Assembly (NCBI GenBank): GCA_002162695.1
Contig: MAAM01000005.1
Location: forward strand, 124,001-188,000
Length of the DNA: 64,000 nt
Reading direction: 5' to 3'
Source of the DNA: Cycloclasticus sp. 46_120_T64
GTDB lineage: Bacteria; Pseudomonadota; Gammaproteobacteria; Methylococcales; Cycloclasticaceae
Shown here: positions 1 through 64,000 of the stretch, one piece after another
Layout: the number at the start of each line of letters is the position of its first letter
How positions within the stretch are numbered: the stretch's first letter is position 1
Program-made: the position numbers and the translations under genes
The notes under the pieces: model-generated
Seen by the model: the letters and a program-made list of their open reading frames with translations, nothing else
What the model was told of the DNA's origin: nothing
Database searches by the model: none

Positions 1-1023
1 GCCGCTGAACACGGCTTCTTCTGGCCGCCCGACCCGACTAGCTCAAGCATTTGTACGATTGGAGGCAACCTCGCTTATAATTCTGCCGGCCCTAGGGCAG
101 TGAAATACGGCACACCACGTGAAAACACCTTGGGCCTGAGTTGCGTAACCGGTGCCGGAGAAAGCCTTAAAACCGGCGCTTACACCACCAAAAGTGTGGT
201 CGGTTATGATTTAACCCGCCTCATCATCGGCTCCGAAGGGACCCTCGCGATCATCACCCAAGCCACCTTGAAACTAACCCCCTTAGCCGAGGCGAAACAC
301 ACCATCCAAGCCATTTATAGTTCGGTTGAATCGGCCGCCAAGGCAGTCGCTAACATCATGGCGCAATCTATCACCCCCTGCGCCCTAGAATTTATGGATG
401 CGACGGCTATTGCTCTGGTCAAAGACAAAGCCCAGCTTGAACTACCCGATAATGCGCAAGCACTGCTAATGATAGAAGTCGATGGTGAGCAATTTGGCAT
501 CGAAAAAATGTCTCAGGAAGTCATCCGCAGCGCTTCGGTTGCGGGGGTAATCGATGTCCAACTGGCCACAACAAAGCAGCAAATCAAACAGTTATGGCAA
601 GCACGCAAAGCGCTATCACCCTCTTTGCGAAAAATGGCACCAAAAAAAATAAATGAGGACGTGGTCGTGCCCGTGAGTGAGATCCCCGCCTTGATCCATG
701 GCCTACAACGACTATCAACGGAATACCAAATCCCCATCGTTAACTTTGGTCACGCCGGTAACGGCAATATCCACGTGAATCTGCTAGTACAGGCCGAACA
801 ACTAGAAAATGCGAAAGAATGCCTGAGCCAAGTATTCGCACTGGTTATACGACTCAATGGCAGCCTCTCTGGCGAGCACGGCATTGGCCTCGAAAAGCGC
901 GATTATATCGGTTTGGAACTCGACTCGGTGGCCATTAGTTTGATGAAAAAAATAAAACAACAGTTTGATCCGCTAAATTTATTGAACCCAGATAAGGTAT
1001 TTCCAGTCAACATAGAGACCTAG
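1..1023 (+). CDS. FAD-binding oxidase of the GlcD / D-lactate dehydrogenase family (5' end outside window)
   Basis: The reading frame is open from the first base, so the N-terminus lies outside the window; 340 codons are visible. The first ~100 residues are the end of a PCMH-type FAD-binding domain, with GGNLAYNSAGPRAVKYG and then TTKSVVGYDLTRLIIGSEGT. The rest is the FAD-linked oxidase C-terminal domain, with HAGNGNIHVN and SGEHGIGLEKRDYI and the usual ending NLLNPDKVFP. Family members oxidise 2-hydroxy acids such as glycolate or D-lactate and pass electrons to the respiratory chain. The exact substrate cannot be read from the sequence. An internal GTG at position 100 is not the start, because conserved sequence continues upstream of it. 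A universal stress gene follows 80 bp downstream on the same strand. Confidence 0.9.
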   Translation, partial: AAEHGFFWPPDPTSSSICTIGGNLAYNSAGPRAVKYGTPRENTLGLSCVTGAGESLKTGAYTTKSVVGYDLTRLIIGSEGTLAIITQATLKLTPLAEAKHTIQAIYSSVESAAKAVANIMAQSITPCALEFMDATAIALVKDKAQLELPDNAQALLMIEVDGEQFGIEKMSQEVIRSASVAGVIDVQLATTKQQIKQLWQARKALSPSLRKMAPKKINEDVVVPVSEIPALIHGLQRLSTEYQIPIVNFGHAGNGNIHVNLLVQAEQLENAKECLSQVFALVIRLNGSLSGEHGIGLEKRDYIGLELDSVAISLMKKIKQQFDPLNLLNPDKVFPVNIET

Positions 1024-1103
1024 AGCGGCAGAATCCACTTGCCAAACGGCATCACAAGCTCTTATTCTTAGTTCGACACTTATAGACAATAAGGACATTT
1101 AGC

Positions 1104-1550
1104 ATGACTGCTTATCAACACATTCTCGTGGCCTTAGACACCAGCCAGCAAGCCCCGCAAGTGTTAAGTAAAGCCCATGACTTGGCACAACAACATAAAG
1201 CCAAGCTATCGTTATTACACGTGATCGAACCCATGGTGGATGCCGCCAATTACGCCTTCGACGGCACTATCGCGGTCGATTTACTGCCCTTACAAAATAA
1301 CGCCGAAACCGTGGCTAAAGACAACATCAAAAAACTCGCGACCAGCTTTTCCATCCCTGATCAGCAGCTATATACCCTATTCGGCCAGCCCGCCAGTCAA
1401 ATCCACCAATTCAGCGAACAACACGATTGCGACTTAATCGTTATTGGTAGTCATGGCCGGCACGGCTTAGCCCTACTCCTAGGTTCAACCGCCAACGCGG
1501 TATTACACGGGGCCAGCTGTGATGTGTTAGCGGTGCGCTTTAAAGATTAA
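1104..1550 (+). CDS. Universal stress protein (UspA family)
   Basis: A 148-residue single-domain Usp protein. It begins with the typical ILVALDTS strand (residues 7-14) and ends with the nucleotide-binding signature GSHGRHGLALLLGST followed by a short valine-rich strand. That G-x2-G-x9-G-S/T pattern is the one found in ATP-binding members of the family. These are small cytoplasmic dimers raised in stress or stationary phase; the partner and trigger are unknown here. An AAGGA element at 1091-1095 is well placed for the ATG at 1104. The gene converges with nadC, leaving only 6 bp between the stop codons. Confidence 0.92.
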   Translation: MTAYQHILVALDTSQQAPQVLSKAHDLAQQHKAKLSLLHVIEPMVDAANYAFDGTIAVDLLPLQNNAETVAKDNIKKLATSFSIPDQQLYTLFGQPASQIHQFSEQHDCDLIVIGSHGRHGLALLLGSTANAVLHGASCDVLAVRFKD

Positions 1551-1556
1551 AACGCG

Positions 1557-2402
1557 TTAAGCCTCGATATTAATGCGCATCGATAAATCTACTGCTTGAA
1601 CGTTCTTGGTCAATGCACCGACAGAAATAAAATCCACCCCGGTTTTAGCAATATCCCGTATCGTAGATAAATTAACATTACCCGAGGCCTCGAGTTTTGC
1701 CGCCCCATTATTTAGCTCAACGGCTTGCACCAATTCATCTAACGTAAAGTTATCTAATAATAAGATATCGGCCTTAGCCTCTAAGGCTTGCCGCACCTCG
1801 GCCAGACTTTCGACTTCAACTTCCACATCAACACTGTCGCTCACCAAACGCGCAGCGGCCACTGCCTTCGCAATAGAACCCGCCGCCATAATATGGTTCT
1901 CTTTAATCAAGATACCGTCATATAGGCCAATCCGATGGTTAGACGCACCGCCACAGCTGACCGCATATTTTTGCGCCAGACGTAAACCAGGAATCGTTTT
2001 ACGCGTATCCAAAACAACCGCATTCGTACCATTCACCGCTTTTGCATACTGATTAGCCAACGAGGCGGTGGCCGATAAGGTTTGCAACATATTTAACGCC
2101 GCTCTTTCGCCTGTTAATAGACCGCGAGCCGAACCCGACAAATAACACAACACATCGCCGGCAAAAACCTGCTCACCCTCTTGGCACTGCCAATCAACTT
2201 GAATATTTTCATCGATGCTGTTGAATACCGCATCAAACCAGGCTTGCCCACAAACCAACATCGCCTCACGAGTAATCAGCGTGGCTGTAGCGAGTTTATC
2301 CGCGGCAATAACCTGCGCCGTTAAGTCACCACTACCGACATCTTCGGCAAGAAAGCGTTTAACATCGTCTTGAATTATTTTTCGATCTAACATGAAGTTC
2401 AT
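1557..2402 (-). CDS. nadC: Nicotinate-nucleotide pyrophosphorylase (quinolinate phosphoribosyltransferase)
   Basis: NadC joins quinolinate to PRPP with decarboxylation to give nicotinate mononucleotide, the third step of de novo NAD synthesis. The 281 residues match the family length. Signatures visible: AEDVGSGDLT near the N-terminus, the substrate-binding DTRKTIPGLR followed by KYAVSCGGASNHRIGLYDGILIKENH, and DILLLDNF. Two starts are possible: ATG at 2402, with AAGG only three bases upstream, or ATG at 2393 (MLDRK..), which has better spacing. The family suggests a start near the second. The gene lies downstream of the DUF1631 gene on the same strand, behind a terminator-like hairpin. The same order (ampD, DUF1631, nadC) is known in Pseudomonas. 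Confidence 0.96.
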   Translation of the reverse strand: MNFMLDRKIIQDDVKRFLAEDVGSGDLTAQVIAADKLATATLITREAMLVCGQAWFDAVFNSIDENIQVDWQCQEGEQVFAGDVLCYLSGSARGLLTGERAALNMLQTLSATASLANQYAKAVNGTNAVVLDTRKTIPGLRLAQKYAVSCGGASNHRIGLYDGILIKENHIMAAGSIAKAVAAARLVSDSVDVEVEVESLAEVRQALEAKADILLLDNFTLDELVQAVELNNGAAKLEASGNVNLSTIRDIAKTGVDFISVGALTKNVQAVDLSMRINIEA

Positions 2403-2410
2403 CTACCTTA

Positions 2411-2437
2411 AAAATAAAAAAACCTCCTGAGGGAGGT
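2411..2437 (-). terminator. Rho-independent terminator between DUF1631 gene and nadC
   Basis: On the minus strand the stem ACCTCC/GGAGGT (2432-2437 with 2422-2427, loop CTCA) is followed by a T-rich run complementary to 2411-2421. It follows the DUF1631 stop and ends just ahead of the nadC start, so it should end or attenuate DUF1631 transcription before nadC. Confidence 0.75.
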
Positions 2438-2474
2438 GCTTTATTATCACATAAATAGCCCACTGATAATAACC

Positions 2475-4721
2475 TTATACCACGCTAGCCTCGGTTGAAC
2501 GCCCCTTAATAAAGTTCTTCATACCGGCTAACACCCTCTCCACGAGCGGCTCTTTTTCTTGCCCCAGTAAACGAATTTTCTTTTCCCGTAACGCCTCGGA
2601 AAAATCGACCAACTTAACGTCCAAGGCTTTACCACCACGATCATCGACAAACAAACAACTCGACGTTACGCTGCTTTTCCACGATAACTTCGCGCGTAAT
2701 AACTCGCCGGCCTCGTTGTTATACTCAATCCAATCCCCCACCTGCATCTTATTGCTTCGTTTGCTGAACTTATCATTCGGCATCGCCGACTGCTCGCTCT
2801 CCAGTTCTTGCAATAAGCTTTCCTCTAAACTGGCCATCGACAGCTCCTCGGCAAAACCGACCATCGACACCTCGTTGCCAGCCTCAAGTTCAGCGGCCTG
2901 TTCATCGCTAGCCGCTAGCAATAAGTGCCGGTGCCAAGACTCCAGCTCCTTAAAAAACTGGCTCGATTGGTGAAAGTCATACGATATATTTTCTAAACCT
3001 ACTTTCAAGTCTTTTAATAAACGGCCTAGGTTGGCCAAGATAGCTTTTTTCTCAGCTACACTGCTGGGCTTGTTCACACTACAAAGTAAACGCTCAATCA
3101 CTTGCAGGCATTTTCCCACCTCCTGCGGCTCCCGCTCATGCCGTAACAAAGCTAACACCAAAACATCATTCCATACACTATCGAGAAAAACTTGCACAAA
3201 CTCAGGAATTGTTTGACCATTCAGTCGTAATGCCATCTCATAGGCCGCTTTACGCTTCGTTAACTCTAGCTGTTCATTGCTTCGCGTTGCCGCGCGCGAG
3301 CGCTCCTCAATAACATCGACCTGCCGCTGCTGCTGCTGCATAAATAATTTAAACTCGGCAAACAAATCGGCGAAGATCACGATATCACTGTCAAAATCCA
3401 TTAACACCCGCGCAACCAATGATTCCATTTTTTCGAACACGCTATTCTTTATTTTCGTATTCTTTTCACTCACCCCTAAACCCGCCTGCGATAAAGCGTT
3501 CAAAAACTGCCTCGCGGGATGACTTTTTTTCGCAAAGAAATCCTTATCCATCATCGCCACTTTCAAGATAGGAATTTGCAATTGCGCAATCATCGCCCGC
3601 ACGACATCAGGTAAGTGCCGATCTTGCAGAATTACATCAAAAAACATTGCGACAACATCAATCAGCGTATCATCCTGCTCGGCATACGGCTGCCGCTGCC
3701 CATCTATTTGAATTTTCGTGCCAATTTGCGCACGTACACTTTGCTGCGCATCAGCACCCGCGTGCTGAATACTGGTCAATGTTGATATAAGTTCATTGGT
3801 CGGCAGTTGTTCACCAGCAACCTGTAGACCATCCGTCTTCACCGTCTCAGCACCTGAGACTCGATAGGCTTGCGCCATATCTAGTAAATTACTATACAAG
3901 GCTGGGTCCAACTGAGCATTGACTATGCCCGAGCCCTGCATCGCCGCCGGCAGATTACTTTGCTGCGACGAATACCCTTGCTGCTGCACTGAACTTGCCA
4001 TATCAGCCGCCTTGTTAACAACCGAACGGCTTCGCTTAATGGGAATTTTAGGCAGAACACCCGCATCGACAAACAGCTCATTAATTGTATCGAGCACATC
4101 CCCCAAACCATTTAACACAACCTCAGAGAAAGACCGATAAAGAATATTTTCAACCTCTTTTGAAAATGACTCAGCTTGTATTAAATCCGCATAGGTATTC
4201 ATCAATACCGATGGCCCAAAAGGATTTTTGCTTTCGTTTAACCCCTCAGTCTTAGTAATAAACTCAATGCGACTTCTTAAAGCGTGCAATAGCTTACTTA
4301 AACGCCCTTCATTGCTCGATATATAGCCTTCTAATAACAGCTTATTTTCAACCTCATCAACCGCCAACAAACTAAGCCCATCCTCTACACCCGCTGACGC
4401 AAATGAAGCAAGCCCAACCTGTTCGTTGCCTATAAGCTCATCACAATAACCTAGAATATTTTTCGATATAGCCCCTATAAAGGCACGCGTTAGACTCTTA
4501 TAGTTTTGTTTTAAAACACTCATATCTGCCAAAATCGACGCAGAATCACCCCCGGCCATGGCATCATTTAAGGCCTCATCGACGCCCTCGAAGTGCTGCA
4601 GGACACTCTGCTGAAGGTAAATCTCCAGCAAGTTTCCTGATGAGCGAATCAGTTTTTTCTTCTCCATTTGCATATTACCTGCTTGACGAGTCGGGGTAGC
4701 CGTGGAGCCTTTAATATCCAT
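2475..4721 (-). CDS. DUF1631 family protein
   Basis: A 748-residue, mostly helical and acidic cytoplasmic protein with no signal peptide or membrane segment. I recognise it as DUF1631 from its overall layout and its position between ampD and nadC, as in Pseudomonas, where such proteins have been mis-named thymidine phosphorylase. It resembles no phosphorylase. The middle section is glutamine-rich and low in complexity (about residues 225-275). The C-terminal ~80 residues (GDWIEYNNEAGELLRAKLSW onward) look like a PilZ-like beta barrel, which would suggest second-messenger sensing; that is inference. The start is supported by AAGGAGGGG a few bases upstream of ATG. Function unknown. Confidence 0.85.
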   Translation of the reverse strand: MDIKGSTATPTRQAGNMQMEKKKLIRSSGNLLEIYLQQSVLQHFEGVDEALNDAMAGGDSASILADMSVLKQNYKSLTRAFIGAISKNILGYCDELIGNEQVGLASFASAGVEDGLSLLAVDEVENKLLLEGYISSNEGRLSKLLHALRSRIEFITKTEGLNESKNPFGPSVLMNTYADLIQAESFSKEVENILYRSFSEVVLNGLGDVLDTINELFVDAGVLPKIPIKRSRSVVNKAADMASSVQQQGYSSQQSNLPAAMQGSGIVNAQLDPALYSNLLDMAQAYRVSGAETVKTDGLQVAGEQLPTNELISTLTSIQHAGADAQQSVRAQIGTKIQIDGQRQPYAEQDDTLIDVVAMFFDVILQDRHLPDVVRAMIAQLQIPILKVAMMDKDFFAKKSHPARQFLNALSQAGLGVSEKNTKIKNSVFEKMESLVARVLMDFDSDIVIFADLFAEFKLFMQQQQRQVDVIEERSRAATRSNEQLELTKRKAAYEMALRLNGQTIPEFVQVFLDSVWNDVLVLALLRHEREPQEVGKCLQVIERLLCSVNKPSSVAEKKAILANLGRLLKDLKVGLENISYDFHQSSQFFKELESWHRHLLLAASDEQAAELEAGNEVSMVGFAEELSMASLEESLLQELESEQSAMPNDKFSKRSNKMQVGDWIEYNNEAGELLRAKLSWKSSVTSSCLFVDDRGGKALDVKLVDFSEALREKKIRLLGQEKEPLVERVLAGMKNFIKGRSTEASVV

Positions 4722-4781
4722 ATTTAAACTTCCCCTCCTTACATTATTAGTCTTTCCTAGTGTATAGTCGATTCACAATAA

Positions 4782-4805
4782 AATCTGTGTACCAGCACAC
4801 AGATT
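4782..4805. promoter_or_regulatory. 9-bp inverted repeat just upstream of ampD
   Basis: The arms AATCTGTGT (4782-4790) and ACACAGATT (4797-4805) are perfect inverted repeats separated by six bases. The repeat lies 17 bp before the ampD ATG, in the only gap between the divergent DUF1631 and ampD genes. It could be an operator or a 5' UTR hairpin. There is no T-run, so a terminator is unlikely. Confidence 0.45.
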
Positions 4806-4822
4806 GAAAACTCATTTTCCAT

Positions 4823-5377
4823 ATGAATGCCTCCCCTTATACCATCCAGCACGGCTTAATACAAAACGCCGTATTTAAAGCCTCTGCCAATAAAAATGAG
4901 CGCCCCGATCCTGAGGATATTCGTTTAATCATCGTGCACGGCATCAGTCTCCCGCCCGAGCACTTTGGCAACCACTACATAGATGATTTTTTTCTGAATA
5001 CGCTCGACCCACAGGCTCACCCATATTTTGCAGAAATTGCTGAATTACGAGTATCCACCCATTTATTGATTCGCCGTGATGGGCGTGTCACCCAGTACGT
5101 GCCCTTTCACCAACGAGCTTGGCACGCCGGCGTCTCTTCTTTCAATGGCGAAGAGAACTGTAATGATTTTTCGATTGGCATCGAACTCGAAGGAACCGAC
5201 CAGCTCGCTTATACCGAGCAACAATACGCCGAACTCGGTCGTTGTTGTCGCAGCCTAATACAGCATTACCCACTTATATCCCCAACTCACATCGTCGGCC
5301 ACTGCGACGTCGCGCCAGGGCGCAAGACTGACCCGGGCACAAGCTTTGACTGGGAAAGATTTAGAGCGCTACTCTGA
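4823..5377 (+). CDS. ampD: 1,6-anhydro-N-acetylmuramyl-L-alanine amidase
   Basis: AmpD cleaves the amide bond between anhydro-MurNAc and the stem peptide in the cytoplasm during peptidoglycan recycling. It thereby lowers the muropeptides that induce AmpR-type beta-lactamases. The 184 residues match the family. The zinc ligands are visible as His39 (IIVHGISLP), His160 and Asp170 (VGHCDVAPGRKTDPG). SIGIELEGTD supplies the glutamate seen in the active site of family members. There is no signal peptide, which fits AmpD rather than a periplasmic AmiD. No clear Shine-Dalgarno sequence precedes the ATG; a 9-bp inverted repeat lies there instead. The last nine bases overlap the convergent lspA gene. 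Confidence 0.95.
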   Translation: MNASPYTIQHGLIQNAVFKASANKNERPDPEDIRLIIVHGISLPPEHFGNHYIDDFFLNTLDPQAHPYFAEIAELRVSTHLLIRRDGRVTQYVPFHQRAWHAGVSSFNGEENCNDFSIGIELEGTDQLAYTEQQYAELGRCCRSLIQHYPLISPTHIVGHCDVAPGRKTDPGTSFDWERFRALL

Positions 5378-5848
5378 GCGAGTCGTTGCTTGCGGCCTAA
5401 AGGTGTCAATTAACATCATCAGCACACCGACAGAAATAGCGCAATCGGCAATATTAAACACCGGCCAATGCCATGTTTGGTAATACACGTCGATAAAGTC
5501 AATCACATAACCGTAGGATATGCGATCTATCACATTGCCTATCGCCCCACCTAAGATTAACGACAAGGTCACCGCCATCCACCGCTCAGCTGGTTTTAAC
5601 CGCGTCAGCCAGATGCTTAAACTAATACTTGCGATCAGCGCAATAGCCACAAAAAACCAGCGCTGCCAACCGCCTGCCGAGCTTAAAAAACTAAACGCGG
5701 CACCGGTATTATGCACATAGGTGAAATTTAGCTGGGGTATCAGCTGTATCGACTCATACAAATCAAAATTTGCCACCACCCATAATTTGCTGAGCTGATC
5801 CAATACCAACACCAACAATGAGAGACCTAACCACTTCAACATCCCCAT
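5369..5848 (-). CDS. lspA: Lipoprotein signal peptidase (signal peptidase II)
   Basis: LspA is the inner-membrane aspartyl protease that removes the signal peptide from diacylglyceryl prolipoproteins. The 159 residues form four membrane segments. The catalytic blocks are clear: YVHNTGAAFSFL, then GGAIGNVIDRI and GYVIDFIDVYY, which carry the two catalytic aspartates. It starts 3 bp after the ileS stop codon, giving the conserved ribF-ileS-lspA order and probably one transcript. Its 3' end overlaps the convergent ampD gene by nine bases and no terminator is seen. Confidence 0.97.
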   Translation of the reverse strand: MGMLKWLGLSLLVLVLDQLSKLWVVANFDLYESIQLIPQLNFTYVHNTGAAFSFLSSAGGWQRWFFVAIALIASISLSIWLTRLKPAERWMAVTLSLILGGAIGNVIDRISYGYVIDFIDVYYQTWHWPVFNIADCAISVGVLMMLIDTFRPQATTRSE

Positions 5849-5851
5849 CGG

Positions 5852-8662
5852 TTAAGCGAATAAGCGTTGCTCGCCGTCGCCATCAACATTTTCAACACAA
5901 CGGCCACATAACTCTGGGTGCTGTTCCGCAACAGCCACGTCCTCGCGGCGGTGCCAACAACGTGTACACTTTTCGTGTTCACTGGCAACAATCTCAATAA
6001 ACAAATTATCATTATCCGTTGCGTGTGCCTGCGCCGTTTTCTCACTCAAGGGTTTAACCTGTGCGTACGAGGTAATCAAAATGAAACGCAGTTCGTCATC
6101 TAGCTTGCTCAATTTATCGAACAACTCACCATCGCAGTACAAGGTGACATCGGCATCGAGACCTGAACCAATCGTGCCTTCGGCTCGCACCCGTTCAAGC
6201 TCTTTACTCACCAATTCACGTGTCGCAATAAGCTCTTGCCAAAATGCTAACTCACTCGTCGCATCAGCCGCTATCGGGAAACCCTCATAAGCCGTTGCTA
6301 AGAAAACCGATTCCTCGCGTTCACCCGGCATCGTCAACCAAATTTCTTCTGCGGTATAACTCAAAATCGGTGCGACCCAACGCACAAATGCTTCTGCTAT
6401 ATGAAACATCGCCGTTTGTGATGAGCGCCTCGCGAGGCTATCTTGTTGCAAGGTATATTGACGATCCTTAATAACGTCCAGGTAAAAACTACCCATATCA
6501 ACAGAGCAAAAATGGTGTATTTTTTGGTGTACCTGTAAGAACTGGTAGTTATCGTAATGCGCCAGTACTTCCGTTTGCGTTTGTTGCGTTTTTTCAAGCG
6601 CCCAACGGTCTAATGGCAGCATTTTCTCGACCTCGACACAATCGGTCGCCGGATCAAAATCATTTAAGTTAGATAATAAATAACGCGCGGTATTCCTTAA
6701 ACGTCGATAAACATCTGAGGTGCGTTTCAATATCTCATCGGACACCGTCATCTCACCACTATAGTCATTAGCAGAGACCCATAAACGCAACACGTCGGCG
6801 CCCAGTGAATTGATAACTTTTTGCGGAGCAACCACATTACCACGTGATTTTGACATTTTCATGCCCTTTGCATCAACCGTAAAACCATGGGTTAACACCG
6901 AATCAAACGGTGCACAGTCATTCATTGCAATCGATGTCAATAACGATGATTGAAACCAGCCACGGTGCTGATCGGAGCCTTCGAGGTACATCGCAGCAGG
7001 AAACGGTAGTTGCTCACGACGCTCTAGAACACAAGAGTGGCTAACCCCTGAATCAAACCAAACGTCTAAAATATCGTTAATTTTTGTATATTCAGCGGCT
7101 TCATCACCTAATAACTCGGCAGCATCTAATTCAAACCAAGCTTCGATACCGGCATTCTCAATACGCTGCGCCACTTGTTCGATCAACTCAGCCGTATTCG
7201 GGTGTAAATCACCACTTTCTTTATGCACAAACAGGGCTATCGGCACCCCCCAGTTACGCTGGCGTGAGATACACCAATCAGGGCGGCCTTCCACCATGCT
7301 GTTAATACGCGCTTCACCCCATTCTGGAATCCACGACACCCGTTTAATTTCTTCCAAGGCTTTAGCGCGTAGGTTATTTTTATCCATCGAGATAAACCAC
7401 TGCGGCGTTGCCCTAAAGATAATCGGCGTTTTGTGTCGCCAGCAATGCGGGTAACTATGATTCAGCGCCTCTTCGTGAACCAGTACGTCGTTTTCTTTTA
7501 ACACCTCGATCACATCAGCATTCGCACTAAACACGTGTTTGCCGGCGAACAACTCGGTGCTTGGTAAAAACACCCCGTTATCACCCACTGGGTTCTCAAC
7601 CGGCAGATTGTATTGCTGCCCAACGATATAATCGTCCTGACCGTGGCCCGGCGCGGTATGAACTGAACCCGTACCGGCTTCAGCGGTCACGTGATGACCC
7701 AAAATAATCGGTACCTCACGCTCATAAAACGGGTGATTCAGGCTCATATACTCTAAATCTTTGCCCTTGCAATATGCCACCACACGGTAGTCATCAATAG
7801 CATAACGCAGCATCGTATCTTTCAATAATTTCTCGGCCAGCACTAAACGCTCGTCACCACTTTGCACCATCACATAATCAAACTCAGGGTTCATTGAAAC
7901 CGCTTGGTTTGCCGGCAAAGTCCACGGTGTGGTCGTCCAAATAACAACGGAAATGGGTCCATGCCCTGGCGAGCCATCACTGCTATGAAAGTGCTGGGTA
8001 AACGTCGTTTCGTCCTTAACCGTAAAACGCACATCAATTGCTGGTGAACGTTTATCTTCATACTCCACTTCAGCCTCGGCTAAAGCAGAACCACAATCGG
8101 TACACCAATGCACCGGCTTAGAGCCTTTATGTAAATGACCATTCTCAACAATACGCCCAAGTGAACGCAAGATATCGGCTTCAAACTGAAAATCCATGCT
8201 CAAATAAGGACGCTGCCAATCACCAAAAACACCGAGGCGAATAAACTCGTCTTTTTGCATCGCAACTTGTTTCGTCGCATAGGTTCGACAAGCTTTACGA
8301 AATTCAGCGGCACTGACCTTAACCCCTGCCTTGCCAATTTTCTTTTCCACCATCAATTCAATCGGCAAACCATGACAATCCCAGCCAGGCACATAGGGTG
8401 AATCAAACCCCTGCAAGGTTTTACTTTTGATAATAATGTCTTTTAAAACCTTATTAACCGCGTGACCAATATGAATCGGGCCATTCGCATATGGAGGGCC
8501 ATCGTGTAAAACAAACTGAGGTTTGCCGGCAAACTTATCACGAATTTTCTGGTACAAGCCCATATCCTGCCAACGTTTCAAGGTTGCAGGTTCGCGGTTT
8601 GCTAAATTAGCTTTCATCGGAAAGCTGGTTTTTGGCAGATTAAGGGTCTTTTTGTAATCCAT
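5852..8662 (-). CDS. ileS: Isoleucyl-tRNA synthetase
   Basis: A class I aminoacyl-tRNA synthetase that charges tRNA-Ile and edits valine. The HIGH motif is in [21 protein letters not shown] and the KMSKS loop in [12 protein letters not shown]. The C-terminus has the zinc-binding finger [11 protein letters not shown]...CGRCVENV. The frame is open further upstream to 8725, but the family starts with [10 protein letters not shown], so I place the start at ATG 8662. This gives 936 residues, close to the 938 of E. coli, and avoids overlap with ribF, leaving 7 bp between the genes. The upstream ribF and downstream lspA are probably cotranscribed with it. Confidence 0.97.
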
Positions 8663-8669
8663 AGCGTTC

Positions 8670-9608
8670 TTAGGCGGTTCGTTTTTTATTAAAGTAGGTT
8701 CTAGCTTGTTCTGAGTCGATTGCAATTTGCCGTTGCAAGGGTTCTAGACCATCAAATTTCTGCTCACCACGAAGCTTCTTACACAAACCAATGACAACGC
8801 GTTGACCGTATAAGTCAGCCGAAAAATCAAATAGGTGTGCTTCCAGTAATACCGCGGTAGTCTGTTCGATGGAAGGGCGCGTGCCAATATTGGCCACCCC
8901 TTCATAAACCAAGCCGGATTCGAGCGTTATTGTAACGGCAAAAACACCTTTTAGCGGAGTTTTTCTATTTTTCACCCGTATATTCGCGGTTGGAAAACCC
9001 AGCTCCCGCCCACGTTTATGCCCATGCATCACTCGGCCCGACATCGTATACGGTCGAGATAAATATTCTGCCGCCTGATCTAACTGACCATTTTCTAATG
9101 CCGCACGAATTAGGGTACTGCTCACCCGCTCCTCGGCGATCTTAAACGAGCTAGATCGCTGTACGGTAAAACCATGTACTGCTCCGGCTTGCTGCAAGTA
9201 CTCAAAGTTGCCTTGGCGATTTTTGCCAAAACAAAAATCATCTCCGACAATCAACCATTTAATGCGTAATTGCTGCACCAGCATTTGCACAAACTGCTCT
9301 GCACTCAACGTCGCCATCGCTGCATTGAAACGCAGAAGGTATAAGGCATCAACACCTAAGGCGGAAAGCTCGCTAATTTTATCGCGCGCAGTCGAAATTC
9401 TAGCCGGCGCATCCGCACCTCTAAAAAACTCAATCGGCTGAGGTTCAAAACACATCACCACCGAGGGCAGGTTCAATGCCGCAGCTTGCGTCGTCAAGGC
9501 ATTCAACACCATTCGATGCCCAGCATGCACGCCATCAAAGTTACCAATCGTTAGCACACAACCCGCTGGAAAAACCGGCAGTTCCGGCAAATGTCTAATT
9601 AACTTCAT
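8670..9608 (-). CDS. ribF: Bifunctional riboflavin kinase / FMN adenylyltransferase
   Basis: RibF phosphorylates riboflavin to FMN and adenylates FMN to FAD. The N-terminal nucleotidyltransferase domain shows [13 protein letters not shown] (residues ~22-34), including the HxGH motif, and later the conserved RISSTLIR-like stretch ([10 protein letters not shown]). The C-terminal kinase domain has [15 protein letters not shown] and [12 protein letters not shown]. The 312 residues are normal. It lies 8 bp after murJ and 7 bp before the chosen ileS start. Confidence 0.97.
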
Positions 9609-9616
9609 GACCTGTA

Positions 9617-11149
9617 TTAACTCTTTAATAAGTGACGCGGGCGAATACCCACAATAAATGCGCTAATAATATACAGCAAAAACACTGCAACAATTTCTAA
9701 TCCTAGGTGCAGCGCCCGATCAAACACCCCCCAGGCATACCACTGAGCGGAGCTATAGTCATAGAAATAAATCACTCCCACAATGACGTTGGCAACAACA
9801 ACCCGCAACATAAAACTTAACCAACCTTGTTGCAGCTTAAGAACACCCGCTTTAAGCAGCGCCCTAAACAGCAAAGCGGCATTAATGAAGGCTGCCAATG
9901 AAGTCGCTAACGCCAAACCGGCGTGCTGCAGGAAAAAAACCAGCACAAGACTCATCAGCATATTTGATAACACCGAATACACCCCAATTCTCACCGGCGT
10001 TTTCATATCCTGTCTCGCGGTGAACCCCGGCACCAACACCTTAATCAAAATAAAGGCCGGCAAGCCTATGGCGTAAGCCATTAAGCTTAAGGCCGACATA
10101 TCAACATCTGCGGGAGAAAAAGCATCATATTGAAACAAGGTCGCCAGCATCGGCTGAGCCAAAAAAAATAACGCCAACGCGGCAGGTAAACCGAGTAACA
10201 CCACCCAGCGTAAAGCAGAATCTAAACTGCTAGAAAACTCTTCGTGTTTACCCGCCGCATAACTTTTCGATAAATTTGGCAAGATAGCCGTCGCCAAAGC
10301 GATACCAAAAATACCCAGCGGAAACTCCACCAAACGATCCGAAAAATACAACCAAGAAACACTACCCGCCACCAAGAAAGAGGCTAACACCGTATCTAAC
10401 AACAAATTGAGTTGGGTGATCGATACGCCAAATAGTGCCGGCAACATTAACTTCATTATTTTACGCACCCCAGCGTGATCACGATCATAACGCAGCCTCG
10501 GTAATAATCCGAGCTTATATAAGTAGGGAAATTGGAACAGCAATTGCACCACACCCGCCAATAACACCCCCCAAGCTAACGCCATGACTGGCTGTTCCAA
10601 CAACGGCGACAAGAAAAAAACGGCGCCCAATAAGGAAAGGTTAAGAAAAACGGGGGTGAATGCCGGCACCGCAAACTTACCAAAGGTATTGAGTACCCCT
10701 CCCGCCATCGCCGTCAAGGAGATAAAAAACAAATACGGGAAGGTCAGGCGCAACATCTCAACCGTCATCTCATGACGAGGGCCCTCGCTAACAAAGCCTG
10801 GGGCAAACAAATAAATCAATAAGGGCGCCGCGAACACACCAACAATGCTAATGAGAAATAAAGTCGCCGCTAGGGTTCCCGCCGTCTTCTCAATCAACTC
10901 TTTCAACGCCTCAGTTGAGCGTGTTTCTTTATACTCGGACAACACCGGCACAAACGCCTGCGAAAATGCGCCCTCGGCAAATAACCGACGCATAAAGTTA
11001 GGGATTTTAAAGGCCACAAAAAAAGCATCAGTAGCGGCATCTGCGCCAAAAAAACGCGCAATAACAATATCTCGAACGAAACCAAGAACCCTTGATAACA
11101 TCGTCATGCTGCCGACAACCGCAGTTGATTTTAGAAGTGATTTGCTCAG
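9617..11149 (-). CDS. murJ: Lipid II flippase MurJ, probable CTG start
   Basis: MurJ (MviN) flips lipid II across the inner membrane for peptidoglycan synthesis. About 14 membrane segments are visible, and the N-terminal block SMTMLSRVLGFVRDIVIARFFG is diagnostic. The first in-frame ATG (11107) lies too late: the frame upstream encodes SKSLLKSTAVVG, which matches the conserved N-terminus of family members. The frame is closed by TAA at 11171-11173. Between that stop and the first ATG there is no ATG, GTG or TTG. CTG at 11147-11149, with a CGAGA element about eight bases upstream, gives a 510-residue protein, almost the E. coli length of 511. The CTG start is inference; ATT at 11167 is an alternative. 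ribF follows after 8 bp. Confidence 0.93.
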   Translation of the reverse strand: MSKSLLKSTAVVGSMTMLSRVLGFVRDIVIARFFGADAATDAFFVAFKIPNFMRRLFAEGAFSQAFVPVLSEYKETRSTEALKELIEKTAGTLAATLFLISIVGVFAAPLLIYLFAPGFVSEGPRHEMTVEMLRLTFPYLFFISLTAMAGGVLNTFGKFAVPAFTPVFLNLSLLGAVFFLSPLLEQPVMALAWGVLLAGVVQLLFQFPYLYKLGLLPRLRYDRDHAGVRKIMKLMLPALFGVSITQLNLLLDTVLASFLVAGSVSWLYFSDRLVEFPLGIFGIALATAILPNLSKSYAAGKHEEFSSSLDSALRWVVLLGLPAALALFFLAQPMLATLFQYDAFSPADVDMSALSLMAYAIGLPAFILIKVLVPGFTARQDMKTPVRIGVYSVLSNMLMSLVLVFFLQHAGLALATSLAAFINAALLFRALLKAGVLKLQQGWLSFMLRVVVANVIVGVIYFYDYSSAQWYAWGVFDRALHLGLEIVAVFLLYIISAFIVGIRPRHLLKS

Positions 11150-11357
11150 CGTAGTTTCTCGGTAAATTAAAAATTAATTATAAAGTGATGAGCCGTGGAA
11201 CACAGGAAATATTGAAAGAATCACTATTCGCGCCATAAAAATGAATTGAACTATTAATACATTCAAGTACTCTATCTAGTATCGAAGCTCATGAAGAGCC
11301 GTTGTGTCAGCGCTACTAATGCTTAGGCAAGCATCAACGATATATAAAGGATTTATT

Positions 11358-11561
11358 ATGCAATTACCAGACTGGCTTTACGAGACCATGCCGTTTATTT
11401 ACTTTACTCTTGGCTTCGCAAGCGCACAAATTGACTACGGGCAAATATCATCCGCCATGTTTTTTGCCATCACGCTTTATGTTCACGTATCCAGATACAG
11501 CAATCGCCAACGTATCAACAAAGCACGTAAATATGGGCAAACTAAGGCCACATCTATTTAA
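11358..11561 (+). CDS. Small membrane-associated protein, unknown
   Basis: A 67-residue protein starting MQLPDWLYETMPFIYFTLG, with a hydrophobic central part that could form one or two membrane segments and a basic C-terminal tail (RQRINKARKYG). AAAGG at 11346-11350 is well placed for ATG 11358, so I prefer this to the longer frame that opens at 11304. It sits between the divergent murJ gene and rpsT. I recall similar short WLYE-type hydrophobic proteins in other gammaproteobacteria but cannot assign a function. Confidence 0.6.
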   Translation: MQLPDWLYETMPFIYFTLGFASAQIDYGQISSAMFFAITLYVHVSRYSNRQRINKARKYGQTKATSI

Positions 11562-11614
11562 CAAAGACAAATCATACCGGCATATGCCTTGTAGTTAAGT
11601 CTCGCTGCTAACAC

Positions 11615-11643
11615 TTGACAAACAGAGGAATTTCCATCAGAAT
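11615..11643 (+). promoter_or_regulatory. Probable sigma70 promoter of rpsT
   Basis: TTGACA (11615-11620) is a perfect -35 element, followed after 17 bp by CAGAAT (11638-11643) as a plausible -10. It lies about 35 bp before the rpsT start codon. Confidence 0.55.
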
Positions 11644-11678
11644 GCCGGATCTTACATACAATATTCAGAGGATTCACC

Positions 11679-11948
11679 TTGGCTAACAGTGCACAAGCGT
11701 TAAAACGCGCCAAACAAGCAGAAAAAAGTCGCCAACAAAACATGACTTTACGTTCTAGACTACGTACTAAAATCAAAAGTGTTGTTTATAGTGCAGAAGA
11801 AGGAAACACTGAAGCAACTACGAGCGCATATAAAGAAGCCGTTCCGTATATTGATTCAGCCGTTAACAAGGGCTTAATCCACAGAAACAAAGCCGCTCGC
11901 TTAAAGAGCCGCTTAAATGCTCGCATTGTGAAATTACAGCAAGCATAG
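11679..11948 (+). CDS. rpsT: 30S ribosomal protein S20
   Basis: S20 binds 16S rRNA early in assembly of the small subunit. The protein has 89 residues, is highly basic and helical, and starts with the typical ANSAQALKRAKQAEK. The start codon is TTG at 11679-11681 with AGAGGA at 11667-11672. A TTG start is also used by E. coli rpsT, where it is linked to autoregulation of translation. The gene is monocistronic, with a good promoter upstream and a strong terminator downstream. Confidence 0.98.
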   Translation: MANSAQALKRAKQAEKSRQQNMTLRSRLRTKIKSVVYSAEEGNTEATTSAYKEAVPYIDSAVNKGLIHRNKAARLKSRLNARIVKLQQA

Positions 11949-11963
11949 AATTATTCAATTCAA

Positions 11964-11993
11964 TAAAAAACCGACCTCAGGGTCGGTTTTTTA
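11964..11993. terminator. Bidirectional terminator between rpsT and proB
   Basis: A perfect CCGACC/GGTCGG stem (11971-11976 and 11981-11986, loop TCAG) is flanked by A-runs on the left and T-runs on the right. It can serve both rpsT on the plus strand and proB on the minus strand. Confidence 0.92.
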
Positions 11994-12013
11994 TTGCCTA
12001 AAAATCGAGAGAC

Positions 12014-13138
12014 TCACAACAACACCAAATTATCTCGATGTATTAATTCTGGCTCAGCCACAAAACCAAGCAAAGCTTCTATTTCCGAACTATTACGACG
12101 CTTTATCGCTGCAACATCTACCGACGCATAATTAACCAAGCCACGAGCAAGCGCCTGCCCATCCTCAGCCACACAAACCACCAGATCACCACGATTAAAC
12201 TCACCCGTCACCGCCAACACACCGATTGACAACAAACTGACACCGGACCTCTTCAGCGCAGTCACCGCCCCCATATCCAGCACCAAGCTCCCTTTAACAT
12301 CCAGCTGAGCACTCAACCAACGTTTACGCGCCGAAACAGGCGCCTCATCTGGCACCAGCAGGGTACCTACCGCACAGCCCTCAATAGAATCCAAAATAAC
12401 ACGCGACCTTAAACCTGGCACAATCATCGTTGCCGCACCCGAGCGAGCCGCCATCCTAGCCGCCGTTAACTTTGTTTGCATACCACCGCGCCCTAGCGCT
12501 CCCGAACTACCACCAGCCGCCAAGTCCAAACTCGGGTCACTAACACTCGCCAAACCCAACAATTTTGCAGCCGAACTTACTCGAGGGTCCGCATCAAAAA
12601 AACCTTCTTGATCGGTCAGGATCATCAGTAAATCGGCCTCGACCAAGTTCGCAATAATGGCCGCCAAGGTATCGTTATCACCCACCCTCAGCTCATCATT
12701 TGCAACCACATCATTTTCATTAATAATCGGCACTACCGATAAACTCAACAAGGTTTTAATGGTTGCGCGAGCATTCAAGTAGCGAGTGCGATTTGATAGA
12801 TCATCGTGCGTCAATAAGACTTGCGCGGTCTTAAAACCCCGCGCCTGAAAGCTCTGCTCGTAGGCCTGAATAAGCCCCATCTGACCAACCGATGCTGCCG
12901 CTTGCAACTGATGAAGCGCATGCGGCCTCGATTGCCAACCCAGCCTAACCATGCCTTCAGCAACAGAACCCGAAGACACAATAATGACATCAACACCACG
13001 GGACTTAAGCTCACTAACTTGCTTAACCCAATCATTAATGGCCGCATGGTTTAAGCCCTGACCATTATCGGTCAACACCGCACTACCAATTTTAATAACG
13101 CAGCAGCCAGCCTTCTTCAGATCTGCTCTTGATTTCAT
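12014..13138 (-). CDS. proB: Glutamate 5-kinase
   Basis: ProB phosphorylates glutamate to gamma-glutamyl phosphate, the first and feedback-controlled step of proline synthesis. The 374 residues comprise an amino-acid kinase domain (CCVIKIGSAVLTD; IVSSGSVAEGM; INENDVVANDELRVGDNDTLAA; GRGGMQTKLTAA) and a C-terminal PUA domain (from about residue 280). It lies 8 bp after obgE, and the pair is likely cotranscribed. proA is not in this window. Confidence 0.97.
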   Translation of the reverse strand: MKSRADLKKAGCCVIKIGSAVLTDNGQGLNHAAINDWVKQVSELKSRGVDVIIVSSGSVAEGMVRLGWQSRPHALHQLQAAASVGQMGLIQAYEQSFQARGFKTAQVLLTHDDLSNRTRYLNARATIKTLLSLSVVPIINENDVVANDELRVGDNDTLAAIIANLVEADLLMILTDQEGFFDADPRVSSAAKLLGLASVSDPSLDLAAGGSSGALGRGGMQTKLTAARMAARSGAATMIVPGLRSRVILDSIEGCAVGTLLVPDEAPVSARKRWLSAQLDVKGSLVLDMGAVTALKRSGVSLLSIGVLAVTGEFNRGDLVVCVAEDGQALARGLVNYASVDVAAIKRRNSSEIEALLGFVAEPELIHRDNLVLL

Positions 13139-13146
13139 TTTATCGA

Positions 13147-14238
<1,092 letters not shown>

Positions 14239-14285
14239 TTATTTGATAGCCACCAATCGGCGTGACAACCTATTCTTTGGCGCAA

Positions 14286-14316
14286 TAAAAAACCCTGCCA
14301 AAGACAGGGTTTTTTA
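14286..14316 (-). terminator. Terminator downstream of rpmA
   Basis: The stem AACCCTG/CAGGGTT (14291-14297 and 14305-14311, seven-base loop) is bordered by A- and T-runs, so it works in either direction. On the minus strand it ends the rplU-rpmA transcript ahead of obgE. Confidence 0.85.
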
Positions 14317-14361
14317 AAAATACGTACCTGCCGTTATTACCGCAGCGCGCTGTTTAATTAA

Positions 14362-14619
14362 TTAAACAGCTTCGATACGAATATATTTTCTGCGTTTCGG
14401 GCCTTTAACTTCAAAAACTACCGTACCGGCTTCTGTTGCAAACAATGTATGGTCTTTACCACAACCAACATTTTCACCTGCGTGGAAGCGTGTACCACGT
14501 TGACGAACTAAAATATTGCCAGCCAATACGGCTTGACCACCATAGCGCTTAACGCCAAGTCGTTTTGACTCGGAATCGCGACCGTTTCTAGTACTACCGC
14601 CTGCTTTCTTATGTGCCAT
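14362..14619 (-). CDS. rpmA: 50S ribosomal protein L27
   Basis: L27 reaches toward the peptidyl transferase centre with its N-terminus. The 85 residues start [16 protein letters not shown] and continue with [24 protein letters not shown]-type conserved sequence. No N-terminal extension of the kind cleaved in Firmicutes is present. It follows rplU after 18 bp. Confidence 0.98.
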
Positions 14620-14637
14620 GAATCTATCCTTTTTATA

Positions 14638-14952
14638 CTAAGCTGCTGAAATACCAGTAATGAGAACCTCAGTAAAGTACTGACGGTGACCCATTTTTTT
14701 CATATGGTGTTTTCTACGTTTAAATTTAATGATATGAACTTTCTTGTGACGACCTTGAGACTTAATCGTTGCGGTTACTTTAGCGCCGTCAAGATTAGGT
14801 GTTCCAACTTTAAGGCCTTCATCACCATTTACTAATAAAACTGAATCGAAAGTAAACTCACTACCTTCTTCTACATCCAGTTTTTCGATCTTAAGGTAAT
14901 CACCCACGGCTACTTTATATTGTTTACCGCCTGTTTGAATTACTGCGTACAT
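14638..14952 (-). CDS. rplU: 50S ribosomal protein L21
   Basis: L21 binds 23S rRNA in the large subunit. The 104 residues start [18 protein letters not shown] and contain the basic [22 protein letters not shown] block diagnostic of L21. It is the first gene of the rplU-rpmA unit and has a strong promoter just upstream. Confidence 0.98.
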
Positions 14953-14998
14953 GGTCTAATAACTCCCGAGTTTGTGGGTGGTTTTAAAAAAGAGGCGA

Positions 14999-15027
14999 AT
15001 TTTAGCCTTTCGAGCGCCATTGGTCAA
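14999..15027 (-). promoter_or_regulatory. Sigma70 promoter of rplU-rpmA
   Basis: Read on the minus strand, TTGACC (15027-15022) is followed after exactly 17 bp by TAAAAT (15004-14999), about 47 bp before the rplU start codon. Both hexamers match the consensus at five of six positions. Confidence 0.7.
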
Positions 15028-15121
15028 TGCTAAATCAACAAGGAAAAGCATTTTCTTATATTGGCACTCATTAGTTGTTATTATACGCGCTGATTCAATT
15101 CACCACTAAATTATTCAGCCC

Positions 15122-16126
15122 ATGAGCAGCTCAAACACACCGCACACCCCTGAAAAAGTAGATTTTAAAGCCATTCAGCAACTGATGTCTCCTGCAATGA
15201 CTGCCGTTGACCAAGAGATTTTGCAGCAATTAAACTCTGATGTCGTACTCATCAATCAAATTGGCTTTCATATCGTTAACAGCGGTGGCAAACGCCTGAG
15301 GCCGATGCTAGTAGCGCTCACCGCTCGCGCTCTGGGTTATCAAGGCGCTCAACACACCACCCTCGCCGCCGTTATCGAATTCATCCATACCGCCACTTTA
15401 CTGCATGACGATGTTGTCGACGAGTCGGACATGAGACGCGGCGACGATACCGCCAATGCGATATGGGGTAATGCGGCAAGCGTACTCGTTGGCGACTTTT
15501 TATACTCCCGCGCATTTGAAATGATGGTCGGCGTCAATAATATGCGGGTGATGGATATTTTATCCCACACCACCAACGCAATCGCCGAAGGTGAGGTTTT
15601 ACAACTACTGAATATCAACAACCCCGATACCAGTGAAGCTCAGTATTTAGAAGTGATTCGCCGAAAAACCGCCAAACTTTTTGAGGCTGCGACCCAACTT
15701 GGCGCGGTACTAGCCGGTGAAGATGAAAAAACTGAAGCGGCCCTGGCGACTTACGGCCTACACCTAGGCAACGCCTTCCAAATTATGGACGACATGCTTG
15801 ATTACATGGCGGACGCCGAACAACTCGGTAAAAACCTAGGGGATGATTTAGCGGAGGGGAAACCCACCCTGCCGCTCATTCACGCCATGTGCCACGGCAC
15901 AGACGAGCAAACAAACTTCATCAAAGACGCCATTAAAAATGGCAACCGCGAAGCCTATACAGAGATATTGGCCATCATAAAGTCCACAGGCTCCTTAGAT
16001 TACACCGCCGAATTTGCCAAAAAAGAGGCACTACTCGCCATCACTGCACTCAGTAACATCGCAGATAACGAACACAAAAAAGCCATGCAGGAACTGGCTT
16101 TATTTTCCATTCAACGTAGTTATTAA
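15122..16126 (+). CDS. ispB: Octaprenyl diphosphate synthase
   Basis: IspB makes the long polyprenyl side chain of ubiquinone by adding isopentenyl units. The 334 residues carry both aspartate-rich motifs: LLHDDVVDESDMRRG (first) and FQIMDDMLDY (second). GGKRLRPML near residue 55 binds the pyrophosphate. It is divergent from rplU, a position shared with E. coli and Pseudomonas. The chain length is inferred from the family, not visible. Confidence 0.95.
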   Translation: MSSSNTPHTPEKVDFKAIQQLMSPAMTAVDQEILQQLNSDVVLINQIGFHIVNSGGKRLRPMLVALTARALGYQGAQHTTLAAVIEFIHTATLLHDDVVDESDMRRGDDTANAIWGNAASVLVGDFLYSRAFEMMVGVNNMRVMDILSHTTNAIAEGEVLQLLNINNPDTSEAQYLEVIRRKTAKLFEAATQLGAVLAGEDEKTEAALATYGLHLGNAFQIMDDMLDYMADAEQLGKNLGDDLAEGKPTLPLIHAMCHGTDEQTNFIKDAIKNGNREAYTEILAIIKSTGSLDYTAEFAKKEALLAITALSNIADNEHKKAMQELALFSIQRSY

Positions 16127-16200
16127 CAATTTATTTGACTTAGAGTCCTTGTTATAATCACTTAACCTTTAAACATTAAAACAATCACAGAGCGTATTTT

Positions 16201-17646
16201 ATGAGTGTAGAGCAACACGACCAGTATTTAGCAGAGTGGGAAAACCGCCAAGAAGTGGCCGAAACAATGATCCCCATTATTGGTAAAATGTACCGCAGCA
16301 GCGGCGTCGTACTGAAAATTTACGGCCGCACACTCATCAACGCATCACCGGTTACCCTACTTAAATTACACCGTTATGTACGCCAGTTTGAAAACAAGGA
16401 ATTATCGATTCACGACAGTTTCAAAGTTTTAATTGCTCTGCAAAAAATGGAACTCGGCCCAGTTCGCATCGATCTTGGTATTTTGGCGACCCAGTTCAAT
16501 AACGACACTCAGGGGCTCAGCTTAGAGGACTTTCTTGCGGAAAAACTGAATAACGGCCTTAGCCAGGTTAAAGCTCAATTCGATGCCGAAGCAACCGACG
16601 TTGTGCTGTACGGTTTTGGTCGCATTGGCCGCTTACTCGCTCGTTTATTAATTGAACGTACCGGCTCAGGTAATAAAATGCGTTTACGCGCGATTGTTGT
16701 ACGTAAAGGTGGCGATAACGACTTACAGAAACGCGCCAGTTTATTACGTCGCGACTCTGTTCACGGTTCATTCAAAGGCACCATCAAGGTGGATGAAGAA
16801 AACAACCGCATTATGGCCAACGGCAACCTCATTCAGGTTATTTACGCCAGCCACCCAAAAGAAATCGACTATACCCAATACGGCATTAATAATGCGTTGA
16901 TTGTTGATAATACCGGTATTCGTCGTGATGAAGCCGAGCTAAGCGAGCACTTTTTAGCAAAAGGCGCGGCCAAAGCATTATTAACTGCGCCAGGCAAGGA
17001 CGTTAAAAACATCGTATTCGGCGTAAACACCGACGACATCAAACCTGAGGACAAGATTATCTCAGCGGCGAGCTGCACAACCAATGCAATCACCCCGACA
17101 TTAAAAGCCATCAACGATGAGTTTGGCATCATCAAAGGCCACGTGGAAACCGTCCACTCCTACACCAACGATCAAAACCTGATTGATAACTACCACAAAG
17201 GTGAACGCCGAGGACGCGCCGCCGCATTAAACATGGTGTTAACTGAAACAGGGGCCGCTAAAGCCGTCTCCAAGGCATTACCTGAACTAGAAGGCAAGCT
17301 AACGGGCAACGCTATCCGTGTTCCGACACCCAACGTTTCGATGGCGATTCTTAACCTTCACCTAGAAAAAGACACCGACAAACGTTCATTGAATAGTTTT
17401 TTACGTGAAATATCCCTGCATTCACCGATGCGTGAACAAATTGACTTCACCACCTCAACTGAAATCGTTTCAACCGATTTAGTGGGTGCGCGTAAGGCTT
17501 GTACGATTGACTCAAAAGCCACCATCGCCACCGACAACTCATGCGTGTTGTACCTCTGGTATGACAACGAGTTTGGTTATAGCTGCCAAGTAATTCGAGT
17601 CATGCAAAAAATGGCGGGCTTAGACTTCCCATCGTTACCGGCATAA
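16201..17646 (+). CDS. Glyceraldehyde-3-phosphate dehydrogenase, long form
   Basis: A 481-residue GAPDH-type protein. A typical GAPDH core begins near residue 128 (VVLYGFGRIGRLLARLLIE, the NAD-binding turn) and has catalytic Cys292 in SAASCTTNAITP, the VHSYTNDQ segment and the C-terminal WYDNEFGYS. An extra helical region of about 125 residues precedes the core. Long GAPDHs of this kind are known in Pseudomonas and relatives beside the normal ~335-residue enzyme and may work in gluconeogenesis; that role is inference here. A terminator shared with the convergent acs gene follows. Confidence 0.92.
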   Translation: MSVEQHDQYLAEWENRQEVAETMIPIIGKMYRSSGVVLKIYGRTLINASPVTLLKLHRYVRQFENKELSIHDSFKVLIALQKMELGPVRIDLGILATQFNNDTQGLSLEDFLAEKLNNGLSQVKAQFDAEATDVVLYGFGRIGRLLARLLIERTGSGNKMRLRAIVVRKGGDNDLQKRASLLRRDSVHGSFKGTIKVDEENNRIMANGNLIQVIYASHPKEIDYTQYGINNALIVDNTGIRRDEAELSEHFLAKGAAKALLTAPGKDVKNIVFGVNTDDIKPEDKIISAASCTTNAITPTLKAINDEFGIIKGHVETVHSYTNDQNLIDNYHKGERRGRAAALNMVLTETGAAKAVSKALPELEGKLTGNAIRVPTPNVSMAILNLHLEKDTDKRSLNSFLREISLHSPMREQIDFTTSTEIVSTDLVGARKACTIDSKATIATDNSCVLYLWYDNEFGYSCQVIRVMQKMAGLDFPSLPA

Positions 17647-17671
17647 CACTACCGCGTTTGTAAACACAAAA

Positions 17672-17698
17672 AAACCCGCTAACAATAGCGGGTTTTTT
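17672..17698. terminator. Bidirectional terminator between gap and acs
   Basis: A perfect ten-base stem, AAACCCGCTA/TAGCGGGTTT (17672-17681 and 17686-17695, loop ACAA), with flanking A- and T-runs between two convergent genes. Confidence 0.93.
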
Positions 17699-17714
17699 TA
17701 TAGTACCGTTTGGG

Positions 17715-19655
17715 CTACTTATTCGGTCGAGTCTGCACCAAGTCATCCACCACTGAAGGATCCGCAAGCGTAGAGGTATCGCCTAATTCATCAATCAAGT
17801 TCTCCGCAATCTTACGCAAAATCCTACGCATAATCTTACCAGAACGTGTTTTAGGCAAACCCGGTGCCCACTGAATAATATCAGGTGATGCAATCGGGCC
17901 AATTTCTTTACGCACGTGTTGAACCAACTCTTTCATTAACTCATCCGTTGTCTCTACCCCATCCATCAACGTGACATAAGCGTAAATCCCCTGCCCCTTG
18001 ATCTCATGCGGAAAACCGACCACCGCAGCCTCGGCAACCGCCTCATGCAGCACCAAGGCACTTTCAACTTCGGCGGTGCCCATCCGGTGACCAGAGACAT
18101 TGATAACATCATCGACACGGCCAGTAATCCAGTAATGACCATCTTCATCACGGCGCGCACCATCCCCTGGGAAATAATTACCGGGATAATTTGCAAAATA
18201 CGCGTCAATAAAGCGCTGGTGGTCCCCGTATAGAGTTCTAAACATCCCCGGCCAAGGTTTTTTGATAATCAGAATACCTTCAGCGGGATTACCCAACACC
18301 TCATTACCTTCATTATCAACCAACGCGGGTTCCACCCCGAAGAACGGCTGCATTGCCGAGCCAGGTTTTAAATCAGTCGCGCCTGGCAACGGCGTCAACA
18401 TGACTCCACCCGTTTCAGTCTGCCACCAAGTATCAACGATAGGACAGCGGTTCTTACCCACCACACGGTGATACCACTCCCAAGCCTCCGGATTAATCGG
18501 CTCACCCACACTGCCAAGAACCCGTAGGCTCGACAGATCACAATCATTAACCGGCTCTTCGCCTTTCGCCATCAACGCACGAATTGCGGTGGGCGCGGTA
18601 TAAAAAATATTAACCTTATGCTTTTCAACCACTCGCCAGAAACGAGACGCATCGGGGTAAGTAGGAACCCCTTCAAACATCAGTGTTTGCGCACCATTCG
18701 CCAAGGGGCCGTACACGATATACGAATGTCCCGTCACCCAACCAACATCGGCGGTACACCAATAAACGTCGCCGTCATGGTAGTCAAACACATATTTATG
18801 GGTCATCGCCGCATGCAATAAATAACCGCCAGTGGTGTGCACAACGCCTTTCGGCTTACCAGTTGAACCTGAAGTATATAAAATAAATAGCGGGTCTTCC
18901 GCATCCATTTCTTCCGCCGGGCAATCAGCCGACATCGTCGATGCCAACTCGTGATACCAAACATCCCGCCCCTCTGTCCAGCCAACATCACCGCCGCTGC
19001 GCTTAATCACCAACATATGCTCAACCAAGGGCGCCGAAGCAACCGCTTTATCGGCATTGGCCTTCAAAGGAACCGTTTTACCGCCACGAACACTCTCGTC
19101 GGTCACAATTAACAATTTTGTTTCCGAGTCAATCAAACGGTCTTTCAATGCATCCGCAGAAAAACCACCAAAAACCACCGAATGAACCGCACCAATTCGT
19201 GTGCAAGCCAGCATCGCGATCGCCGCTTCGGCCACCATCGGCATATAAATACAAACTCGATCACCTTTTTGCACACCCAAAGACTTCAAGCCATTAGCAA
19301 AACGGCACACTTCGGCGTGTAATTCCTTATAGGTATAGGTTTTATCAACCGAAGGCTCATCGCTTTCCCAAATAATAGCGGGTTGGTCACCACGTTTTTC
19401 TAGGTGTCGATCCAAACAGTTAACACTGACATTCAACTTGCCGCCATCAAACCACTTAATTTCCCCCTGCGGAAAATCATATTGCAGTGTCGTATCCCAG
19501 TCTTTTGACCAAGTTAAAAACTCTTTCGCTTTCTCCGCCCAAAAGCCCTCACTGTCCTCAATTGAACGCTGATAATCGGCTTGATACCTTTCTGCATTGA
19601 TGTGCGCACTCGCTGCAATCTCATTACTGACTTTAAAAATATGACTCTCTGACAC
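17715..19655 (-). CDS. acs: Acetyl-CoA synthetase
   Basis: Acs activates acetate to acetyl-CoA through acetyl-AMP. The 646 residues match the family. Signatures: [20 protein letters not shown] (AMP-binding P-loop), [25 protein letters not shown] and the C-terminal [11 protein letters not shown], whose lysine is the known acetylation-regulated residue of the family. The N-terminal acetyl-CoA synthetase domain ([20 protein letters not shown]) is present. It is a single gene on the minus strand, convergent with gap. Confidence 0.97.
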
Positions 19656-19720
19656 GCTTTATTACCTCTAAAGTTAAATTCATCTACATTCTATACCTTG
19701 CTGTAGAACCACGTCATACA

Positions 19721-19747
19721 AAACTGCCGCTATAAAAGCGGCAGTTT
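19721..19747 (-). terminator. Terminator downstream of phaB
   Basis: The stem CTGCCGCT/AGCGGCAG (19724-19731 and 19737-19744) extends into A/T pairs and is bordered by A-rich and T-rich tails. It lies just after the phaB stop on the minus strand and ahead of acs. Confidence 0.88.
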
Positions 19748-19770
19748 TTATCGTTTTTTATTCATCCAAT

Positions 19771-20508
19771 TTAATGCATAAACATACCGCCATTCATACT
19801 GATCTCGGAGCCTGTCGTGTAGCCGGCTAAATCACTCGCTAAAAATGAAACACCATGAGCGACCTCTTCAGGGGTGCATAAACGCCCCATCGGCACACCG
19901 CTCTCAATCTGTTTCAGCACTTCTTTATCAATGGCCATCACCATCGGGGTTGAAACATAACCCGGAGAAATCGTATTAACCGTCACCCCTTTACGCGCCA
20001 CTTCACGCGACAAGGATTTGGTAAAACCGTGCATACCGGCCTTAGAAGCGGAATAATTACACTGCCCCATTTGCCCACGCTGCCCGTTCACCGAAGAAAC
20101 ATTAATAATTCGCCCGAAACCACGCTCGCACATCCCTTCGAAAATTTGCCGAGTCATATTAAAAATACTATTCAAATTTGTATCGATCACCGCATCCCAA
20201 CTATCAGCCGTCATTTTTTTAAACATCCCATCCTTGGTGATGCCCGCATTATTAACGAGGATGTCAATCGACCCTATATTCTGCTCAACCCACTTGATCG
20301 CCGTTCCACAGGCCTCAAAATCGGTCACGGGGCAGTGCACGATATCAATATTAAACCCCGCCGCCTGTTGCGCCTGCTGCCACACCTTGGCCTTTTTTTC
20401 ATTATTATATGCCGCCACTACCTTATAACCATCCTGAGCAAAACGTTGGCAAATCGCCTCACCTATCCCTCCGGTCCCCCCGGTTACCACCGCAACTTTC
20501 TGATCCAT
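19771..20508 (-). CDS. phaB: Acetoacetyl-CoA reductase (SDR family)
   Basis: PhaB/PhbB reduces acetoacetyl-CoA to (R)-3-hydroxybutyryl-CoA with NADPH for polyhydroxybutyrate synthesis. This 245-residue short-chain dehydrogenase shows TGGTGGIGEAICQRF (cofactor loop), NNAG, and the catalytic Ser/Tyr/Lys in INVSSVNGQ...YSASKAG. The stretch GQRGQMGQCNYSASKAGMHGFTK is closer to PhbB than to FabG. No phaA or phaC is adjacent. GGGAGA precedes the ATG, and a terminator follows. Confidence 0.88.
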   Translation of the reverse strand: MDQKVAVVTGGTGGIGEAICQRFAQDGYKVVAAYNNEKKAKVWQQAQQAAGFNIDIVHCPVTDFEACGTAIKWVEQNIGSIDILVNNAGITKDGMFKKMTADSWDAVIDTNLNSIFNMTRQIFEGMCERGFGRIINVSSVNGQRGQMGQCNYSASKAGMHGFTKSLSREVARKGVTVNTISPGYVSTPMVMAIDKEVLKQIESGVPMGRLCTPEEVAHGVSFLASDLAGYTTGSEISMNGGMFMH

Positions 20509-20730
20509 AGTATCTCCCTTAAAGTCTCTGTTATTAATCCATCATAAAACCGAACACTAAACCCAACTATATATCAACAGCCATTCCAATAAATTTGGCC
20601 TAACTCAATACTGCCAAAATTCCTCATACTTTACAAGCAAAACACCCTAACAAAATAATGGCAGCGCCACTTACCACCCAAGCGAGCGAGCACGCAACGA
20701 GTAAACCTGAGAACTGATCGCTGGCTCAAC

Positions 20731-20752
20731 ATGGCTAATACTTTTTAGCCAT
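20731..20752. other. Inverted repeat upstream of the PilZ gene
   Basis: ATGGCTA (20731-20737) and TAGCCAT (20746-20752) form a 7-bp hairpin followed by TTTTAAG. It lies in the 299-bp gap between phaB and the PilZ gene, which otherwise shows no gene. It may be an operator or a weak terminator. Confidence 0.3.
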
Positions 20753-20807
20753 TTTAAGCTAAACTAAGTAGACGACTTGTTCTCGAATAACGAAGGGGTT
20801 TTTAAAT

Positions 20808-21107
20808 ATGCTAGTAACGTCTAATAATCGAAAATTTTCGCGCATGAACGCCGAATGCGACATGGAATTTGTTAACCCAGGAACCAAGGTAAGCGGTCGA
20901 GGCCATAGTATTAACTTAAGCGCCGCTGGCATCCTCTTTAGAACCCACGATAAATTAATTACCGGTAGCTCCTTAGAAATAGTCGTTAGCCCGGTTAACA
21001 CCGTCACCCCTCCCTTGAACGCACTAATTGAAATTATTCGTGTTGTTGCCGTAGAAAACGATGAATATGAAGTCGCCGCTACGATCGAAGGCATCAAGGG
21101 CGCTTAA
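20808..21107 (+). CDS. PilZ-domain protein, probable c-di-GMP receptor
   Basis: A 99-residue stand-alone PilZ domain. The c-di-GMP-binding residues are visible: R-x3-R in NRKFSRM (residues 8-12) and the NLSAAG turn (D/N-x-S-x2-G) about 25 residues later. Such proteins bind cyclic di-GMP and switch motility, exopolysaccharide or other targets; the target cannot be seen here. GAAGGGG lies upstream of the ATG. queD follows 19 bp downstream on the same strand. Confidence 0.85.
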   Translation: MLVTSNNRKFSRMNAECDMEFVNPGTKVSGRGHSINLSAAGILFRTHDKLITGSSLEIVVSPVNTVTPPLNALIEIIRVVAVENDEYEVAATIEGIKGA

Positions 21108-21126
21108 TATACCAACGAGGTAAAAC

Positions 21127-21531
21127 TTGTACTCCATTACCAAAAATCTATCCTTTTGTTACGGTCACCGGCTGATGAATCACCCCGGTAAATGTCGTCA
21201 CCTACATGGCCACTCTGCGCGTGTGTCTATCACCCTAAAGTCCGAACAGCTAAACGACCAAGGAATGGTTTGCGACTTCTCCGACATCAAACAATTTGCC
21301 GGCCAATGGATTGATGACACCTTCGATCACAATATGCTCTTGCATAAGGACGACCCGATATTAGCAAGCCTACAACAAGCCGGCGAACGAGTAATGGTCG
21401 TTGATGAACACCCCACTGCGGAGTTCTTAGCCAAAATGATTTTTGACTATGTTGCCGGTGGCGGCTTCCCTGTCAGTAATGTATCAGTCTGGGAAACCGA
21501 CAGTGCTAACGCGAGTTACTCTGGGAGCTGA
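21127..21531 (+). CDS. queD: 6-carboxy-5,6,7,8-tetrahydropterin synthase
   Basis: QueD converts dihydroneopterin triphosphate to 6-carboxytetrahydropterin on the way to queuosine. The 134 residues have the zinc ligands in CYGHRL and CRHLHGHSARV, the VCDFSDIK motif and FDHNMLL. The start is TTG at 21127 with a CGAGGT element upstream. The stop codon overlaps the ATG of the next gene by one base (TGATG), so translation is probably coupled. Confidence 0.93.
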   Translation: MYSITKNLSFCYGHRLMNHPGKCRHLHGHSARVSITLKSEQLNDQGMVCDFSDIKQFAGQWIDDTFDHNMLLHKDDPILASLQQAGERVMVVDEHPTAEFLAKMIFDYVAGGGFPVSNVSVWETDSANASYSGS

Positions 21532-21947
21532 TGCTACATAGAGTCAGGCCACTCAACAAGTCATTTTGTTTACAAACACTTTGCGAAAATAATTACCGCA
21601 AACTAGTAAGTTTAATCCCTTGTTTTGAGCAACTCGAGACTAACGGCGTCGTTAAGACCACTGTCTTAGCAAAGGCGCCGTTCACCTATCACTTATCACT
21701 CACCTTCGGTGACCTCGATAAAATCGGCCAACACTCGAACATCGAGTGCCGTGTGTATTTAGACACTCAATCCGTCGACGTCCTCAACATAGCTGGGCTA
21801 AGCAGTCCCACTCAAGCGCAAAGGTCCACACCAAAAAAACTCCTTCAGCATAAGTGGGAAATTAACTATTTTTTCGAAAAGTGGCTGGTTTTCCAACTAC
21901 AGCGGGCAAATGAGGAACCATTAGACCGTCAGGCCGCCCTAGTTTAA
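21531..21947 (+). CDS. DUF1249 (YqiB-like) family protein
   Basis: A 138-residue cytoplasmic protein. CENNYRKLVSLIP and the closing KWEINYFFEKWLVFQL match the E. coli YqiB (DUF1249) layout, in which QINQFLADWL occupies the same place. Function unknown. In Pseudomonas the family sits between nudF and cpdA; here it is coupled to queD by a one-base overlap. Confidence 0.8.
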   Translation: MLHRVRPLNKSFCLQTLCENNYRKLVSLIPCFEQLETNGVVKTTVLAKAPFTYHLSLTFGDLDKIGQHSNIECRVYLDTQSVDVLNIAGLSSPTQAQRSTPKKLLQHKWEINYFFEKWLVFQLQRANEEPLDRQAALV

Positions 21948-21955
21948 GCCTTCAA

Positions 21956-23290
21956 TTAACGCGCTTTCCGCGTCAACTTAAAGACCACCGGGCTCAGCAA
22001 TAACAGCGCAATCAGGTTAGGAATAGCCATTAAGCCATTTAACACATCGGCCATCAGCCACAACAAGTCCAAGTCCATCACCGCCCCTAGCGGAATAGCC
22101 AGCACCCAGGCCACCCTATAATATGGGATAACTGCCGCGCTGCTAATATACTCCACGCAACGTTCACCATAATAACTCCAGCCCAATAAAGTAGTTAACG
22201 CAAAAATAGCCAAACCAAAGCTCACCACATATTCACCATAACCCGGCAAGCCCATACTAAAAGCGTGTGCAGACAAGGACGCGCCGGTCTCTCCACTGGT
22301 CCAACTGCCGGTCAGAATAATCACCAAGGCAGTCATGCTACAAACGATAATCGTATCGATAAAGGTACCGAGCATCGCTATCTTACCCTGCTGCACCGGA
22401 TCACTGGTTTTTGCCGCTGCGTGGGCAATGGGTGCGGTGCCTAGGCCTGCTTCGTTAGAAAACACCCCACGCGCGACACCAAAACGAATCGCCGCCATCA
22501 CCCCCGCGCCAGCAAAACCACCCGCCGCGGCGGTACCGGTAAAAGCGTCATTAACAATCAATAACAGCGCCGAAGGCACCGCATCTAAACGCTGAATAAT
22601 AATAAACCCAGCCGCGAGTACATAAGCAGCCCCCATAAAAGGCACCAATTTGGCGGCGACACGGCCTATCCGCTGAATACCTCCGAGTAATACCGCATAA
22701 ACCAGCAGTGCCATCACTAAGCCCGTCTGCCAAGCGGGGATATCCAGTGTGTGATTCAGCGCATCGGCTACCGAGTTTGCCTGAATCGTATTACCAATAC
22801 CAAACGCCGCTAATGCCCCGAATAACGCAAACAAGAAAGCCAACCAGCGCCATCTTTCACCCAAACCATTTTTAATATAGTACATCGGGCCACCCACATA
22901 AGCCCCCTGTTCGTTTACCTCTCGGTACTTCACCGCCAACACGGCCTCCGCATACTTGGTTGCCATACCGAGCAAAGCGGTTAACCACATCCAAAATATC
23001 GCCCCCGGCCCACCTAAAAATATGGCGGTCGCCACACCGGCAATATTACCGGTGCCGATGGTAGCGGCTAATGAGGTCATCAAGGCATTGAAGGGGCTAA
23101 TTTCACCATCATCCAAATCATCACTATGGCGACCACGCCACAACAAAGAAAATGCCGGTAATAATTGCCGCAGAGGCATCAAGAACAGCCCCAGCATTAA
23201 GTAAACGCCCGTGCCTAATAACAAGGTTAAGGTGACCGGCCCCCAGACAAAACTACTGATTGAATTAAGCAGCTGTGTTAATGTTTCCAT
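21956..23290 (-). CDS. Sodium:alanine symporter (AGCS family)
   Basis: A 444-residue inner-membrane transporter with about ten membrane segments. The AGCS signatures are clear: ATIGTGNIAGVATAIFLGGPGAIFWMW and later GVARGVFSNEAGLGTAPIAHAAAKT. The family imports alanine or glycine with Na+ or H+. A sodium-coupled carrier fits a cell with Na+-NQR. It is convergent with the DUF1249 gene (8 bp gap). Confidence 0.94.
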   Translation of the reverse strand: METLTQLLNSISSFVWGPVTLTLLLGTGVYLMLGLFLMPLRQLLPAFSLLWRGRHSDDLDDGEISPFNALMTSLAATIGTGNIAGVATAIFLGGPGAIFWMWLTALLGMATKYAEAVLAVKYREVNEQGAYVGGPMYYIKNGLGERWRWLAFLFALFGALAAFGIGNTIQANSVADALNHTLDIPAWQTGLVMALLVYAVLLGGIQRIGRVAAKLVPFMGAAYVLAAGFIIIQRLDAVPSALLLIVNDAFTGTAAAGGFAGAGVMAAIRFGVARGVFSNEAGLGTAPIAHAAAKTSDPVQQGKIAMLGTFIDTIIVCSMTALVIILTGSWTSGETGASLSAHAFSMGLPGYGEYVVSFGLAIFALTTLLGWSYYGERCVEYISSAAVIPYYRVAWVLAIPLGAVMDLDLLWLMADVLNGLMAIPNLIALLLLSPVVFKLTRKAR

Positions 23291-23380
23291 ACCGTGTTCT
23301 CAGTGAGCGTTTATAAAGTTAAGACATTATTACAGTTTCAGCCTAAGCAATCCATTTATTCAGCCCGAGCAAACACCGCC

Positions 23381-23608
23381 ATGTATAACAATAAACTCCC
23401 CTACATTGTTCCCATCAAGAAAGGCGAAGAGGTGTATATTTGCCAATGTGGAAAAACGGCCAACCCCCCTTATTGTGACGGTAGCCACAAACAGACAGAT
23501 GACATTCGCCCGCTAATTTACACCGCAACAAGAGATCAAAATATATTCATTTGCGGTTGCGGTAAATCGGCCGATTTACCTTGGTGCGATGACAGCCACA
23601 AACAATAA
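23381..23608 (+). CDS. Small CDGSH-type iron-sulfur protein with two motifs
   Basis: 75 residues from ATG 23381. Two CDGSH-type repeats are visible: CQCGKTANPPYCDGSHK and CGCGKSADLPWCDDSHK; the second has Asp for Gly. Each three-Cys/one-His set binds a [2Fe-2S] cluster in the mitoNEET-like family, and tandem CDGSH proteins are common in bacteria. The frame is open back to 23294, but the added part has no conserved sequence and would nearly abut the divergent symporter start, so I prefer the internal ATG. The physiological role is not known. Confidence 0.85.
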   Translation: MYNNKLPYIVPIKKGEEVYICQCGKTANPPYCDGSHKQTDDIRPLIYTATRDQNIFICGCGKSADLPWCDDSHKQ

Positions 23609-23637
23609 CCCCCTATAATCTTACGAGTTTTTAACCC

Positions 23638-24138
23638 ATGAATATTTTGCAGCAGTACTTTGAATCCGAACTAATCGACGATGAAGCCATGTATTACGTC
23701 GAAATGCACGGTTATTTAACCAGCTTAAACATCCAGCCTGGCGAGTTAAGCCAAACACAAATCCTCGCGGAGATTTTTGCCGATAAAGTACCCACCGAGG
23801 ACATCAGCACAGCAATTTTTGAATTACAAAACAACATCGAACAAAACCTATTAAACGGTGACTTCCCCGATGTTGTCAGTGCCGACGAAGAGGAGGACTC
23901 ACTCACCCTTTGGGCCGCAGGTTTCATGCAAGGCGTATTCCAGCAAGAAGAACTCTGGTTTAACAAACACCCCGAAGAAGTTGCCGAGTTAACCTTACCG
24001 ATCCTCAGTTGCTCTGAACTCCTAGACGAAGAGGCTGAAGCAGCGCTCGATGACGAGATCTTAGACGACATGGCCGACAAAATACCCGACTGCGTGATCG
24101 ACCTATACCTATTATTTCACGCCCCAGAGGACAAATAA
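23638..24138 (+). CDS. UPF0149 (YgfB/YecA-like) protein
   Basis: A 166-residue, strongly acidic protein. The layout MHGYLTSLNIQP...LWAAGFMQGV fits the UPF0149/YgfB-YecA fold, whose GFxxG helix pair is conserved. There is no C-terminal SEC-type zinc motif, so it is of the short form. Function unknown. The next gene (DUF1853) begins immediately after its stop codon and in the same frame; the ribosome-binding site for that gene lies inside this gene's last codons. Confidence 0.75.
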   Translation: MNILQQYFESELIDDEAMYYVEMHGYLTSLNIQPGELSQTQILAEIFADKVPTEDISTAIFELQNNIEQNLLNGDFPDVVSADEEEDSLTLWAAGFMQGVFQQEELWFNKHPEEVAELTLPILSCSELLDEEAEAALDDEILDDMADKIPDCVIDLYLLFHAPEDK

Positions 24139-25089
24139 GTCACTGACGTTAATCCAATAAGCGAACTACAAAACCCACTCGCGCGCGATCTCGAGTGGGT
24201 TATTTCCAGCCCACCCATCATCCAAGGCCAGTACCAACAAAAGAACTGGACAGAGGCTAACTTCTGGCAACAGCAATCAGAGCAGTTCCGCCTTCGACTA
24301 CAACAATTAGACAACAAACCCGATTCGCTTAACGAGCTTTTACAGCAGCAGCGCGACTACCGCTTAGGCCACCGCTTCGAAACCTTGTTAGCTTTTTGGT
24401 TTGAACACAGTCCGCGCTACCAAATTATTGCGCAAAACTTACAGGTATACGAAGCCAACAGAACCATTGGCGAATTTGACTTCATCATAAAAGACCTCGA
24501 GCGCAACAAAGTCCAACACTGGGAAGTCGCCTGTAAATTTTATTTAGGCCTAGGCAGTACCGATAAACGAGAGAACTGGCTGGGGCCGATGTTGAAAGAC
24601 CGCTTAAATATAAAGTTCGATAATATGCAACAACGGCAAAGCCTATTATCTGAGCAGCCCGCGGCCCAACAGCTATTACAGCGACGTGGTTTACATATCG
24701 ATGAATCCATCTGTCTGATGAAAGGTCGTTTGTTCTACCCCCTTACACGAGCACTTAGCCCATCACCCGAGAAAGCCGGCAACAATCATCAACGAGGATG
24801 GTGGGCAAGACCCGATGAATTCCTCGCGCACTACGACACGCAACCCCTGCGATGGCGACCGTTAACAAAAAATCAATGGTTAGCTCCACAGCAACACGAC
24901 TGCAGCAACATCAGCCATAACGCCCGTGAGATTCTCCAACAATTTCACGATAAACCCCAACAACACCCATTATGCGTCGTCGGCTTCACACAAGATGAAT
25001 CGTCTAGCGAAGAATTAGCACGGGTGTTTTTGGTCGCAAAAGACTGGGCTAAAACCCTTAACATCGTTGATAATGGGAGTCCAAACTAA
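24139..25089 (+). CDS. DUF1853 family protein with a defective or unusual start codon
   Basis: DUF1853 proteins are ~300-residue cytoplasmic proteins of unknown function. The frame from 24139 gives 316 residues. NPLARDLEWVISSPP near the start and HRFETLLAFWFEHSPRY are typical. The first ATG, GTG or TTG in this frame is TTG 24385, which would delete the conserved N-terminal ~82 residues. A good AGAGGA (24126-24131) sits seven bases before codon GTC at 24139, exactly where a GTG start would be expected. Either GTC replaced GTG (mutation or sequencing error), or a rare start is used. The body of the gene is intact. Confidence 0.75.
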   Translation, partial: VTDVNPISELQNPLARDLEWVISSPPIIQGQYQQKNWTEANFWQQQSEQFRLRLQQLDNKPDSLNELLQQQRDYRLGHRFETLLAFWFEHSPRYQIIAQNLQVYEANRTIGEFDFIIKDLERNKVQHWEVACKFYLGLGSTDKRENWLGPMLKDRLNIKFDNMQQRQSLLSEQPAAQQLLQRRGLHIDESICLMKGRLFYPLTRALSPSPEKAGNNHQRGWWARPDEFLAHYDTQPLRWRPLTKNQWLAPQQHDCSNISHNAREILQQFHDKPQQHPLCVVGFTQDESSSEELARVFLVAKDWAKTLNIVDNGSPN

Positions 25090-25109
25090 CTTGTTATCCG
25101 AGATCAGCC

Positions 25110-26300
25110 TTGAGCAACGACATTCAGCAACCCATCGAAAACATCCGCATCAATGATTGTGAAATCACCTTATTAGGTACTGCCCACGTCTCCAAAGCCA
25201 GCGCCGATGCGGTTAAAACCCTCATTACTGAAAACGCCTATGAGGCCATTGCGATCGAGCTATGCCCCAGCCGCTATAACGCACTGATTGACCCCGATAG
25301 CCTCGCTCAGATGGACTTATTCAATGTGATAAAAAGCGGCAAAGCGTCGATGGTTACCGCCAGCTTAGCGCTCGGCGCGTTTCAACAGAAGATGGCGGAT
25401 GAGCTGGGTATTGAACCCGGCGCAGAAATGAAAATAGCCGCCGAGCTCGCCAAACAAAATCACAGACCGGTGTTATTAATTGACCGTGAAGTCGGCACCA
25501 CCTTAAAGCGTGTATACAGAAATGTGCCTTGGTGGAAACGCTTCGAACTCGTATCAGGCCTGCTCGGCAGCGTGATGTTCAGCGAGAAAGTTAGCGAAGC
25601 AGACATTGAAAAACTAAAAGAGGGTGATGTACTCGACGCCACCTTCTCGCAATTTGCCGAATCTTCCGCTGAAATTTATCAACCGCTAGTCAATGAACGC
25701 GACCAGTATATGGCCAGGCGCTTATTTGACGAAGCGCAGTCGGGGAAACACAGCAGTATCCTAGCTGTTATCGGCGCTGGACACTTAAAAGGCATCAAAG
25801 CTTATTTAAATTCTTCACTAAAAGACAGCCCGAGCCTTGAACAACTCGACAGCATTCCTAGCGCCAGCACTTGGCCTAAACTTATTCCATGGTTAATCGT
25901 CTTACTGGTGATGACGGGGTTTGCCATTGCTTTTAACCGAGCACCAGAACTCGGCTGGCAATTAGTTATTGAATGGGTCTTGATCAATGGCGGCCTATCG
26001 GCACTCGGCGCATTACTCGCCAACGGTCACCCGTTAACGGTTATTACCGCCTTCTTAGCCGCCCCTTTAACATCTCTGAACCCAACCGTAGGTGCAGGTA
26101 TGGTGACCGCCGCGACCGAGGCCTGGCTTAGAAAACCAACCGTTGGAGATTTTTCCAGCTTAAAAAAAGATACGGTAAAACTCACTGGCTGGTGGAAAAA
26201 CCGTGTATCTCGCACCCTATTGGTGTTCTTATTCAGCACCCTCGGGTCTGCTGCAGGCACCTATATTGCTGGTTTTAGAATTATTGAACAACTCAGCTAA
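25110..26300 (+). CDS. TraB/PrgY-family membrane protein
   Basis: 396 residues. The N-terminal part is a TraB/PrgY (Tiki-like) domain with LLGTAHVSKAS, AIELCPSRY, LLIDREVGTTLKR and later VIGAGHLKGI; in the wider family these GxxH motifs resemble metal-dependent hydrolase residues. The C-terminal ~130 residues hold three to four membrane segments. In Enterococcus related proteins inactivate peptide pheromones; in proteobacteria the role is unknown. The start is TTG at 25110, 20 bp after the DUF1853 gene. A terminator follows. Confidence 0.88.
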   Translation: MSNDIQQPIENIRINDCEITLLGTAHVSKASADAVKTLITENAYEAIAIELCPSRYNALIDPDSLAQMDLFNVIKSGKASMVTASLALGAFQQKMADELGIEPGAEMKIAAELAKQNHRPVLLIDREVGTTLKRVYRNVPWWKRFELVSGLLGSVMFSEKVSEADIEKLKEGDVLDATFSQFAESSAEIYQPLVNERDQYMARRLFDEAQSGKHSSILAVIGAGHLKGIKAYLNSSLKDSPSLEQLDSIPSASTWPKLIPWLIVLLVMTGFAIAFNRAPELGWQLVIEWVLINGGLSALGALLANGHPLTVITAFLAAPLTSLNPTVGAGMVTAATEAWLRKPTVGDFSSLKKDTVKLTGWWKNRVSRTLLVFLFSTLGSAAGTYIAGFRIIEQLS

Positions 26301-26331
26301 GAACTCCACGTTCATCAATAAAAACAACGAG

Positions 26332-26380
26332 CCTCGATGCTACAGCGGTACGAAGCTATAACATCGAGGTCTATTTTTAT
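26332..26380 (+). terminator. Probable terminator after the TraB gene
   Basis: CCTCGATG (26332-26339) pairs perfectly with CATCGAGG (26362-26369) and is followed by TCTATTTTTATATTC. The loop of 22 bases is long, but the stem and T-rich tail fit a rho-independent terminator between convergent genes. Confidence 0.65.
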
Positions 26381-26391
26381 ATTCGTTTTTA

Positions 26392-28788
26392 TTAAGCGGC
26401 AATTTGTTGAATATTTTTCCGCACCTGTTGACTCATCACCAAACCGGCATCATCAATAATTGCCTCAAGTTCCGCGCCATAGGTTAGCTTCCCCTTATCA
26501 TCCGCCCAAATAATACCTTGATTAAATAGCATCTCGATAAAACCTTTAAAGGAAGCCTTATCAAAGAACTCCGGGGAATTTAAACCATTCATTTCAGAGA
26601 GTTTCTCAGCCGTTTTGCCACAGCGTTTTTCCAACTCAAGGCGTGTTAACGCCCCATAACCTTGCTGCTTAAGCAATACCACCGTTAAATAAAAACGCTC
26701 CAAACTCAATGACACCCCGCGAGACAAATAAGCCATCAACGGTAAATTATCGTCGCTCACCGACAAGCTATCGGCCGTCTGATTAAGTAATCCTTGCTCA
26801 ATAAAACTAGCCAGCACTTGATTTGCAGCATGACTAATTTGACCTTGCCGCCAATGCATCGACAGCTCTACTTTTAAAAAGGGGTAAAGTAATTTAAACC
26901 AATGTATCACTTGTTTCTTATGTAACGATTGGCTGCTCAAAAAACAACACGCAATAAAAGACGGCAAGACAAATAAGTGAACAATATTATTTCTAAAGTA
27001 AGTCATCAAAATAGCATCACTGCCTTCAATGTATAACTCCCTTTCACGGCGTTTAAGAACACCAAACTCTTCGCCATAAGCAATAATAGCCGCAGCATCT
27101 AGCTCAAGCTGGGTGACATTTTTGGCATACGGTGCCGCTTTCAAAAACGCCAAGTAAATGCTTAATTGCTGGTTTAACTCAGCCTCACTCATGCTTTGCG
27201 TGGGTGTATTCAACAGGGCCGTCGCCAACAAACCAATCGCATTAACGTGCGTTGCTTCGTTGATACCCGACATAATCAACTCACCTAAATTATTCACCAC
27301 CTTCGACACGACAGCCTTATTGTCAACCACACTCTCTTTTCGCCAGTTTGGCTGCTGCGCCTCAATAACCGTATCTAAATAAATAGGCGAACCGAAATTA
27401 ACGTGCACCTGACCAAAACGATCTTTCAACGCCTTCAACGATCTCAACAAGCCCATCACTGACTCGTTTTTTTTCGGTTTTCCACTCAGTTCATTAACGT
27501 AAGTCTCGCCTTCCAGCAGCTTTTCATAAGCAAAATTAACCGGCACAAAGACCACCGAGCGTTTATGGTCACGCATATAACTGCGCACACTCATCGCCAA
27601 TAAACCGGGTTTCGCCTGCAACTTCCGCCCCGTTCGACTGCGCCCACCTTCGACGAAATACTCAACCGCCGTGCCATTGCTGGCCAAATGCCCCATATAC
27701 GCTTCAAATACCGAGCTATACAGCACATTACCTTTGAAGGTTCGGCGCAAAAAGAACGCGCCACAACGTCGTATCCAAGGGCCCGCAATAGGAATATTCA
27801 AATTAATACCGGCCGCCACGTGCGGCGGCGCTAAACCTTTATTAAACAGCGCATACGATAGAACTAAATAATCCATATGACTTTGATGGCTGGGCACATA
27901 AACAATTTGGTGTTCACGCGACAAACGCTCAACCCGTGAGAAGTGGTGCAAGACGATGCCGTCATACAACTTATTCCACAACCAGCCCAGCATTTTCTCC
28001 AAAACAATGGCTGCCCGCACATTAATAACCGCGGCTATTTCTACCGAATACGCCTTGGCCTGCTTCTCGGCATCGGCCCTCGATATCTTTTTACGACGCA
28101 CTTCACGTTCAATCGCCTGCTGCACTATCTCGCTTTGAATCAACTTATTCGCCAACGCCTTCGGCGAAGGCTGATCAGGGCCTATCGTTGCCAAGCGTGT
28201 ACGAGCGAAATGGACCCGTAAAACTCGAGACAGCTTACGCGCCAAAAAAGTAGAGCTTTGCTGCTCGACCAGCAATTGTTTTAAGGAAACGGCTTCACCA
28301 AAACGCAACAGCGTGTGTCGCCCATTAAACACTATCGATAAAAAACGCGATAAACGGCTCGACGTCACTCCTTCGTCGGTAAATAAAGCGCCCCAGATAC
28401 TGTCTGACTTTAGCGGTGCGCGCCCCCAAAAAATCGATACCGGGACGATTAACACATCCGCCGAATCCGCTGTTTTTAGCGTATCGATCAATTGTTGCAA
28501 GTAAACCGGTGCAGGATCAACAACATGACTTCGGCTGCATTCTAAACTACAAGCCGCCGATGGCTGATTAAAGGTCGCCAAACGAAGTCCATGACTGGGC
28601 AATGGTAAGCCTTGCTCAGCACAGACCCGCTCTAACACCTGTTGTTTAGACCGCGCATCGCTACGTGTCACATAACATACTTTTTTATTTTTCAGCGACG
28701 CTAACAAAGCATCGTCTTTTGGTAAGATCTTCGTCCGTACCCATAGCTTCAACAAACCGTTTAAAACACTCTTAAGCAAGCCGTTCAT
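26392..28788 (-). CDS. plsB: Glycerol-3-phosphate acyltransferase PlsB
   Basis: PlsB is a membrane-bound enzyme that acylates glycerol-3-phosphate at position 1, the first step of phospholipid synthesis, using acyl-CoA or acyl-ACP. The 798 residues match the family (E. coli ~807). The acyltransferase motifs appear in order: [15 protein letters not shown] (HX4D), [22 protein letters not shown] and [18 protein letters not shown]. Its ATG overlaps the ttcA stop by four bases. Confidence 0.97.
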
Positions 28789-29645
28789 TTACTCGCTCGC
28801 AGCGCTGAAAAAACAACCGGCTGAGAATGCACATCGGCTTCGCCGTCATTCTTGGCTTGGCTGAAATTCTCGAAGTCGAACATATTGTTATCTAATAACT
28901 GCGACGGCCGGATATTTTTTAAACTATTAAAAATAGTTTCAATACGCCCAGGGAATTGCTGATCCCAATCGCTCAGCATCTTCTTCATTTGCACACGCTG
29001 CAAACCGTCTTGGCTACCACAGAGGTTGCATGGAATAATCGGATAGGCCTTCAATTTAGCAAACTCTTCGATGTCTTTTTCGCGTGCATACGCCAACGGC
29101 CGAATCACAATATGTTTGCCATTATCACTCTTCAATTTTGCCGGCATCGCTTTCAACTGACCACCATGGAACATGTTCAAGAAAAACGTTTCAATGATAT
29201 CGTCACGATGATGGCCGAGCGCAATTTTATTATAAGCGTGTTCCTCCGCATAGGCATACAAAGCCCCTCGACGCATTCGAGAACATAGACCACAGGTTGT
29301 TTTCCCCTCAGGAATCACCCGTTTAACCACGCTGTAAGTATCTTGTTCTATGACGTGGTAAGCGACACCTAAAGACGCCAAATATTCTGGCAAGATATGC
29401 TCTGGAAACCCTGGCTGCTTTTGATCTAAGTTAACCACCAGCAGCTCAAAGTTAATCGGCGCACTCTGCTGTAAAGTCAGCAAAATATCGAGCATGGTAT
29501 AAGAATCCTTCCCGCCCGACAGGCACACCATGATGCGATCACCCTCTTCAATCATCTTATAATCGGCGATCGCCTGGCCCATTTCACGGCGCAGGCGCTT
29601 CTGTAGTTTATTAAAGCGCTGTCTTGTTTTATCGTCTGTATTCAT
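28785..29645 (-). CDS. ttcA: tRNA 2-thiocytidine(32) synthetase
   Basis: TtcA thiolates cytidine 32 of some tRNAs using ATP and an Fe-S cluster. The 286 residues include the PP-loop [14 protein letters not shown], the [10 protein letters not shown] pair and CNLCGSQ, which hold the cluster cysteines of the family. It is the first gene of a ttcA-plsB pair with a four-base overlap, an unusual pairing with no obvious link. Confidence 0.97.
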
Positions 29646-29766
29646 CCCGCCATTTTAGCAGATATCGCCCGCAGCCATTTGCCGATGCGGCTCAACAAAT
29701 AAAATGCGCTAAGATAGTCGACATTATGGTGATACCCTCGCCTCAACAAACCTATAACCACACAGC

Positions 29767-30462
29767 ATGCCACTATCTAACGCCCACAGCTGGGCCCAAC
29801 AACTGAACGAAGAACTCAACGAACCTTATATGTTGCGCTTAAGGGAGTTTCTACAACAAGAAAAAGACGCGCATAAAATCATCTACCCGCACTCATCTAA
29901 TTGGTTCCACGCCCTAGAAATGACCCCTTTACCCGAGGTGAAGGTCGTTATCATCGGGCAGGACCCTTACCACCAACCGCAACAGGCTCACGGTTTATCC
30001 TTCTCAGTATTGCCTGGGGTTAAAGTCCCCCCCTCCCTACTCAATATTTACAAAGAGCTCGAGACTGATTTGCAGATAACCCGCAGCTACCACGGTTACC
30101 TAGAAAGTTGGGCCAAGCAAGGCGTGTTATTACTTAATAGTGTGTTAACCGTTGAACAAGCCCAAGCAAACTCACACCAAGGCAAGGGCTGGGAGCGATT
30201 CACCGACAAAATAATACACCTAGTGGCCGAACAAAATGAACACGTTTGTTTTTTGCTCTGGGGTAATTACGCACAAAAAAAAGGGCAATTCATCGATCAC
30301 GAGCGGCATTGCGTACTCAAAGCCCCGCACCCGTCCCCCTTATCGGCATACCGCGGGTTTTTCGGCTGCCAGCACTTTAGCAAGGTCAATCAATACTTAG
30401 AGCAACACGGCAAAACAGCCATTCATTGGCAGCTCCCTTTACTAAGCCCACCGGCAGCATAA
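29767..30462 (+). CDS. ung: Uracil-DNA glycosylase
   Basis: Ung removes uracil from DNA in base excision repair. The 231 residues show [21 protein letters not shown] with catalytic Asp66, [17 protein letters not shown], and [17 protein letters not shown] with the catalytic His. It is divergent from ttcA with a ~120-bp gap. A hairpin (30477-30491) follows at the 3' end. Confidence 0.97.
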
Positions 30463-30476
30463 ACTACAGCTACAGC

Positions 30477-30491
30477 TAGCCAATCTGGCTA
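30477..30491 (+). other. Short hairpin after ung
   Basis: TAGCCA (30477-30482) and TGGCTA (30486-30491) form a perfect 6-bp stem with a 3-base loop, 15 bp after the ung stop. It is followed by AAAAAAA rather than T-residues, so it is not a clear terminator. Confidence 0.3.
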
Positions 30492-30569
30492 AAAAAACAG
30501 TATTACCAGCCGCCTCGGCTGTTCATTGCAAGCTCTCATTTAATGAGACCAATATCGCAACGCCGACGC

Positions 30570-30588
30570 TTGATTAAAAAATAATCAA
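30570..30588. other. 7-bp AT-rich inverted repeat upstream of the Fur box
   Basis: TTGATTA (30570-30576) and TAATCAA (30582-30588), separated by AAAAA. It lies 15 bp before the Fur box in the 234-bp gap between ung and the next small gene. It may be part of the promoter region or a second regulator site. Confidence 0.3.
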
Positions 30589-30603
30589 AAAGATAGCAAC
30601 ACC

Positions 30604-30630
30604 TATTGCAAATGATAATCATTCGCAATA
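30604..30630. promoter_or_regulatory. Fur box
   Basis: A 27-bp near-perfect palindrome whose core AATGATAATCATT fits the GATAATGATAATCATTATC consensus of Fur sites. The arms TATTGC and GCAATA extend the symmetry. It lies 67 bp before the start of a small gene on the plus strand and should put that gene under ferric-uptake control. Confidence 0.85.
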
Positions 30631-30696
30631 GACTTAACTCATCTTAAGAAATCGACTCCCCGCGATAAGACCTCTTAATAAACGGATGACTAAGCC

Positions 30697-30882
30697 ATGA
30701 ATGGACTGACTAAAAGCGAGAGAAAATCACAAACACTACGTTTTGAAATTGATGCCGACACCTTATACGGACTCTTTTCTCAACAGCAGCTTTGCGCCGC
30801 AGACATTCGTTGCCTTGATCGTTCATCTAAAAACTGCCTACAGGCCATTTGCCTGAAGAGCTTGTTGTCCGCCAAGTTTTAA
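30697..30882 (+). CDS. Small four-cysteine protein, probably Fur-regulated, unknown
   Basis: 61 residues and not recognised with confidence. The N-terminal half is polar (SERKSQTLRFEIDADTLYGLF). The C-terminal half carries four cysteines at 33, 39, 47 and 52 (C-x5-C-x7-C-x4-C), which could bind a metal or Fe-S cluster; that is inference. There is no signal peptide. It is the first gene after the Fur box, and a second small gene follows 59 bp later on the same strand. An iron-starvation role is suggested by position only. Confidence 0.65.
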   Translation: MNGLTKSERKSQTLRFEIDADTLYGLFSQQQLCAADIRCLDRSSKNCLQAICLKSLLSAKF

Positions 30883-30941
30883 ACCTAACGATGTGACCAA
30901 GCACTCGTCGCATACAAATAAACACCCGAGAGAACAAAAAC

Positions 30942-31190
30942 ATGAGTAAAAACCCCTATCCTATTTTTTCTGTCTCCGGCAAAGATCAGCCCGAGCACCT
31001 ACAAATAAAGATAAAGATGTTTATTCGTTTATACAGCCGGAACCAAGCTGCGATGATTGCCGACGCCATCGTGCAGCACCTCTGCGCACTATTAGCACAT
31101 AATAATTTTAGTGAAGGTGCCGCGCAACGCTGCCAATACCGAGCATTAGAAATGCATTGGCGTTGTTTAGCGTGGAATGCGCGTAACTAA
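30942..31190 (+). CDS. Small protein downstream of the Fur box, unknown
   Basis: 82 residues, helical and basic, with three cysteines (HLCALL, QRCQYR, WRCLAW). There is no signal peptide or membrane segment. A GAGAG element precedes the ATG. It is second in line after the Fur box and may share its transcript. It is convergent with msrA (13 bp between stops). Not recognised. Confidence 0.6.
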   Translation: MSKNPYPIFSVSGKDQPEHLQIKIKMFIRLYSRNQAAMIADAIVQHLCALLAHNNFSEGAAQRCQYRALEMHWRCLAWNARN

Positions 31191-31203
31191 AGCTCTGCCA
31201 GCC

Positions 31204-31833
31204 TTATAAGCTGACCCCAGTTCCACCCAAACCACAATAACCAGCAGGGTTCTTTGCTAGGTATTGCTGGTGATAGTGCTCCGCATAATAAAATTCCGCG
31301 GCCTCGACTAGCTCGGTGGTAATGTCAGCAAAACCGGCTAGAGTTAAGCCTTGCTGATAACGTAGACGAGTTTTTTCTGCCTGCTGCAGTTGTTCGGTAT
31401 TGCGGTAGTAAATCCCCGAGCGATACTGAGTTCCTTGGTCATTGCCCTGCGCCATTCCTTGGGTCGGGTTATGCGATTGCCAAAACACCGTTAATAACTC
31501 AGCATAAGAAATAGTGGCTGGGTCATATACCACCAACACCACCTCATTATGCCCTGTCATACCTGAACACACTTCTTCGTAACTAGGGTTGCTGGTAAAC
31601 CCTGCGGAGTAGCCAACCGCCGTGGAATACACCCCCGCCAAAGACCAAAACTTTCGCTCCGCGCCCCAAAAACAGCCCATCCCAAAAACCGCTAGTTCAA
31701 GCCCTGCGGGAAAAGGCGCTTGTAAACGATGTCCACGATGAACATAGTGCTCACTCGGTAATTGCATCGGCGTATTGCGCCCCGCCAACGCCTCTTCTGC
31801 TGTTGGTAACATTAATTTATTCATTGCTAACAC
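31204..31833 (-). CDS. msrA: Peptide methionine-S-sulfoxide reductase
   Basis: MsrA repairs oxidised methionine (S form) with thioredoxin as reductant. The 209 residues have the catalytic [13 protein letters not shown] and the GTQYRSGIY and AEHYHQQYL motifs. The N-terminal ~40-residue extension ([14 protein letters not shown]) and the C-terminal GYCGLGGTG resolving-cysteine region match the long E. coli type. Starts at M1, M4 or M7 cannot be separated. Confidence 0.96.
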
Positions 31834-31904
31834 CGCCCTGTCTATTTAAAGTAGAGTCTTCAGGTCCTATCCAGCTAACTAGAGACCCGCCAGATAATAC
31901 ATCG

Positions 31905-31920
31905 GCTGCCGATCGGCAGC
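31905..31920. promoter_or_regulatory. 16-bp perfect palindrome upstream of the DUF2798 gene
   Basis: GCTGCCGATCGGCAGC is a perfect palindrome with no spacer, 34 bp before the DUF2798 start and in the gap between divergent msrA and that gene. It looks like a dimeric-repressor operator; no matching regulator gene is adjacent. Confidence 0.4.
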
Positions 31921-31953
31921 TGCTCTTCTTAACCCAGCCTCAACTGAAGCCGA

Positions 31954-32190
31954 ATGATTCATCAAAAACACCAAAAAATAGTCTTTTCATTTTTCATGTC
32001 ATTACTGATGTCGGCCATCATGTCATTCGTCATCAGCATTTTCAACCTGGGTTGGGTAGACGACATCATCAGTCGTTGGCTGCATGCGTGGAGCTTTGCT
32101 TTTTCTATTGCCTTCCCATGTATTGTCTTGGTATCACCTTTGGTCAATAAATTAGTCACATTGGTTATACAACCAACAAACAAGCAATAG
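31954..32190 (+). CDS. DUF2798 membrane protein
   Basis: 78 residues with two membrane segments (about residues 10-31 and 46-70) separated by LGWVDDIISRWLHAWSFAFSIAFP, the conserved signature of DUF2798. Function unknown. It stands alone between msrA and hslO, with a 16-bp palindrome just upstream. Confidence 0.8.
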   Translation: MIHQKHQKIVFSFFMSLLMSAIMSFVISIFNLGWVDDIISRWLHAWSFAFSIAFPCIVLVSPLVNKLVTLVIQPTNKQ

Positions 32191-32244
32191 CTCATACGGG
32201 TCGAGTCTTCACGAAATCGAATACCTCAGCGAGGCGGATATAAA

Positions 32245-32263
32245 CACAACTATTACAGTTGTG
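32245..32263. other. Inverted repeat between DUF2798 gene and hslO
   Basis: CACAACT (32245-32251) and AGTTGTG (32257-32263) pair around ATTAC; flanking GAGGC (32231-32235) and GCCTC (32264-32268) could extend the fold. There is no T-run. Possibly a weak terminator or operator. Confidence 0.3.
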
Positions 32264-32312
32264 GCCTCTTCCTGTAATACAATAAGCTACTGAAAGCAGG
32301 CAATAATAACAG

Positions 32313-33197
32313 GTGACCCCTTTGATAACAGAAAATGACCAAGACCAGCTCCATCGTTTCCTCTTCGAAGACCTTGGTATCCGTGGAGAAATTATATCCT
32401 TGGACACTAGCTGGCTTGCTGCGCAGGCGAATCATCAGTACCCCGATGCAGTCGCCGAGCAACTGGGGCAAGCCTTAGCCGCCACCTTATTATTATCTGC
32501 CACCATAAAATTCAACGGTACTTTAACCCTGCAAGTACAGGGTGATGGGCTGATCAGCATGTTAGTCGCTCAAGCCAGCGAGCAACAATCGGTTAGGGGC
32601 TTGGCACACTGGCAACAACAAGCTAGCGCCGAGCAGGCCCAATCATTATTTGGCAATGGCCGCTTGGTCATAACCATCAAACCCGAACAAGGCGAATCCT
32701 ACCAAGGCATCGTCAACTTAGAGGGCGACTCAATTCTTGGCGCGGTACAAACCTATTTCAAACAATCGGAACAACTCAAGACGCGGTTATGGTTTGCCAT
32801 TAATGAGCAGCGTGCTGTCGGCTTATTACTGCAAGAATTACCCGCCCAGCAAGACGAAGAGGACAGCTGGCAGCGTATCGAAATGCTCGCAAATACGATC
32901 ACCCAGCAAGAGCTGCTAGAGCTACCACCTGAACAAGTACTATATCGTTTATTTCACGAAGAAAAGATTCGTTTATTCGAACCAAAGCCGGTTAAATTCC
33001 AGTGCGACTGCTCGAAACCAAAAGTGGAAGCTAGCCTCATCAACCTAGGTCACGCAGAAATCCTATCTATCTTGCAAGAAAAGGGCTCGGTTGAGGTCGA
33101 TTGTGGTTACTGTAACCAGCACTACCACTTTGACACCATCGATATAGAACAGTTATTTAGCGAAGACCCTAACACGCCCTCACCGCTGCTCCATTAA
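32313..33197 (+). CDS. hslO: Redox-regulated chaperone Hsp33
   Basis: Hsp33 is a cytoplasmic holdase switched on by oxidation. The C-terminal zinc/redox centre is visible as CDC (residues ~230-232) and CGYC about 30 residues later, the normal C-x-C...C-x2-C set. The N-terminal fold has LTLQVQGDGLISMLVAQA. The start may be GTG 32313 or TTG 32322; AGGTG at 32311-32315 is better spaced for the TTG. About 290 residues either way. Confidence 0.95.
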   Translation: MTPLITENDQDQLHRFLFEDLGIRGEIISLDTSWLAAQANHQYPDAVAEQLGQALAATLLLSATIKFNGTLTLQVQGDGLISMLVAQASEQQSVRGLAHWQQQASAEQAQSLFGNGRLVITIKPEQGESYQGIVNLEGDSILGAVQTYFKQSEQLKTRLWFAINEQRAVGLLLQELPAQQDEEDSWQRIEMLANTITQQELLELPPEQVLYRLFHEEKIRLFEPKPVKFQCDCSKPKVEASLINLGHAEILSILQEKGSVEVDCGYCNQHYHFDTIDIEQLFSEDPNTPSPLLH

Positions 33198-33218
33198 TCG
33201 TCGCTAAGTCAACGCCGG

Positions 33219-33653
33219 CTATAGGTATCGTTTTAACCAGGACTCGAACTGTGGCAGGCTCATCGCCCCCGCTTGTCGAGCGACTTCTTTGCCATTTTTC
33301 ATAATCAATAATGTCGGAATGCTTCTAATTTGAAAACGGGATGCTAATTTCTGCTGCCGCTCCGTATCCAGCTTTACAAACCGCGCGCTGGGTTCCAATT
33401 TTTTAGCCGCCGCATCAAAGGTGGCGGCAAACGACTTACACGGGCCACACCAAGCCGCCCAACAATCGACCACCAGCGGAATATCACTTTGTTCGAAATG
33501 ACGCTGAGCATTAGCCGCGGTTAAGGTCGCGGGTTTGCCAGCAAACAATTTTTTCTTACATTGCCCACACTTGCCTCCGGCCGCTAATTTATCCGCCGGT
33601 AGTTTATTAACGGCATCACAATGAGGACAAACGATTTTGATTGATTCAGACAT
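33219..33653 (-). CDS. trxC: Thioredoxin 2
   Basis: TrxC is a zinc-containing thioredoxin. Two CxxC pairs at the N-terminus (CPHCDAVN and CGQCKKKL) bind zinc, followed by a thioredoxin domain with the active site WAAWCGPCKSF and the cis-proline region IRSIPTLLIM. 144 residues. It is the last gene of a tight run with the GIY-YIG gene, sprT and the MipZ-like gene, 1 bp after the GIY-YIG stop. Confidence 0.95.
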   Translation of the reverse strand: MSESIKIVCPHCDAVNKLPADKLAAGGKCGQCKKKLFAGKPATLTAANAQRHFEQSDIPLVVDCWAAWCGPCKSFAATFDAAAKKLEPSARFVKLDTERQQKLASRFQIRSIPTLLIMKNGKEVARQAGAMSLPQFESWLKRYL

Positions 33654-33654
33654 A

Positions 33655-33906
33655 TTAAGTTGTTGAGTTTGTTATTAAGGCAAGCTTTGCAAGCCGCGAT
33701 AGTTTTTTAATTTGCGCTTCACGCACGCTAGCACTGCTGCGTGTATGGTTAGCTTCAGTAAACACAAAACGTAATGGGCGGCGGCCGTTGAAATACTTCG
33801 CGCCAGTACCATTTAGGTGCTGTTGGAAACGTCGTTCTAGGTCGGTGCTAATACCGGTATATAAGCTGTTATCACTGGCCTCAATAATATACACAAACCA
33901 GTTCAT
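33655..33906 (-). CDS. GIY-YIG nuclease-domain protein (UPF0213, YhbQ-like)
   Basis: 83 residues forming a lone GIY-YIG domain: WFVYIIEASDNSLYTGIS (the YIx..LYTG strand pair) and the LERRFQQHLNGTGAKYF helix with the conserved Arg. Such small proteins may nick or resolve branched DNA; the biological role is uncertain. It overlaps the sprT stop by four bases and is followed immediately by trxC. Confidence 0.88.
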   Translation of the reverse strand: MNWFVYIIEASDNSLYTGISTDLERRFQQHLNGTGAKYFNGRRPLRFVFTEANHTRSSASVREAQIKKLSRLAKLALITNSTT

Positions 33907-34415
33907 ACAATCATCAGGCGATCACCACACTGACGACAAGCGTATTGCGCCAAACCTCTGAGCATTTTGTTATGCCGCCTAATCCCCAATTCGTGCCGTT
34001 GACAACCGCAGGCATAGGCAATCGTCGAGTAGCGTCGCCGTGGAATAGCACTCAAATCATAACTCGCGGTGCGGCTAGCCTCGGCACCAAAGTCGGCCAT
34101 CACCGCCCGCCACTCTGGCCCATGCGGGCGAATCGACCGACGATCAAAACGCATATCGACGACATAATGCGCCACTTCATGCGGAATGGTACTGCTCACA
34201 TTATCATCAAAATACTTCGCAAACACTGCCGCGTTATAACGAATAGACCGTTGTTGCCGATGTCGCTTATACATGCCAATGGTGTGCCCCGTTAAATCGA
34301 ACCGAATATCAATCAACGGCCAACGAGCCCGATAGAGTTCGTTGGCTAATTCAATATAACGCGTGGTTTCTTCGACCACCTGGGTTTGTTGCGCCTGAGT
34401 TAATCGTACCAACAT
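33903..34415 (-). CDS. sprT: SprT-family zinc metalloprotein
   Basis: 170 residues. The zinc-binding HExxH appears as IPHEVAHYVVD with a downstream acidic helix, and the C-terminal CGCQRHELGI...CRQCGDRL holds four cysteines for a second zinc. SprT proteins resemble the SPRTN DNA-protein crosslink protease; the bacterial function is not settled. It starts right after the MipZ-like gene stop (adjacent bases) and overlaps the GIY-YIG gene by four bases. Confidence 0.93.
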   Translation of the reverse strand: MLVRLTQAQQTQVVEETTRYIELANELYRARWPLIDIRFDLTGHTIGMYKRHRQQRSIRYNAAVFAKYFDDNVSSTIPHEVAHYVVDMRFDRRSIRPHGPEWRAVMADFGAEASRTASYDLSAIPRRRYSTIAYACGCQRHELGIRRHNKMLRGLAQYACRQCGDRLMIV

Positions 34416-35207
34416 TTAGAACAAATTAAGGCTATCCAATAAAGAACGCACATCTTGTTTGGCGGCGACATTTGACAAGCTATTTGAATTATCTACATCC
34501 AAAATAGTTAAGCCACTGGGGAATAATTCTTTGTAAATAACCCGCTCGTACAAACCCGGCAAATAACGAAACATCACCCGTTTCTGCAACGCATCAAGCG
34601 CACCATGCACACGCTTATTATTCCTCGATCCCAAGGAGGCTAAACGATTGCGTACCACCACCCAGTCCATCGGTGGACGACCACTGGCGGCACGAAACTT
34701 ACGGCTATCCCAAACCATTTCACTGTAACAACTGAGTTTTTTCACCTGAAAATCGTTTGCGCTGACTTCACCTAGCAAATCCAAATCAACAAAACTGTCA
34801 TTTAAGGGGGTAATTAGGGTATCCGCTAGTGCGTGTGCCAAACGAGACAGGTAAGTATCATTCCCTGGGCAATCAACCACAATAAAGTCGGCAGTTTGCT
34901 TAAAACGGCTCAAGACCTTTTGAAAGTTTTGTTGGTCCTCAGTCTCACGATCTTGTATCGCACTAGCACTTGATGGTGCAATCACCATGCACTCCGGCAT
35001 CACGACCTCAGCGCCGCTGTTCGCCATATGGGCCTGTCTATTTTGCAGGTAACGGGCCACGCTTTTTTGCCGTGAATCCAAATCGATCACCGCAACTTTT
35101 TTCCCCGCATTCAATAAACAGACAATGATATGCATGGCCAGGGTTGACTTCCCTGTCCCGCCCTTTTCATTGCCAAAAACAATGATATGCGTCTCTTTTT
35201 TATCCAT
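34416..35207 (-). CDS. MipZ-like ParA-superfamily ATPase
   Basis: 263 residues. The deviant Walker A FGNEKGGTGKST is at residues 11-22, with the signature lysine and following P-loop lysine. AVIDLDSRQKSVARYLQNR and FIVVDCPGNDTYLSRLAH follow. PLNDSFVDLDLLG and MDWVVVRNRLASLGSRNNKR are, from memory, the blocks that mark MipZ of Caulobacter and other Alphaproteobacteria rather than Soj/ParA or MinD. In Caulobacter MipZ binds ParB and DNA and keeps FtsZ away from the poles. No parB or min gene lies nearby; instead sprT, a GIY-YIG gene and trxC follow without gaps. Confidence 0.82.
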   Translation of the reverse strand: MDKKETHIIVFGNEKGGTGKSTLAMHIIVCLLNAGKKVAVIDLDSRQKSVARYLQNRQAHMANSGAEVVMPECMVIAPSSASAIQDRETEDQQNFQKVLSRFKQTADFIVVDCPGNDTYLSRLAHALADTLITPLNDSFVDLDLLGEVSANDFQVKKLSCYSEMVWDSRKFRAASGRPPMDWVVVRNRLASLGSRNNKRVHGALDALQKRVMFRYLPGLYERVIYKELFPSGLTILDVDNSNSLSNVAAKQDVRSLLDSLNLF

Positions 35208-35230
35208 AAATAAAACGGCGACCGCGGGCG

Positions 35231-36430
35231 TTAAAGCGTCTCTAAATCGAATTCGACTAAGGGGTTAATCTCTTCGTCATAATTAACCGCCTCTAGGCTG
35301 AAACCAAACAAGTGCAAAAACTCTTTTTTATAGCCCGCGTAATCGGTTAGCTCGAATAAATTGTCGGTGGTCACTTGCGGCCAAATTTCACGACATTTTT
35401 GCTGAATGTCATCGCGTAATTCCCAATCATCCAAACGTAAACGGTTTGCCTCGTCGAGGTTTTTATCTGCGCCAGCGTTAAACAACTGGGTGCGGAATAA
35501 ACGGTTAATTTGTTCGATACAACCTTCATGCACGTTTTCTTCTTTCATCACTTTGAACGCCATCGAAATATATAAAGGCATCACCGGAATAGCTGAACTC
35601 GCCTGGGTAACCACCGACTTCAACACCGCAACGTTAGCACTGCCATTATTCGCCTTTAAATCGGCATCAATCGTATTCGCCGCACGATCAAGATCCATTT
35701 TCGCTTTGCCTAAGGCACCATCCCAATAAATCGGCCAAGTAATCGCGGTACCAATATAGCTATACGCCACCGACTGACAACCTTTCGCAAGTACACCCGC
35801 ATCCGCTAAGGCGCTCATCCAAAGCTCCCAATCCTGTCCACCCATCACGGTAACCGTATCGACAATTTCTTCTTCGGTCGCCGGCTCAACAGAGGCCTCG
35901 ATGATACGATCTTTATTGGTATCAATCGCGGTTGAGGTATAGGTTTCACCAATTGGTTTCAAACATGAACGAACCAAGGTGTCAGTTCCTGGAACTTTTC
36001 TTACCGGTGAGGCCAACGAATAAATAACCAAATCAACTTGACCCAAGTCCTCTTTGATTAACTCAATGGTTTTTTCCTTCGCTTCATTGGAAAACGCATC
36101 ACCGTTGACGTGTTTGGCGTACAAACCCGCTTGTTTAGCTTCGGCATCAAAAGCGGCGGTGTTATACCAACCCGCTGAGCCCGTTTTCTTTTCGGTTCCC
36201 GGCTTTTCAAAAAAAACGCCGATCGTCGCCGCACCCGAACCAAAGGCCGCGGTAATTCTAGATGACAGTCCATAACCACTCGAAGCGCCGATAATGAGCA
36301 CCTTCTTTGGGCCATTTTCAAGCGCGCCTTGTTGTTGGGTAATATTAATTTGTTGTTTTACATTCGCAGCGCAACCAACAGGGTGTGCGGTTGTACAAAT
36401 AAAGCCACGAATTTTTGGTTTAATAATCAT
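35231..36430 (-). CDS. fabV: Trans-2-enoyl-ACP/CoA reductase FabV
   Basis: FabV is the NADH-dependent enoyl reductase of the last elongation step in fatty-acid synthesis and is typically resistant to triclosan. The 399 residues start [20 protein letters not shown] and have [16 protein letters not shown] for cofactor binding. The Y-x8-K active site is [10 protein letters not shown]. It is a single gene, 23 bp upstream of the MipZ-like gene on the same strand. Confidence 0.97.
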
Positions 36431-36567
36431 AAGACTGCCAATAAGTTATTCTAATGTGAACCTGCCATTCTAAAGGCATACGCTAATATTTTATAGCGCT
36501 CAATGCATCAATTTAAACCGTCGACAGGGGCTAATATGAAAACAAAATAGGCCTCCGTACGAGTCAG

Positions 36568-37494
36568 TCAAGACACTCGAACCTTCAATAAACTCGAAAT
36601 CGACGACCAACGATTAATCAGCAAGGAAAGGAAAATCAACGAACAAGCCAGTAGGTCGCTGCCTGACAATTGTTCGGCAAACCATACAGCCGCTAATAAG
36701 GCCGTCCATACGGGCTCAAGCACCATGATAACGACGCCGTGACTGCTCGCCGATAAGCTTTGTGCATAGGTTTGAATAAAGAACCGTAGCGCCGTGCCAA
36801 TCAAGGCACTCGCCGATAACCACACTATAAGGTCATTTGAAAAATCATTGAATAACGGCGCCCATGGTTCCAATATGAACGACAAAAATCCTGCCAGCAT
36901 CCCTACCGTTAATAGACTAATCGCGGTTAACGGTAACGGCGGAACTCGCTTACTCGCTCGTCGTGTAAGCTGCGCCTCACGCTGGTTTGCCGCCCGTGTA
37001 TTCAAGATAAAAAAGAACGCAAAGAAAAACGCCGAATATATAAAATATAGCTGCCCCGCATCCATCTTGAGACCTGTTTTTAACGACAACACAGCCAAAC
37101 CCATCGTCGCAACGGGCATCGCCAGCCAAGTGCTTTTAGCCAGTGGCTCGTTAAAAAATAGTTTGGAAAATGCCGGCACCATCACCACCGCTAGGCTGGT
37201 TAAAAAACCACCAATACTGAGGCTAACCCCTGAATTAACCCCCATGATCCAAAAACACATTCCCGCCGTGAACACCGAACCGACCTGTATCGCTTGGAAG
37301 TACTGACTCAGGCCCAGCAGCTTGACCTGCTGCCAACCGAAGAGTGTCAACACGAGGCCGGCCATTAAGAAGCGCAAACTGGTAAATAAGAACGGCGGCA
37401 TCATCGAAATAGCTTCTTTGGAAAACATCCAAGAAATGGCCGCCAACAAAGTCACCAGCAATAACCATAGGTCAGCTTTTAGGGTATTCGACAC
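36568..37494 (-). CDS. EamA/DMT-family transporter
   Basis: 308 residues with about ten hydrophobic segments arranged as two EamA repeats, the first ending near residue 140. GVNSGVSLSIGGFLTSLAVVMVP and ISLLTVGMLAGFLSF fit the drug/metabolite exporter superfamily. The substrate is unknown. It is a single gene, well separated from its neighbours. Confidence 0.9.
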   Translation of the reverse strand: MSNTLKADLWLLLVTLLAAISWMFSKEAISMMPPFLFTSLRFLMAGLVLTLFGWQQVKLLGLSQYFQAIQVGSVFTAGMCFWIMGVNSGVSLSIGGFLTSLAVVMVPAFSKLFFNEPLAKSTWLAMPVATMGLAVLSLKTGLKMDAGQLYFIYSAFFFAFFFILNTRAANQREAQLTRRASKRVPPLPLTAISLLTVGMLAGFLSFILEPWAPLFNDFSNDLIVWLSASALIGTALRFFIQTYAQSLSASSHGVVIMVLEPVWTALLAAVWFAEQLSGSDLLACSLIFLSLLINRWSSISSLLKVRVS

Positions 37495-37553
37495 AGCGCC
37501 TACCCTTAACTTAACAACGACTTAAGATAAGTCACAGCGAACGAAAAACCATA

Positions 37554-38033
37554 TTAGGCACTCTTTTTTGCCGCTTGTTTCTTTAGTTCTTGCGCGATAT
37601 CAGCCGCCACTTCGACCTCACTAGCCAAAGGAATCTCATTATCATCTTGCCGGCTTGGTTCGTCATCGACAGGCGACTCGACAGCACCACCTTGCTCATC
37701 AGCCGTCACCGACTCAACTGTGCCAGCAGTTTCTGCTAATAAGGCCGTCTCGGATAAATCCGTCTGCAATGCCTTCGCCTCTTCAGAGCATAAATCACCC
37801 GCGCCATTGGCAATATGTCGGTACACATCACGATATTGCTCGGTTAAACCCTTAAGCAGCACCGCGCTATTCACGAAATGATCATCAACCTGTTTACGAT
37901 AGGCCTCATGCTCCGTTTCCAGTTTTTGTACCTTCTCGGCATCAACACCGTTCTTGTCTCGAGAAAACCACGACGACAAGGCAAAACCCAGCCCCAAACC
38001 GATTAACACACCGATCATTAACTCTATACCCAT
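37554..38033 (-). CDS. zapG: Z-ring-associated protein ZapG (YhcB, DUF1043)
   Basis: 159 residues: one N-terminal membrane anchor (GIELMIGVLIGLGLGFALS), then a coiled coil (residues ~35-100) containing LKGLTEQYRDVYRHIANGA, typical of DUF1043. The C-terminal half is acidic and disordered. YhcB/ZapG links the division ring, cell elongation and envelope synthesis in E. coli. A short hydrophobic ORF ends directly at its ATG (TAAATG). Confidence 0.88.
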   Translation of the reverse strand: MGIELMIGVLIGLGLGFALSSWFSRDKNGVDAEKVQKLETEHEAYRKQVDDHFVNSAVLLKGLTEQYRDVYRHIANGAGDLCSEEAKALQTDLSETALLAETAGTVESVTADEQGGAVESPVDDEPSRQDDNEIPLASEVEVAADIAQELKKQAAKKSA

Positions 38034-38147
38034 TTAATTAAACCCCTCAATTGATGAACCTATTTTACTCAATACCGCCCTCACGACCTCAAGCACCGAC
38101 AGAAGTAGTTTAACCACTTCCGCCAATAAAGGCACCGCGAATAACAA
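38034..38147 (-). CDS. Candidate hydrophobic micro-ORF abutting zapG
   Basis: A 37-residue frame from TTG 38147 to TAA 38036-38034, directly adjoining the zapG ATG. The product would be almost entirely an amphipathic or membrane helix (LFAVPLLAEVVKLLLSVLEVV) with a polar end (SKIGSSIEGFN). It is closed upstream by an in-frame TAG. GAGGGG near its end is the likely zapG ribosome site. It could be coupled to zapG or be chance. Confidence 0.3.
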   Translation of the reverse strand: MLFAVPLLAEVVKLLLSVLEVVRAVLSKIGSSIEGFN

Positions 38148-38398
38148 AATCAGCCAGCCAGGACTAAACTAGTTTTCTGGCTAAGGTTTAAGTGAATCTA
38201 TTAAGACTCAATGAGCCGACACGAAGTCTTCCCTCCTTAACCCCTGACTCTCATTTCATCTTTGCAAGCCAACAACCCCACGATTATTTTTTAGCCGCGA
38301 GAAGCACCCTAGTTTGAACACTTATCGCGTAAAATAGTCCCTAGTGAATGAACCTAAATATTTATCGTTAAGCTAGCCCCGACCTTAGAGAGTCTACC
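38148..38398. other. Intergenic region between zapG and the ABC transporter gene
   Basis: About 250 bp between divergent genes. I see no further gene, RNA or strong hairpin. It must hold the promoters of both flanking genes, but I could not pick a convincing pair of hexamers. Confidence 0.5.
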
Positions 38399-40228
38399 TT
38401 GTCCACATCCATAGAAAACCCACAAAACCTCGAATCGCCTGCGCCAAGTAGCACTAACTATCAGTGGCAAACAATCCTGCAGATGGCAAAGGCGCATAAA
38501 AAACCGCTCTTAAGCGCCAACTTAATCGCACTGTTAGCGGTGCTGGCCAGCGTACCAGTGCCCTTACTCATGCCTTTATTGGTAGACGAAGTCTTATTAA
38601 ACCAACCCGGTATCGCCATTAACACGGTGCAAGCTATCTTCCCTAGCCATTGGCAGGGGCCCGTTTTATACATTGGCGCTCTATTATTACTCACCCTAGT
38701 GTTACGAGGAATATCCTTGGTTTTCAACGTGATGCAAACCCGCTCGTTCACCCTAACCGCGAAAAACATCACCTGCGAAATACGTCAAGACTTGTTAAAA
38801 CGCCTGCAATACATTTCAATGGCCGATTTTGAAACCGTGGGTAGTGGCACCGTTGCCACCCATTTCATCACCGACATTGAAACCATCGACCACTTCATTG
38901 GTGGCACCATCAGCAAGTTACTCGTTGCTATCTTGACCGTACTCGGCACCTCGGTGGTCTTACTTTGGATGCACTGGCAGCTGGCGTTGTTCATTTTGTT
39001 ACTTAACCCGCTCGTCATTTATTTCACCGTCACATTAGGCAAGCGCGTGAAACACTTAAAGGCACACGAAAATAAAGCCTTCGAAGTTTTCCAACAATCG
39101 CTCACCGAGACCTTAGAAGCCATCAGCGAAATCCGCGCCAATAATCGCAGCAAACACTACACCACGATATTATGTGAAAAAGCCGGTCAGATCAAAACCC
39201 ACGCGAGTAACTTCTCATGGCGCAGCGATGCCGCCAACAGACTTAGCTTCATGGTTTTTCTATTTGGTTTTGATGTATTCCGTGCGCTTGCGATGTTAAT
39301 GGTGGTATTTTCCGACCTCAGTGTCGGCCAAATGTTCGCCGTCTTCGGTTACCTCTGGTTCATGATGGGACCGGTACAAGAAATCCTCACCGTGCAATTT
39401 AGCTTCTTTTCAGCCAAAGCAGCACTCAACCGCATCAACTCCTTGTTAGCCCTAAAAGAAGAACCTCGCTATCCTCATCAACTCAACCCATTTAATGACA
39501 GCCACACCGTTTCCATCCAAATGGACAATGTTCACTTCTCATACGCCAATAAAGCCGATGTGCTCAACGGCATCAGCTTAAATATCAAACACGGTGAACA
39601 AATAGCCCTGGTGGGCGCTAGCGGCGGCGGAAAATCCACCATGGTGCAAGCCTTACTCGGGCTATACCCCATCAGCCAAGGAATGATTTATTTTGATCAA
39701 GTACCGGTCACCAAAATCGGCTTTGATATTGTTCGAAATAATGTATCCACCGTGTTACAGCACCCCGTTTTATTCAATAGTTCGGTACGCGACAACCTCT
39801 GTATCGGCCGTCAATTAGACGATCAAAGCCTATGGCAGGCACTCGCGATTGCGCAACTGAAGACGACCATTGAGGCCTTGCCGGAGCAGTTAGACACCTT
39901 AGTAGGCCGCCAAGGCATTCGCCTTTCCGGAGGCCAACGACAACGGCTCGCCATCGCGAGAATGATTTTAAGTAAACCGAAGGTAGTTATTTTAGATGAA
40001 GCCACCTCGGCACTCGATAGCGAAACCGAGTTTCAATTACATAAGGCGATGAAAGGGTTTTTAAAGGATCGAACCACCATTATTATCGCTCACCGCCTAA
40101 GTGCGGTAAAACAAGCCGATCACGTTTATGTATTTGAAGATGGCACCATCAGTGAACAAGGTGATCATGACACCCTCATCAAACAACAAGGGCTCTACGC
40201 AAAGTTATATGGCGATAGACAACACTAA
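38399..40228 (+). CDS. ABC exporter, permease-ATPase fusion (MsbA/MDR-like)
   Basis: 609 residues: six membrane segments (about residues 30-320) followed by the nucleotide-binding domain with Walker A GASGGGKST, Q-loop VLQHPVLF, signature LSGGQRQRLAIARM, Walker B VVILDEATSALD and switch His (IIAHRL). It is a half-transporter that would form a homodimer; the substrate (lipid, drug or peptide) is unknown. The start is TTG 38399 with AGAGAG upstream. Confidence 0.92.
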   Translation: MSTSIENPQNLESPAPSSTNYQWQTILQMAKAHKKPLLSANLIALLAVLASVPVPLLMPLLVDEVLLNQPGIAINTVQAIFPSHWQGPVLYIGALLLLTLVLRGISLVFNVMQTRSFTLTAKNITCEIRQDLLKRLQYISMADFETVGSGTVATHFITDIETIDHFIGGTISKLLVAILTVLGTSVVLLWMHWQLALFILLLNPLVIYFTVTLGKRVKHLKAHENKAFEVFQQSLTETLEAISEIRANNRSKHYTTILCEKAGQIKTHASNFSWRSDAANRLSFMVFLFGFDVFRALAMLMVVFSDLSVGQMFAVFGYLWFMMGPVQEILTVQFSFFSAKAALNRINSLLALKEEPRYPHQLNPFNDSHTVSIQMDNVHFSYANKADVLNGISLNIKHGEQIALVGASGGGKSTMVQALLGLYPISQGMIYFDQVPVTKIGFDIVRNNVSTVLQHPVLFNSSVRDNLCIGRQLDDQSLWQALAIAQLKTTIEALPEQLDTLVGRQGIRLSGGQRQRLAIARMILSKPKVVILDEATSALDSETEFQLHKAMKGFLKDRTTIIIAHRLSAVKQADHVYVFEDGTISEQGDHDTLIKQQGLYAKLYGDRQH

Positions 40229-40458
40229 GCCAGCCAACAAACGCCCCTGTAACTAACCCTAGGAAAATTTCTATCTAGGCATCAAGTGCCAATAAAACAT
40301 CATCGTACTTAACCACGTCGGGGCCTACTCTGGGCCTCACCGCATCAGTAGCAAACTGACTAATGCCTCATTACTTCATGACCTACATCATGGAGCAGCC
40401 CGCCCTGTTTTTATAAAATAGTGTTCATTCATTAACAGCAAATAAGCAGGAACTTAAA

Positions 40459-41124
40459 ATGCAAAGAAGAAAAAGCGTTGCGGCAGTTTTAGCCGCATTA
40501 GGACTAAGCGTTGTTGCGACACCAGCCATCTCATACGAAGCCGGTGATCTTATCGTTCGTGGTCGTATTATTAATGTTGCCCCACAAGACGATAGTGGCA
40601 AGGTTAACGTAAACGGTGCTAAGACAAATAGCGGCGTATCCGTTAATTCCGACACCATGCCTGAAATTGATTTCACTTATATGCTGGATAAGAATTGGGG
40701 CGTAGAACTTATTCTTGCATATACTGACCACGGGATTAGCACTACAAGCGGTGCACTAAGCGGTCTTGGTAACATCATTGATGCCAAAGTATTACCTCCT
40801 ACGTTGACCTTACAATATCACTTTGCAGCTGATTCAAACATTCGCCCTTATGTTGGTGCTGGTATCAACTACACCCATTTTTTTGATGAAAAGCTAACCG
40901 GTTCAGTGAAAGGTTTGTCTGATGATGTTGACTTACAAGACTCATGGGGCTTAGCAGCTCAAGCCGGTGTTGATATAGACATCAACGACACTTGGTTTGT
41001 TAACTTAGACGTAAAATATATCGACATTGACACTACCGCCCACATCAGCAATGGGGCCGACATTCGGGTAAATGCCGAGGTAGACCCAATCGTTTGGGGT
41101 ATTGGTATTGGTCGTGTATTCTAA
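40459..41124 (+). CDS. ompW: OmpW-family outer-membrane protein
   Basis: 221 residues with a signal peptide (MQRRKSVAAVLAALGLSVVA, cleavage near ISYEAGD). The mature part begins GDLIVRGRIINVAPQDDSG as in OmpW, includes LPPTLTLQYHF and RPYVGAGINYTHFF, and ends in an aromatic residue (GIGRVF) as required for barrel assembly. It predicts an eight-stranded barrel, a hydrophobic-molecule channel. AGGAACTTAAA precedes the ATG, and a strong terminator follows. Confidence 0.93.
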   Translation: MQRRKSVAAVLAALGLSVVATPAISYEAGDLIVRGRIINVAPQDDSGKVNVNGAKTNSGVSVNSDTMPEIDFTYMLDKNWGVELILAYTDHGISTTSGALSGLGNIIDAKVLPPTLTLQYHFAADSNIRPYVGAGINYTHFFDEKLTGSVKGLSDDVDLQDSWGLAAQAGVDIDINDTWFVNLDVKYIDIDTTAHISNGADIRVNAEVDPIVWGIGIGRVF

Positions 41125-41164
41125 TTAACGAACAAGTGTTGAATAGCTTAATCGTTATTTAAAC

Positions 41165-41210
41165 CTAAAAAAAGGCGATGAAACCAAGAGCTTCATCGCC
41201 TTTTTATTTT
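41165..41210 (+). terminator. Terminator of ompW
   Basis: AAGGCGATGAA (41171-41181) pairs perfectly with TTCATCGCCTT (41191-41201), with a nine-base loop and a T-rich tail. It has A-runs on the other side, so it can also serve the convergent small gene. Confidence 0.92.
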
Positions 41211-41232
41211 TCGGAAGCTTAAAACAGCCGTT

Positions 41233-41523
41233 TTATTCCGCGTCTTTTATCCAACCTTGTAACGCATCAATAATACCCTTTGCCTGAGCCGCACTGGATA
41301 TATTAAATTTTGATTTTTGCTGGTACTCACCATTACGCTTTTGGTAACGACGAATGGTGTATTTTTCCGCACCATACTCTTCTTTTGTTCTATTCCAATC
41401 TTGGTGTTTATAAATAACCGTAGCCCACGCACCTTTGGTTAAAACCACCTTATCCAGTTCTTTTACTGTTTCAATCCCACCATCAGTGTAACTAACCGTT
41501 AATTCTTCAACTGTTTCAGCCAT
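41233..41523 (-). CDS. Conserved hypothetical protein
   Basis: 96 residues, not assigned to a named family. Beta-rich N-terminal half (VEELTVSYTDGGIETVKELDKVVLTKGAWATVIYKH) and a basic middle (KYTIRRYQKRNGEYQQKSKFN), then a helix (QAKGIIDALQGWI). No signal peptide. It has its own promoter space, is convergent with ompW and is about 97 bp downstream of sbcB on the same strand. Function unknown. Confidence 0.75.
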   Translation of the reverse strand: MAETVEELTVSYTDGGIETVKELDKVVLTKGAWATVIYKHQDWNRTKEEYGAEKYTIRRYQKRNGEYQQKSKFNISSAAQAKGIIDALQGWIKDAE

Positions 41524-41569
41524 TTCTATTCCTAGTTATTAAAAGCATTTTATTTATTTTAGCAACAAA

Positions 41570-41583
41570 GCAGCCCTTGCTGC
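41570..41583 (-). terminator. Weak hairpin downstream of sbcB
   Basis: On the minus strand GCAGC/GCTGC (loop AAGG) is followed by TTTGTTGCTAAAAT. The stem has only five pairs and the T-tract is broken, so it is a weak terminator at best. The gap 41524-41620 has nothing else. Confidence 0.35.
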
Positions 41584-41620
41584 GTCTCGATAGCCTGTTT
41601 GTTTGTATTTCCCATAAAAA

Positions 41621-43060
41621 CTATAGGTTTGAGGCTAATTGTCGACCATATGCCGACAAGTTATTTAATAAACCAGCCTGCCCAGGGTTTGCAGCATTAT
41701 CATCCGTCTGTAAGCGTTCAATCCTCGCAAAAAAGTCATCGAGGCTTAAACGCCCATCGGCTGAGGGTGCTTTTAGAAAATTGCTACGGTGTTCTTCCCA
41801 CTCAAGCTTTTCCTCATTCGATAAACTCTCAGGGTAATTACGCGCGCGATAACGAAACAGCATCTCATACAAACGCTCATCTTCAAATGCAAAGGAGAGT
41901 TCAGCCAACTGCTTAACACTGCTATCGCGTATTTGCTGCATGCAAGCCACATCGTTATAGCTAAAAAACCCTCCTGAATACAGCATCAGGTCGGGGTCGC
42001 TGACCTCAGCAAACTCGCTCAGGCTAAATACCGAGCGTATTTTATCGGCAATATTAGCTGCAAGAATACGTTGCCGGTGTTGCTCGCAACGCTCTAGATC
42101 AATTGAAAGTTTATCCTTCACCGCTGCGGTAAGGGTGTTTAACGGTGCCAACATCGGAGACTTATTGAGATGTACCGCTTTCAATGGAATTCGCTCTTCA
42201 GTGTCGGCCAAATCAGCTGTTGCAGTATATAAACGTTGGTGAATTTGTTCGGCCGTCAGATTTATAAGCGACTCGGGGTCTACCGACAAATCAACAACCA
42301 GCACCGCGTTTTTATTAACCGGGTGCATCGCTACCGGCATCACAATCGCTAGGCAGTCTTGACTCGCTGGAAACTTACTGGAAACATGAACTACTGCTGT
42401 CTGCTGAATTAGATCAAGATTTTCCGCGGCTTTTTTCTTATCGCGTAAAGCTAACCCCCAGCTGTACAACTTTGGCTGTTGTTGCTTAATTAACTGCGCC
42501 AAGGCAATAGTTGCGTACACATCCGACAAGGCATCGTGTGCGGATTCATGGCTGATGCCATTAGCTTTAGTCAGCTCTTCTAATTTAAAACTCGCTGAGC
42601 CGTCCTCTCGGCGCGGCCAATTAATCCCTTCCGGACGTAAGGCGTGGGTTAAACGAACCACATCGATCAAGTCCCAACGAGAATTACCCGACTTCCATTC
42701 ACGTGCATAGGGGTCAAAAAAGTTCCTATACAGCAAATGACGAGTAAACTCGTCATCGAAACGAATGCTGTTATAGCCCACCACACAGGTATTCGGCCTG
42801 CTAAATTGCTGGTGAATTTTAGCTATAAAGTCACATTCAAGTAGGCCTTGTTGATTAGCTAACTGAGGCGTGATGCCGGTTATCAAACAGGCTTCTGGAT
42901 GAGGCAGAACATCGTCAGCTAACTGGCAATAAAAAACATCTGGTTCGGCTATTTGCTGGAAATTTTGATCCGTACGTATACCGGCAAATTGCACCACACG
43001 ATCCCGTGCCGCATCAATACCCGTCGTTTCGTAATCGTACCAATAAAATGTATCAGCCAA
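41621..43060 (-). CDS. sbcB: Exodeoxyribonuclease I
   Basis: ExoI degrades single-stranded DNA 3' to 5' in recombination and mismatch repair. 479 residues. The DEDDh nuclease domain has FYWYDYETTGID (Asp9, Glu11) and later ESAHDALSDVYATI; the SH3-like and helical C-terminal domains follow. The end of the gene contains the PESLSNEEKLEWEEHRSNF region typical of SbcB. It lies 3 bp after the CBS-domain gene. Confidence 0.96.
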   Translation of the reverse strand: MADTFYWYDYETTGIDAARDRVVQFAGIRTDQNFQQIAEPDVFYCQLADDVLPHPEACLITGITPQLANQQGLLECDFIAKIHQQFSRPNTCVVGYNSIRFDDEFTRHLLYRNFFDPYAREWKSGNSRWDLIDVVRLTHALRPEGINWPRREDGSASFKLEELTKANGISHESAHDALSDVYATIALAQLIKQQQPKLYSWGLALRDKKKAAENLDLIQQTAVVHVSSKFPASQDCLAIVMPVAMHPVNKNAVLVVDLSVDPESLINLTAEQIHQRLYTATADLADTEERIPLKAVHLNKSPMLAPLNTLTAAVKDKLSIDLERCEQHRQRILAANIADKIRSVFSLSEFAEVSDPDLMLYSGGFFSYNDVACMQQIRDSSVKQLAELSFAFEDERLYEMLFRYRARNYPESLSNEEKLEWEEHRSNFLKAPSADGRLSLDDFFARIERLQTDDNAANPGQAGLLNNLSAYGRQLASNL

Positions 43061-43063
43061 GTC

Positions 43064-43465
43064 TTACCACAATATCTCGAGGGCGCGTAGCACATCGCTG
43101 CGGCTAATTTGCCCCACTAAGTTGCCTTCGTCATTTAATACGGGATAGCGCTTTAGCGGAGACTTAATAAACTTGTCCGCTAGGTCAACGACACTGGCCG
43201 TTTCTAACACGGTTTCAACCTCTGCCGTCATATATTCAGCCACTACACCACCCATCCAGTCTTCATAATAACTAGACTGTAACGCGACTTTCAAACAATC
43301 TTTTTCAGATAATATACCCTTTAAATTGCCTTTCGCATCGACCACGGGGGCGCCTGATATTTTATGGGTATTGAGATATTTAATAGCCTCAGCAATTTCC
43401 ATTTCAGCTGTGAACGTTATTAAATTTGTAGCCATGTAATCTTTGATTAAAACTGATTTAAGCAT
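43064..43465 (-). CDS. Two-CBS-domain protein
   Basis: 133 residues consisting of two CBS motifs (about 8-60 and 72-130; KISGAPVVDAKGNLKGILSEKDCLK and YPVLNDEGNLVGQISRSDVLRA). Such Bateman modules bind adenosine nucleotides. No enzyme domain is attached. It sits between nqrM and sbcB on the same strand, so it may be the last member of the nqr cluster or start a separate unit. AGGAGG precedes the ATG. Confidence 0.9.
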   Translation of the reverse strand: MLKSVLIKDYMATNLITFTAEMEIAEAIKYLNTHKISGAPVVDAKGNLKGILSEKDCLKVALQSSYYEDWMGGVVAEYMTAEVETVLETASVVDLADKFIKSPLKRYPVLNDEGNLVGQISRSDVLRALEILW

Positions 43466-43514
43466 AAATCCTCCTGTAAACTATTCCCGTTAGTTCAACC
43501 GCACTACTGATGGC

Positions 43515-43697
43515 TTAAGCTGCTTTCTTTTTCTCGCATTTTTTATTGCTGCACAATAGGCAATCGCCTTCCATACCATCAACGTTATTGATACCACCAC
43601 AACTACCACTAATCTTTTTATTGCTGAAGATAACACCCACGGCCATCGCTGCAACGAATAAGATAAAAACTAAAAATGTTACTAAAAAAGTACTCAT
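43515..43697 (-). CDS. nqrM: Na+-NQR maturation protein NqrM
   Basis: 60 residues: one membrane helix (FLVTFLVFILFVAAMAVGVIF) followed by the conserved cysteines GSCGGINNVDGMEGDCLLCSNKKC. NqrM is required to place the iron centre in the NqrD/NqrE subunits. Its start overlaps the apbE stop by four bases, placing it in the nqr operon. Confidence 0.95.
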   Translation of the reverse strand: MSTFLVTFLVFILFVAAMAVGVIFSNKKISGSCGGINNVDGMEGDCLLCSNKKCEKKKAA

Positions 43698-44743
43698 GAT
43701 GAGTGCTCCTCAATTATTTGTTGGAAATAAGGCGTCATCACTTCCTTGACGCTGGCCCCTTCTTTAATTAAAAACAATACGGCTAACTTATTCTCCATAG
43801 CTAGATCGTACCCCTTTTTATCACCTAACACCATAAAAGCCGTTGCCCAAGCATCTGCAACCGCGCTACTCGGCGCCAATACTGTTACCGATGCCAATGT
43901 ATGTTGTACCGGACGACCACTGACTGGATCCAAGGTATGCGAAAAACGTTGCCCGTCTTTAACGAAAAAATTACGGTAATCACCCGAGGTGGCTATCGCC
44001 GTATTACTCAGTTTTATAACACGCTGTATTGCTCGGGTGGTCGAATCAGGTTTTTCAACGGCAATACGCCACTTCGTCTGCTCTGCGTTGATGCCACTGA
44101 CCCGCATTTCCCCACCGATCTCTATCATATAATTATGGTAACCCTTGGCTTCAATTAGCTGCGCAACCCTGTCCACACCATGTCCTTTGGCGATTGAAGA
44201 AAAATCGATAGAAATACCCGGTGTGGATTTTTTAAGTCGATTGTTCGCAACATCGATGGAGAGGTTCTGATAACCGATATGACTTAATGCTCGCTGAATA
44301 TCCTCATCTTGCGGGACATCATTTTCACTAAAACGGGGGCCAAAACCCCAAAGGTTAACCAATGGACCGACTGTAATATCATAGGCGCCAGCCGTTAAAC
44401 GACTAATTTGTAGCGCCTGCTCCGTGAGGCTGATGAAACCAGCCGTTAGCGAATACCAGCCATCACCTTTATATGTATTGAACTTTGATACTTCTGAGGA
44501 AGCAATATAGGTAGAGAATTGCTCATTAACCTCGACTAACAGCTGATCAACTTCTTGCTGTAAAGCTTCGGCCGGCACCGGTTCTTCGTCTATCACTTTT
44601 ATATGATAGCTCGTCCCCATCGTTTGACCGCTGAAGGCAATAGCCGTAGGCTCGGTAGATTCACAGCCGACCAATAAAACCGCGAGTATAAAAAAGCCCG
44701 TTAAAAACATAACGTTTTTAACGGGCTGCATATTAAGGCTCAA
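43694..44743 (-). CDS. apbE: FAD:protein FMN transferase (lipoprotein)
   Basis: ApbE attaches FMN through a phosphoester to threonines of NqrB and NqrC. 349 residues with a lipobox LVGC at about residue 27. Family motifs: GTSYHIKV, YDITVGPLVNLWGFGP, SIDFSSIAKGHGVD, and the C-terminal TSGDYRNFF and SHTLDPVSGRPV metal/FAD-binding blocks. It starts 1 bp after nqrF and feeds the complex encoded just upstream. Confidence 0.96.
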   Translation of the reverse strand: MSLNMQPVKNVMFLTGFFILAVLLVGCESTEPTAIAFSGQTMGTSYHIKVIDEEPVPAEALQQEVDQLLVEVNEQFSTYIASSEVSKFNTYKGDGWYSLTAGFISLTEQALQISRLTAGAYDITVGPLVNLWGFGPRFSENDVPQDEDIQRALSHIGYQNLSIDVANNRLKKSTPGISIDFSSIAKGHGVDRVAQLIEAKGYHNYMIEIGGEMRVSGINAEQTKWRIAVEKPDSTTRAIQRVIKLSNTAIATSGDYRNFFVKDGQRFSHTLDPVSGRPVQHTLASVTVLAPSSAVADAWATAFMVLGDKKGYDLAMENKLAVLFLIKEGASVKEVMTPYFQQIIEEHSS

Positions 44744-45967
44744 TTAACCACCAAAGTCATCAAGCATAATATTTTCATCTTCAACACCAAGATCTTGCAG
44801 CATTTTAATCACCGCAGCATTCATCATTGGAGGTCCACACATGTAGAACTCACAATCTTCTGGAGCAGGATGGTTTTTAAGGTATTCTTCAAATAACACA
44901 TCATGAATAAAGCCGGTTAGCCCATCCCAGTTATCTTCAGGTTGTGGGTCAGATAACGCAACGTGCCAATCGAAGTTTTCATTTTCCTTCGCCAACATAT
45001 CGAAATCTTCAACGTAGAACATTTCTTTTGAACTTCTAGAGCCATACCAGAAAGACATTTTACGGTCTGTTTTGATTCGGCGTAGCTGATCAAAGATGTG
45101 TGAACGCATCGGCGCCATACCCGCACCACCACCAACAAAGATCATCTCAGCTTTGGTTTCTTTTGCGAAGAACTCACCGTATGGGCCAGAAATAGTCACC
45201 TTATCACCTGGTTTCAGGTTAAAGATATATGACGACATTTTGCCAGGCGGGATGGTATCTGGGCCACGTGGAGGAGGCGACGCAATACGCACGTTAAGCA
45301 TAATGATGCCTTCTTCTTCTGGGTAGTTAGCCATTGAATAAGCACGTAATACGTCTTCTTCAACCACTGATTTGTAACGCCAAATATCAAAGTGATTCCA
45401 ATCTGAGTGATACTCTTCTTCCACATCAAAATCTTTATAATCAACCACATGAGGTGGACATTCGATTTGGATATAACCACCCGCACGGAAACCAACGTCT
45501 TCGCCATCAGGCAAACTGAGCACCAACTCTTTAATGAACGTCGCCACGTTGTGATTTGACTTAACCGTACATTCCCATTTCTTCACGCCAAAGACTTCCT
45601 CTGGCACTTCAATTTTCATGTCTTGCTTAACCGTCAACTGACAAGATAGCCGCTCACCGTCACGTTCTTGACCTTTATTAATGTGTGTGCCTTCCGTTGG
45701 TAGCATTGAACCGCCACCTTCACTCACTCGCACTTTACATTGGCCACAAGTGCCACCGCCACCACAAGCCGAAGGGACAAATAATTGAGCATCCGCTAAA
45801 GCACCCAATAACTTGCTGCCTACTGCCGCATGAACCGTTTTTTCACCATTAATGAGTATGTCTACATTGCCTTCTGCAACCAATTTTGATTTGGCAGCAA
45901 GAATAATGACAACAAGAATTAATACAATAGCGGTAAAAAATGCAATACCTAAACTAATTTCTAACAT
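44744..45967 (-). CDS. nqrF: Na+-NQR subunit F (NADH- and FAD-binding)
   Basis: NqrF takes electrons from NADH through FAD to a [2Fe-2S] cluster. 407 residues: an N-terminal membrane anchor, a ferredoxin domain with [16 protein letters not shown] and a fourth cysteine in RLSCQL, an FAD domain with RAYSMANYP and GKMSSYIF, and an NADH domain with [13 protein letters not shown] and the final YMCGPPMMN. Twelve base pairs after nqrE. Confidence 0.98.
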
Positions 45968-45979
45968 GCTAATTTCCTA

Positions 45980-46588
45980 TTACAGTTGAATACCAGAGAA
46001 TGCCATGAAGCCCATAGCCATAAGACCCGCGGTGATAAAGGTAATACCTAATCCACGCAAACCGTCTGGAACATCTGAATATTTAAGTTTTTCTCTAACG
46101 CCCGCAATCGCCGTAATAGCTAAGGCCCAACCTAAGCCACTACCAAAGCCGAACACCACACTTTCGCTTAAGTTATAGTCGCGTTGCACCATAAACAATG
46201 AACCACCCAGAATCGCACAGTTCACCGTAATCAATGGTAAGAATACACCCAGTGCGTTATACAAGGCCGGTGCATACTTATCCATCGCCATTTCGAGGAT
46301 TTGCACCACCGCAGCAATAACACCGATATAACTGATTAACCCTAGGAAGTTTAAGTCAACTTCAGGTAGACCCAACCAATCTAGCGCACCCGCTTTTAAC
46401 ACACCTTGGTACAAGATGTTATTTAGCGGCATGGTCAATGTTTGCACCAAAATAACGGCAATACCGAGACCCATGGCGGTAGACACTTTCTTCGATACCG
46501 CCAAGAAAGTACACATTCCCAGGAAGAAGGATAACGCTAAGTTTTCTACAAAAACCGCACGAACAAATAAACTAATATACGCTTCCAT
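45980..46588 (-). CDS. nqrE: Na+-NQR subunit E
   Basis: 202-residue membrane subunit with six segments; the [13 protein letters not shown] region contains one of the cysteines that, with NqrD, hold the intramembrane iron centre, and [18 protein letters not shown] the other. It overlaps the nqrD stop by one base. Confidence 0.97.
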
Positions 46589-47250
46589 TACACCGCCTCC
46601 GTGCCGTTAACTTCTTTAATTTTGAAGTCAGCAGTCTCTACTTGAACTGGACGCCACGCACGTAAAGCCCAAATTAATAAACCAATAATGAAGAAGGCAC
46701 TCGGTGGTAATAACATTAAGCCGTTTGGCACATACCAACCACCATCACTGACGGTCGTTAAGATCTCAATACCAAATAATTTACCCGAGCCAAATAACTC
46801 ACGGAAGGTACCGACCAACATCAACACCAAACCATAACCTAAACCATTACCGATGCCATCAAAGAAGCTAACACCCGGTGGGTTTTTCATCGCAAATGCT
46901 TCGGCACGGCCCATTACGATACAGTTGGTGATAATCAAACCAACAAATACCGATAATTGTTTACTTAAGTCATAAACATAGGCTTTAAGTACTTGATCAA
47001 CCACAATCACTAAGGACGCAATAATCGTCATTTGCACAATAATACGAATCGCACTGGGAACATGATTACGAATCAGACTGATCGATAAATTCGAAAAGGC
47101 CGTTACCGATGTTAACGCTAGGGTCATCACCAAAGCCGTACCTAAGTTGGTTGTTACCGCTAGCGCCGAACAAACACCTAAGACCTGCAGGCCAATTGGG
47201 TTATTGTCTACTAACGGGTCTAATATGATTTTTTTAGTGTCATTACTCAT
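46588..47250 (-). CDS. nqrD: Na+-NQR subunit D
   Basis: 220-residue membrane subunit, partner of NqrE and homologous to it. [14 protein letters not shown] and [24 protein letters not shown] carry the two conserved cysteines. It starts 1 bp after nqrC and overlaps nqrE by one base. Confidence 0.97.
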
Positions 47251-47251
47251 T

Positions 47252-48070
47252 CTATACTCCGTTTGCTTGGATTTTAGTTAGGTAGTGTTTATACCCTTCT
47301 GAACCCATCCAGTATTCCAGCATATTGCTAACCCCACGGCTAGTCAGTGTTGCACCAGCCAAGCCATCAACGTGGTGCTGTTCACCCGCTGAACCCGGTA
47401 TTACCATGCCTTTGATCACTTCAATGGCCACATCGCCATTGTCAGCATAGACTTTTTTGCCAGCCCAAATCTTCTTCCACTTAGGGTTATCTACTTCGCC
47501 ACCTAAACCCGGTGTTTCACCATGTTCGTAGTAACTTAAGCCAATAATTGTCTGGCCGTCGGTTTCCAACGCAATAAAACCATACAGCGTCGACCATAGA
47601 CCATAACCATTCACCGGCAGAATAAGCTGTTTCACCACACCCTCGTCTTTTACTTGATAAACCGGCATGTATTTAGGGCGCATTCTAATGCCCGCTAAAT
47701 CATCTGATTTTTCAATTAAAACATTGAGTTCTGGATCTTTTGCCGCCGTTCTTTCGTCATACGTAGCCGCATCATATTCAGTGGTATATTCACCCGTTGC
47801 TAGCTCAATCAATTTGATGTCGATTTTTGAGAACGCCGCCTCAATATCATCACCGTCTTGATAAAGACCCGCTACTTGTAAAATATTCTTTTTCTTATCC
47901 AGTTCCTTATTCAGCACCTGTAATGGCTTCAAAGCCACCGCAGAAACCGATACGAATACCGCACACACTAGGCAGACCAAGGTCGCCATAATGAATGTTT
48001 TTGCGGTACTGTCATTTGGCAAGGCAAGAAAGTTCCAAGCGCTCGGCTTGCTTTGATTCTCATTAGGCAT
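47252..48070 (-). CDS. nqrC: Na+-NQR subunit C (covalent FMN)
   Basis: 272 residues from ATG 48070: one N-terminal membrane segment, then a periplasmic domain. The FMN-accepting threonine is in [13 protein letters not shown] (S/A-G-A-T). The frame extends to 48118, but that part lies inside nqrB. The ATG at 48070 has a good GGGAGAAG upstream and matches the family N-terminus, so I place the start there; it overlaps nqrB by eight bases. Confidence 0.96.
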
Positions 48071-49268
48071 TTCTCTTCTCCCTTCTTTTGATGTTTGACT
48101 GCACAACAAAGTAGTCAATCAACGGTGCAAACATATTGGCAAACAAGATGGCAAGCATCATACCTTCAGGGAAGGCAGGATTAACCACACGGATCAATAC
48201 CACCATCAAACCAATTAACAATCCAAACACCCAACGTCCGGTGTTTGTCATCGCTGCACTTACAGGATCTGTTGCCATATAAACAGCACCAAACGCAAAA
48301 CCACCCAATACTAAATGCCAATGCCAAGGCATCGCAAACATCGGGTTAGTATCGCTACCAATCAGGTTAAACAGGGTACTGGTAATAATCATTCCGGCTA
48401 ACACACCCAGCATAATTCGGTACGATGCAATACGTGTATACAATAAGAAACAAGCACCAATTAAACAGGCAATGGTTGATGTTTCGCCAATAGAACCTTG
48501 TACGGTGCCAACGAAGGCGTCCATCCAAGTAATACCCGATGCCATCACTGCATCAATACCACCGGTAGCCGCTACGCCTAATGCCGTTGCGCCACTGAAA
48601 CCATCAACTGCCGTCCAAATCGCATCCCCTGACATTTGTGCCGGATAAGCGAAAAACAAAAACGCACGCCCAGTTAACGCAGGATTCAAGAAGTTTTTGC
48701 CGGTTCCACCGAAGACTTCTTTACCGATCACAACACCAAATGAGATACCGATCGCCACTTGCCATAACGGCGTGGTTGCAGGAAGAATCAATGAATATAA
48801 CATTGAGGTTACAAAGAAACCTTCATTCACTTCATGCCCACGCACAACCGCAAAGATCACTTCCCAGATACCGCCAACAATTAGCGTTACCAAATATATC
48901 GGCACGTAATACATCGCGCCATGAACCATACAAGCCAGAATACTGTCTGGATCATAACCCACCATATTGGTCACCAGACCACGCCATGAATCTAATGACG
49001 TTAAACCTAAGTCAGCCATTGCTGCATTGGCTAAGTGACCCGTGTTCCACATCGCCATAATGACGCAAGGTAAGGCTGCGATAAACACATAGGTCATCAC
49101 ACGTTTTAAATCTAAGGCATCACGAACGTGGGTTGAACCCGCCGTTACATCCTTAGGGGTATATAAAAAGGTATCAACCATTTCATAAATTGCGTAATAC
49201 TTCTCATACTGTCCGCCTTTTGCAAAGTGCGGGTGTATTGAGTCTAAATAATTCCTGATACGAGACAT
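48063..49268 (-). CDS. nqrB: Na+-NQR subunit B (ion channel subunit, covalent FMN)
   Basis: 401-residue membrane subunit that carries riboflavin and covalent FMN and forms part of the Na+ path. The FMN threonine motif is [11 protein letters not shown]. About ten membrane segments; [28 protein letters not shown] is highly conserved. It overlaps nqrA by one base at its start. Confidence 0.97.
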
Positions 49269-50611
49269 TAGCCCTCCTTCTCGATGTGAGCCAAATTAGC
49301 GCGTAGCGCCAAACCAAAATCGTGTTTACCTGAATCGACAAACGAACATAACGCTAAATCTTCTTCCGCTAATTCTAATGCGCCTAAAGATTCCGCCGCA
49401 TCGACATCCATCACCACCAACGCACGTAATAACTGTGTTGGTAGAATATCTAAGGGCATAACCCCTTCAAATACGCCAATGGGAACGATCGCACGCGGGC
49501 TACCATGAGCCGAGGTGTCAATCGCAATTTTTTTACTGCGGCTAAAGCTTGAAAACAACGCGTTAGTGAATGAGAACTTTTCTCCAGCGGGGTTTAACCA
49601 ACCAAATAGCTGTCTATCACGGCCTTCTTGCAATAACGATAATTGCACGTGGTAACGGCCTAAATATGCCGCCCAGTTAACAGCCTTAGTGCCGGAAAAC
49701 ACTGAACCCGAAATAACCCGAACGTTATCGGCAGTTAATTCACCGTTGACCAGTTCATCGGTATTTGCACCGATTCTGGTTTTCACCAAACGTGGTTTTT
49801 TAGCCAACGGTCCCGCCAGCGCAATAACACGTTCAACACTTAACAAGCCTGTGGTAAAGAGCTTACCGATCGCAATAACGTCTTGATAGCCAATCGTCCA
49901 CGAGATCTTTTTTGCGTTAACGGGGCTAATAAAATGCATATGTGTGCCCGAGAGTCCCGCAGGATGAGGGCCTGAAAACTCAGCCACATCAACCATTGTC
50001 GGAACATCGACTGCCGCACCCGCCGCTTTACTCACGTAAACCTTATCGTCTGCCAAACGAGACAACACGGTTAAGCCGTTTTTAAAGGCCTCCGAATCGG
50101 CCGCGATCACCACCACAGGGTCAGCCGCTAACGGGTTGGTATCCATCGCCGATACGTGAATCGCTACAGGACGAGTTGAAGACGCCGGTATTTTGCTAAA
50201 AGGGCGGGTTCTAAAAGCCGTCCACAAACCAGATTCAACTAAGTTTGCTACGACCGCGTCCGTATCAAGCCCAGCGAGTTTATTAGCTGAATACTTGTTG
50301 AACTCTACTTTCTCGTCACCGTCTAGTTCGATGACCACGGTACGTAAAACACGCTTTTCACCACGATTAATACCTTTAACGATTCCGCTACCCGGTGAGG
50401 TGAAATTCACCCCTTCGGTTTTTTTATCGCTAAATAGAATTTGCCCCAGTTTTACCCGATCGCCTTCCTTAACTAGCATGGTAGGCTTCATATCGATGTA
50501 ATCTTTGCCGACGAGGGCAACACTGGAAACCTGATTACCTTCTGAAATTACTTGATCTGGCGCGCCAGTAATTGGCAAATCCAAACCCTTTTTAATCTTA
50601 AAGTGATTCAT
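49268..50611 (-). CDS. nqrA: Na+-NQR subunit A
   Basis: 447-residue soluble subunit and first gene of the cluster, ATG 50611. [18 protein letters not shown] at the start and [16 protein letters not shown] match the family. NqrA forms part of the quinone-binding region. The nqrABCDEF-apbE-nqrM genes are nearly contiguous on the minus strand, and the complex pumps Na+ during NADH oxidation by ubiquinone. Confidence 0.97.
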
Positions 50612-50750
50612 TGATTAGGCTTCTTTTAATTGATTTCATTTACTCACGGACCGCTATGCCCAATACCTCGCTAGAAATATTGTTGCAAAAACAGCACGAA
50701 AAACTTGCCGGATTTTACTACATACGACGTTCCCATTCAATATGAACGCA

Positions 50751-51524
50751 CTAATTCTTAATCCCGACCCCTTTATTCAACAGCCTCAAACTGAACCAGA
50801 TTAAACTCACGATAAATACCAAAATAACCACAAAACCACTCAGCACCGAAATATCTGATTCACCTAAAATACTATAGCGGAATACATTAATAATATAAAA
50901 AACGGGGTTCAACATCGATAACTTCTGCCAAAATTCCGGCAGCATGTCTATCGAGTAAAAAACCCCACCGAGATAAATCAACGGCGTCAACACAAAAGTC
51001 GGCACGATTGAAATATCATCAAAACTCTGCGCATAAACCGCATTAATAAATCCCGCTGTAGAAAATAAAATGCCAGTCAGTAAAAAAACCACTATCATCA
51101 TCACGGGGTTTGCCACCTGCAGGTCGGCAAAGAACATCGACACCAAGGTAACTAATAGACCAACGATCAAACCTCGAAACACCCCGCCTGAAATATATCC
51201 CGTCAAAATCACCCAGGGCGGAATCGGCGCCACCAACATCTCCTCAATATTATGTTGGAACTTGGTTCCATAAAACGACGACACCACGTTTGCATACGCA
51301 TTGCTAATCACCGTCATCAGAATCAACCCCGGCACAATGAACTCCATATAATCATAACCATTCATCTTGCCAATGCGCGAACCGATCAGGGTGCCAAAAA
51401 TCAGGAAATACAAACTTGTCGTAATCACCGACGGCAATAAGGTTTGCATCCAAATACGTAGGAACCGCCTAACTTCCTTATGTGCGATGGTCATCAAGGC
51501 CACCCTATACTCTTTATTAAACAC
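50751..51524 (-). CDS. ABC-2 type permease (YadH-like)
   Basis: 257 residues with six membrane segments. FSTAGFINAVYAQSFDDISIVPTFVLTPLIYLGGVFYS and LNPVFYIINVFRYSILG are the ABC-2 permease blocks of the YadH/NodJ type. It starts 3 bp after the ATPase gene, so the two form one exporter; the substrate is unknown. Confidence 0.93.
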   Translation of the reverse strand: MFNKEYRVALMTIAHKEVRRFLRIWMQTLLPSVITTSLYFLIFGTLIGSRIGKMNGYDYMEFIVPGLILMTVISNAYANVVSSFYGTKFQHNIEEMLVAPIPPWVILTGYISGGVFRGLIVGLLVTLVSMFFADLQVANPVMMIVVFLLTGILFSTAGFINAVYAQSFDDISIVPTFVLTPLIYLGGVFYSIDMLPEFWQKLSMLNPVFYIINVFRYSILGESDISVLSGFVVILVFIVSLIWFSLRLLNKGVGIKN

Positions 51525-51527
51525 CCG

Positions 51528-52445
51528 TTAAGCCCTCTTACTCTCTAATAAATTAAGGAACAACTGCTCCAGCCGATTCGATTGATTACGCATTCCCGAC
51601 ACCTTGATACCTTGTTGATCTAACCCCACAAATAAGGCATTCAAACCGACCTCCTTTTGCACCGCGACCAACCAAGTCGTTTCGTCGATACTACTCATTC
51701 GACAGCCTTCGATCTCCGGCATGCTCTGCACAGGCTTCTCCAAACTCAAAACCAGCGACTCTTCGTCAGCCTGCTCCAACAAATTTTTCATATCGGTGCT
51801 TTTGATCACCTCACCCTTATCGATGATAGCAATATGCTTACACAGGCTCTCCGCTTCCTCTAAGTAATGCGTGGTTAGTATAATGGTCGTACCTGCTGCA
51901 TTAATCTCCTTAAAAAACGCCCACATCGACCGACGAATTTCAATATCGACCCCAGCGGTTGGCTCATCTAAGATCAATAACTTAGGCTCATGCACCAAGG
52001 CACGCGCAATCATCAACCGTCGCTTCATGCCACCAGATAAGGTCCGCGAAGCCACCCCGCGTTTATCCCATAACTCCAATTGTTTCAAACATATCTCGGC
52101 GCGTTGCAGCGCTTGTTTGCGCGGGATGCCGTAATAACCCGCCTGCGAAACAACAATATCGAATACATTTTCAAATTGATTAAAATTAAATTCTTGCGGC
52201 ACCAAGCCTATGCAACGCTTCACCGCTTCCGGCTCTGTATCCAAGTCATACCCGAACACGGTCACCGAACCCGATGTTTTATTCACCAAAGAGGCAATAA
52301 TGCCAATGGTGGTCGACTTACCGGCGCCATTTGCCCCAAGTAAAGCAAAGAAATCCCCCTGCTTAACCTGCAAGTCCACCCCTTTTAGAGCACGTAGCCC
52401 GTCGCCATAACATTTTGTTAATTGCTTTATTTCAAGTGCATTCAT
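51528..52445 (-). CDS. ABC transporter ATP-binding protein (YadG-like)
   Basis: 305 residues: Walker A GANGAGKSTT, signature LSGGMKRRLMIARALVHEP, Walker B LLILDEPTAGVD and H-loop TTHYLEEAE. The C-terminal ~80 residues are the usual extension of ABC-2 ATPases. Partner of the downstream permease. Confidence 0.95.
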   Translation of the reverse strand: MNALEIKQLTKCYGDGLRALKGVDLQVKQGDFFALLGANGAGKSTTIGIIASLVNKTSGSVTVFGYDLDTEPEAVKRCIGLVPQEFNFNQFENVFDIVVSQAGYYGIPRKQALQRAEICLKQLELWDKRGVASRTLSGGMKRRLMIARALVHEPKLLILDEPTAGVDIEIRRSMWAFFKEINAAGTTIILTTHYLEEAESLCKHIAIIDKGEVIKSTDMKNLLEQADEESLVLSLEKPVQSMPEIEGCRMSSIDETTWLVAVQKEVGLNALFVGLDQQGIKVSGMRNQSNRLEQLFLNLLESKRA

Positions 52446-52556
52446 GATCTACCATCGTCAAAATCAGATAATCCGGTTAATATTAAGTCCTTTCTTATGC
52501 GTCAATAGTTTAACGTATAATCCTCTTCCAATTTCACGTCATTAGGTTATTCAAAT

Positions 52557-54827
52557 ATGTCAGATAAGCTCAGCCAAAACGCCTTACACTACCACCGACA
52601 CCCCAAGCCCGGAAAAATTGAAGTCGTTGCCACGAAGACGTTAAGCAACCAAGACGACCTCGCCTTAGCCTACAGCCCTGGCGTTGCTGAGCCCTGCTTA
52701 GAAATAGCCAAAGATCCCTCCACCGCCGCACTGTACACCTCGCGCAGCAACTTAGTCGCCGTTATCACTAATGGTACCGCGGTTCTAGGACTGGGCGATA
52801 TCGGCCCTCTAGCCTCAAAACCTGTGATGGAAGGCAAAGGCGTTTTATTCAAAAAATTTGGTGGCGTGGATGTATTTGATATCGAAATCGACGAAAAAGA
52901 CCCCGATAAATTCGTCGATATTGTCGCCAGCCTCGCACCCACCTTTGGCGGCATTAACCTAGAGGACATCAAAGCGCCCGAGTGCTTCTTTATCGAACAA
53001 AAACTCAGTGAACGTATGGATATCCCTGTATTCCACGACGATCAACACGGCACCGCCATTATTACCGCCGCCGCTATTATTAACGGTTTAATCGTTGCGA
53101 AGAAAAACATCGAGGACGTACGCCTGGTTGCTTCCGGCGCAGGCGCAGCAGGCATCGCTTGCCTAGACATGTTAGTAAAAATGGGTCTGAAGCGAGAAAG
53201 CATTCTTGTCTGCGATAGCAAAGGCGTTATTTACGATGGACGCCCCGGCAACATGGACGACAGAAAACAACGCTACGCGGCAAAAACCGAGATCCGCACT
53301 TTAGCAGAAGCGATCGTTGGTGCTGATATTTTCCTCGGCGTATCACGCGCTGGCATGATGAGCCAAGAAATGGTCAAGCAAATGGCCGCTTCACCCATTA
53401 TTTTCGCCTTAGCCAACCCCGTACCTGAAATCTTACCTGAGGAAATCAAAGCTGTCCGCGCCGACGCGATTATCGCCACCGGACGTTCGGATTACCCAAA
53501 CCAGGTAAACAATGTACTCTGCTTCCCTTACATTTTCCGCGGAGCACTCGACGTAGGCGCCAGCACCATCAACGAAGAAATGAAACTGGCCTGTATTCGC
53601 GCACTCTCCGAACTCGCACAAAAAGCGGTCAATGACGATAGCGACAGCTACGCCGGCAACACACCTGTATTCGGCGCAGAGTACCTAATCCCCCGTCCAT
53701 TCGACCCCAATTTGATAGTTGATATACCCATGGCCGTGGCGAAAGCGGCAATGGACAGTGGTGTTGCCACTAAGCCTATCGAAGACTTCGCGCAATACCG
53801 GGAGTCTCTAGAACGTTACGTTTACCGTTCAGGCATGGTGATGAAACCTATCTTTGATCAAGCCAAACAAACCCCTAAACGAGTCGTTTATGCGGAAGGT
53901 GAAAATGAAAAGGTACTTCGAGCCATTCAAGAAGTACTCAGCGGCGGACTTGCTAAGCCGATCTTAATCGGTCGAAAAAACACCATTCAAGCCACCATTA
54001 ACGAGTTAGGGCTGAGCATCGACATCAATACCGATATTGACGTCATTGAACCGGATAACAACCCCTACTTCGAAGAGTGCGCACAAACTTATCACAAAGC
54101 AAAAGAACGCAAGGGAGTATCACTTGCTCTCGCCAGAAATTACGTTCGCACCAAAAACACCGTACTAGCATCCCTATTGGTGAAGCTCGGCAAGGCTGAC
54201 GCGATGATTTGCGGCATGGTCGGCAATTACCACCGCCACCTTGGCCACATCACCGACATATTAGATAAAAAACCCGGTATTGAGAAAGTCGCCGCGATGA
54301 GTGTCGTCGTCATCCCTAAAGGAGTTTATTTCTTCTGTGACACCATGGTAAACCGCAATCCCAACACCGAAGAGCTCGTCGCCATGACCCTACAAGCAGC
54401 AGAATGCGTGAAGCGTTTTGGCATCTCACCGAAGGCCGCCATGTTGTCACATTCTAACTTCGGTAGTGATGACAATGAAGAAGCCAGCAAAATGGCCGAG
54501 GCCGCGCGCATCTTGCATGAAAAACACCCGCATATTGAAGTAGAAGGCGAAATACAAGCCGATGCTGCGCTACTGCAAGAGCTCCGCAAAGAAATGATTA
54601 GCAATTCAAAGTTAGAAGGCACCGCCAACTTATTTGTCTTCCCTAACCTCGACGCTGCCAACACATCATTCAACCTGCTTCGAATTCTAAGTGACGGCAT
54701 CAGCCTAGGCCCTATCTTATTAGGCATTGAAAAACCCGTGCACGTTTTAAAACCGCTAGCCTCGATCAGGCGCATCCTAAACATGACGGCTTTATGCTCC
54801 GCAGAACACGAAACCAATAAGAATTAA
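52557..54827 (+). CDS. maeB: NADP-dependent malic enzyme with phosphotransacetylase-like domain
   Basis: 756 residues in two parts. Residues 1-~430 are the malic enzyme: [54 protein letters not shown] and [14 protein letters not shown]. Residues ~430-756 are a phosphate acetyltransferase-like domain ([46 protein letters not shown]), which in MaeB is regulatory and binds acetyl-CoA rather than acting as an enzyme. It converts malate to pyruvate with NADPH. Divergent from the ABC-2 pair, with TATAAT-like sequence upstream. Confidence 0.96.
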
Positions 54828-54834
54828 GTAAAAC

Positions 54835-54872
54835 AATGTCCGTAATGTGAACTCCATCGCATTACGGACATT
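54835..54872 (+). terminator. 13-bp inverted repeat after maeB
   Basis: AATGTCCGTAATG (54835-54847) and CATTACGGACATT (54860-54872) are perfect complements with a 12-base loop, eight bases after the maeB stop. The stem is strong but the tail is ATAGTTTC, so termination is likely but not of the classic form. Confidence 0.55.
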
Positions 54873-54888
54873 ATAGTTTCAACTATAA
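54871..54888. other. Second, adjacent inverted repeat
   Basis: TTATAGT (54871-54877) and ACTATAA (54882-54888) around TTCA. It touches the end of the maeB hairpin and lies 34 bp before the next ATG, where it could overlap the promoter of that small gene. Confidence 0.35.
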
Positions 54889-54921
54889 TATCGTTATGTA
54901 GAAAACTACTCGGTAATTATT

Positions 54922-55155
54922 ATGGATGTTGGATCAATTAGTCAGAACGCTCTATTGGGCATCAACAAGGGCGTCAACCAAGCAAATGAAGCCAGCCAGA
55001 ACCTCGCCAGCCGAGATCAACTGAGCGGTGAAAACACAAACTCAGCAAAAGAACTCATCGCGCTGAAAGAGGCTGAGACTCAGGTTCAAATATCGGCCAA
55101 AGTTGCACAAACCGCGGGTGATGTGATCGGTAGCATCATCGATATTAAGGCTTAA
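54922..55155 (+). CDS. Small conserved helical protein, unknown
   Basis: 77 residues, hydrophilic, with no cysteine and no signal. The C-terminal half (AKELIALKEAETQVQISAKVAQTAGDVIGSIIDI) is a long amphipathic helix that resembles the ends of axial flagellar proteins in style; I recall similar orphan proteins in other gammaproteobacteria but not their function. No flagellar gene is nearby. Confidence 0.65.
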   Translation: MDVGSISQNALLGINKGVNQANEASQNLASRDQLSGENTNSAKELIALKEAETQVQISAKVAQTAGDVIGSIIDIKA

Positions 55156-55300
55156 CCCCAAAGCCCCTTCAGTGGCTTTTCACCACTAAAACCTTCCCCA
55201 GCTTCCATTAGCAAGCGGCTATTTTTTAGTCGCGCTAGTTATCCGCCAGCAGAGTGTTGTAAAATAACCTTTTTTTAACTATATAGAAAAGGACACTACC

Positions 55301-55903
55301 TTGGAAACTGAGAAACAGAAACTTAGCTACACCATGGGCCAACAAATTGGCGGCGGCATTCAGCAAGACAAATTAGACGTTGAAACTGAAGCACTTGTTT
55401 TAGGCTTAACACACAGTTTAAACGGTGATAAATGTCTATTAGAGCCTGCAGAAATGCGTGAAGTTATCGAAGCGTTCCAAAAGAAAATGCAAGAGCAAGC
55501 ATCTGCAGCTCAGCAAGGTAACGCTGACGTAGGCACTAAATTTTTAGCCGACAACCTTAACAACGACGGTGTTATCGCGCTAGATAGCGGCATGCAATAC
55601 ATCGTTCTTAATGAAGGCGAAGGCGACAAACCTGCTGCAACCGATACCGTTGATGTACATTACGAAGGCAGCCTAATTAACGGCACTGTTTTTGATAGCT
55701 CAATTAAACGTGGCGAACCAGCAACATTCCCAGTTAATGGCGTCATTCAAGGCTGGCAAGAAGCCTTACAGTTGATGAATGTTGGCGCGAAATGGAAAGT
55801 ATTTATTCCATCAGAGCTAGCTTACGGCGCACAAGGTGCTGGCGGCGACATTGGCCCAAATGAAACATTAATATTTGAAATGGAGCTTTTAGCCATCAAA
55901 TAA
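55301..55903 (+). CDS. FKBP-type peptidyl-prolyl isomerase (FklB/FkpA-like)
   Basis: 200 residues: an N-terminal helical dimerisation part (KLSYTMGQQIGGGIQQ, EMREVIEAFQKKMQEQ) and a C-terminal FKBP domain with VDVHYEGSLINGTVFDSS, FPVNGVIQGWQEALQLM and IPSELAYGAQGAG. No signal peptide, so it is more like cytoplasmic FklB than periplasmic FkpA. The start is TTG 55301 with AAAAGGA upstream. It is convergent with fabB behind a shared terminator. Confidence 0.93.
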   Translation: METEKQKLSYTMGQQIGGGIQQDKLDVETEALVLGLTHSLNGDKCLLEPAEMREVIEAFQKKMQEQASAAQQGNADVGTKFLADNLNNDGVIALDSGMQYIVLNEGEGDKPAATDTVDVHYEGSLINGTVFDSSIKRGEPATFPVNGVIQGWQEALQLMNVGAKWKVFIPSELAYGAQGAGGDIGPNETLIFEMELLAIK

Positions 55904-55915
55904 GCTTTTCATTAG

Positions 55916-55953
55916 GCATAAAAAAACCGGCTTTTAAGCCGGTTTTTTTATGC
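55916..55953. terminator. Bidirectional terminator between the FKBP gene and fabB
   Basis: The stem AAACCGGCTT/AAGCCGGTTT (55924-55933 and 55936-55945) is inside a larger palindrome with A- and T-runs and outer GCAT/ATGC arms. It serves both convergent genes. Confidence 0.93.
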
Positions 55954-55966
55954 CTAAAATACAGTT

Positions 55967-57184
55967 CTACGCTTTGTAGCGCTGCATAACCAAGGTTGCA
56001 TTTGTACCACCAAAACCAAAGCTATTCGACATAATCGTATTCAAGCTAGCATTTTCAACTTTTTCTTGAACAATTGAAACACCGGCTGCCGCTTCATCCA
56101 AGTCATCGATATTAGCCGATGCCGTAATAAAATTATCTTTCATCATTAATAAACAATAGATAGCTTCTTGAACACCTGCCGCACCAAGCGAATGCCCAGA
56201 CAAGGACTTAGTTGACCCAATAGGCGGTGTACTTTCACCAAACACAGCCTTAACCGCTTTAAGCTCGGCAATATCCCCTACTGGCGTACTGGTACCATGC
56301 GCATTAATATAATCAATCGGCGCATCGACATTTTCCATCGCCATTTGCATACAACGTGTCGCACCTTCACCTGACGGAGCAACCATGTCGTAACCATCAG
56401 AAGTAGCACCATAACCGACTAGCTCGGCATAAATTTTCGCACCACGAGCCAACGCAACATCTAACGCCTCAACCACAACCGCACCACCACCACCTGCAAT
56501 AACAAAACCATCACGATCCGCATCATAAGCACGTGATGCTAACTCAGGCGTTTCATTTCTTTTCTTAGAAAGCGCGCCCATCGCGTCGAACATCATCGTT
56601 AACGACCAATGCTCTTCTTCACCGCCGCCGGCAAACACTCGATCTTGCTTACCCAACTGGATAAGCTCCATCGCATTACCAATGCAGTGAGAACTCGTCG
56701 CACAGGCTGATGTAATTGAATAGTTCACACCCTTAATTTTATACGGTGTTGCCAAACCCGCTGATACCGTGCTGCTCATCGTTCTTGGCACCATATAAGG
56801 CCCAACTCGACGAATACCTTTATTTTCAAGGATATTCAAAGCATCATCGACATTTTTTGTTGACGCCCCACCAGAGCCCATAATCAAACCCGTTTTAGGG
56901 TTAGAAACTTCTTCTTCGGTCAGACCCGCATCATCAATAGCCTGCTGCATCGACACATAGGCATAAGCAGCCGCATCACCCATAAAACGACGCGCCTTGC
57001 GGTCGATTAACTCATCAAGGTTAATCTTCGGGACCCCGGCAACCTGGCTGCGGAAACCTTTTTCCTTATATTCTTCAACAAATGAAATCCCTGACTTACC
57101 TGCTTTCAAAGACTCAGCAACACTATCGGCATCACTTCCTAAAGAGGAAACAATTCCCATACCAGTAATAACAACACGTCTCAT
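55967..57184 (-). CDS. fabB: 3-oxoacyl-ACP synthase I
   Basis: FabB elongates acyl-ACP and is needed for unsaturated fatty acids. 405 residues from ATG 57184 ([16 protein letters not shown]), where AGAGGG gives a good ribosome site. The frame is open back to 57265, but that would run into fabA. Catalytic residues are visible: Cys in [11 protein letters not shown], His in [12 protein letters not shown] and His in [12 protein letters not shown]. It follows fabA after 13 bp, the classic fabAB pair. Confidence 0.98.
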
Positions 57185-57197
57185 TTTAATCCCTCTG

Positions 57198-57722
57198 TTA
57201 GAAATTCTCTGTCGATGTAAACAAACCGACTCGTAAGTCCTTCGCTTCATAGATGACTTTTCCATCCACTTCCATCACCGCATCAGCAATACCCATGACC
57301 AACTTTCTCATGATCACACGTTTCATATCAATTTTATAAACCACTCGTTTAGCTGTCGGTAGCACCTGACCGGTAAACTTAAGCTCACCCACGCCTAATG
57401 CACGGCCACGGCCTAAGCCACCTTTCCAACCAAGAAAGAAGCCAACCAATTGCCACATCGCATCCAAGCCTAGGCAACCAGGCATCACCGGATCACCCGG
57501 GAAGTGACAATCAAAAAACCATAAATCAGGGTTAATATCTAACTCAGCAATAATTTGCCCTTTACCATGCGGGCCGCCATCTTCGGTAATCGATGGGATC
57601 CTGTCGACCATCAACATATTAGGCATCGGTAGCTGTGCATTGCCTGGACCAAACAATTCTCCACGGCCACAACTTAATAATTCGTCTCTGTTATATGAAT
57701 TTTGCTTCTTAGAGTCAGTCAA
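57198..57722 (-). CDS. fabA: 3-hydroxydecanoyl-ACP dehydratase/isomerase
   Basis: FabA dehydrates 3-hydroxydecanoyl-ACP and isomerises the product to cis-3-decenoyl-ACP, starting unsaturated fatty-acid synthesis. 174 residues with [20 protein letters not shown] holding the catalytic His and Asp, and [14 protein letters not shown]. First gene of fabA-fabB. The 165 bp upstream carry its promoter; I looked for a FabR-like palindrome and found none. Confidence 0.98.
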
Positions 57723-57887
57723 AACACTAGTTCCTTATATTTATGTACTTACCCACAATATTTTGTGGAATTTTCGAGGGATATATAATACTTGTTCTTT
57801 TACAAATGAGCGAGGTACTTAAGCCATCTAACATTAATGACCGCTCAGTCAGCCTAGAAAAACTAGCCGACAGGCGACAAATAATAT

Positions 57888-58604
57888 TTATTCTGGGTTA
57901 TAAAAGTCGGAATAAAAATTCTTCGCAGCTAAGCTCTTACCCTCAATTAACGTCTTAGCCACCGCCTCAACCATTGCCGGAGAACCCGCTGAGTAAGCGT
58001 CCCACCCCGACAGGTCATCACCCATTAGTTTATTAACCACGTCGGTAATCAAACCACTATGCCCATCCCAGTCGTCTTGGTCGGACAAAGCAGGAATAAA
58101 GTGAAAACCCGCGTATTTCTTCGCCAATTGGTGCATATAGTCGATTTCCAGCAACTCATCTTCCTCGCGAGCACCGAGAAAGTAATGAACCTCACGGCCA
58201 GCCAACTGATCAGCCTCATCCAAATAATGAATCATCGAACGAATATAGCTCGCGCCAGAAGCACCCGCAATAAATACGATATTACTGCCCCTATCTTCAC
58301 GTAAAAAAGCATCACCCATCGGCATAGCAAACTGTACCTCATCGCCATCTTTCAGCGAAAACAAATAACTCGCACCCGCCCCCAACTTATCTTCCTTAAC
58401 CAACAGTTCAACCGTACTGTTCTTATTCGGTGATGAGGCAATGGAATAATAAGACTGCTTATCACTATCGGGAAGAAAAACGGCCAAGTATTGCCCCGCC
58501 TTAAAATCCACCTGAGCAGGCTCTACCAATTGAAATTCAATCAGTAAGATCCCCTTGCTAACGAGGTGAGAGGAAACCACTTTGGCTAGATGCGTTGCTT
58601 GCAT
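57888..58604 (-). CDS. NAD(P)H-flavin reductase family protein (Fre/LuxG-like)
   Basis: 238 residues with an FAD/FMN-binding barrel and an NAD-binding domain (VFIAGASGASYIRSMIHYL; DAYSAGSPAMVEAVAKTL). The flavin motif, normally R-x-Y/F-S, reads SYYS (residues 51-54), so the usual arginine is missing. FYSDFYNPE at the C-terminus resembles the Fre/LuxG ending. It probably reduces flavin or passes electrons to a partner; the altered motif leaves the cofactor in doubt. Confidence 0.82.
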   Translation of the reverse strand: MQATHLAKVVSSHLVSKGILLIEFQLVEPAQVDFKAGQYLAVFLPDSDKQSYYSIASSPNKNSTVELLVKEDKLGAGASYLFSLKDGDEVQFAMPMGDAFLREDRGSNIVFIAGASGASYIRSMIHYLDEADQLAGREVHYFLGAREEDELLEIDYMHQLAKKYAGFHFIPALSDQDDWDGHSGLITDVVNKLMGDDLSGWDAYSAGSPAMVEAVAKTLIEGKSLAAKNFYSDFYNPE

Positions 58605-58734
58605 AAATTCAGTCTTTATTTATATTGTCATAAAAACCGCAGCGGGCACGCTACGGATAAACCATCATTTTATTACATCTCAGCAATAACAACACCCTAA
58701 TCATCATCCAAATGCTGTCGCTCGGCGGCTAAAA

Positions 58735-58974
58735 CTACAACCAATCATCAAGCTCATCGCCACTTAACTCCTCAATCGTATACCGATTAAAATCACGATA
58801 GGACGTCCAATCATGTTTTTTCTGCAGCAATTCGCCGCCCTCATGCTCACTCGCGTGGTTCATTCTCCGCTCATAATCCAGCAGTTTCTGATCACTATAA
58901 AGATTACATTTTTTCAGGAAATCGATAATAATTGATTTTTTATCCTGCAAACTTACCGATTTAACACCCATCAT
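58735..58974 (-). CDS. Small hypothetical protein
   Basis: 79 residues from ATG 58974, chosen because AGGAGG and AAGGAG lie just upstream; the frame is open to 59007. Acidic C-terminus (EELSGDELDDWL), a central helix with KCNLYSDQKLLDYERRM. No signal, membrane segment or known motif. It is divergent from ubiX and about 130 bp from the flavin reductase gene. Not recognised. Confidence 0.6.
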   Translation of the reverse strand: MMGVKSVSLQDKKSIIIDFLKKCNLYSDQKLLDYERRMNHASEHEGGELLQKKHDWTSYRDFNRYTIEELSGDELDDWL

Positions 58975-59055
58975 CGCTCCTTCCTCCTCGTTGACCTTTA
59001 AAAACATTAATCCTATGCTGTTAAATATAGCTTATATGGCTCCATACTATCTTCT

Positions 59056-59631
59056 ATGAAAAAGAAAATTATTATCGCGATAACCGGCGCCTCCGGCTCA
59101 ATTTACGGCACTCGCCTACTCGAAATATTACAGGGCATCGACGAGGTCGAAAGCCACTTGATTCTGTCAGCCTCCGGCGCGTTGACCGCACAGCATGAAC
59201 TCAAGCTCGGAAAATCAGCCATTCACGCCCTAGCCGACGTCGTACACCACCCCAAAGATATCGGTGCCACCTTATCGAGCGGCTCCTTCATCACCCACGG
59301 CATGGTCATCGCCCCGTGCTCGATGAAAACACTAGGCTGCATCGCCAACGGCATCGCCGACAACCTGGTCTCGAGAGCCGCCGACGTCGTCTTGAAAGAG
59401 CGCCGAAAACTCATCCTGATGGTTAGAGAAACACCGTTCAACTTAATTCACCTAAGAAACATGTTAACACTCACCGAAATGGGCGCGATCATTGCCCCGC
59501 CGGTACCCGCCTTTTATACCCAACCCAGCAGTATTGATGATATCGTCAACCATACCGTGGGCCGTATACTCGATAGCCTCGACATTCCCGCCGCCGACCA
59601 TGTCACACGCTGGCCGGGGCTCAGTCACTAA
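59056..59631 (+). CDS. ubiX: Flavin prenyltransferase UbiX
   Basis: UbiX attaches a dimethylallyl group to FMN to make the prenylated cofactor used by the decarboxylase UbiD in ubiquinone synthesis. 191 residues with ITGASGSIYGTRLLE, ITHGMVIAPCSMKTLG and VLKERRKLILMVRETP, which carry the flavin and prenyl-phosphate contacts. ubiD is not in this window. A rhodanese gene follows 17 bp downstream. Confidence 0.97.
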   Translation: MKKKIIIAITGASGSIYGTRLLEILQGIDEVESHLILSASGALTAQHELKLGKSAIHALADVVHHPKDIGATLSSGSFITHGMVIAPCSMKTLGCIANGIADNLVSRAADVVLKERRKLILMVRETPFNLIHLRNMLTLTEMGAIIAPPVPAFYTQPSSIDDIVNHTVGRILDSLDIPAADHVTRWPGLSH

Positions 59632-59648
59632 TCAGCACGGAGAAGAGC

Positions 59649-59999
59649 ATGATAAAATCCGCCAAAGACCTTATCTTAGCCGCACAAAAAACCTGTCAAT
59701 GCATCGATGCCGTGGGCGCAAAACAACTATTCGACGAAACAGAACATGGCATTATTTTAGACGTACGCGAACCAAGTGAAACCGAGCAATCATCCATTAA
59801 CGGCTCGATCAATATACCTCGCGGCTTATTAGAAATGAAAATACAAAACCACTGCACAGAACCCAAGCAGCTGATCCTCGTACATTGTGCAGCCGGTGGC
59901 CGAGCCTCATTAGCCGCCGCTAGGCTAGTCGAAATGGGCTATAGCAACGTATATGCGATCATCGAGAAATTCAACGATATAAAAGACAAGCTAGGTTAA
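59649..59999 (+). CDS. Rhodanese-domain protein
   Basis: 116 residues, a single rhodanese domain. The catalytic loop is VHCAAGGRASLAA with the active cysteine; LDVREPSETEQSSINGSINIP is the upstream block. It could transfer sulfur from thiosulfate or a persulfide carrier; the acceptor is unknown. GGAGAAGAG precedes the ATG. It is the last chromosomal gene before the tRNA-Met island. Confidence 0.9.
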   Translation: MIKSAKDLILAAQKTCQCIDAVGAKQLFDETEHGIILDVREPSETEQSSINGSINIPRGLLEMKIQNHCTEPKQLILVHCAAGGRASLAAARLVEMGYSNVYAIIEKFNDIKDKLG

Positions 60000-60065
60000 G
60001 CAGCACAGCGCGGTTGTCACAGACAAGTTTTTTCAACACGGCAGCAAGCATTATTGATGAATAAT

Positions 60066-60141
60066 AGTCGTGTAATTTTATAAAACGGGGGAAAGATGGT
60101 AGTCATGAGTGGACTTGAGGCACCGACCCCGGCATTATGAA
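60066..60141. repeat. Left attachment repeat: duplicated 3' half of tRNA-Met
   Basis: 60097-60141 repeats 62378-62422, the 3' end of the tRNA-Met gene from CCA to the anticodon loop, with two mismatches in 45 bases (GG for AC at 60119-60120). Weaker similarity continues outward (AGTCGTGTAATTT at 60066 against AGTCGCGTAATTT at 62346). Such a partial tRNA copy on the far side of an island is the usual scar of integration at a tRNA 3' end. Confidence 0.88.
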
Positions 60142-60164
60142 AGCGCAACTTATTAATCACAAAC

Positions 60165-60196
60165 CATTGTTTTTATTGAATAAAATAAAAACAATG
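60165..60196. other. 13-bp perfect inverted repeat at the island edge
   Basis: CATTGTTTTTATT (60165-60177) and AATAAAAACAATG (60184-60196), six-base loop. It lies 23 bp inside the left repeat. It may act as a terminator for the rhodanese gene or as an element end. The rest of 60197-60421 shows no gene; a GCATAAC motif occurs at 60220-60226. Confidence 0.5.
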
Positions 60197-60421
60197 ACTT
60201 ACCTGCGCAATCTAACTAAGCATAACAAATCATCATTAATCGCGTAAAAATCACGCAACCAAAGCCTGAGAAAATAGATGTGTTATATTTATCTAAATAA
60301 CAACTAATGCCTTATTAGCCAATAACAGATCCATGTTTAGCTTTTCATATGACAACACATGGAAGTTCTACCCACCTATATCTATTTAATACGTGGAACA
60401 ATGCTTCCGCTTATTAACACT

Positions 60422-60428
60422 GTTATGC
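60422..60428 (+). other. attC-like core site (R') at the start of cassette 1
   Basis: GTTATGC, a near match to the GTTRRRY core of integron attC sites. It pairs with ACATAAC (60989-60995) except at the outermost base, as expected for the two ends of one cassette, and it is an exact reverse complement of GCATAAC at 60220-60226. Confidence 0.5.
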
Positions 60429-60474
60429 GTTTTGGGAATAATTATATGCATGTAATTCCCATAGGAATTAAACA

Positions 60475-60981
60475 TTGAAAATTACTGAATTTTTAGCCAT
60501 ATACGCTGCATTGCTATCTACAATAGTATTTTTTTGGAATATGCGTAGAGCTATACCACAATACAAAGTCGAGTTAATATTTGGCGTTGATGAAATTGAT
60601 GGTAAACATGTATCAGGTGCATATATCTCGGTTAAAAACCCGTCGCTACACACAGTCCATTTATCAAATATATCAATTCTTTATCCCTACAGGAAAACAA
60701 GCATAATTGAGTTAGTCACACATACTCTGAAATTTAGACGTTTGCCAATTTCTGTTGATTGGGCTCATTCAAGTCTTTCAAACTTTGACATTGATGACGG
60801 ATGCCCTTTTGCCTTAGAGGCAGGTAAGTCACACGATATTCTTTTCCCAGAAAGCGCCTTAGAAAAAGTATTTAAAGATAGCAGCGAGAGAGTTATAAAA
60901 GTTTCAGTACAAGACCAACTGTGGAGAACCAAATATTCTAGTAAATTTGAGTACCCTAAAGTTGCAGAAAACAAGGCGTGA
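60475..60981 (+). CDS. Cassette gene 1: membrane-anchored protein, unknown
   Basis: 168 residues from TTG 60475. One N-terminal membrane helix (ITEFLAIYAALLSTIVFFW) with a basic MRR behind it, then a soluble, probably beta-rich domain (VSGAYISVKNPSLHTVHLSNISILYP) of no family I know. The RR after the helix suggests a cytoplasmic domain. The stop is eight bases before an attC-like R'' motif, and the start is 46 bases after a GTTATGC core, the layout of an integron cassette. AT-rich compared with the chromosome. Confidence 0.65.
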   Translation: MKITEFLAIYAALLSTIVFFWNMRRAIPQYKVELIFGVDEIDGKHVSGAYISVKNPSLHTVHLSNISILYPYRKTSIIELVTHTLKFRRLPISVDWAHSSLSNFDIDDGCPFALEAGKSHDILFPESALEKVFKDSSERVIKVSVQDQLWRTKYSSKFEYPKVAENKA

Positions 60982-60988
60982 ATATCAC

Positions 60989-61020
60989 ACATAACAAATC
61001 ATTGCACTTGACCGTTATGT
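60989..61020 (+). repeat. Short attC-like site between cassettes 1 and 2
   Basis: ACATAAC (60989-60995) and GTTATGT (61014-61020) are exact reverse complements with 18 bases between. CATAACAAATCA is also found at 60221-60232. At 32 bp it is shorter than usual attC sites (about 57 bp or more), so the centre may be deleted. Confidence 0.55.
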
Positions 61021-61038
61021 TTCACCTAAGTATCAACT

Positions 61039-61674
61039 ATGAGTCATAAAATTTATATTGTCACAAAAGACAAATATTCGGGTCATCAAAGGACTCTTGG
61101 ATTCTTTAGGTTTCAGAATCAGGATTTATATTATGATTTTGGGATGTTGAATGGTAGCCATAATTCTTATCATAAGGATGGTTCACAGTGGAGGACAAGC
61201 CTTGCCTCAGAAGGGAGAGCAAAAAAGGAAAGTGAGCATTATCCATTGGCAAAATTTGTCGGTTTATTTAACCTTGGTACTGCATGTATTTCAAAAAATA
61301 TAGTTCCTAAACTACCAAAAGCTAAAAAGAAATATTTCAATAAATACGAAACATACGAAATAGATTTGGAATTTTTTCCAAGTGATCAAATAAATATAGT
61401 TTCTGAGTTAATTGAGCCAGAATATGAAATACCATTCCCTGAAAGTGAGAAATATTATCCACCAGAAGCCGTTGTTGAGGTTTTTAAATACAATAAGCCA
61501 TGGTTAATACTCACCATTCTTGGTCATGAACATAACCTATTAATTGTCCCCAACGGTAAAACGACTATTGTAAATCATTACAACGAAAGGTTTACTGCAA
61601 ACAAGAAAGGTCAGTCGTATTCTTCTGAAGCATATTCAGGTAAGGCTTTTGACATGTATAGCAAAGAAACATAA
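61039..61674 (+). CDS. Cassette gene 2: unknown protein
   Basis: 211 residues, soluble, rich in Tyr, Lys and Glu, with no signal or membrane segment. The first half has short beta-like stretches (RTLGFFRFQNQDLYYDFGML; HNSYHKDGSQWRTSLASEG). I recall nothing like it. The ATG is 18 bases after the GTTATGT core, and the TAA stop lies inside the ACATAAC motif of the next attC, a typical integron-cassette layout. Confidence 0.65.
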   Translation: MSHKIYIVTKDKYSGHQRTLGFFRFQNQDLYYDFGMLNGSHNSYHKDGSQWRTSLASEGRAKKESEHYPLAKFVGLFNLGTACISKNIVPKLPKAKKKYFNKYETYEIDLEFFPSDQINIVSELIEPEYEIPFPESEKYYPPEAVVEVFKYNKPWLILTILGHEHNLLIVPNGKTTIVNHYNERFTANKKGQSYSSEAYSGKAFDMYSKET

Positions 61675-61726
61675 CAAGAACCTTAAACGGAAAAAATACA
61701 GTTGGCTGTTTATGTAAGCGTTAGGC
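61669..61726 (+). repeat. attC-like site after cassette 2
   Basis: 58 bp from ACATAAC (61669-61675) to GTTAGGC (61720-61726); GTTAGGC is a perfect GTTRRRY core. The inner CTTAAAC and GTTTATGTAAG give imperfect arms. The length equals the short class of attC. ACATAAC is not complementary to GTTAGGC but is exactly complementary to GTTATGT at 61014-61020, as the circular form of cassette 2 requires. Confidence 0.65.
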
Positions 61727-61867
61727 GTCAAAAACAAGGAAATACGCCCTCGGTATACCAGTAATCGTAATTGCATTAATGTCATGCATATCATTTCTAA
61801 CCAACACAGGTTCAAACACATCACTAGGTTTGAAGATAACTATTTTAAGAAATTAGCGAGTGTCTAA

Positions 61868-62344
61868 ATAAACAGGGCTATTCAAAATACAGGTTGTCGA
61901 GATCAAGAAATGTGTCAACTGAAATGGTCTGAGTACCAAGATGGTTTATTTGTTCTTTCTGGTGATAGAACAAAGAATGGAGAAGAAAGAATAGTACCGT
62001 TAAATAGCGTTTCTCGAAACCTAACCCACTCTTTACCGAGAAATAATAAATATGTCTTTGCTAATAAACGAGGCAAAACATTTCAACGCATTATGAGCAC
62101 GGCGTGGAAGACATCGAGACGAAAAGCCGACTTAATTCAATGTCGAGTGCATGACTTACGTCATACATTTGGGAGAAGACTTAGATCAGCAGGTGTTAGT
62201 TTGGAAGATAGAGAGGATTTATTAGGTCATAAATCTAATCGAATCACTACACACTACTCAAGAGCAGAAATTAATAACTTAATTGACGCTGTTGAGAAGA
62301 TTGTAGAAAACAAACCCGAACACAAGTTTTTACGTGTCATTTGA
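61868..62344 (+). pseudogene. Truncated tyrosine recombinase (island integrase remnant)
   Basis: 158 codons after an in-frame TAA at 61865-61867; the first ATG is at 61910. The catalytic domain is nearly whole: NTGCRDQEMCQLKW with the first Arg (before the ATG), HDLRHTFGRRLRSAGV (His and second Arg), LLGHKSNRITTHYSRAE (His and the Tyr nucleophile). The whole N-terminal DNA-binding part (some 150-200 residues) is absent, so it is probably inactive. It ends 33 bases before the tRNA 3' end, the normal place for such an integrase. It looks phage- or island-like rather than IntI-like. Confidence 0.85.
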
Positions 62345-62345
62345 A

Positions 62346-62422
62346 AGTCGCGTAATTTGAAATGATAGGGCTCAAAGTGGTAGTCATGAGTGGACTTGAA
62401 CCACCGACCCCGGCATTATGAA
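62346..62422. repeat. Right attachment repeat overlapping tRNA-Met
   Basis: Direct-repeat partner of 60066-60141. The part 62378-62422 is inside the intact tRNA gene (CCA end to anticodon loop). Confidence 0.85.
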
Positions 62423-62454
62423 TGCCGTGCTCTAACCAGCTGAGCTACATGACC
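62378..62454 (-). tRNA. tRNA-Met (anticodon CAT)
   Basis: 77 bases on the minus strand with encoded CCA. Acceptor GGTCATG pairs with CATGACT; D arm GCTC-AGCTGGTTA-GAGC; anticodon arm CGGCA-TTCATAA-TGCCG with CAT; T arm GGTGG-TTCAAGT-CCACT. The first pair is G-T, unlike initiator tRNA, and the anticodon stem lacks three G-C pairs in a row, so this is an elongator type. A CAT anticodon may also belong to tRNA-Ile2 after lysidine modification; the body looks more like tRNA-Met. Confidence 0.95.
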
Positions 62455-62480
62455 ATACTTTTTGAAGGCGTGAATTTTCG

Positions 62481-62515
62481 TGCTTTTAAGCCCTTTTGTC
62501 AAGGACTTAAAAGCA
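62481..62515. other. Long hairpin between ychF and tRNA-Met
   Basis: TGCTTTTAAG (62481-62490) pairs perfectly with CTTAAAAGCA (62506-62515), and CCTT/AAGG extends the stem inside after one mismatch. It separates the ychF stop from the tRNA 5' end on the same strand. It may be a transcription or processing signal. Confidence 0.45.
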
Positions 62516-62521
62516 TTGATG

Positions 62522-62543
62522 AAGAAAAAACTGATTTTTTCTT
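62522..62543 (-). terminator. AT-only hairpin at the end of ychF
   Basis: AAGAAAAAA/TTTTTTCTT (62522-62530 and 62535-62543, loop CTGA), overlapping the ychF stop codon. On the minus strand it ends in a T-run. Having few G-C pairs, it would be weak. Confidence 0.4.
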
Positions 62544-63633
62544 ATACGTTAAACCTAAAGTGGGTTACATCACCATCTTGCATAATGTACTCCTTACCTT
62601 GAACACCCAGCTTACCCGCCTCTTTTGCGCCTTGCTCACCATTGAACTCAACAAAGTCTTCGTAAGCGGTTATTTCTGCGCGAATAAAGCCTTTTTCAAA
62701 ATCAGAATGGATAACACCCGCCGCCTGCGGTGCTGTTGCGCCCTTATTCACTGTCCAAGCACGAACCTCTTTAACCCCAGCGGTGAAATACGTCTGTAGT
62801 TTCAACAAGTTATAACCGGCTCTAATAACACGGTTCAAACCGGGTTCAGACAAACCCATCTCTTGCATAAACTCGACTCGTTCGTCTTCATCTAACTGGA
62901 TAATTTCAGCTTCTAGCGCCGCGCAGACAGAAACAACGGCCTCACCTTGTTCTTCTGCTAATTTACTCACGAGATCTAGGTAGGGGTTGTTTTCGAAACC
63001 CTCTTCATCAACATTGGCCACGTATAACATCGGCTTCAATGTTAACAGCTGCATATCAGCTAACATTGCCAATTCATCTTCGCTTGCGCCTAAGGTTTTA
63101 AGGGTAATATCAACATCTAAATGAGCCAGCGCCTTCACCAAAAAATCTTTCCGTTTTAACTCATCTTTATTACCTGATTTAGAGGCTTTCGTTGCTTTCA
63201 ACACCGCTCGTTCAAGTGATGCCATATCAGCGAGTGCTAACTCGGTTTGAATAACTTCAATATCCGCTAGCGGGTCAATTTTCCCTGACACGTGAATAAT
63301 ATCATCGTCTTCGAAACAACGAACCACGTGAGCGATAGCGTCTGACTCACGAATATTTGCTAAAAATTGATTACCTAGGCCTTCACCCTTTGACGCACCC
63401 GCAACAAGGCCGGCAATATCAACAAACTCAAAGGTGGTGGGGATAACACGCTCAGGCTTGACGATCTCGGCTAACTTATCCAAGCGTGGGTCAGGCACAG
63501 GCACGATGCCTGTATTCGGCTCAATGGTACAAAAAGGGTAATTTTCCGCGGCAATGGTAGCCTTGGTTAATGCATTAAAAATAGTGGACTTACCCACGTT
63601 TGGTAAACCAACAATTCCGCAATTCAGCGCCAT
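62542..63633 (-). CDS. ychF: Redox-regulated ATPase YchF (OLA1 family)
   Basis: YchF is an Obg-like P-loop protein that prefers ATP and binds ribosomes; in E. coli it is linked to oxidative stress. 363 residues. Motifs: [15 protein letters not shown] (P-loop), [22 protein letters not shown] (G3), and the C-terminal TGS domain with [35 protein letters not shown]. It is upstream of tRNA-Met on the same strand and divergent from the leuB-like gene. Confidence 0.97.
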
Positions 63634-63785
63634 AACGAGCTCTCTTCAAAATGGTAAAAGAGGGGATTATACGGTATCCAGCGACAATTATAAAAACTAT
63701 CCCAGCACTTACACCGCACGCATGGCATCCAGTGCCCGACTCAAGTAAAATGCTTGTTTTACATTAATCGAAGCAAAGGTTTTCA

Positions 63786-64000
63786 ATGAAAAATTATAAA
63801 ATTGCCGTTATGGCCGGTGACGGTATTGGCCCAGAAATTATGCAAGAAGCCATTAAGGTGCTAAAACTCGTTGAACAACGTAATGATGTTACGTTTGAAC
63901 TAATGCCCGCATTATTTGGTGCTTGCGCCTACTTTGAAACAGGTGATGCCTTCCCACAACAAACAAAAGACATTTGTGATGAAGCTGATGCGATTATTAA
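63786..64000 (+). CDS. Isocitrate/isopropylmalate dehydrogenase family protein, 5' part (probably LeuB)
   Basis: 71 codons visible before the window ends. MKNYKIAVMAGDGIGPEIMQEA is the family N-terminus, and the spacing to FPQQTKDICDEADAII is that of 3-isopropylmalate dehydrogenases. The C-terminal substrate residues that would tell LeuB from tartrate or isocitrate dehydrogenase are not in view. AAAGG lies upstream of the ATG. Confidence 0.85.
   Translation, partial: MKNYKIAVMAGDGIGPEIMQEAIKVLKLVEQRNDVTFELMPALFGACAYFETGDAFPQQTKDICDEADAII

Follow-up and report, generated by a model that had tools for sequence, protein, structure and literature searches.

A fixed MipZ orthologue that probably replaces MinCDE in division-site placement in the gammaproteobacterial genus Cycloclasticus

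The window, which here means the whole stretch of 64,000 nucleotides that was analysed, comes from a genome of 2.21 Mb in 15 contigs, 99.97% complete, that belongs to the genus Cycloclasticus. It contains a run of genes on one strand (Table 1), one of which is an open reading frame that fills its interval entirely and is referred to as mipZ. The genes for FabV, MipZ, the SprT-like protein and the GIY-YIG domain protein were found in the same order in all 15 genus loci examined. The three neighbours were not found at mipZ in 11 loci from other families of the class (two of them being the same gene), nor in any of the 10 mipZ loci checked in alphaproteobacteria; the cluster distinguishes this locus from the latter. 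No cargo-type partner gene adjoins mipZ, whose GC content is 45.6% against 45.8% for the window. Two further arrangements were seen in passing: the order ZapG, (EamA), FabV, MipZ is repeated at many genus loci, and in a second family of the class a DUF2288 gene immediately precedes mipZ in both genera seen (loci L112 and L114; genomes G381 and G493).

Table 1. Genes of the mipZ region, in positions of the window.
Feature	Coordinates	Strand	Remarks
mipZ	34416..35207	-	263 aa; ATG start; stop included
fabV-type enoyl reductase	35231..36430	-	Upstream of mipZ, 23 bases before; order conserved in genus
SprT-like protein	33903..34415	-	Abuts the mipZ 3' end
GIY-YIG domain protein	33655..33906	-	Downstream neighbour of mipZ
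Thioredoxin with N-terminal zinc ribbon	33219..33653	-	Last gene of the same-strand run
ZapG-like (Z-ring associated protein G family) gene	37554..38033	-	2.3 kb upstream of mipZ, same strand; context only

The initial annotation had proposed, from four sequence blocks, that the product resembles MipZ rather than ParA, Soj or MinD. The blocks NEKGGTGKST, DLDSRQ, PLNDSFVDLDLLG and MDWVVVRNRLA are all present in the mipZ reading frame, and the proposal is borne out by profile score, tree and predicted fold alike. Against the Pfam family PF09140 (MipZ), the product scores 353.3 bits (9.6e-106), with residues 7-262 covering profile positions 1-260 of 262, while the second-best Pfam family, AAA_31, reaches 58.9 bits. 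The PF09140 gathering cut-off of 20.7 bits is exceeded in 14 out of 14 control genomes and separates nothing; seven further ParA-type ATPases of the Cycloclasticus genome exceed it too, with 26-40 bits. As this cut-off is too loose, MipZ was called at E <= 1e-40, a threshold at which Caulobacter alone is positive among the 14 control genomes. A search of NCBIfam with the product returned no family above its cut-off. Among solved structures the closest is Caulobacter MipZ (1.3e-71), to which the product is 47.7% identical over 264 columns, at full length, whereas identity to the chromosomal ParA of the same genome is 20.6% and extends over 170 columns only.

Two other identities were considered and rejected. 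The product scores 35.2 bits with the MinD model, for which the cut-off is 212.9, and the tree places it apart from the MinD sequences. With regard to a chromosomal or plasmid ParA, the NCBIfam ParA partition model gives 75.5 bits against a cut-off of 180, which the true ParA of the genome likewise fails to reach (115.6 bits), and the genome's parB is on a contig other than that of mipZ, adjacent to a parA of its own.

The family tree comprised 20 MipZ rows (the window protein, Caulobacter MipZ from PDB entry 2xj4, and rows from the class and from alphaproteobacteria), 3 ParA, 4 MinD and 6 other ATPases of the same genome. All 20 MipZ rows, including 2xj4 and the window protein, form a single clade (100/99), with ParA, MinD and the genome's own ATPases outside; the long branches that separate these groups drew a program warning, and profile score and fold are concordant with the tree. 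In a tree with full-length ParA, the split between MipZ and ParA is supported at 100/100. The phylogeny suggested in the initial annotation, where an orphan ParA clade was named as the competing placement, therefore puts the protein with Caulobacter MipZ and away from the six ParA-family ATPases of its own genome. The predicted monomer model (mean pLDDT 86.9) agrees: Foldseek matches it to 2xj4 at 2.3e-28, the next being ParF/ParA at 2.9e-11, and VIA-align superposes it on a chain of the MipZ dimer 2xj9 with a Z of 32.9 and an rmsd of 1.8 over 251 residues, the next family, ParF, reaching 22.2. As far as the model goes, neither ParA nor MinD comes close to solved MipZ as a match for the predicted fold. 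By profile, identity, tree and predicted fold, the gene is a genuine mipZ. ParA-like ATPases do serve many positioning jobs and several are encoded in this genome, so that an orphan ATPase positioning some other cargo (chemoreceptors, flagella, carboxysomes or a plasmid), unrelated to division, deserves consideration; it is nevertheless very improbable, as tree, profile score and fold all give MipZ, away from ParA, MinD and orphan ParAs, and as mipZ has no cargo-type partner beside it.

At E <= 1e-40, mipZ is present in 16 of the 18 genus genomes, in a single copy each, and in all 10 with a completeness of 90% or more and a contamination of 5% or less. No MipZ was found in the remaining two, G010 and G012, which are 83% and 73% complete, respectively. 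Two single-contig genomes of the genus, G001 and G006, carry the gene, and mipZ is a fixed single-copy gene in Cycloclasticus. Of 295 confirmed relatives, 80 loci were kept, 12 of them from the genus clade (71-80% identity) and one from another gammaproteobacterium (57%), the remaining 67 being at most 49% identical; the alphaproteobacterial rows among the 80 are likewise at most 49% identical to the window protein. Carriers of MipZ are otherwise mostly alphaproteobacteria, both in the phylum sample and according to reviews, which raises the question of alphaproteobacterial DNA misassembled or misbinned into a gammaproteobacterial genome. Such an artefact is refuted in practice by the synteny of the 15 genus loci, and the single-contig genomes, the matching GC content and the distance from the alphaproteobacterial rows also speak against it; we regard its probability as negligible.

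MinE was found in none of the 18 genus genomes and MinC (MinC_C) in none of the four tested, G001 and G006 included, while none of the seven further ParA-type ATPases encoded in the window's genome reaches the MinD cut-off (best 116 bits against 212.9). Within a sample of 251 genomes from the order, MinE occurs in 220 and MipZ in 18, namely 16 of the genus and two of one other family. None of the 18 MipZ genomes has MinE, compared with 220 of the 233 others, an exclusion with a Fisher p of 1.6e-19 that is uncorrected for shared ancestry and is based on two families. Thirteen genomes of the order sample have neither MinE nor MipZ. As parts of the Min system were not found and MipZ is fixed, midcell is probably located by another, chromosome-linked method in this genus.

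No such exclusion is supported for the class. In a sample of 369 genomes drawn evenly from it, MinC was detected in 157. The count is two of 10 for the MipZ genomes and 155 of 359 for the rest (p 0.20), so that a class-wide exclusion of Min by MipZ is statistically unsupported; the relation falls short of significance because MinC is missing from many class genomes. For the same reason, the premise of the initial annotation that gammaproteobacteria normally use MinCDE proves too broad for the class, although it holds within the order on the MinE count. The MinC count also raises the question of how the division site is placed in class genomes without MinC. Among MipZ genomes, MinC occurs in two of 14 (G394 and G482), and MinE in one of 10 from outside the genus (G394). 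In G394, minC, minD and minE are consecutive and MipZ is encoded in the same genome, so the presence of one system does not preclude the other. The minC of G482 (L203, G482:C513) has both domains, with no minD or minE in its 3.3 kb locus and no MinE match in the genome; it may represent a relic, or else a mistake in binning. A statement that genomes with MipZ lack MinCD has been made for alphaproteobacteria (PMC3910319, in the excerpts available).

The partners that a MipZ system would need are encoded elsewhere in the window's genome. The order mnmG-rsmG-parA-parB-atp, in which the names mnmG, rsmG and atp were read from translations, lies on a different contig from mipZ, and ftsZ is on the same contig as parA-parB. 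Within the fetched stretches and the window, where parS was sought, a perfect 16-base parS (TGTTTCACGTGAAACA) is located 16.7 kb upstream of parA. ParB (TIGR00180) was found in 13 of the 14 MipZ-bearing class genomes tested, the exception being G381, and FtsZ in all 10 MipZ-bearing genomes tested. The check for minCDE and parB that had been proposed from the sequence of the locus is hence favourable: neither MinE nor MinC was found, none of the ATPases scores above the MinD cut-off, and the genome has parA, parB, parS and ftsZ. Besides the normal FtsZ, a 315-aa protein at L217:1824-2768 (G000:C3:66949-67194) gives an FtsZ C-terminal match of 25.9 bits, against a cut-off of 27, and is possibly a divergent FtsZ-like protein.

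Taken together, it is likely that in this Cycloclasticus-type gammaproteobacterium a MipZ orthologue, instead of MinCDE, places the division site, inhibiting FtsZ by way of a gradient anchored by ParB. In Caulobacter, ParB recruits MipZ monomers, and MipZ in dimer form attaches to the nucleoid and blocks FtsZ (PMC3355305, in the excerpts available). With the mechanism carried over from there, MipZ would be a P-loop ATPase that forms dimers and inhibits FtsZ. Near the origin, ParB on parS would recruit MipZ monomers and promote the formation of ATP-bound dimers. These would attach to the DNA around the origins without sequence specificity and would disassemble FtsZ; as ATP is slowly hydrolysed, monomers would return to ParB, and the Z ring would form at the MipZ minimum, between the segregated origins. 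For the Cycloclasticus-type protein, it is from this parallel that we infer binding to ParB and to DNA, inhibition of FtsZ and the formation of a gradient. The MipZ of Rhodobacter sphaeroides is essential and binds ParB, according to the available text of PMC6315104. As the parts list equals that of Caulobacter and the R. sphaeroides protein binds ParB, MipZ is held to couple origin position to FtsZ inhibition here as well.

At the level of residues, K13, G14, K18 and D42 of Caulobacter MipZ are described as critical in the ATP cycle (PMC3355305, available excerpts). All four are identical in the window protein (K15, G16, K20 and D44) and invariant in it and in 82 other gamma- and alphaproteobacterial rows counted. 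Moreover, the window protein retains 40 of the 42 columns in which MipZ is conserved to 95% or more. The DNA-binding residues of Caulobacter MipZ have been listed as R194, R196, K197, R198, R219, R221, L237, R242 and L248 (PMC7229837, as far as the available text goes). Five of these nine are kept (R194, K197, R198, R221 and L248), three are replaced (R196N, R219Y and L237V) and R242 falls in a gap; furthermore, the loop preceding the last helix is shorter than in Caulobacter MipZ in the alignment. Such differences would suit a protein that is a true MipZ by descent with an altered action, serving either as a septal regulator at midcell together with FtsZ or as a division inhibitor that is no longer cued by ParB. 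In R. sphaeroides, MipZ has been reported to oscillate and to form a midcell ring, not a gradient (PMC6315104, available text). Yet the protein keeps every catalytic residue, the genome has all of the ParABS partners, and the changed DNA-binding positions are mostly variable among alphaproteobacterial MipZ as well (57 alphaproteobacterial-side rows), and we consider a changed action rather unlikely. Within a ParB-linked role for MipZ, the mode might be either a gradient as in Caulobacter or a midcell ring as in R. sphaeroides.

Beyond the genus, MipZ was found in 10 of the 369 class genomes, from seven families, and in 94 of 398 genomes sampled across the phylum, all outside the class except the window's own. 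Six phylum genomes outside the class (G753, G761, G798, G814, G853 and G980) have two MipZ-like genes each, the second being more divergent. A MipZ tree without an outgroup was built leaving out L149, L150, L178, L180, L181, L182 and L183 (second copies, a fragment and long branches), together with the ParA rows and seven rows of the genus that were near-duplicates; for a tree with full-length ParA as outgroup, further alphaproteobacterial and genus rows were dropped. The first groups 17 class MipZ from six families in a starred clade (99/92), with G482 beside it without firm placement and G604 among Sphingomonadales (98/93). In the second, the main class clade is at 93/90 and not starred, and the link between G604 and Sphingomonadales is not recovered. 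One origin for all class MipZ does not appear in the best tree and is not rejected (AU p 0.107). Since most class MipZ fall in one clade, one entry into the class followed by spread is suggested as the simplest reading, several origins being possible too; transfer from alphaproteobacteria is plausible. In a tree of ParA, ParB and FtsZ, used as a proxy for the species tree, the genus joins the order's other MipZ family at only 88/89, and therefore one and two entries into the order are indistinguishable. It is conceivable, though we place it just short of probable, that the Cycloclasticus lineage swapped Min for MipZ once and permanently, that a related MipZ lineage spread through other gammaproteobacterial families, and that G394 and G482 represent intermediate states. 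Should that be the case, an oscillator bound to the membrane and a gradient bound to the nucleoid would be interchangeable within one bacterial class.

The open-access literature searched, which mostly leaves out subscription journals, yielded no report of MipZ in Cycloclasticus and, in the texts as available, no description of it in any gammaproteobacterium. An automatic name for such genes may already exist in protein databases. One candidate report of MipZ in a gammaproteobacterium, PMC5122684, was rejected, the text match being the accession MIPZ00000000, and Xanthomonas citri is said to have no obvious MipZ in the available part of PMC5515816. The host group consists of oil-degrading gammaproteobacteria that carry a division-site protein described from alphaproteobacteria. 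A genus with fixed MipZ inside an order that mostly carries MinE offers a natural comparison, which allows asking what else changes when a ParB-anchored gradient replaces Min, and whether the native ParB and FtsZ have adapted.

With regard to known systems, the window protein shares the ATPase superfamily of MinD, and MinCDE likely does the same cellular job, whereas its score and its place in the tree separate it from MinD itself. Chromosomal ParA (Soj) belongs to the same superfamily and likewise has ParB as a partner, but in this genome it is encoded separately, next to ParB, and it belongs to a clade apart from MipZ. In reviews, MipZ is presented as the alphaproteobacterial answer to a missing Min system (PMC3910319 and PMC7022226, in the excerpts available). 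The R. sphaeroides protein, reported to be 44% identical to that of Caulobacter (PMC6315104, available text), stands at a similar distance from it as the window protein does, and differs from the Caulobacter gradient in its reported midcell ring. The closest parallel is Caulobacter crescentus MipZ (PF09140; PDB 2xj4, 2xj9 and 2xit), which the window protein resembles in full-length homology, fold and catalytic residues, as well as in a genome with ParB, parS and FtsZ and with no MinC or MinE found; it is unlike it in its gammaproteobacterial host, its partly different DNA-binding patch and its shorter loop before the last helix.

Follow-up and report, generated by a model that had tools for sequence, protein, structure and literature searches.

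Gene cassettes behind an orphan attI in a small tRNA-Met island of Cycloclasticus: a likely case of filling in trans by an integron integrase encoded elsewhere

Two small genes in the marine bacterium Cycloclasticus sp. 46_120_T64 run in the same direction between integron-like core motifs inside a tRNA-targeted island, with no integron integrase gene beside them, which raises the question of what this array is and how its genes could have come to be there. The usual picture of integrons is one of a single integrase, a single attI and a single array. Within the window, by which we mean the whole 64-kb stretch of DNA analysed here, the core motifs were found where the original prediction had placed them, namely GTTATGC at 60422-60428, ACATAAC and GTTATGT at 60989-60995 and 61014-61020, and ACATAAC and GTTAGGC at 61669-61675 and 61720-61726. 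That prediction had read all three as attC-type cores, and this held for 60989-61020 and 61669-61726 but not for GTTATGC at 60422, which is the end of an attI. It was correct in describing cassettes that lack a local integron integrase and lie inside a tRNA island; its description of an attC cluster without integrase held for the missing intI only, as the array is not a bare attC cluster but is headed by a true attI. From sequence comparison, we consider it likely that the locus is a two-cassette array on an orphan attI in a small tRNA-Met island, and that an IntI from a different locus filled it in trans.

The evidence for the attI came from the block of about 100 bp that is closed by the GTTATGC core at 60422, a point absent from the original prediction. 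When the region was compared with related genomes, 60329-60430 proved to recur, and a dedicated attI search then gave 45 matches in 15 of 18 Cycloclasticus genomes. Five genomes have a copy at 8-14 bp from the intI start; about 40 others are separate from intI, most of them immediately 3' of a host gene in the same orientation. Some 40 aligned copies all ran from ATCCATG to the core GTTA, and their flanks were unrelated. Because the block stands next to intI in five genomes and keeps constant ends between unrelated flanks, it is the attI of the genus (type A), and the window contains a copy of it at 60329-60422 (plus strand), with the G of the core G^TT as its last base, ahead of the first cassette and with no adjoining intI. 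The only integrase sequence in the window is the tyrosine integrase remnant of the island. The IntI proteins beside type A attI form one group with 77-90% identity. A related attI of the same layout (type B) belongs to a sister IntI group and is likewise dispersed, with 26 matches in 13 genomes, four of them beside intI.

Several further attI sequences were noted during these searches. Behind the HI0933-like gene of one genome (L203, G013:C161), a type B-like attI is broken by a short tandem repeat, and other species have type A at this place. An attI in G012 (C1:319306-319581, L120) is interrupted by an insert of 175 bp whose ends, GGCAGCCGAC...GTCGGCTGCC, form inverted repeats, and a similar palindromic sequence occurs in L135. 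In Ca. Electronema, Ca. Electrothrix and a Zixibacteria MAG (L158, L159 and L162), only the last 21-25 attI bases (TTCCGCTTATTAATACTGTTA) matched, with no attC matches nearby, and these short matches may reflect either chance or a wider attI core.

The tRNA-targeted island proposed by the original prediction is real, since the tRNA-Met gene, a truncated tRNA direct repeat and a tyrosine integrase remnant are all present. The tRNA-Met (CAT) gene at 62378-62454 (minus strand) is the attachment site, and a truncated copy of its 3' part and flank at 60066-60144 (minus strand) forms the attL-like left end. The direct repeat pairs 60066-60144 with 62346-62425, the 3' part of the tRNA gene, at 83% over 81 bp, and the tRNA 3' repeat was also found in L040 and L042. 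The integrase remnant at 61885-62344 (plus strand) covers residues 189-338 of a 339-aa tyrosine recombinase, its N-terminal half being missing (74% identity to the L042 integrase; Pfam Phage_integrase, E 1.6e-17), and the intact 339-aa enzyme occupies the same island position in G005 (L042). With its broken integrase, the island of the window measures 2.3 kb.

Comparison with other tRNA-Met islands showed that the island attI is conserved across species with other cassettes behind it. A left-end block at 60202-60328 (plus strand) is conserved in the islands of G004 (L041), G005 (L042) and G011 (L127), with 84.9% identity to L041 over 126 bp. The G004 island has this same block (85%) followed by attI, and the two sequences part at the core, beyond which G004 carries eight attC in one direction. 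Copies of attI were also found in islands of G005, G008 and G014, and no attC was seen behind the attI of L042. The sharing of left block and attI among islands with differing cassettes indicated that the attI belongs to the island family, while the cassettes vary.

We infer the following route for the array. The attI of the window is one of the scattered copies of type A attI, a site that adjoins intI in relatives; an IntI from another locus would recombine the attC of free circular cassettes with this orphan attI in trans. Each cassette would enter at the G^TT core, immediately after attI, and the most recent arrival would therefore come first; the cassettes would presumably be expressed from the upstream host gene or island.

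Orphan attI at other chromosomal loci bear on this route. Cassettes bounded by attC stand behind orphan attI at many loci, and a hand count placed 26 of 32 distinct orphan attI loci behind a host gene co-oriented with the cassettes, where one half was expected. Orthologous orphan attI were found behind an HI0933-like gene (G001, G014 and G017), a metZ-like gene (G001, G012 and G017), a ThiF/MoeB-like gene (G015 and G017) and an arsJ-like gene (G001 and G014). At the arsJ-like locus (L107 and L108), flank and attI are about 96% identical between the two genomes, both without intI, and the sequences part just behind the core (GTTAGC), with other cassettes beyond. This locus carries intI in G003 (L124), and the recB locus reads recB-intI-attI in G011 versus recB-attI in G004. 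The presence of intI in G003 and G011 and its absence at the same loci in relatives indicated that intI disappeared in place at these two loci while attI remained. As the gene-attI flank is common to both intI-less arsJ-like genomes, their cassettes appear to have been gained or cut out after the loss of intI, a change for which IntI from elsewhere would be needed. This post-loss change is our main comparative argument for action in trans, and it suggests that attC-attI recombination in trans occurs at orphan sites; exchange of the array by homologous recombination may instead account for the change at the arsJ-like site. For the HI0933-like locus, comparison with the empty site showed broken downstream synteny and did not reveal the route by which attI arrived. 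A tyrosine recombinase of 423 aa (25% identity to IntI) is the product of the first cassette after attI at L104 (1959-3230, minus strand; G001:C79), and an attC follows this cassette.

The loss of intI in place at the recB and arsJ-like loci also favours a different history for the window, in which the island once had a complete intI-attI integron, the cassettes were inserted in cis and intI was later deleted, leaving a relic array. Remnants of intI beside 3 of 34 orphan attI, with a further apparent one at L228, point the same way, and the truncated island integrase and the reduced first attC of the window (described below) fit such decay. However, no trace of intI was found in 60145-60328, and the block is conserved in other intI-less islands of the family. 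Cassettes at the orthologous intI-less sites L107 and L108 changed after intI loss, and the same island in this genome, G004 and G014 carries different first cassettes with no intI in any of the three. We regard local decay as the less probable history, though one that retains some weight. It is far more doubtful that IntI placed the cassettes at non-attI sites (attG), which would make the array merely integron-like: attG insertion is published for class 1 IntI, as cited in PMC12444791, but the site ahead of cassette 1 is a full member of the attI family and not a chance GTT, and the attI alignment contradicts this reading.

A second lineage bears on the origin of the orphan copies. In the Pseudomonadales MAG JARGPR01 (G406), the stretches read contain a single type A intI, 79% identical to that of Cycloclasticus; the MAG also has about 14 type A attI copies (L221-L234), several of them 92-99% alike and most behind different host genes. 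This high identity argues that attI sites multiply too, beyond mere loss of intI. Three contigs of this MAG start or end within about 50 bp of attI. An ORF-less element of about 110 bp, with ends GTTAGTCGGCGC...GCGCCGACTAAC, lies directly behind attI at four sites (L226, L223, L231 and L234) and recurs inside L222, L232 and L227. We somewhat favour the wider view of a distributed integron, in which one IntI would serve many free-standing chromosomal attI platforms behind co-oriented host genes or in islands, each platform having its own short exchangeable array and the attI copies themselves multiplying.

For the attC sites, a covariance model was built from 23 attC of other Cycloclasticus cassette arrays, leaving out the window; 42 attC had been collected, but an ungapped model of all 42 combined two L' registers, and the set was therefore restricted to the 23 in the first one. 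In a search of the 64-kb window with filters off, this genus-built model called both sites named by the original prediction. The top match was attC2 at 61669-61726 (plus strand; 34.8 bits, E 6.3e-8) and the second was attC1 at 60989-61020 (plus strand; 17.5 bits, E 0.014), with the third-best match at E 0.64. Across the 2.2-Mb genome attC2 ranked second, and all other matches with E<0.05 sit in the integron arrays of C3 and C14, two contigs that each end within such an array. In an Rfam search of the window there was no attC match, the tRNA alone standing above the gathering score. Short cores are common, TAACAA-N-GCGTTA occurring 32 times in the genome versus 15 times for the reversed control, but an accidental origin of the motifs, which the original prediction had already thought unlikely, is contradicted by the covariance match (E 6e-8) and by sites lying behind attI and at the ends of both genes, and is hardly credible. 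The stretch 60221-60428 (GCATAAC...GTTATGC) was considered as a 208-bp attC and rejected, as it contains the attI block ending at the core.

The two sites differ in quality. attC2 has the canonical 58-bp layout with one extrahelical base, its R'', L'', L' and R' lying at the 3' end of the gene on the same strand as in an integron gene cassette, and the predicted fold of its bottom strand is weak (MFE -3.9 kcal/mol, z -0.5); 45 candidate attC sites from other loci, a set selected for energy, gave MFE values of -8.5 to -34.6. attC1 is a degenerate site of 32 bp in which R'' (ACATAAC), the 5' half of an attC and R' (GTTATGT) remain while the centre and L' are missing. Its low score reflects the lack of an inner L''/L' stem between an R'' and an R' that do align. 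By eye, the first 22 bases resemble the 5' half of a normal attC, and the presence of this half together with the absence of L' and centre makes attC1 probably a deletion derivative. Its bottom strand is predicted to form only a short hairpin, and the site is unlikely to be a normal recombination substrate.

Cassette 1 (60423-61014, plus strand; core GTTATGC) extends from the attI core to that of attC1 and carries a gene at 60475-60981 (plus strand) for 168 aa, with a TTG start and one N-terminal membrane helix by eye. Cassette 2 (61015-61720, plus strand) carries a gene at 61039-61674 (plus strand) for 211 aa, and its core GTTATGT is exactly complementary to its own R'' ACATAAC. The complementarity between R'' and core that the original prediction expected was thereby borne out at 7 of 7 positions in cassette 2 and 6 of 7 in cassette 1. 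The 168-aa product belongs to no Pfam or PADLOC family and has no NCBIfam family near its cut-off. Homologues without flanking attC would have spoken against cassettes; the only outside homologue found for the cassette 1 gene, at 46% identity on the Vibrio alginolyticus plasmid pMBL287, starts directly behind a 126-bp attC. The 211-aa product had no homologue in 369 genomes of the class, plasmids or PDB sequences and no PADLOC match. Viral contigs contained neither a relative of the 168-aa product nor an exact attI 21-mer.

A search for intI elsewhere in this genome, which the original prediction had proposed, found an intact but distant intI on C3 and a short remnant on C4. The C3 IntI shares 46-49% identity with types A and B, and its attI is unrelated, while type A intI is represented only by a 106-bp, 71% remnant upstream of the attI copy on C4. 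A complete integron of another IntI type lies at C3:110222-113410 and C14:306665-316873, and these two contig ends look as if assembly had split a single cassette array between them. Filling in trans is weakened as a reading by the weak fold of attC2, the degenerate attC1, the distance of the sole intact IntI here from type A and the lack of attC in L042. With type A intI reduced to a remnant, the C3 IntI distant and its attI unrelated, attC1 deleted and the island integrase truncated, the array of the window is probably frozen in this genome.

Cassettes lacking intI have been described before, and so have their mobilisation in trans, attG sites and delta-attI cassettes. In particular, cassettes without a neighbouring intI are expected to be mobilised by IntI acting in trans, and decay of intI is common in Xanthomonas (PMC12444791). 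The literature searched, in which subscription journals were thinly covered, contained no account of Cycloclasticus integrons or of a dispersed family of orphan attI platforms. If orphan attI copies work as platforms, cassettes could be placed behind many host genes at once. Cassettes would also ride on tRNA islands, integron cargo would reach mobile islands without intI, and the reading of CALINs would change. The locus also raises the testable question of IntI action in trans on dispersed attI and of how attI sites spread.

Among known systems, tRNA-targeted genomic islands share with this locus the truncated tRNA repeat and the tyrosine integrase beside the tRNA, whereas here an attI with its cassette array makes up the cargo. 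Insertion at attG (Loot et al. 2024, cited in PMC12444791) likewise brings cassettes outside the home integron by IntI in trans, but its target, as cited there, is a short genomic motif, while the target here is attI. Delta-attI-type cassettes and attI1-aadB-attI1 arrays provide extra attI-derived sites away from the intI-linked attI, with recombination by IntI1 shown (PMC12901181); both sit in the arrays of mobile class 1 integrons, in contrast to the free-standing platforms 3' of host genes described here. CALINs resemble the locus in having attC-bounded cassettes without adjoining intI, and with two attC, one of them degenerate, and no intI nearby, it falls within their definition of at least two attC. 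CALINs are, however, defined by attC alone, whereas in the present arrays a full attI copy comes first, and such copies are scattered over many loci within a single genome. The chromosomal (sedentary) integrons of Vibrio and Xanthomonas, for example, likewise have IntI, attI, attC and small cassette genes without assigned function, but they have one attI beside intI and one main array in place of many attI sites per genome.
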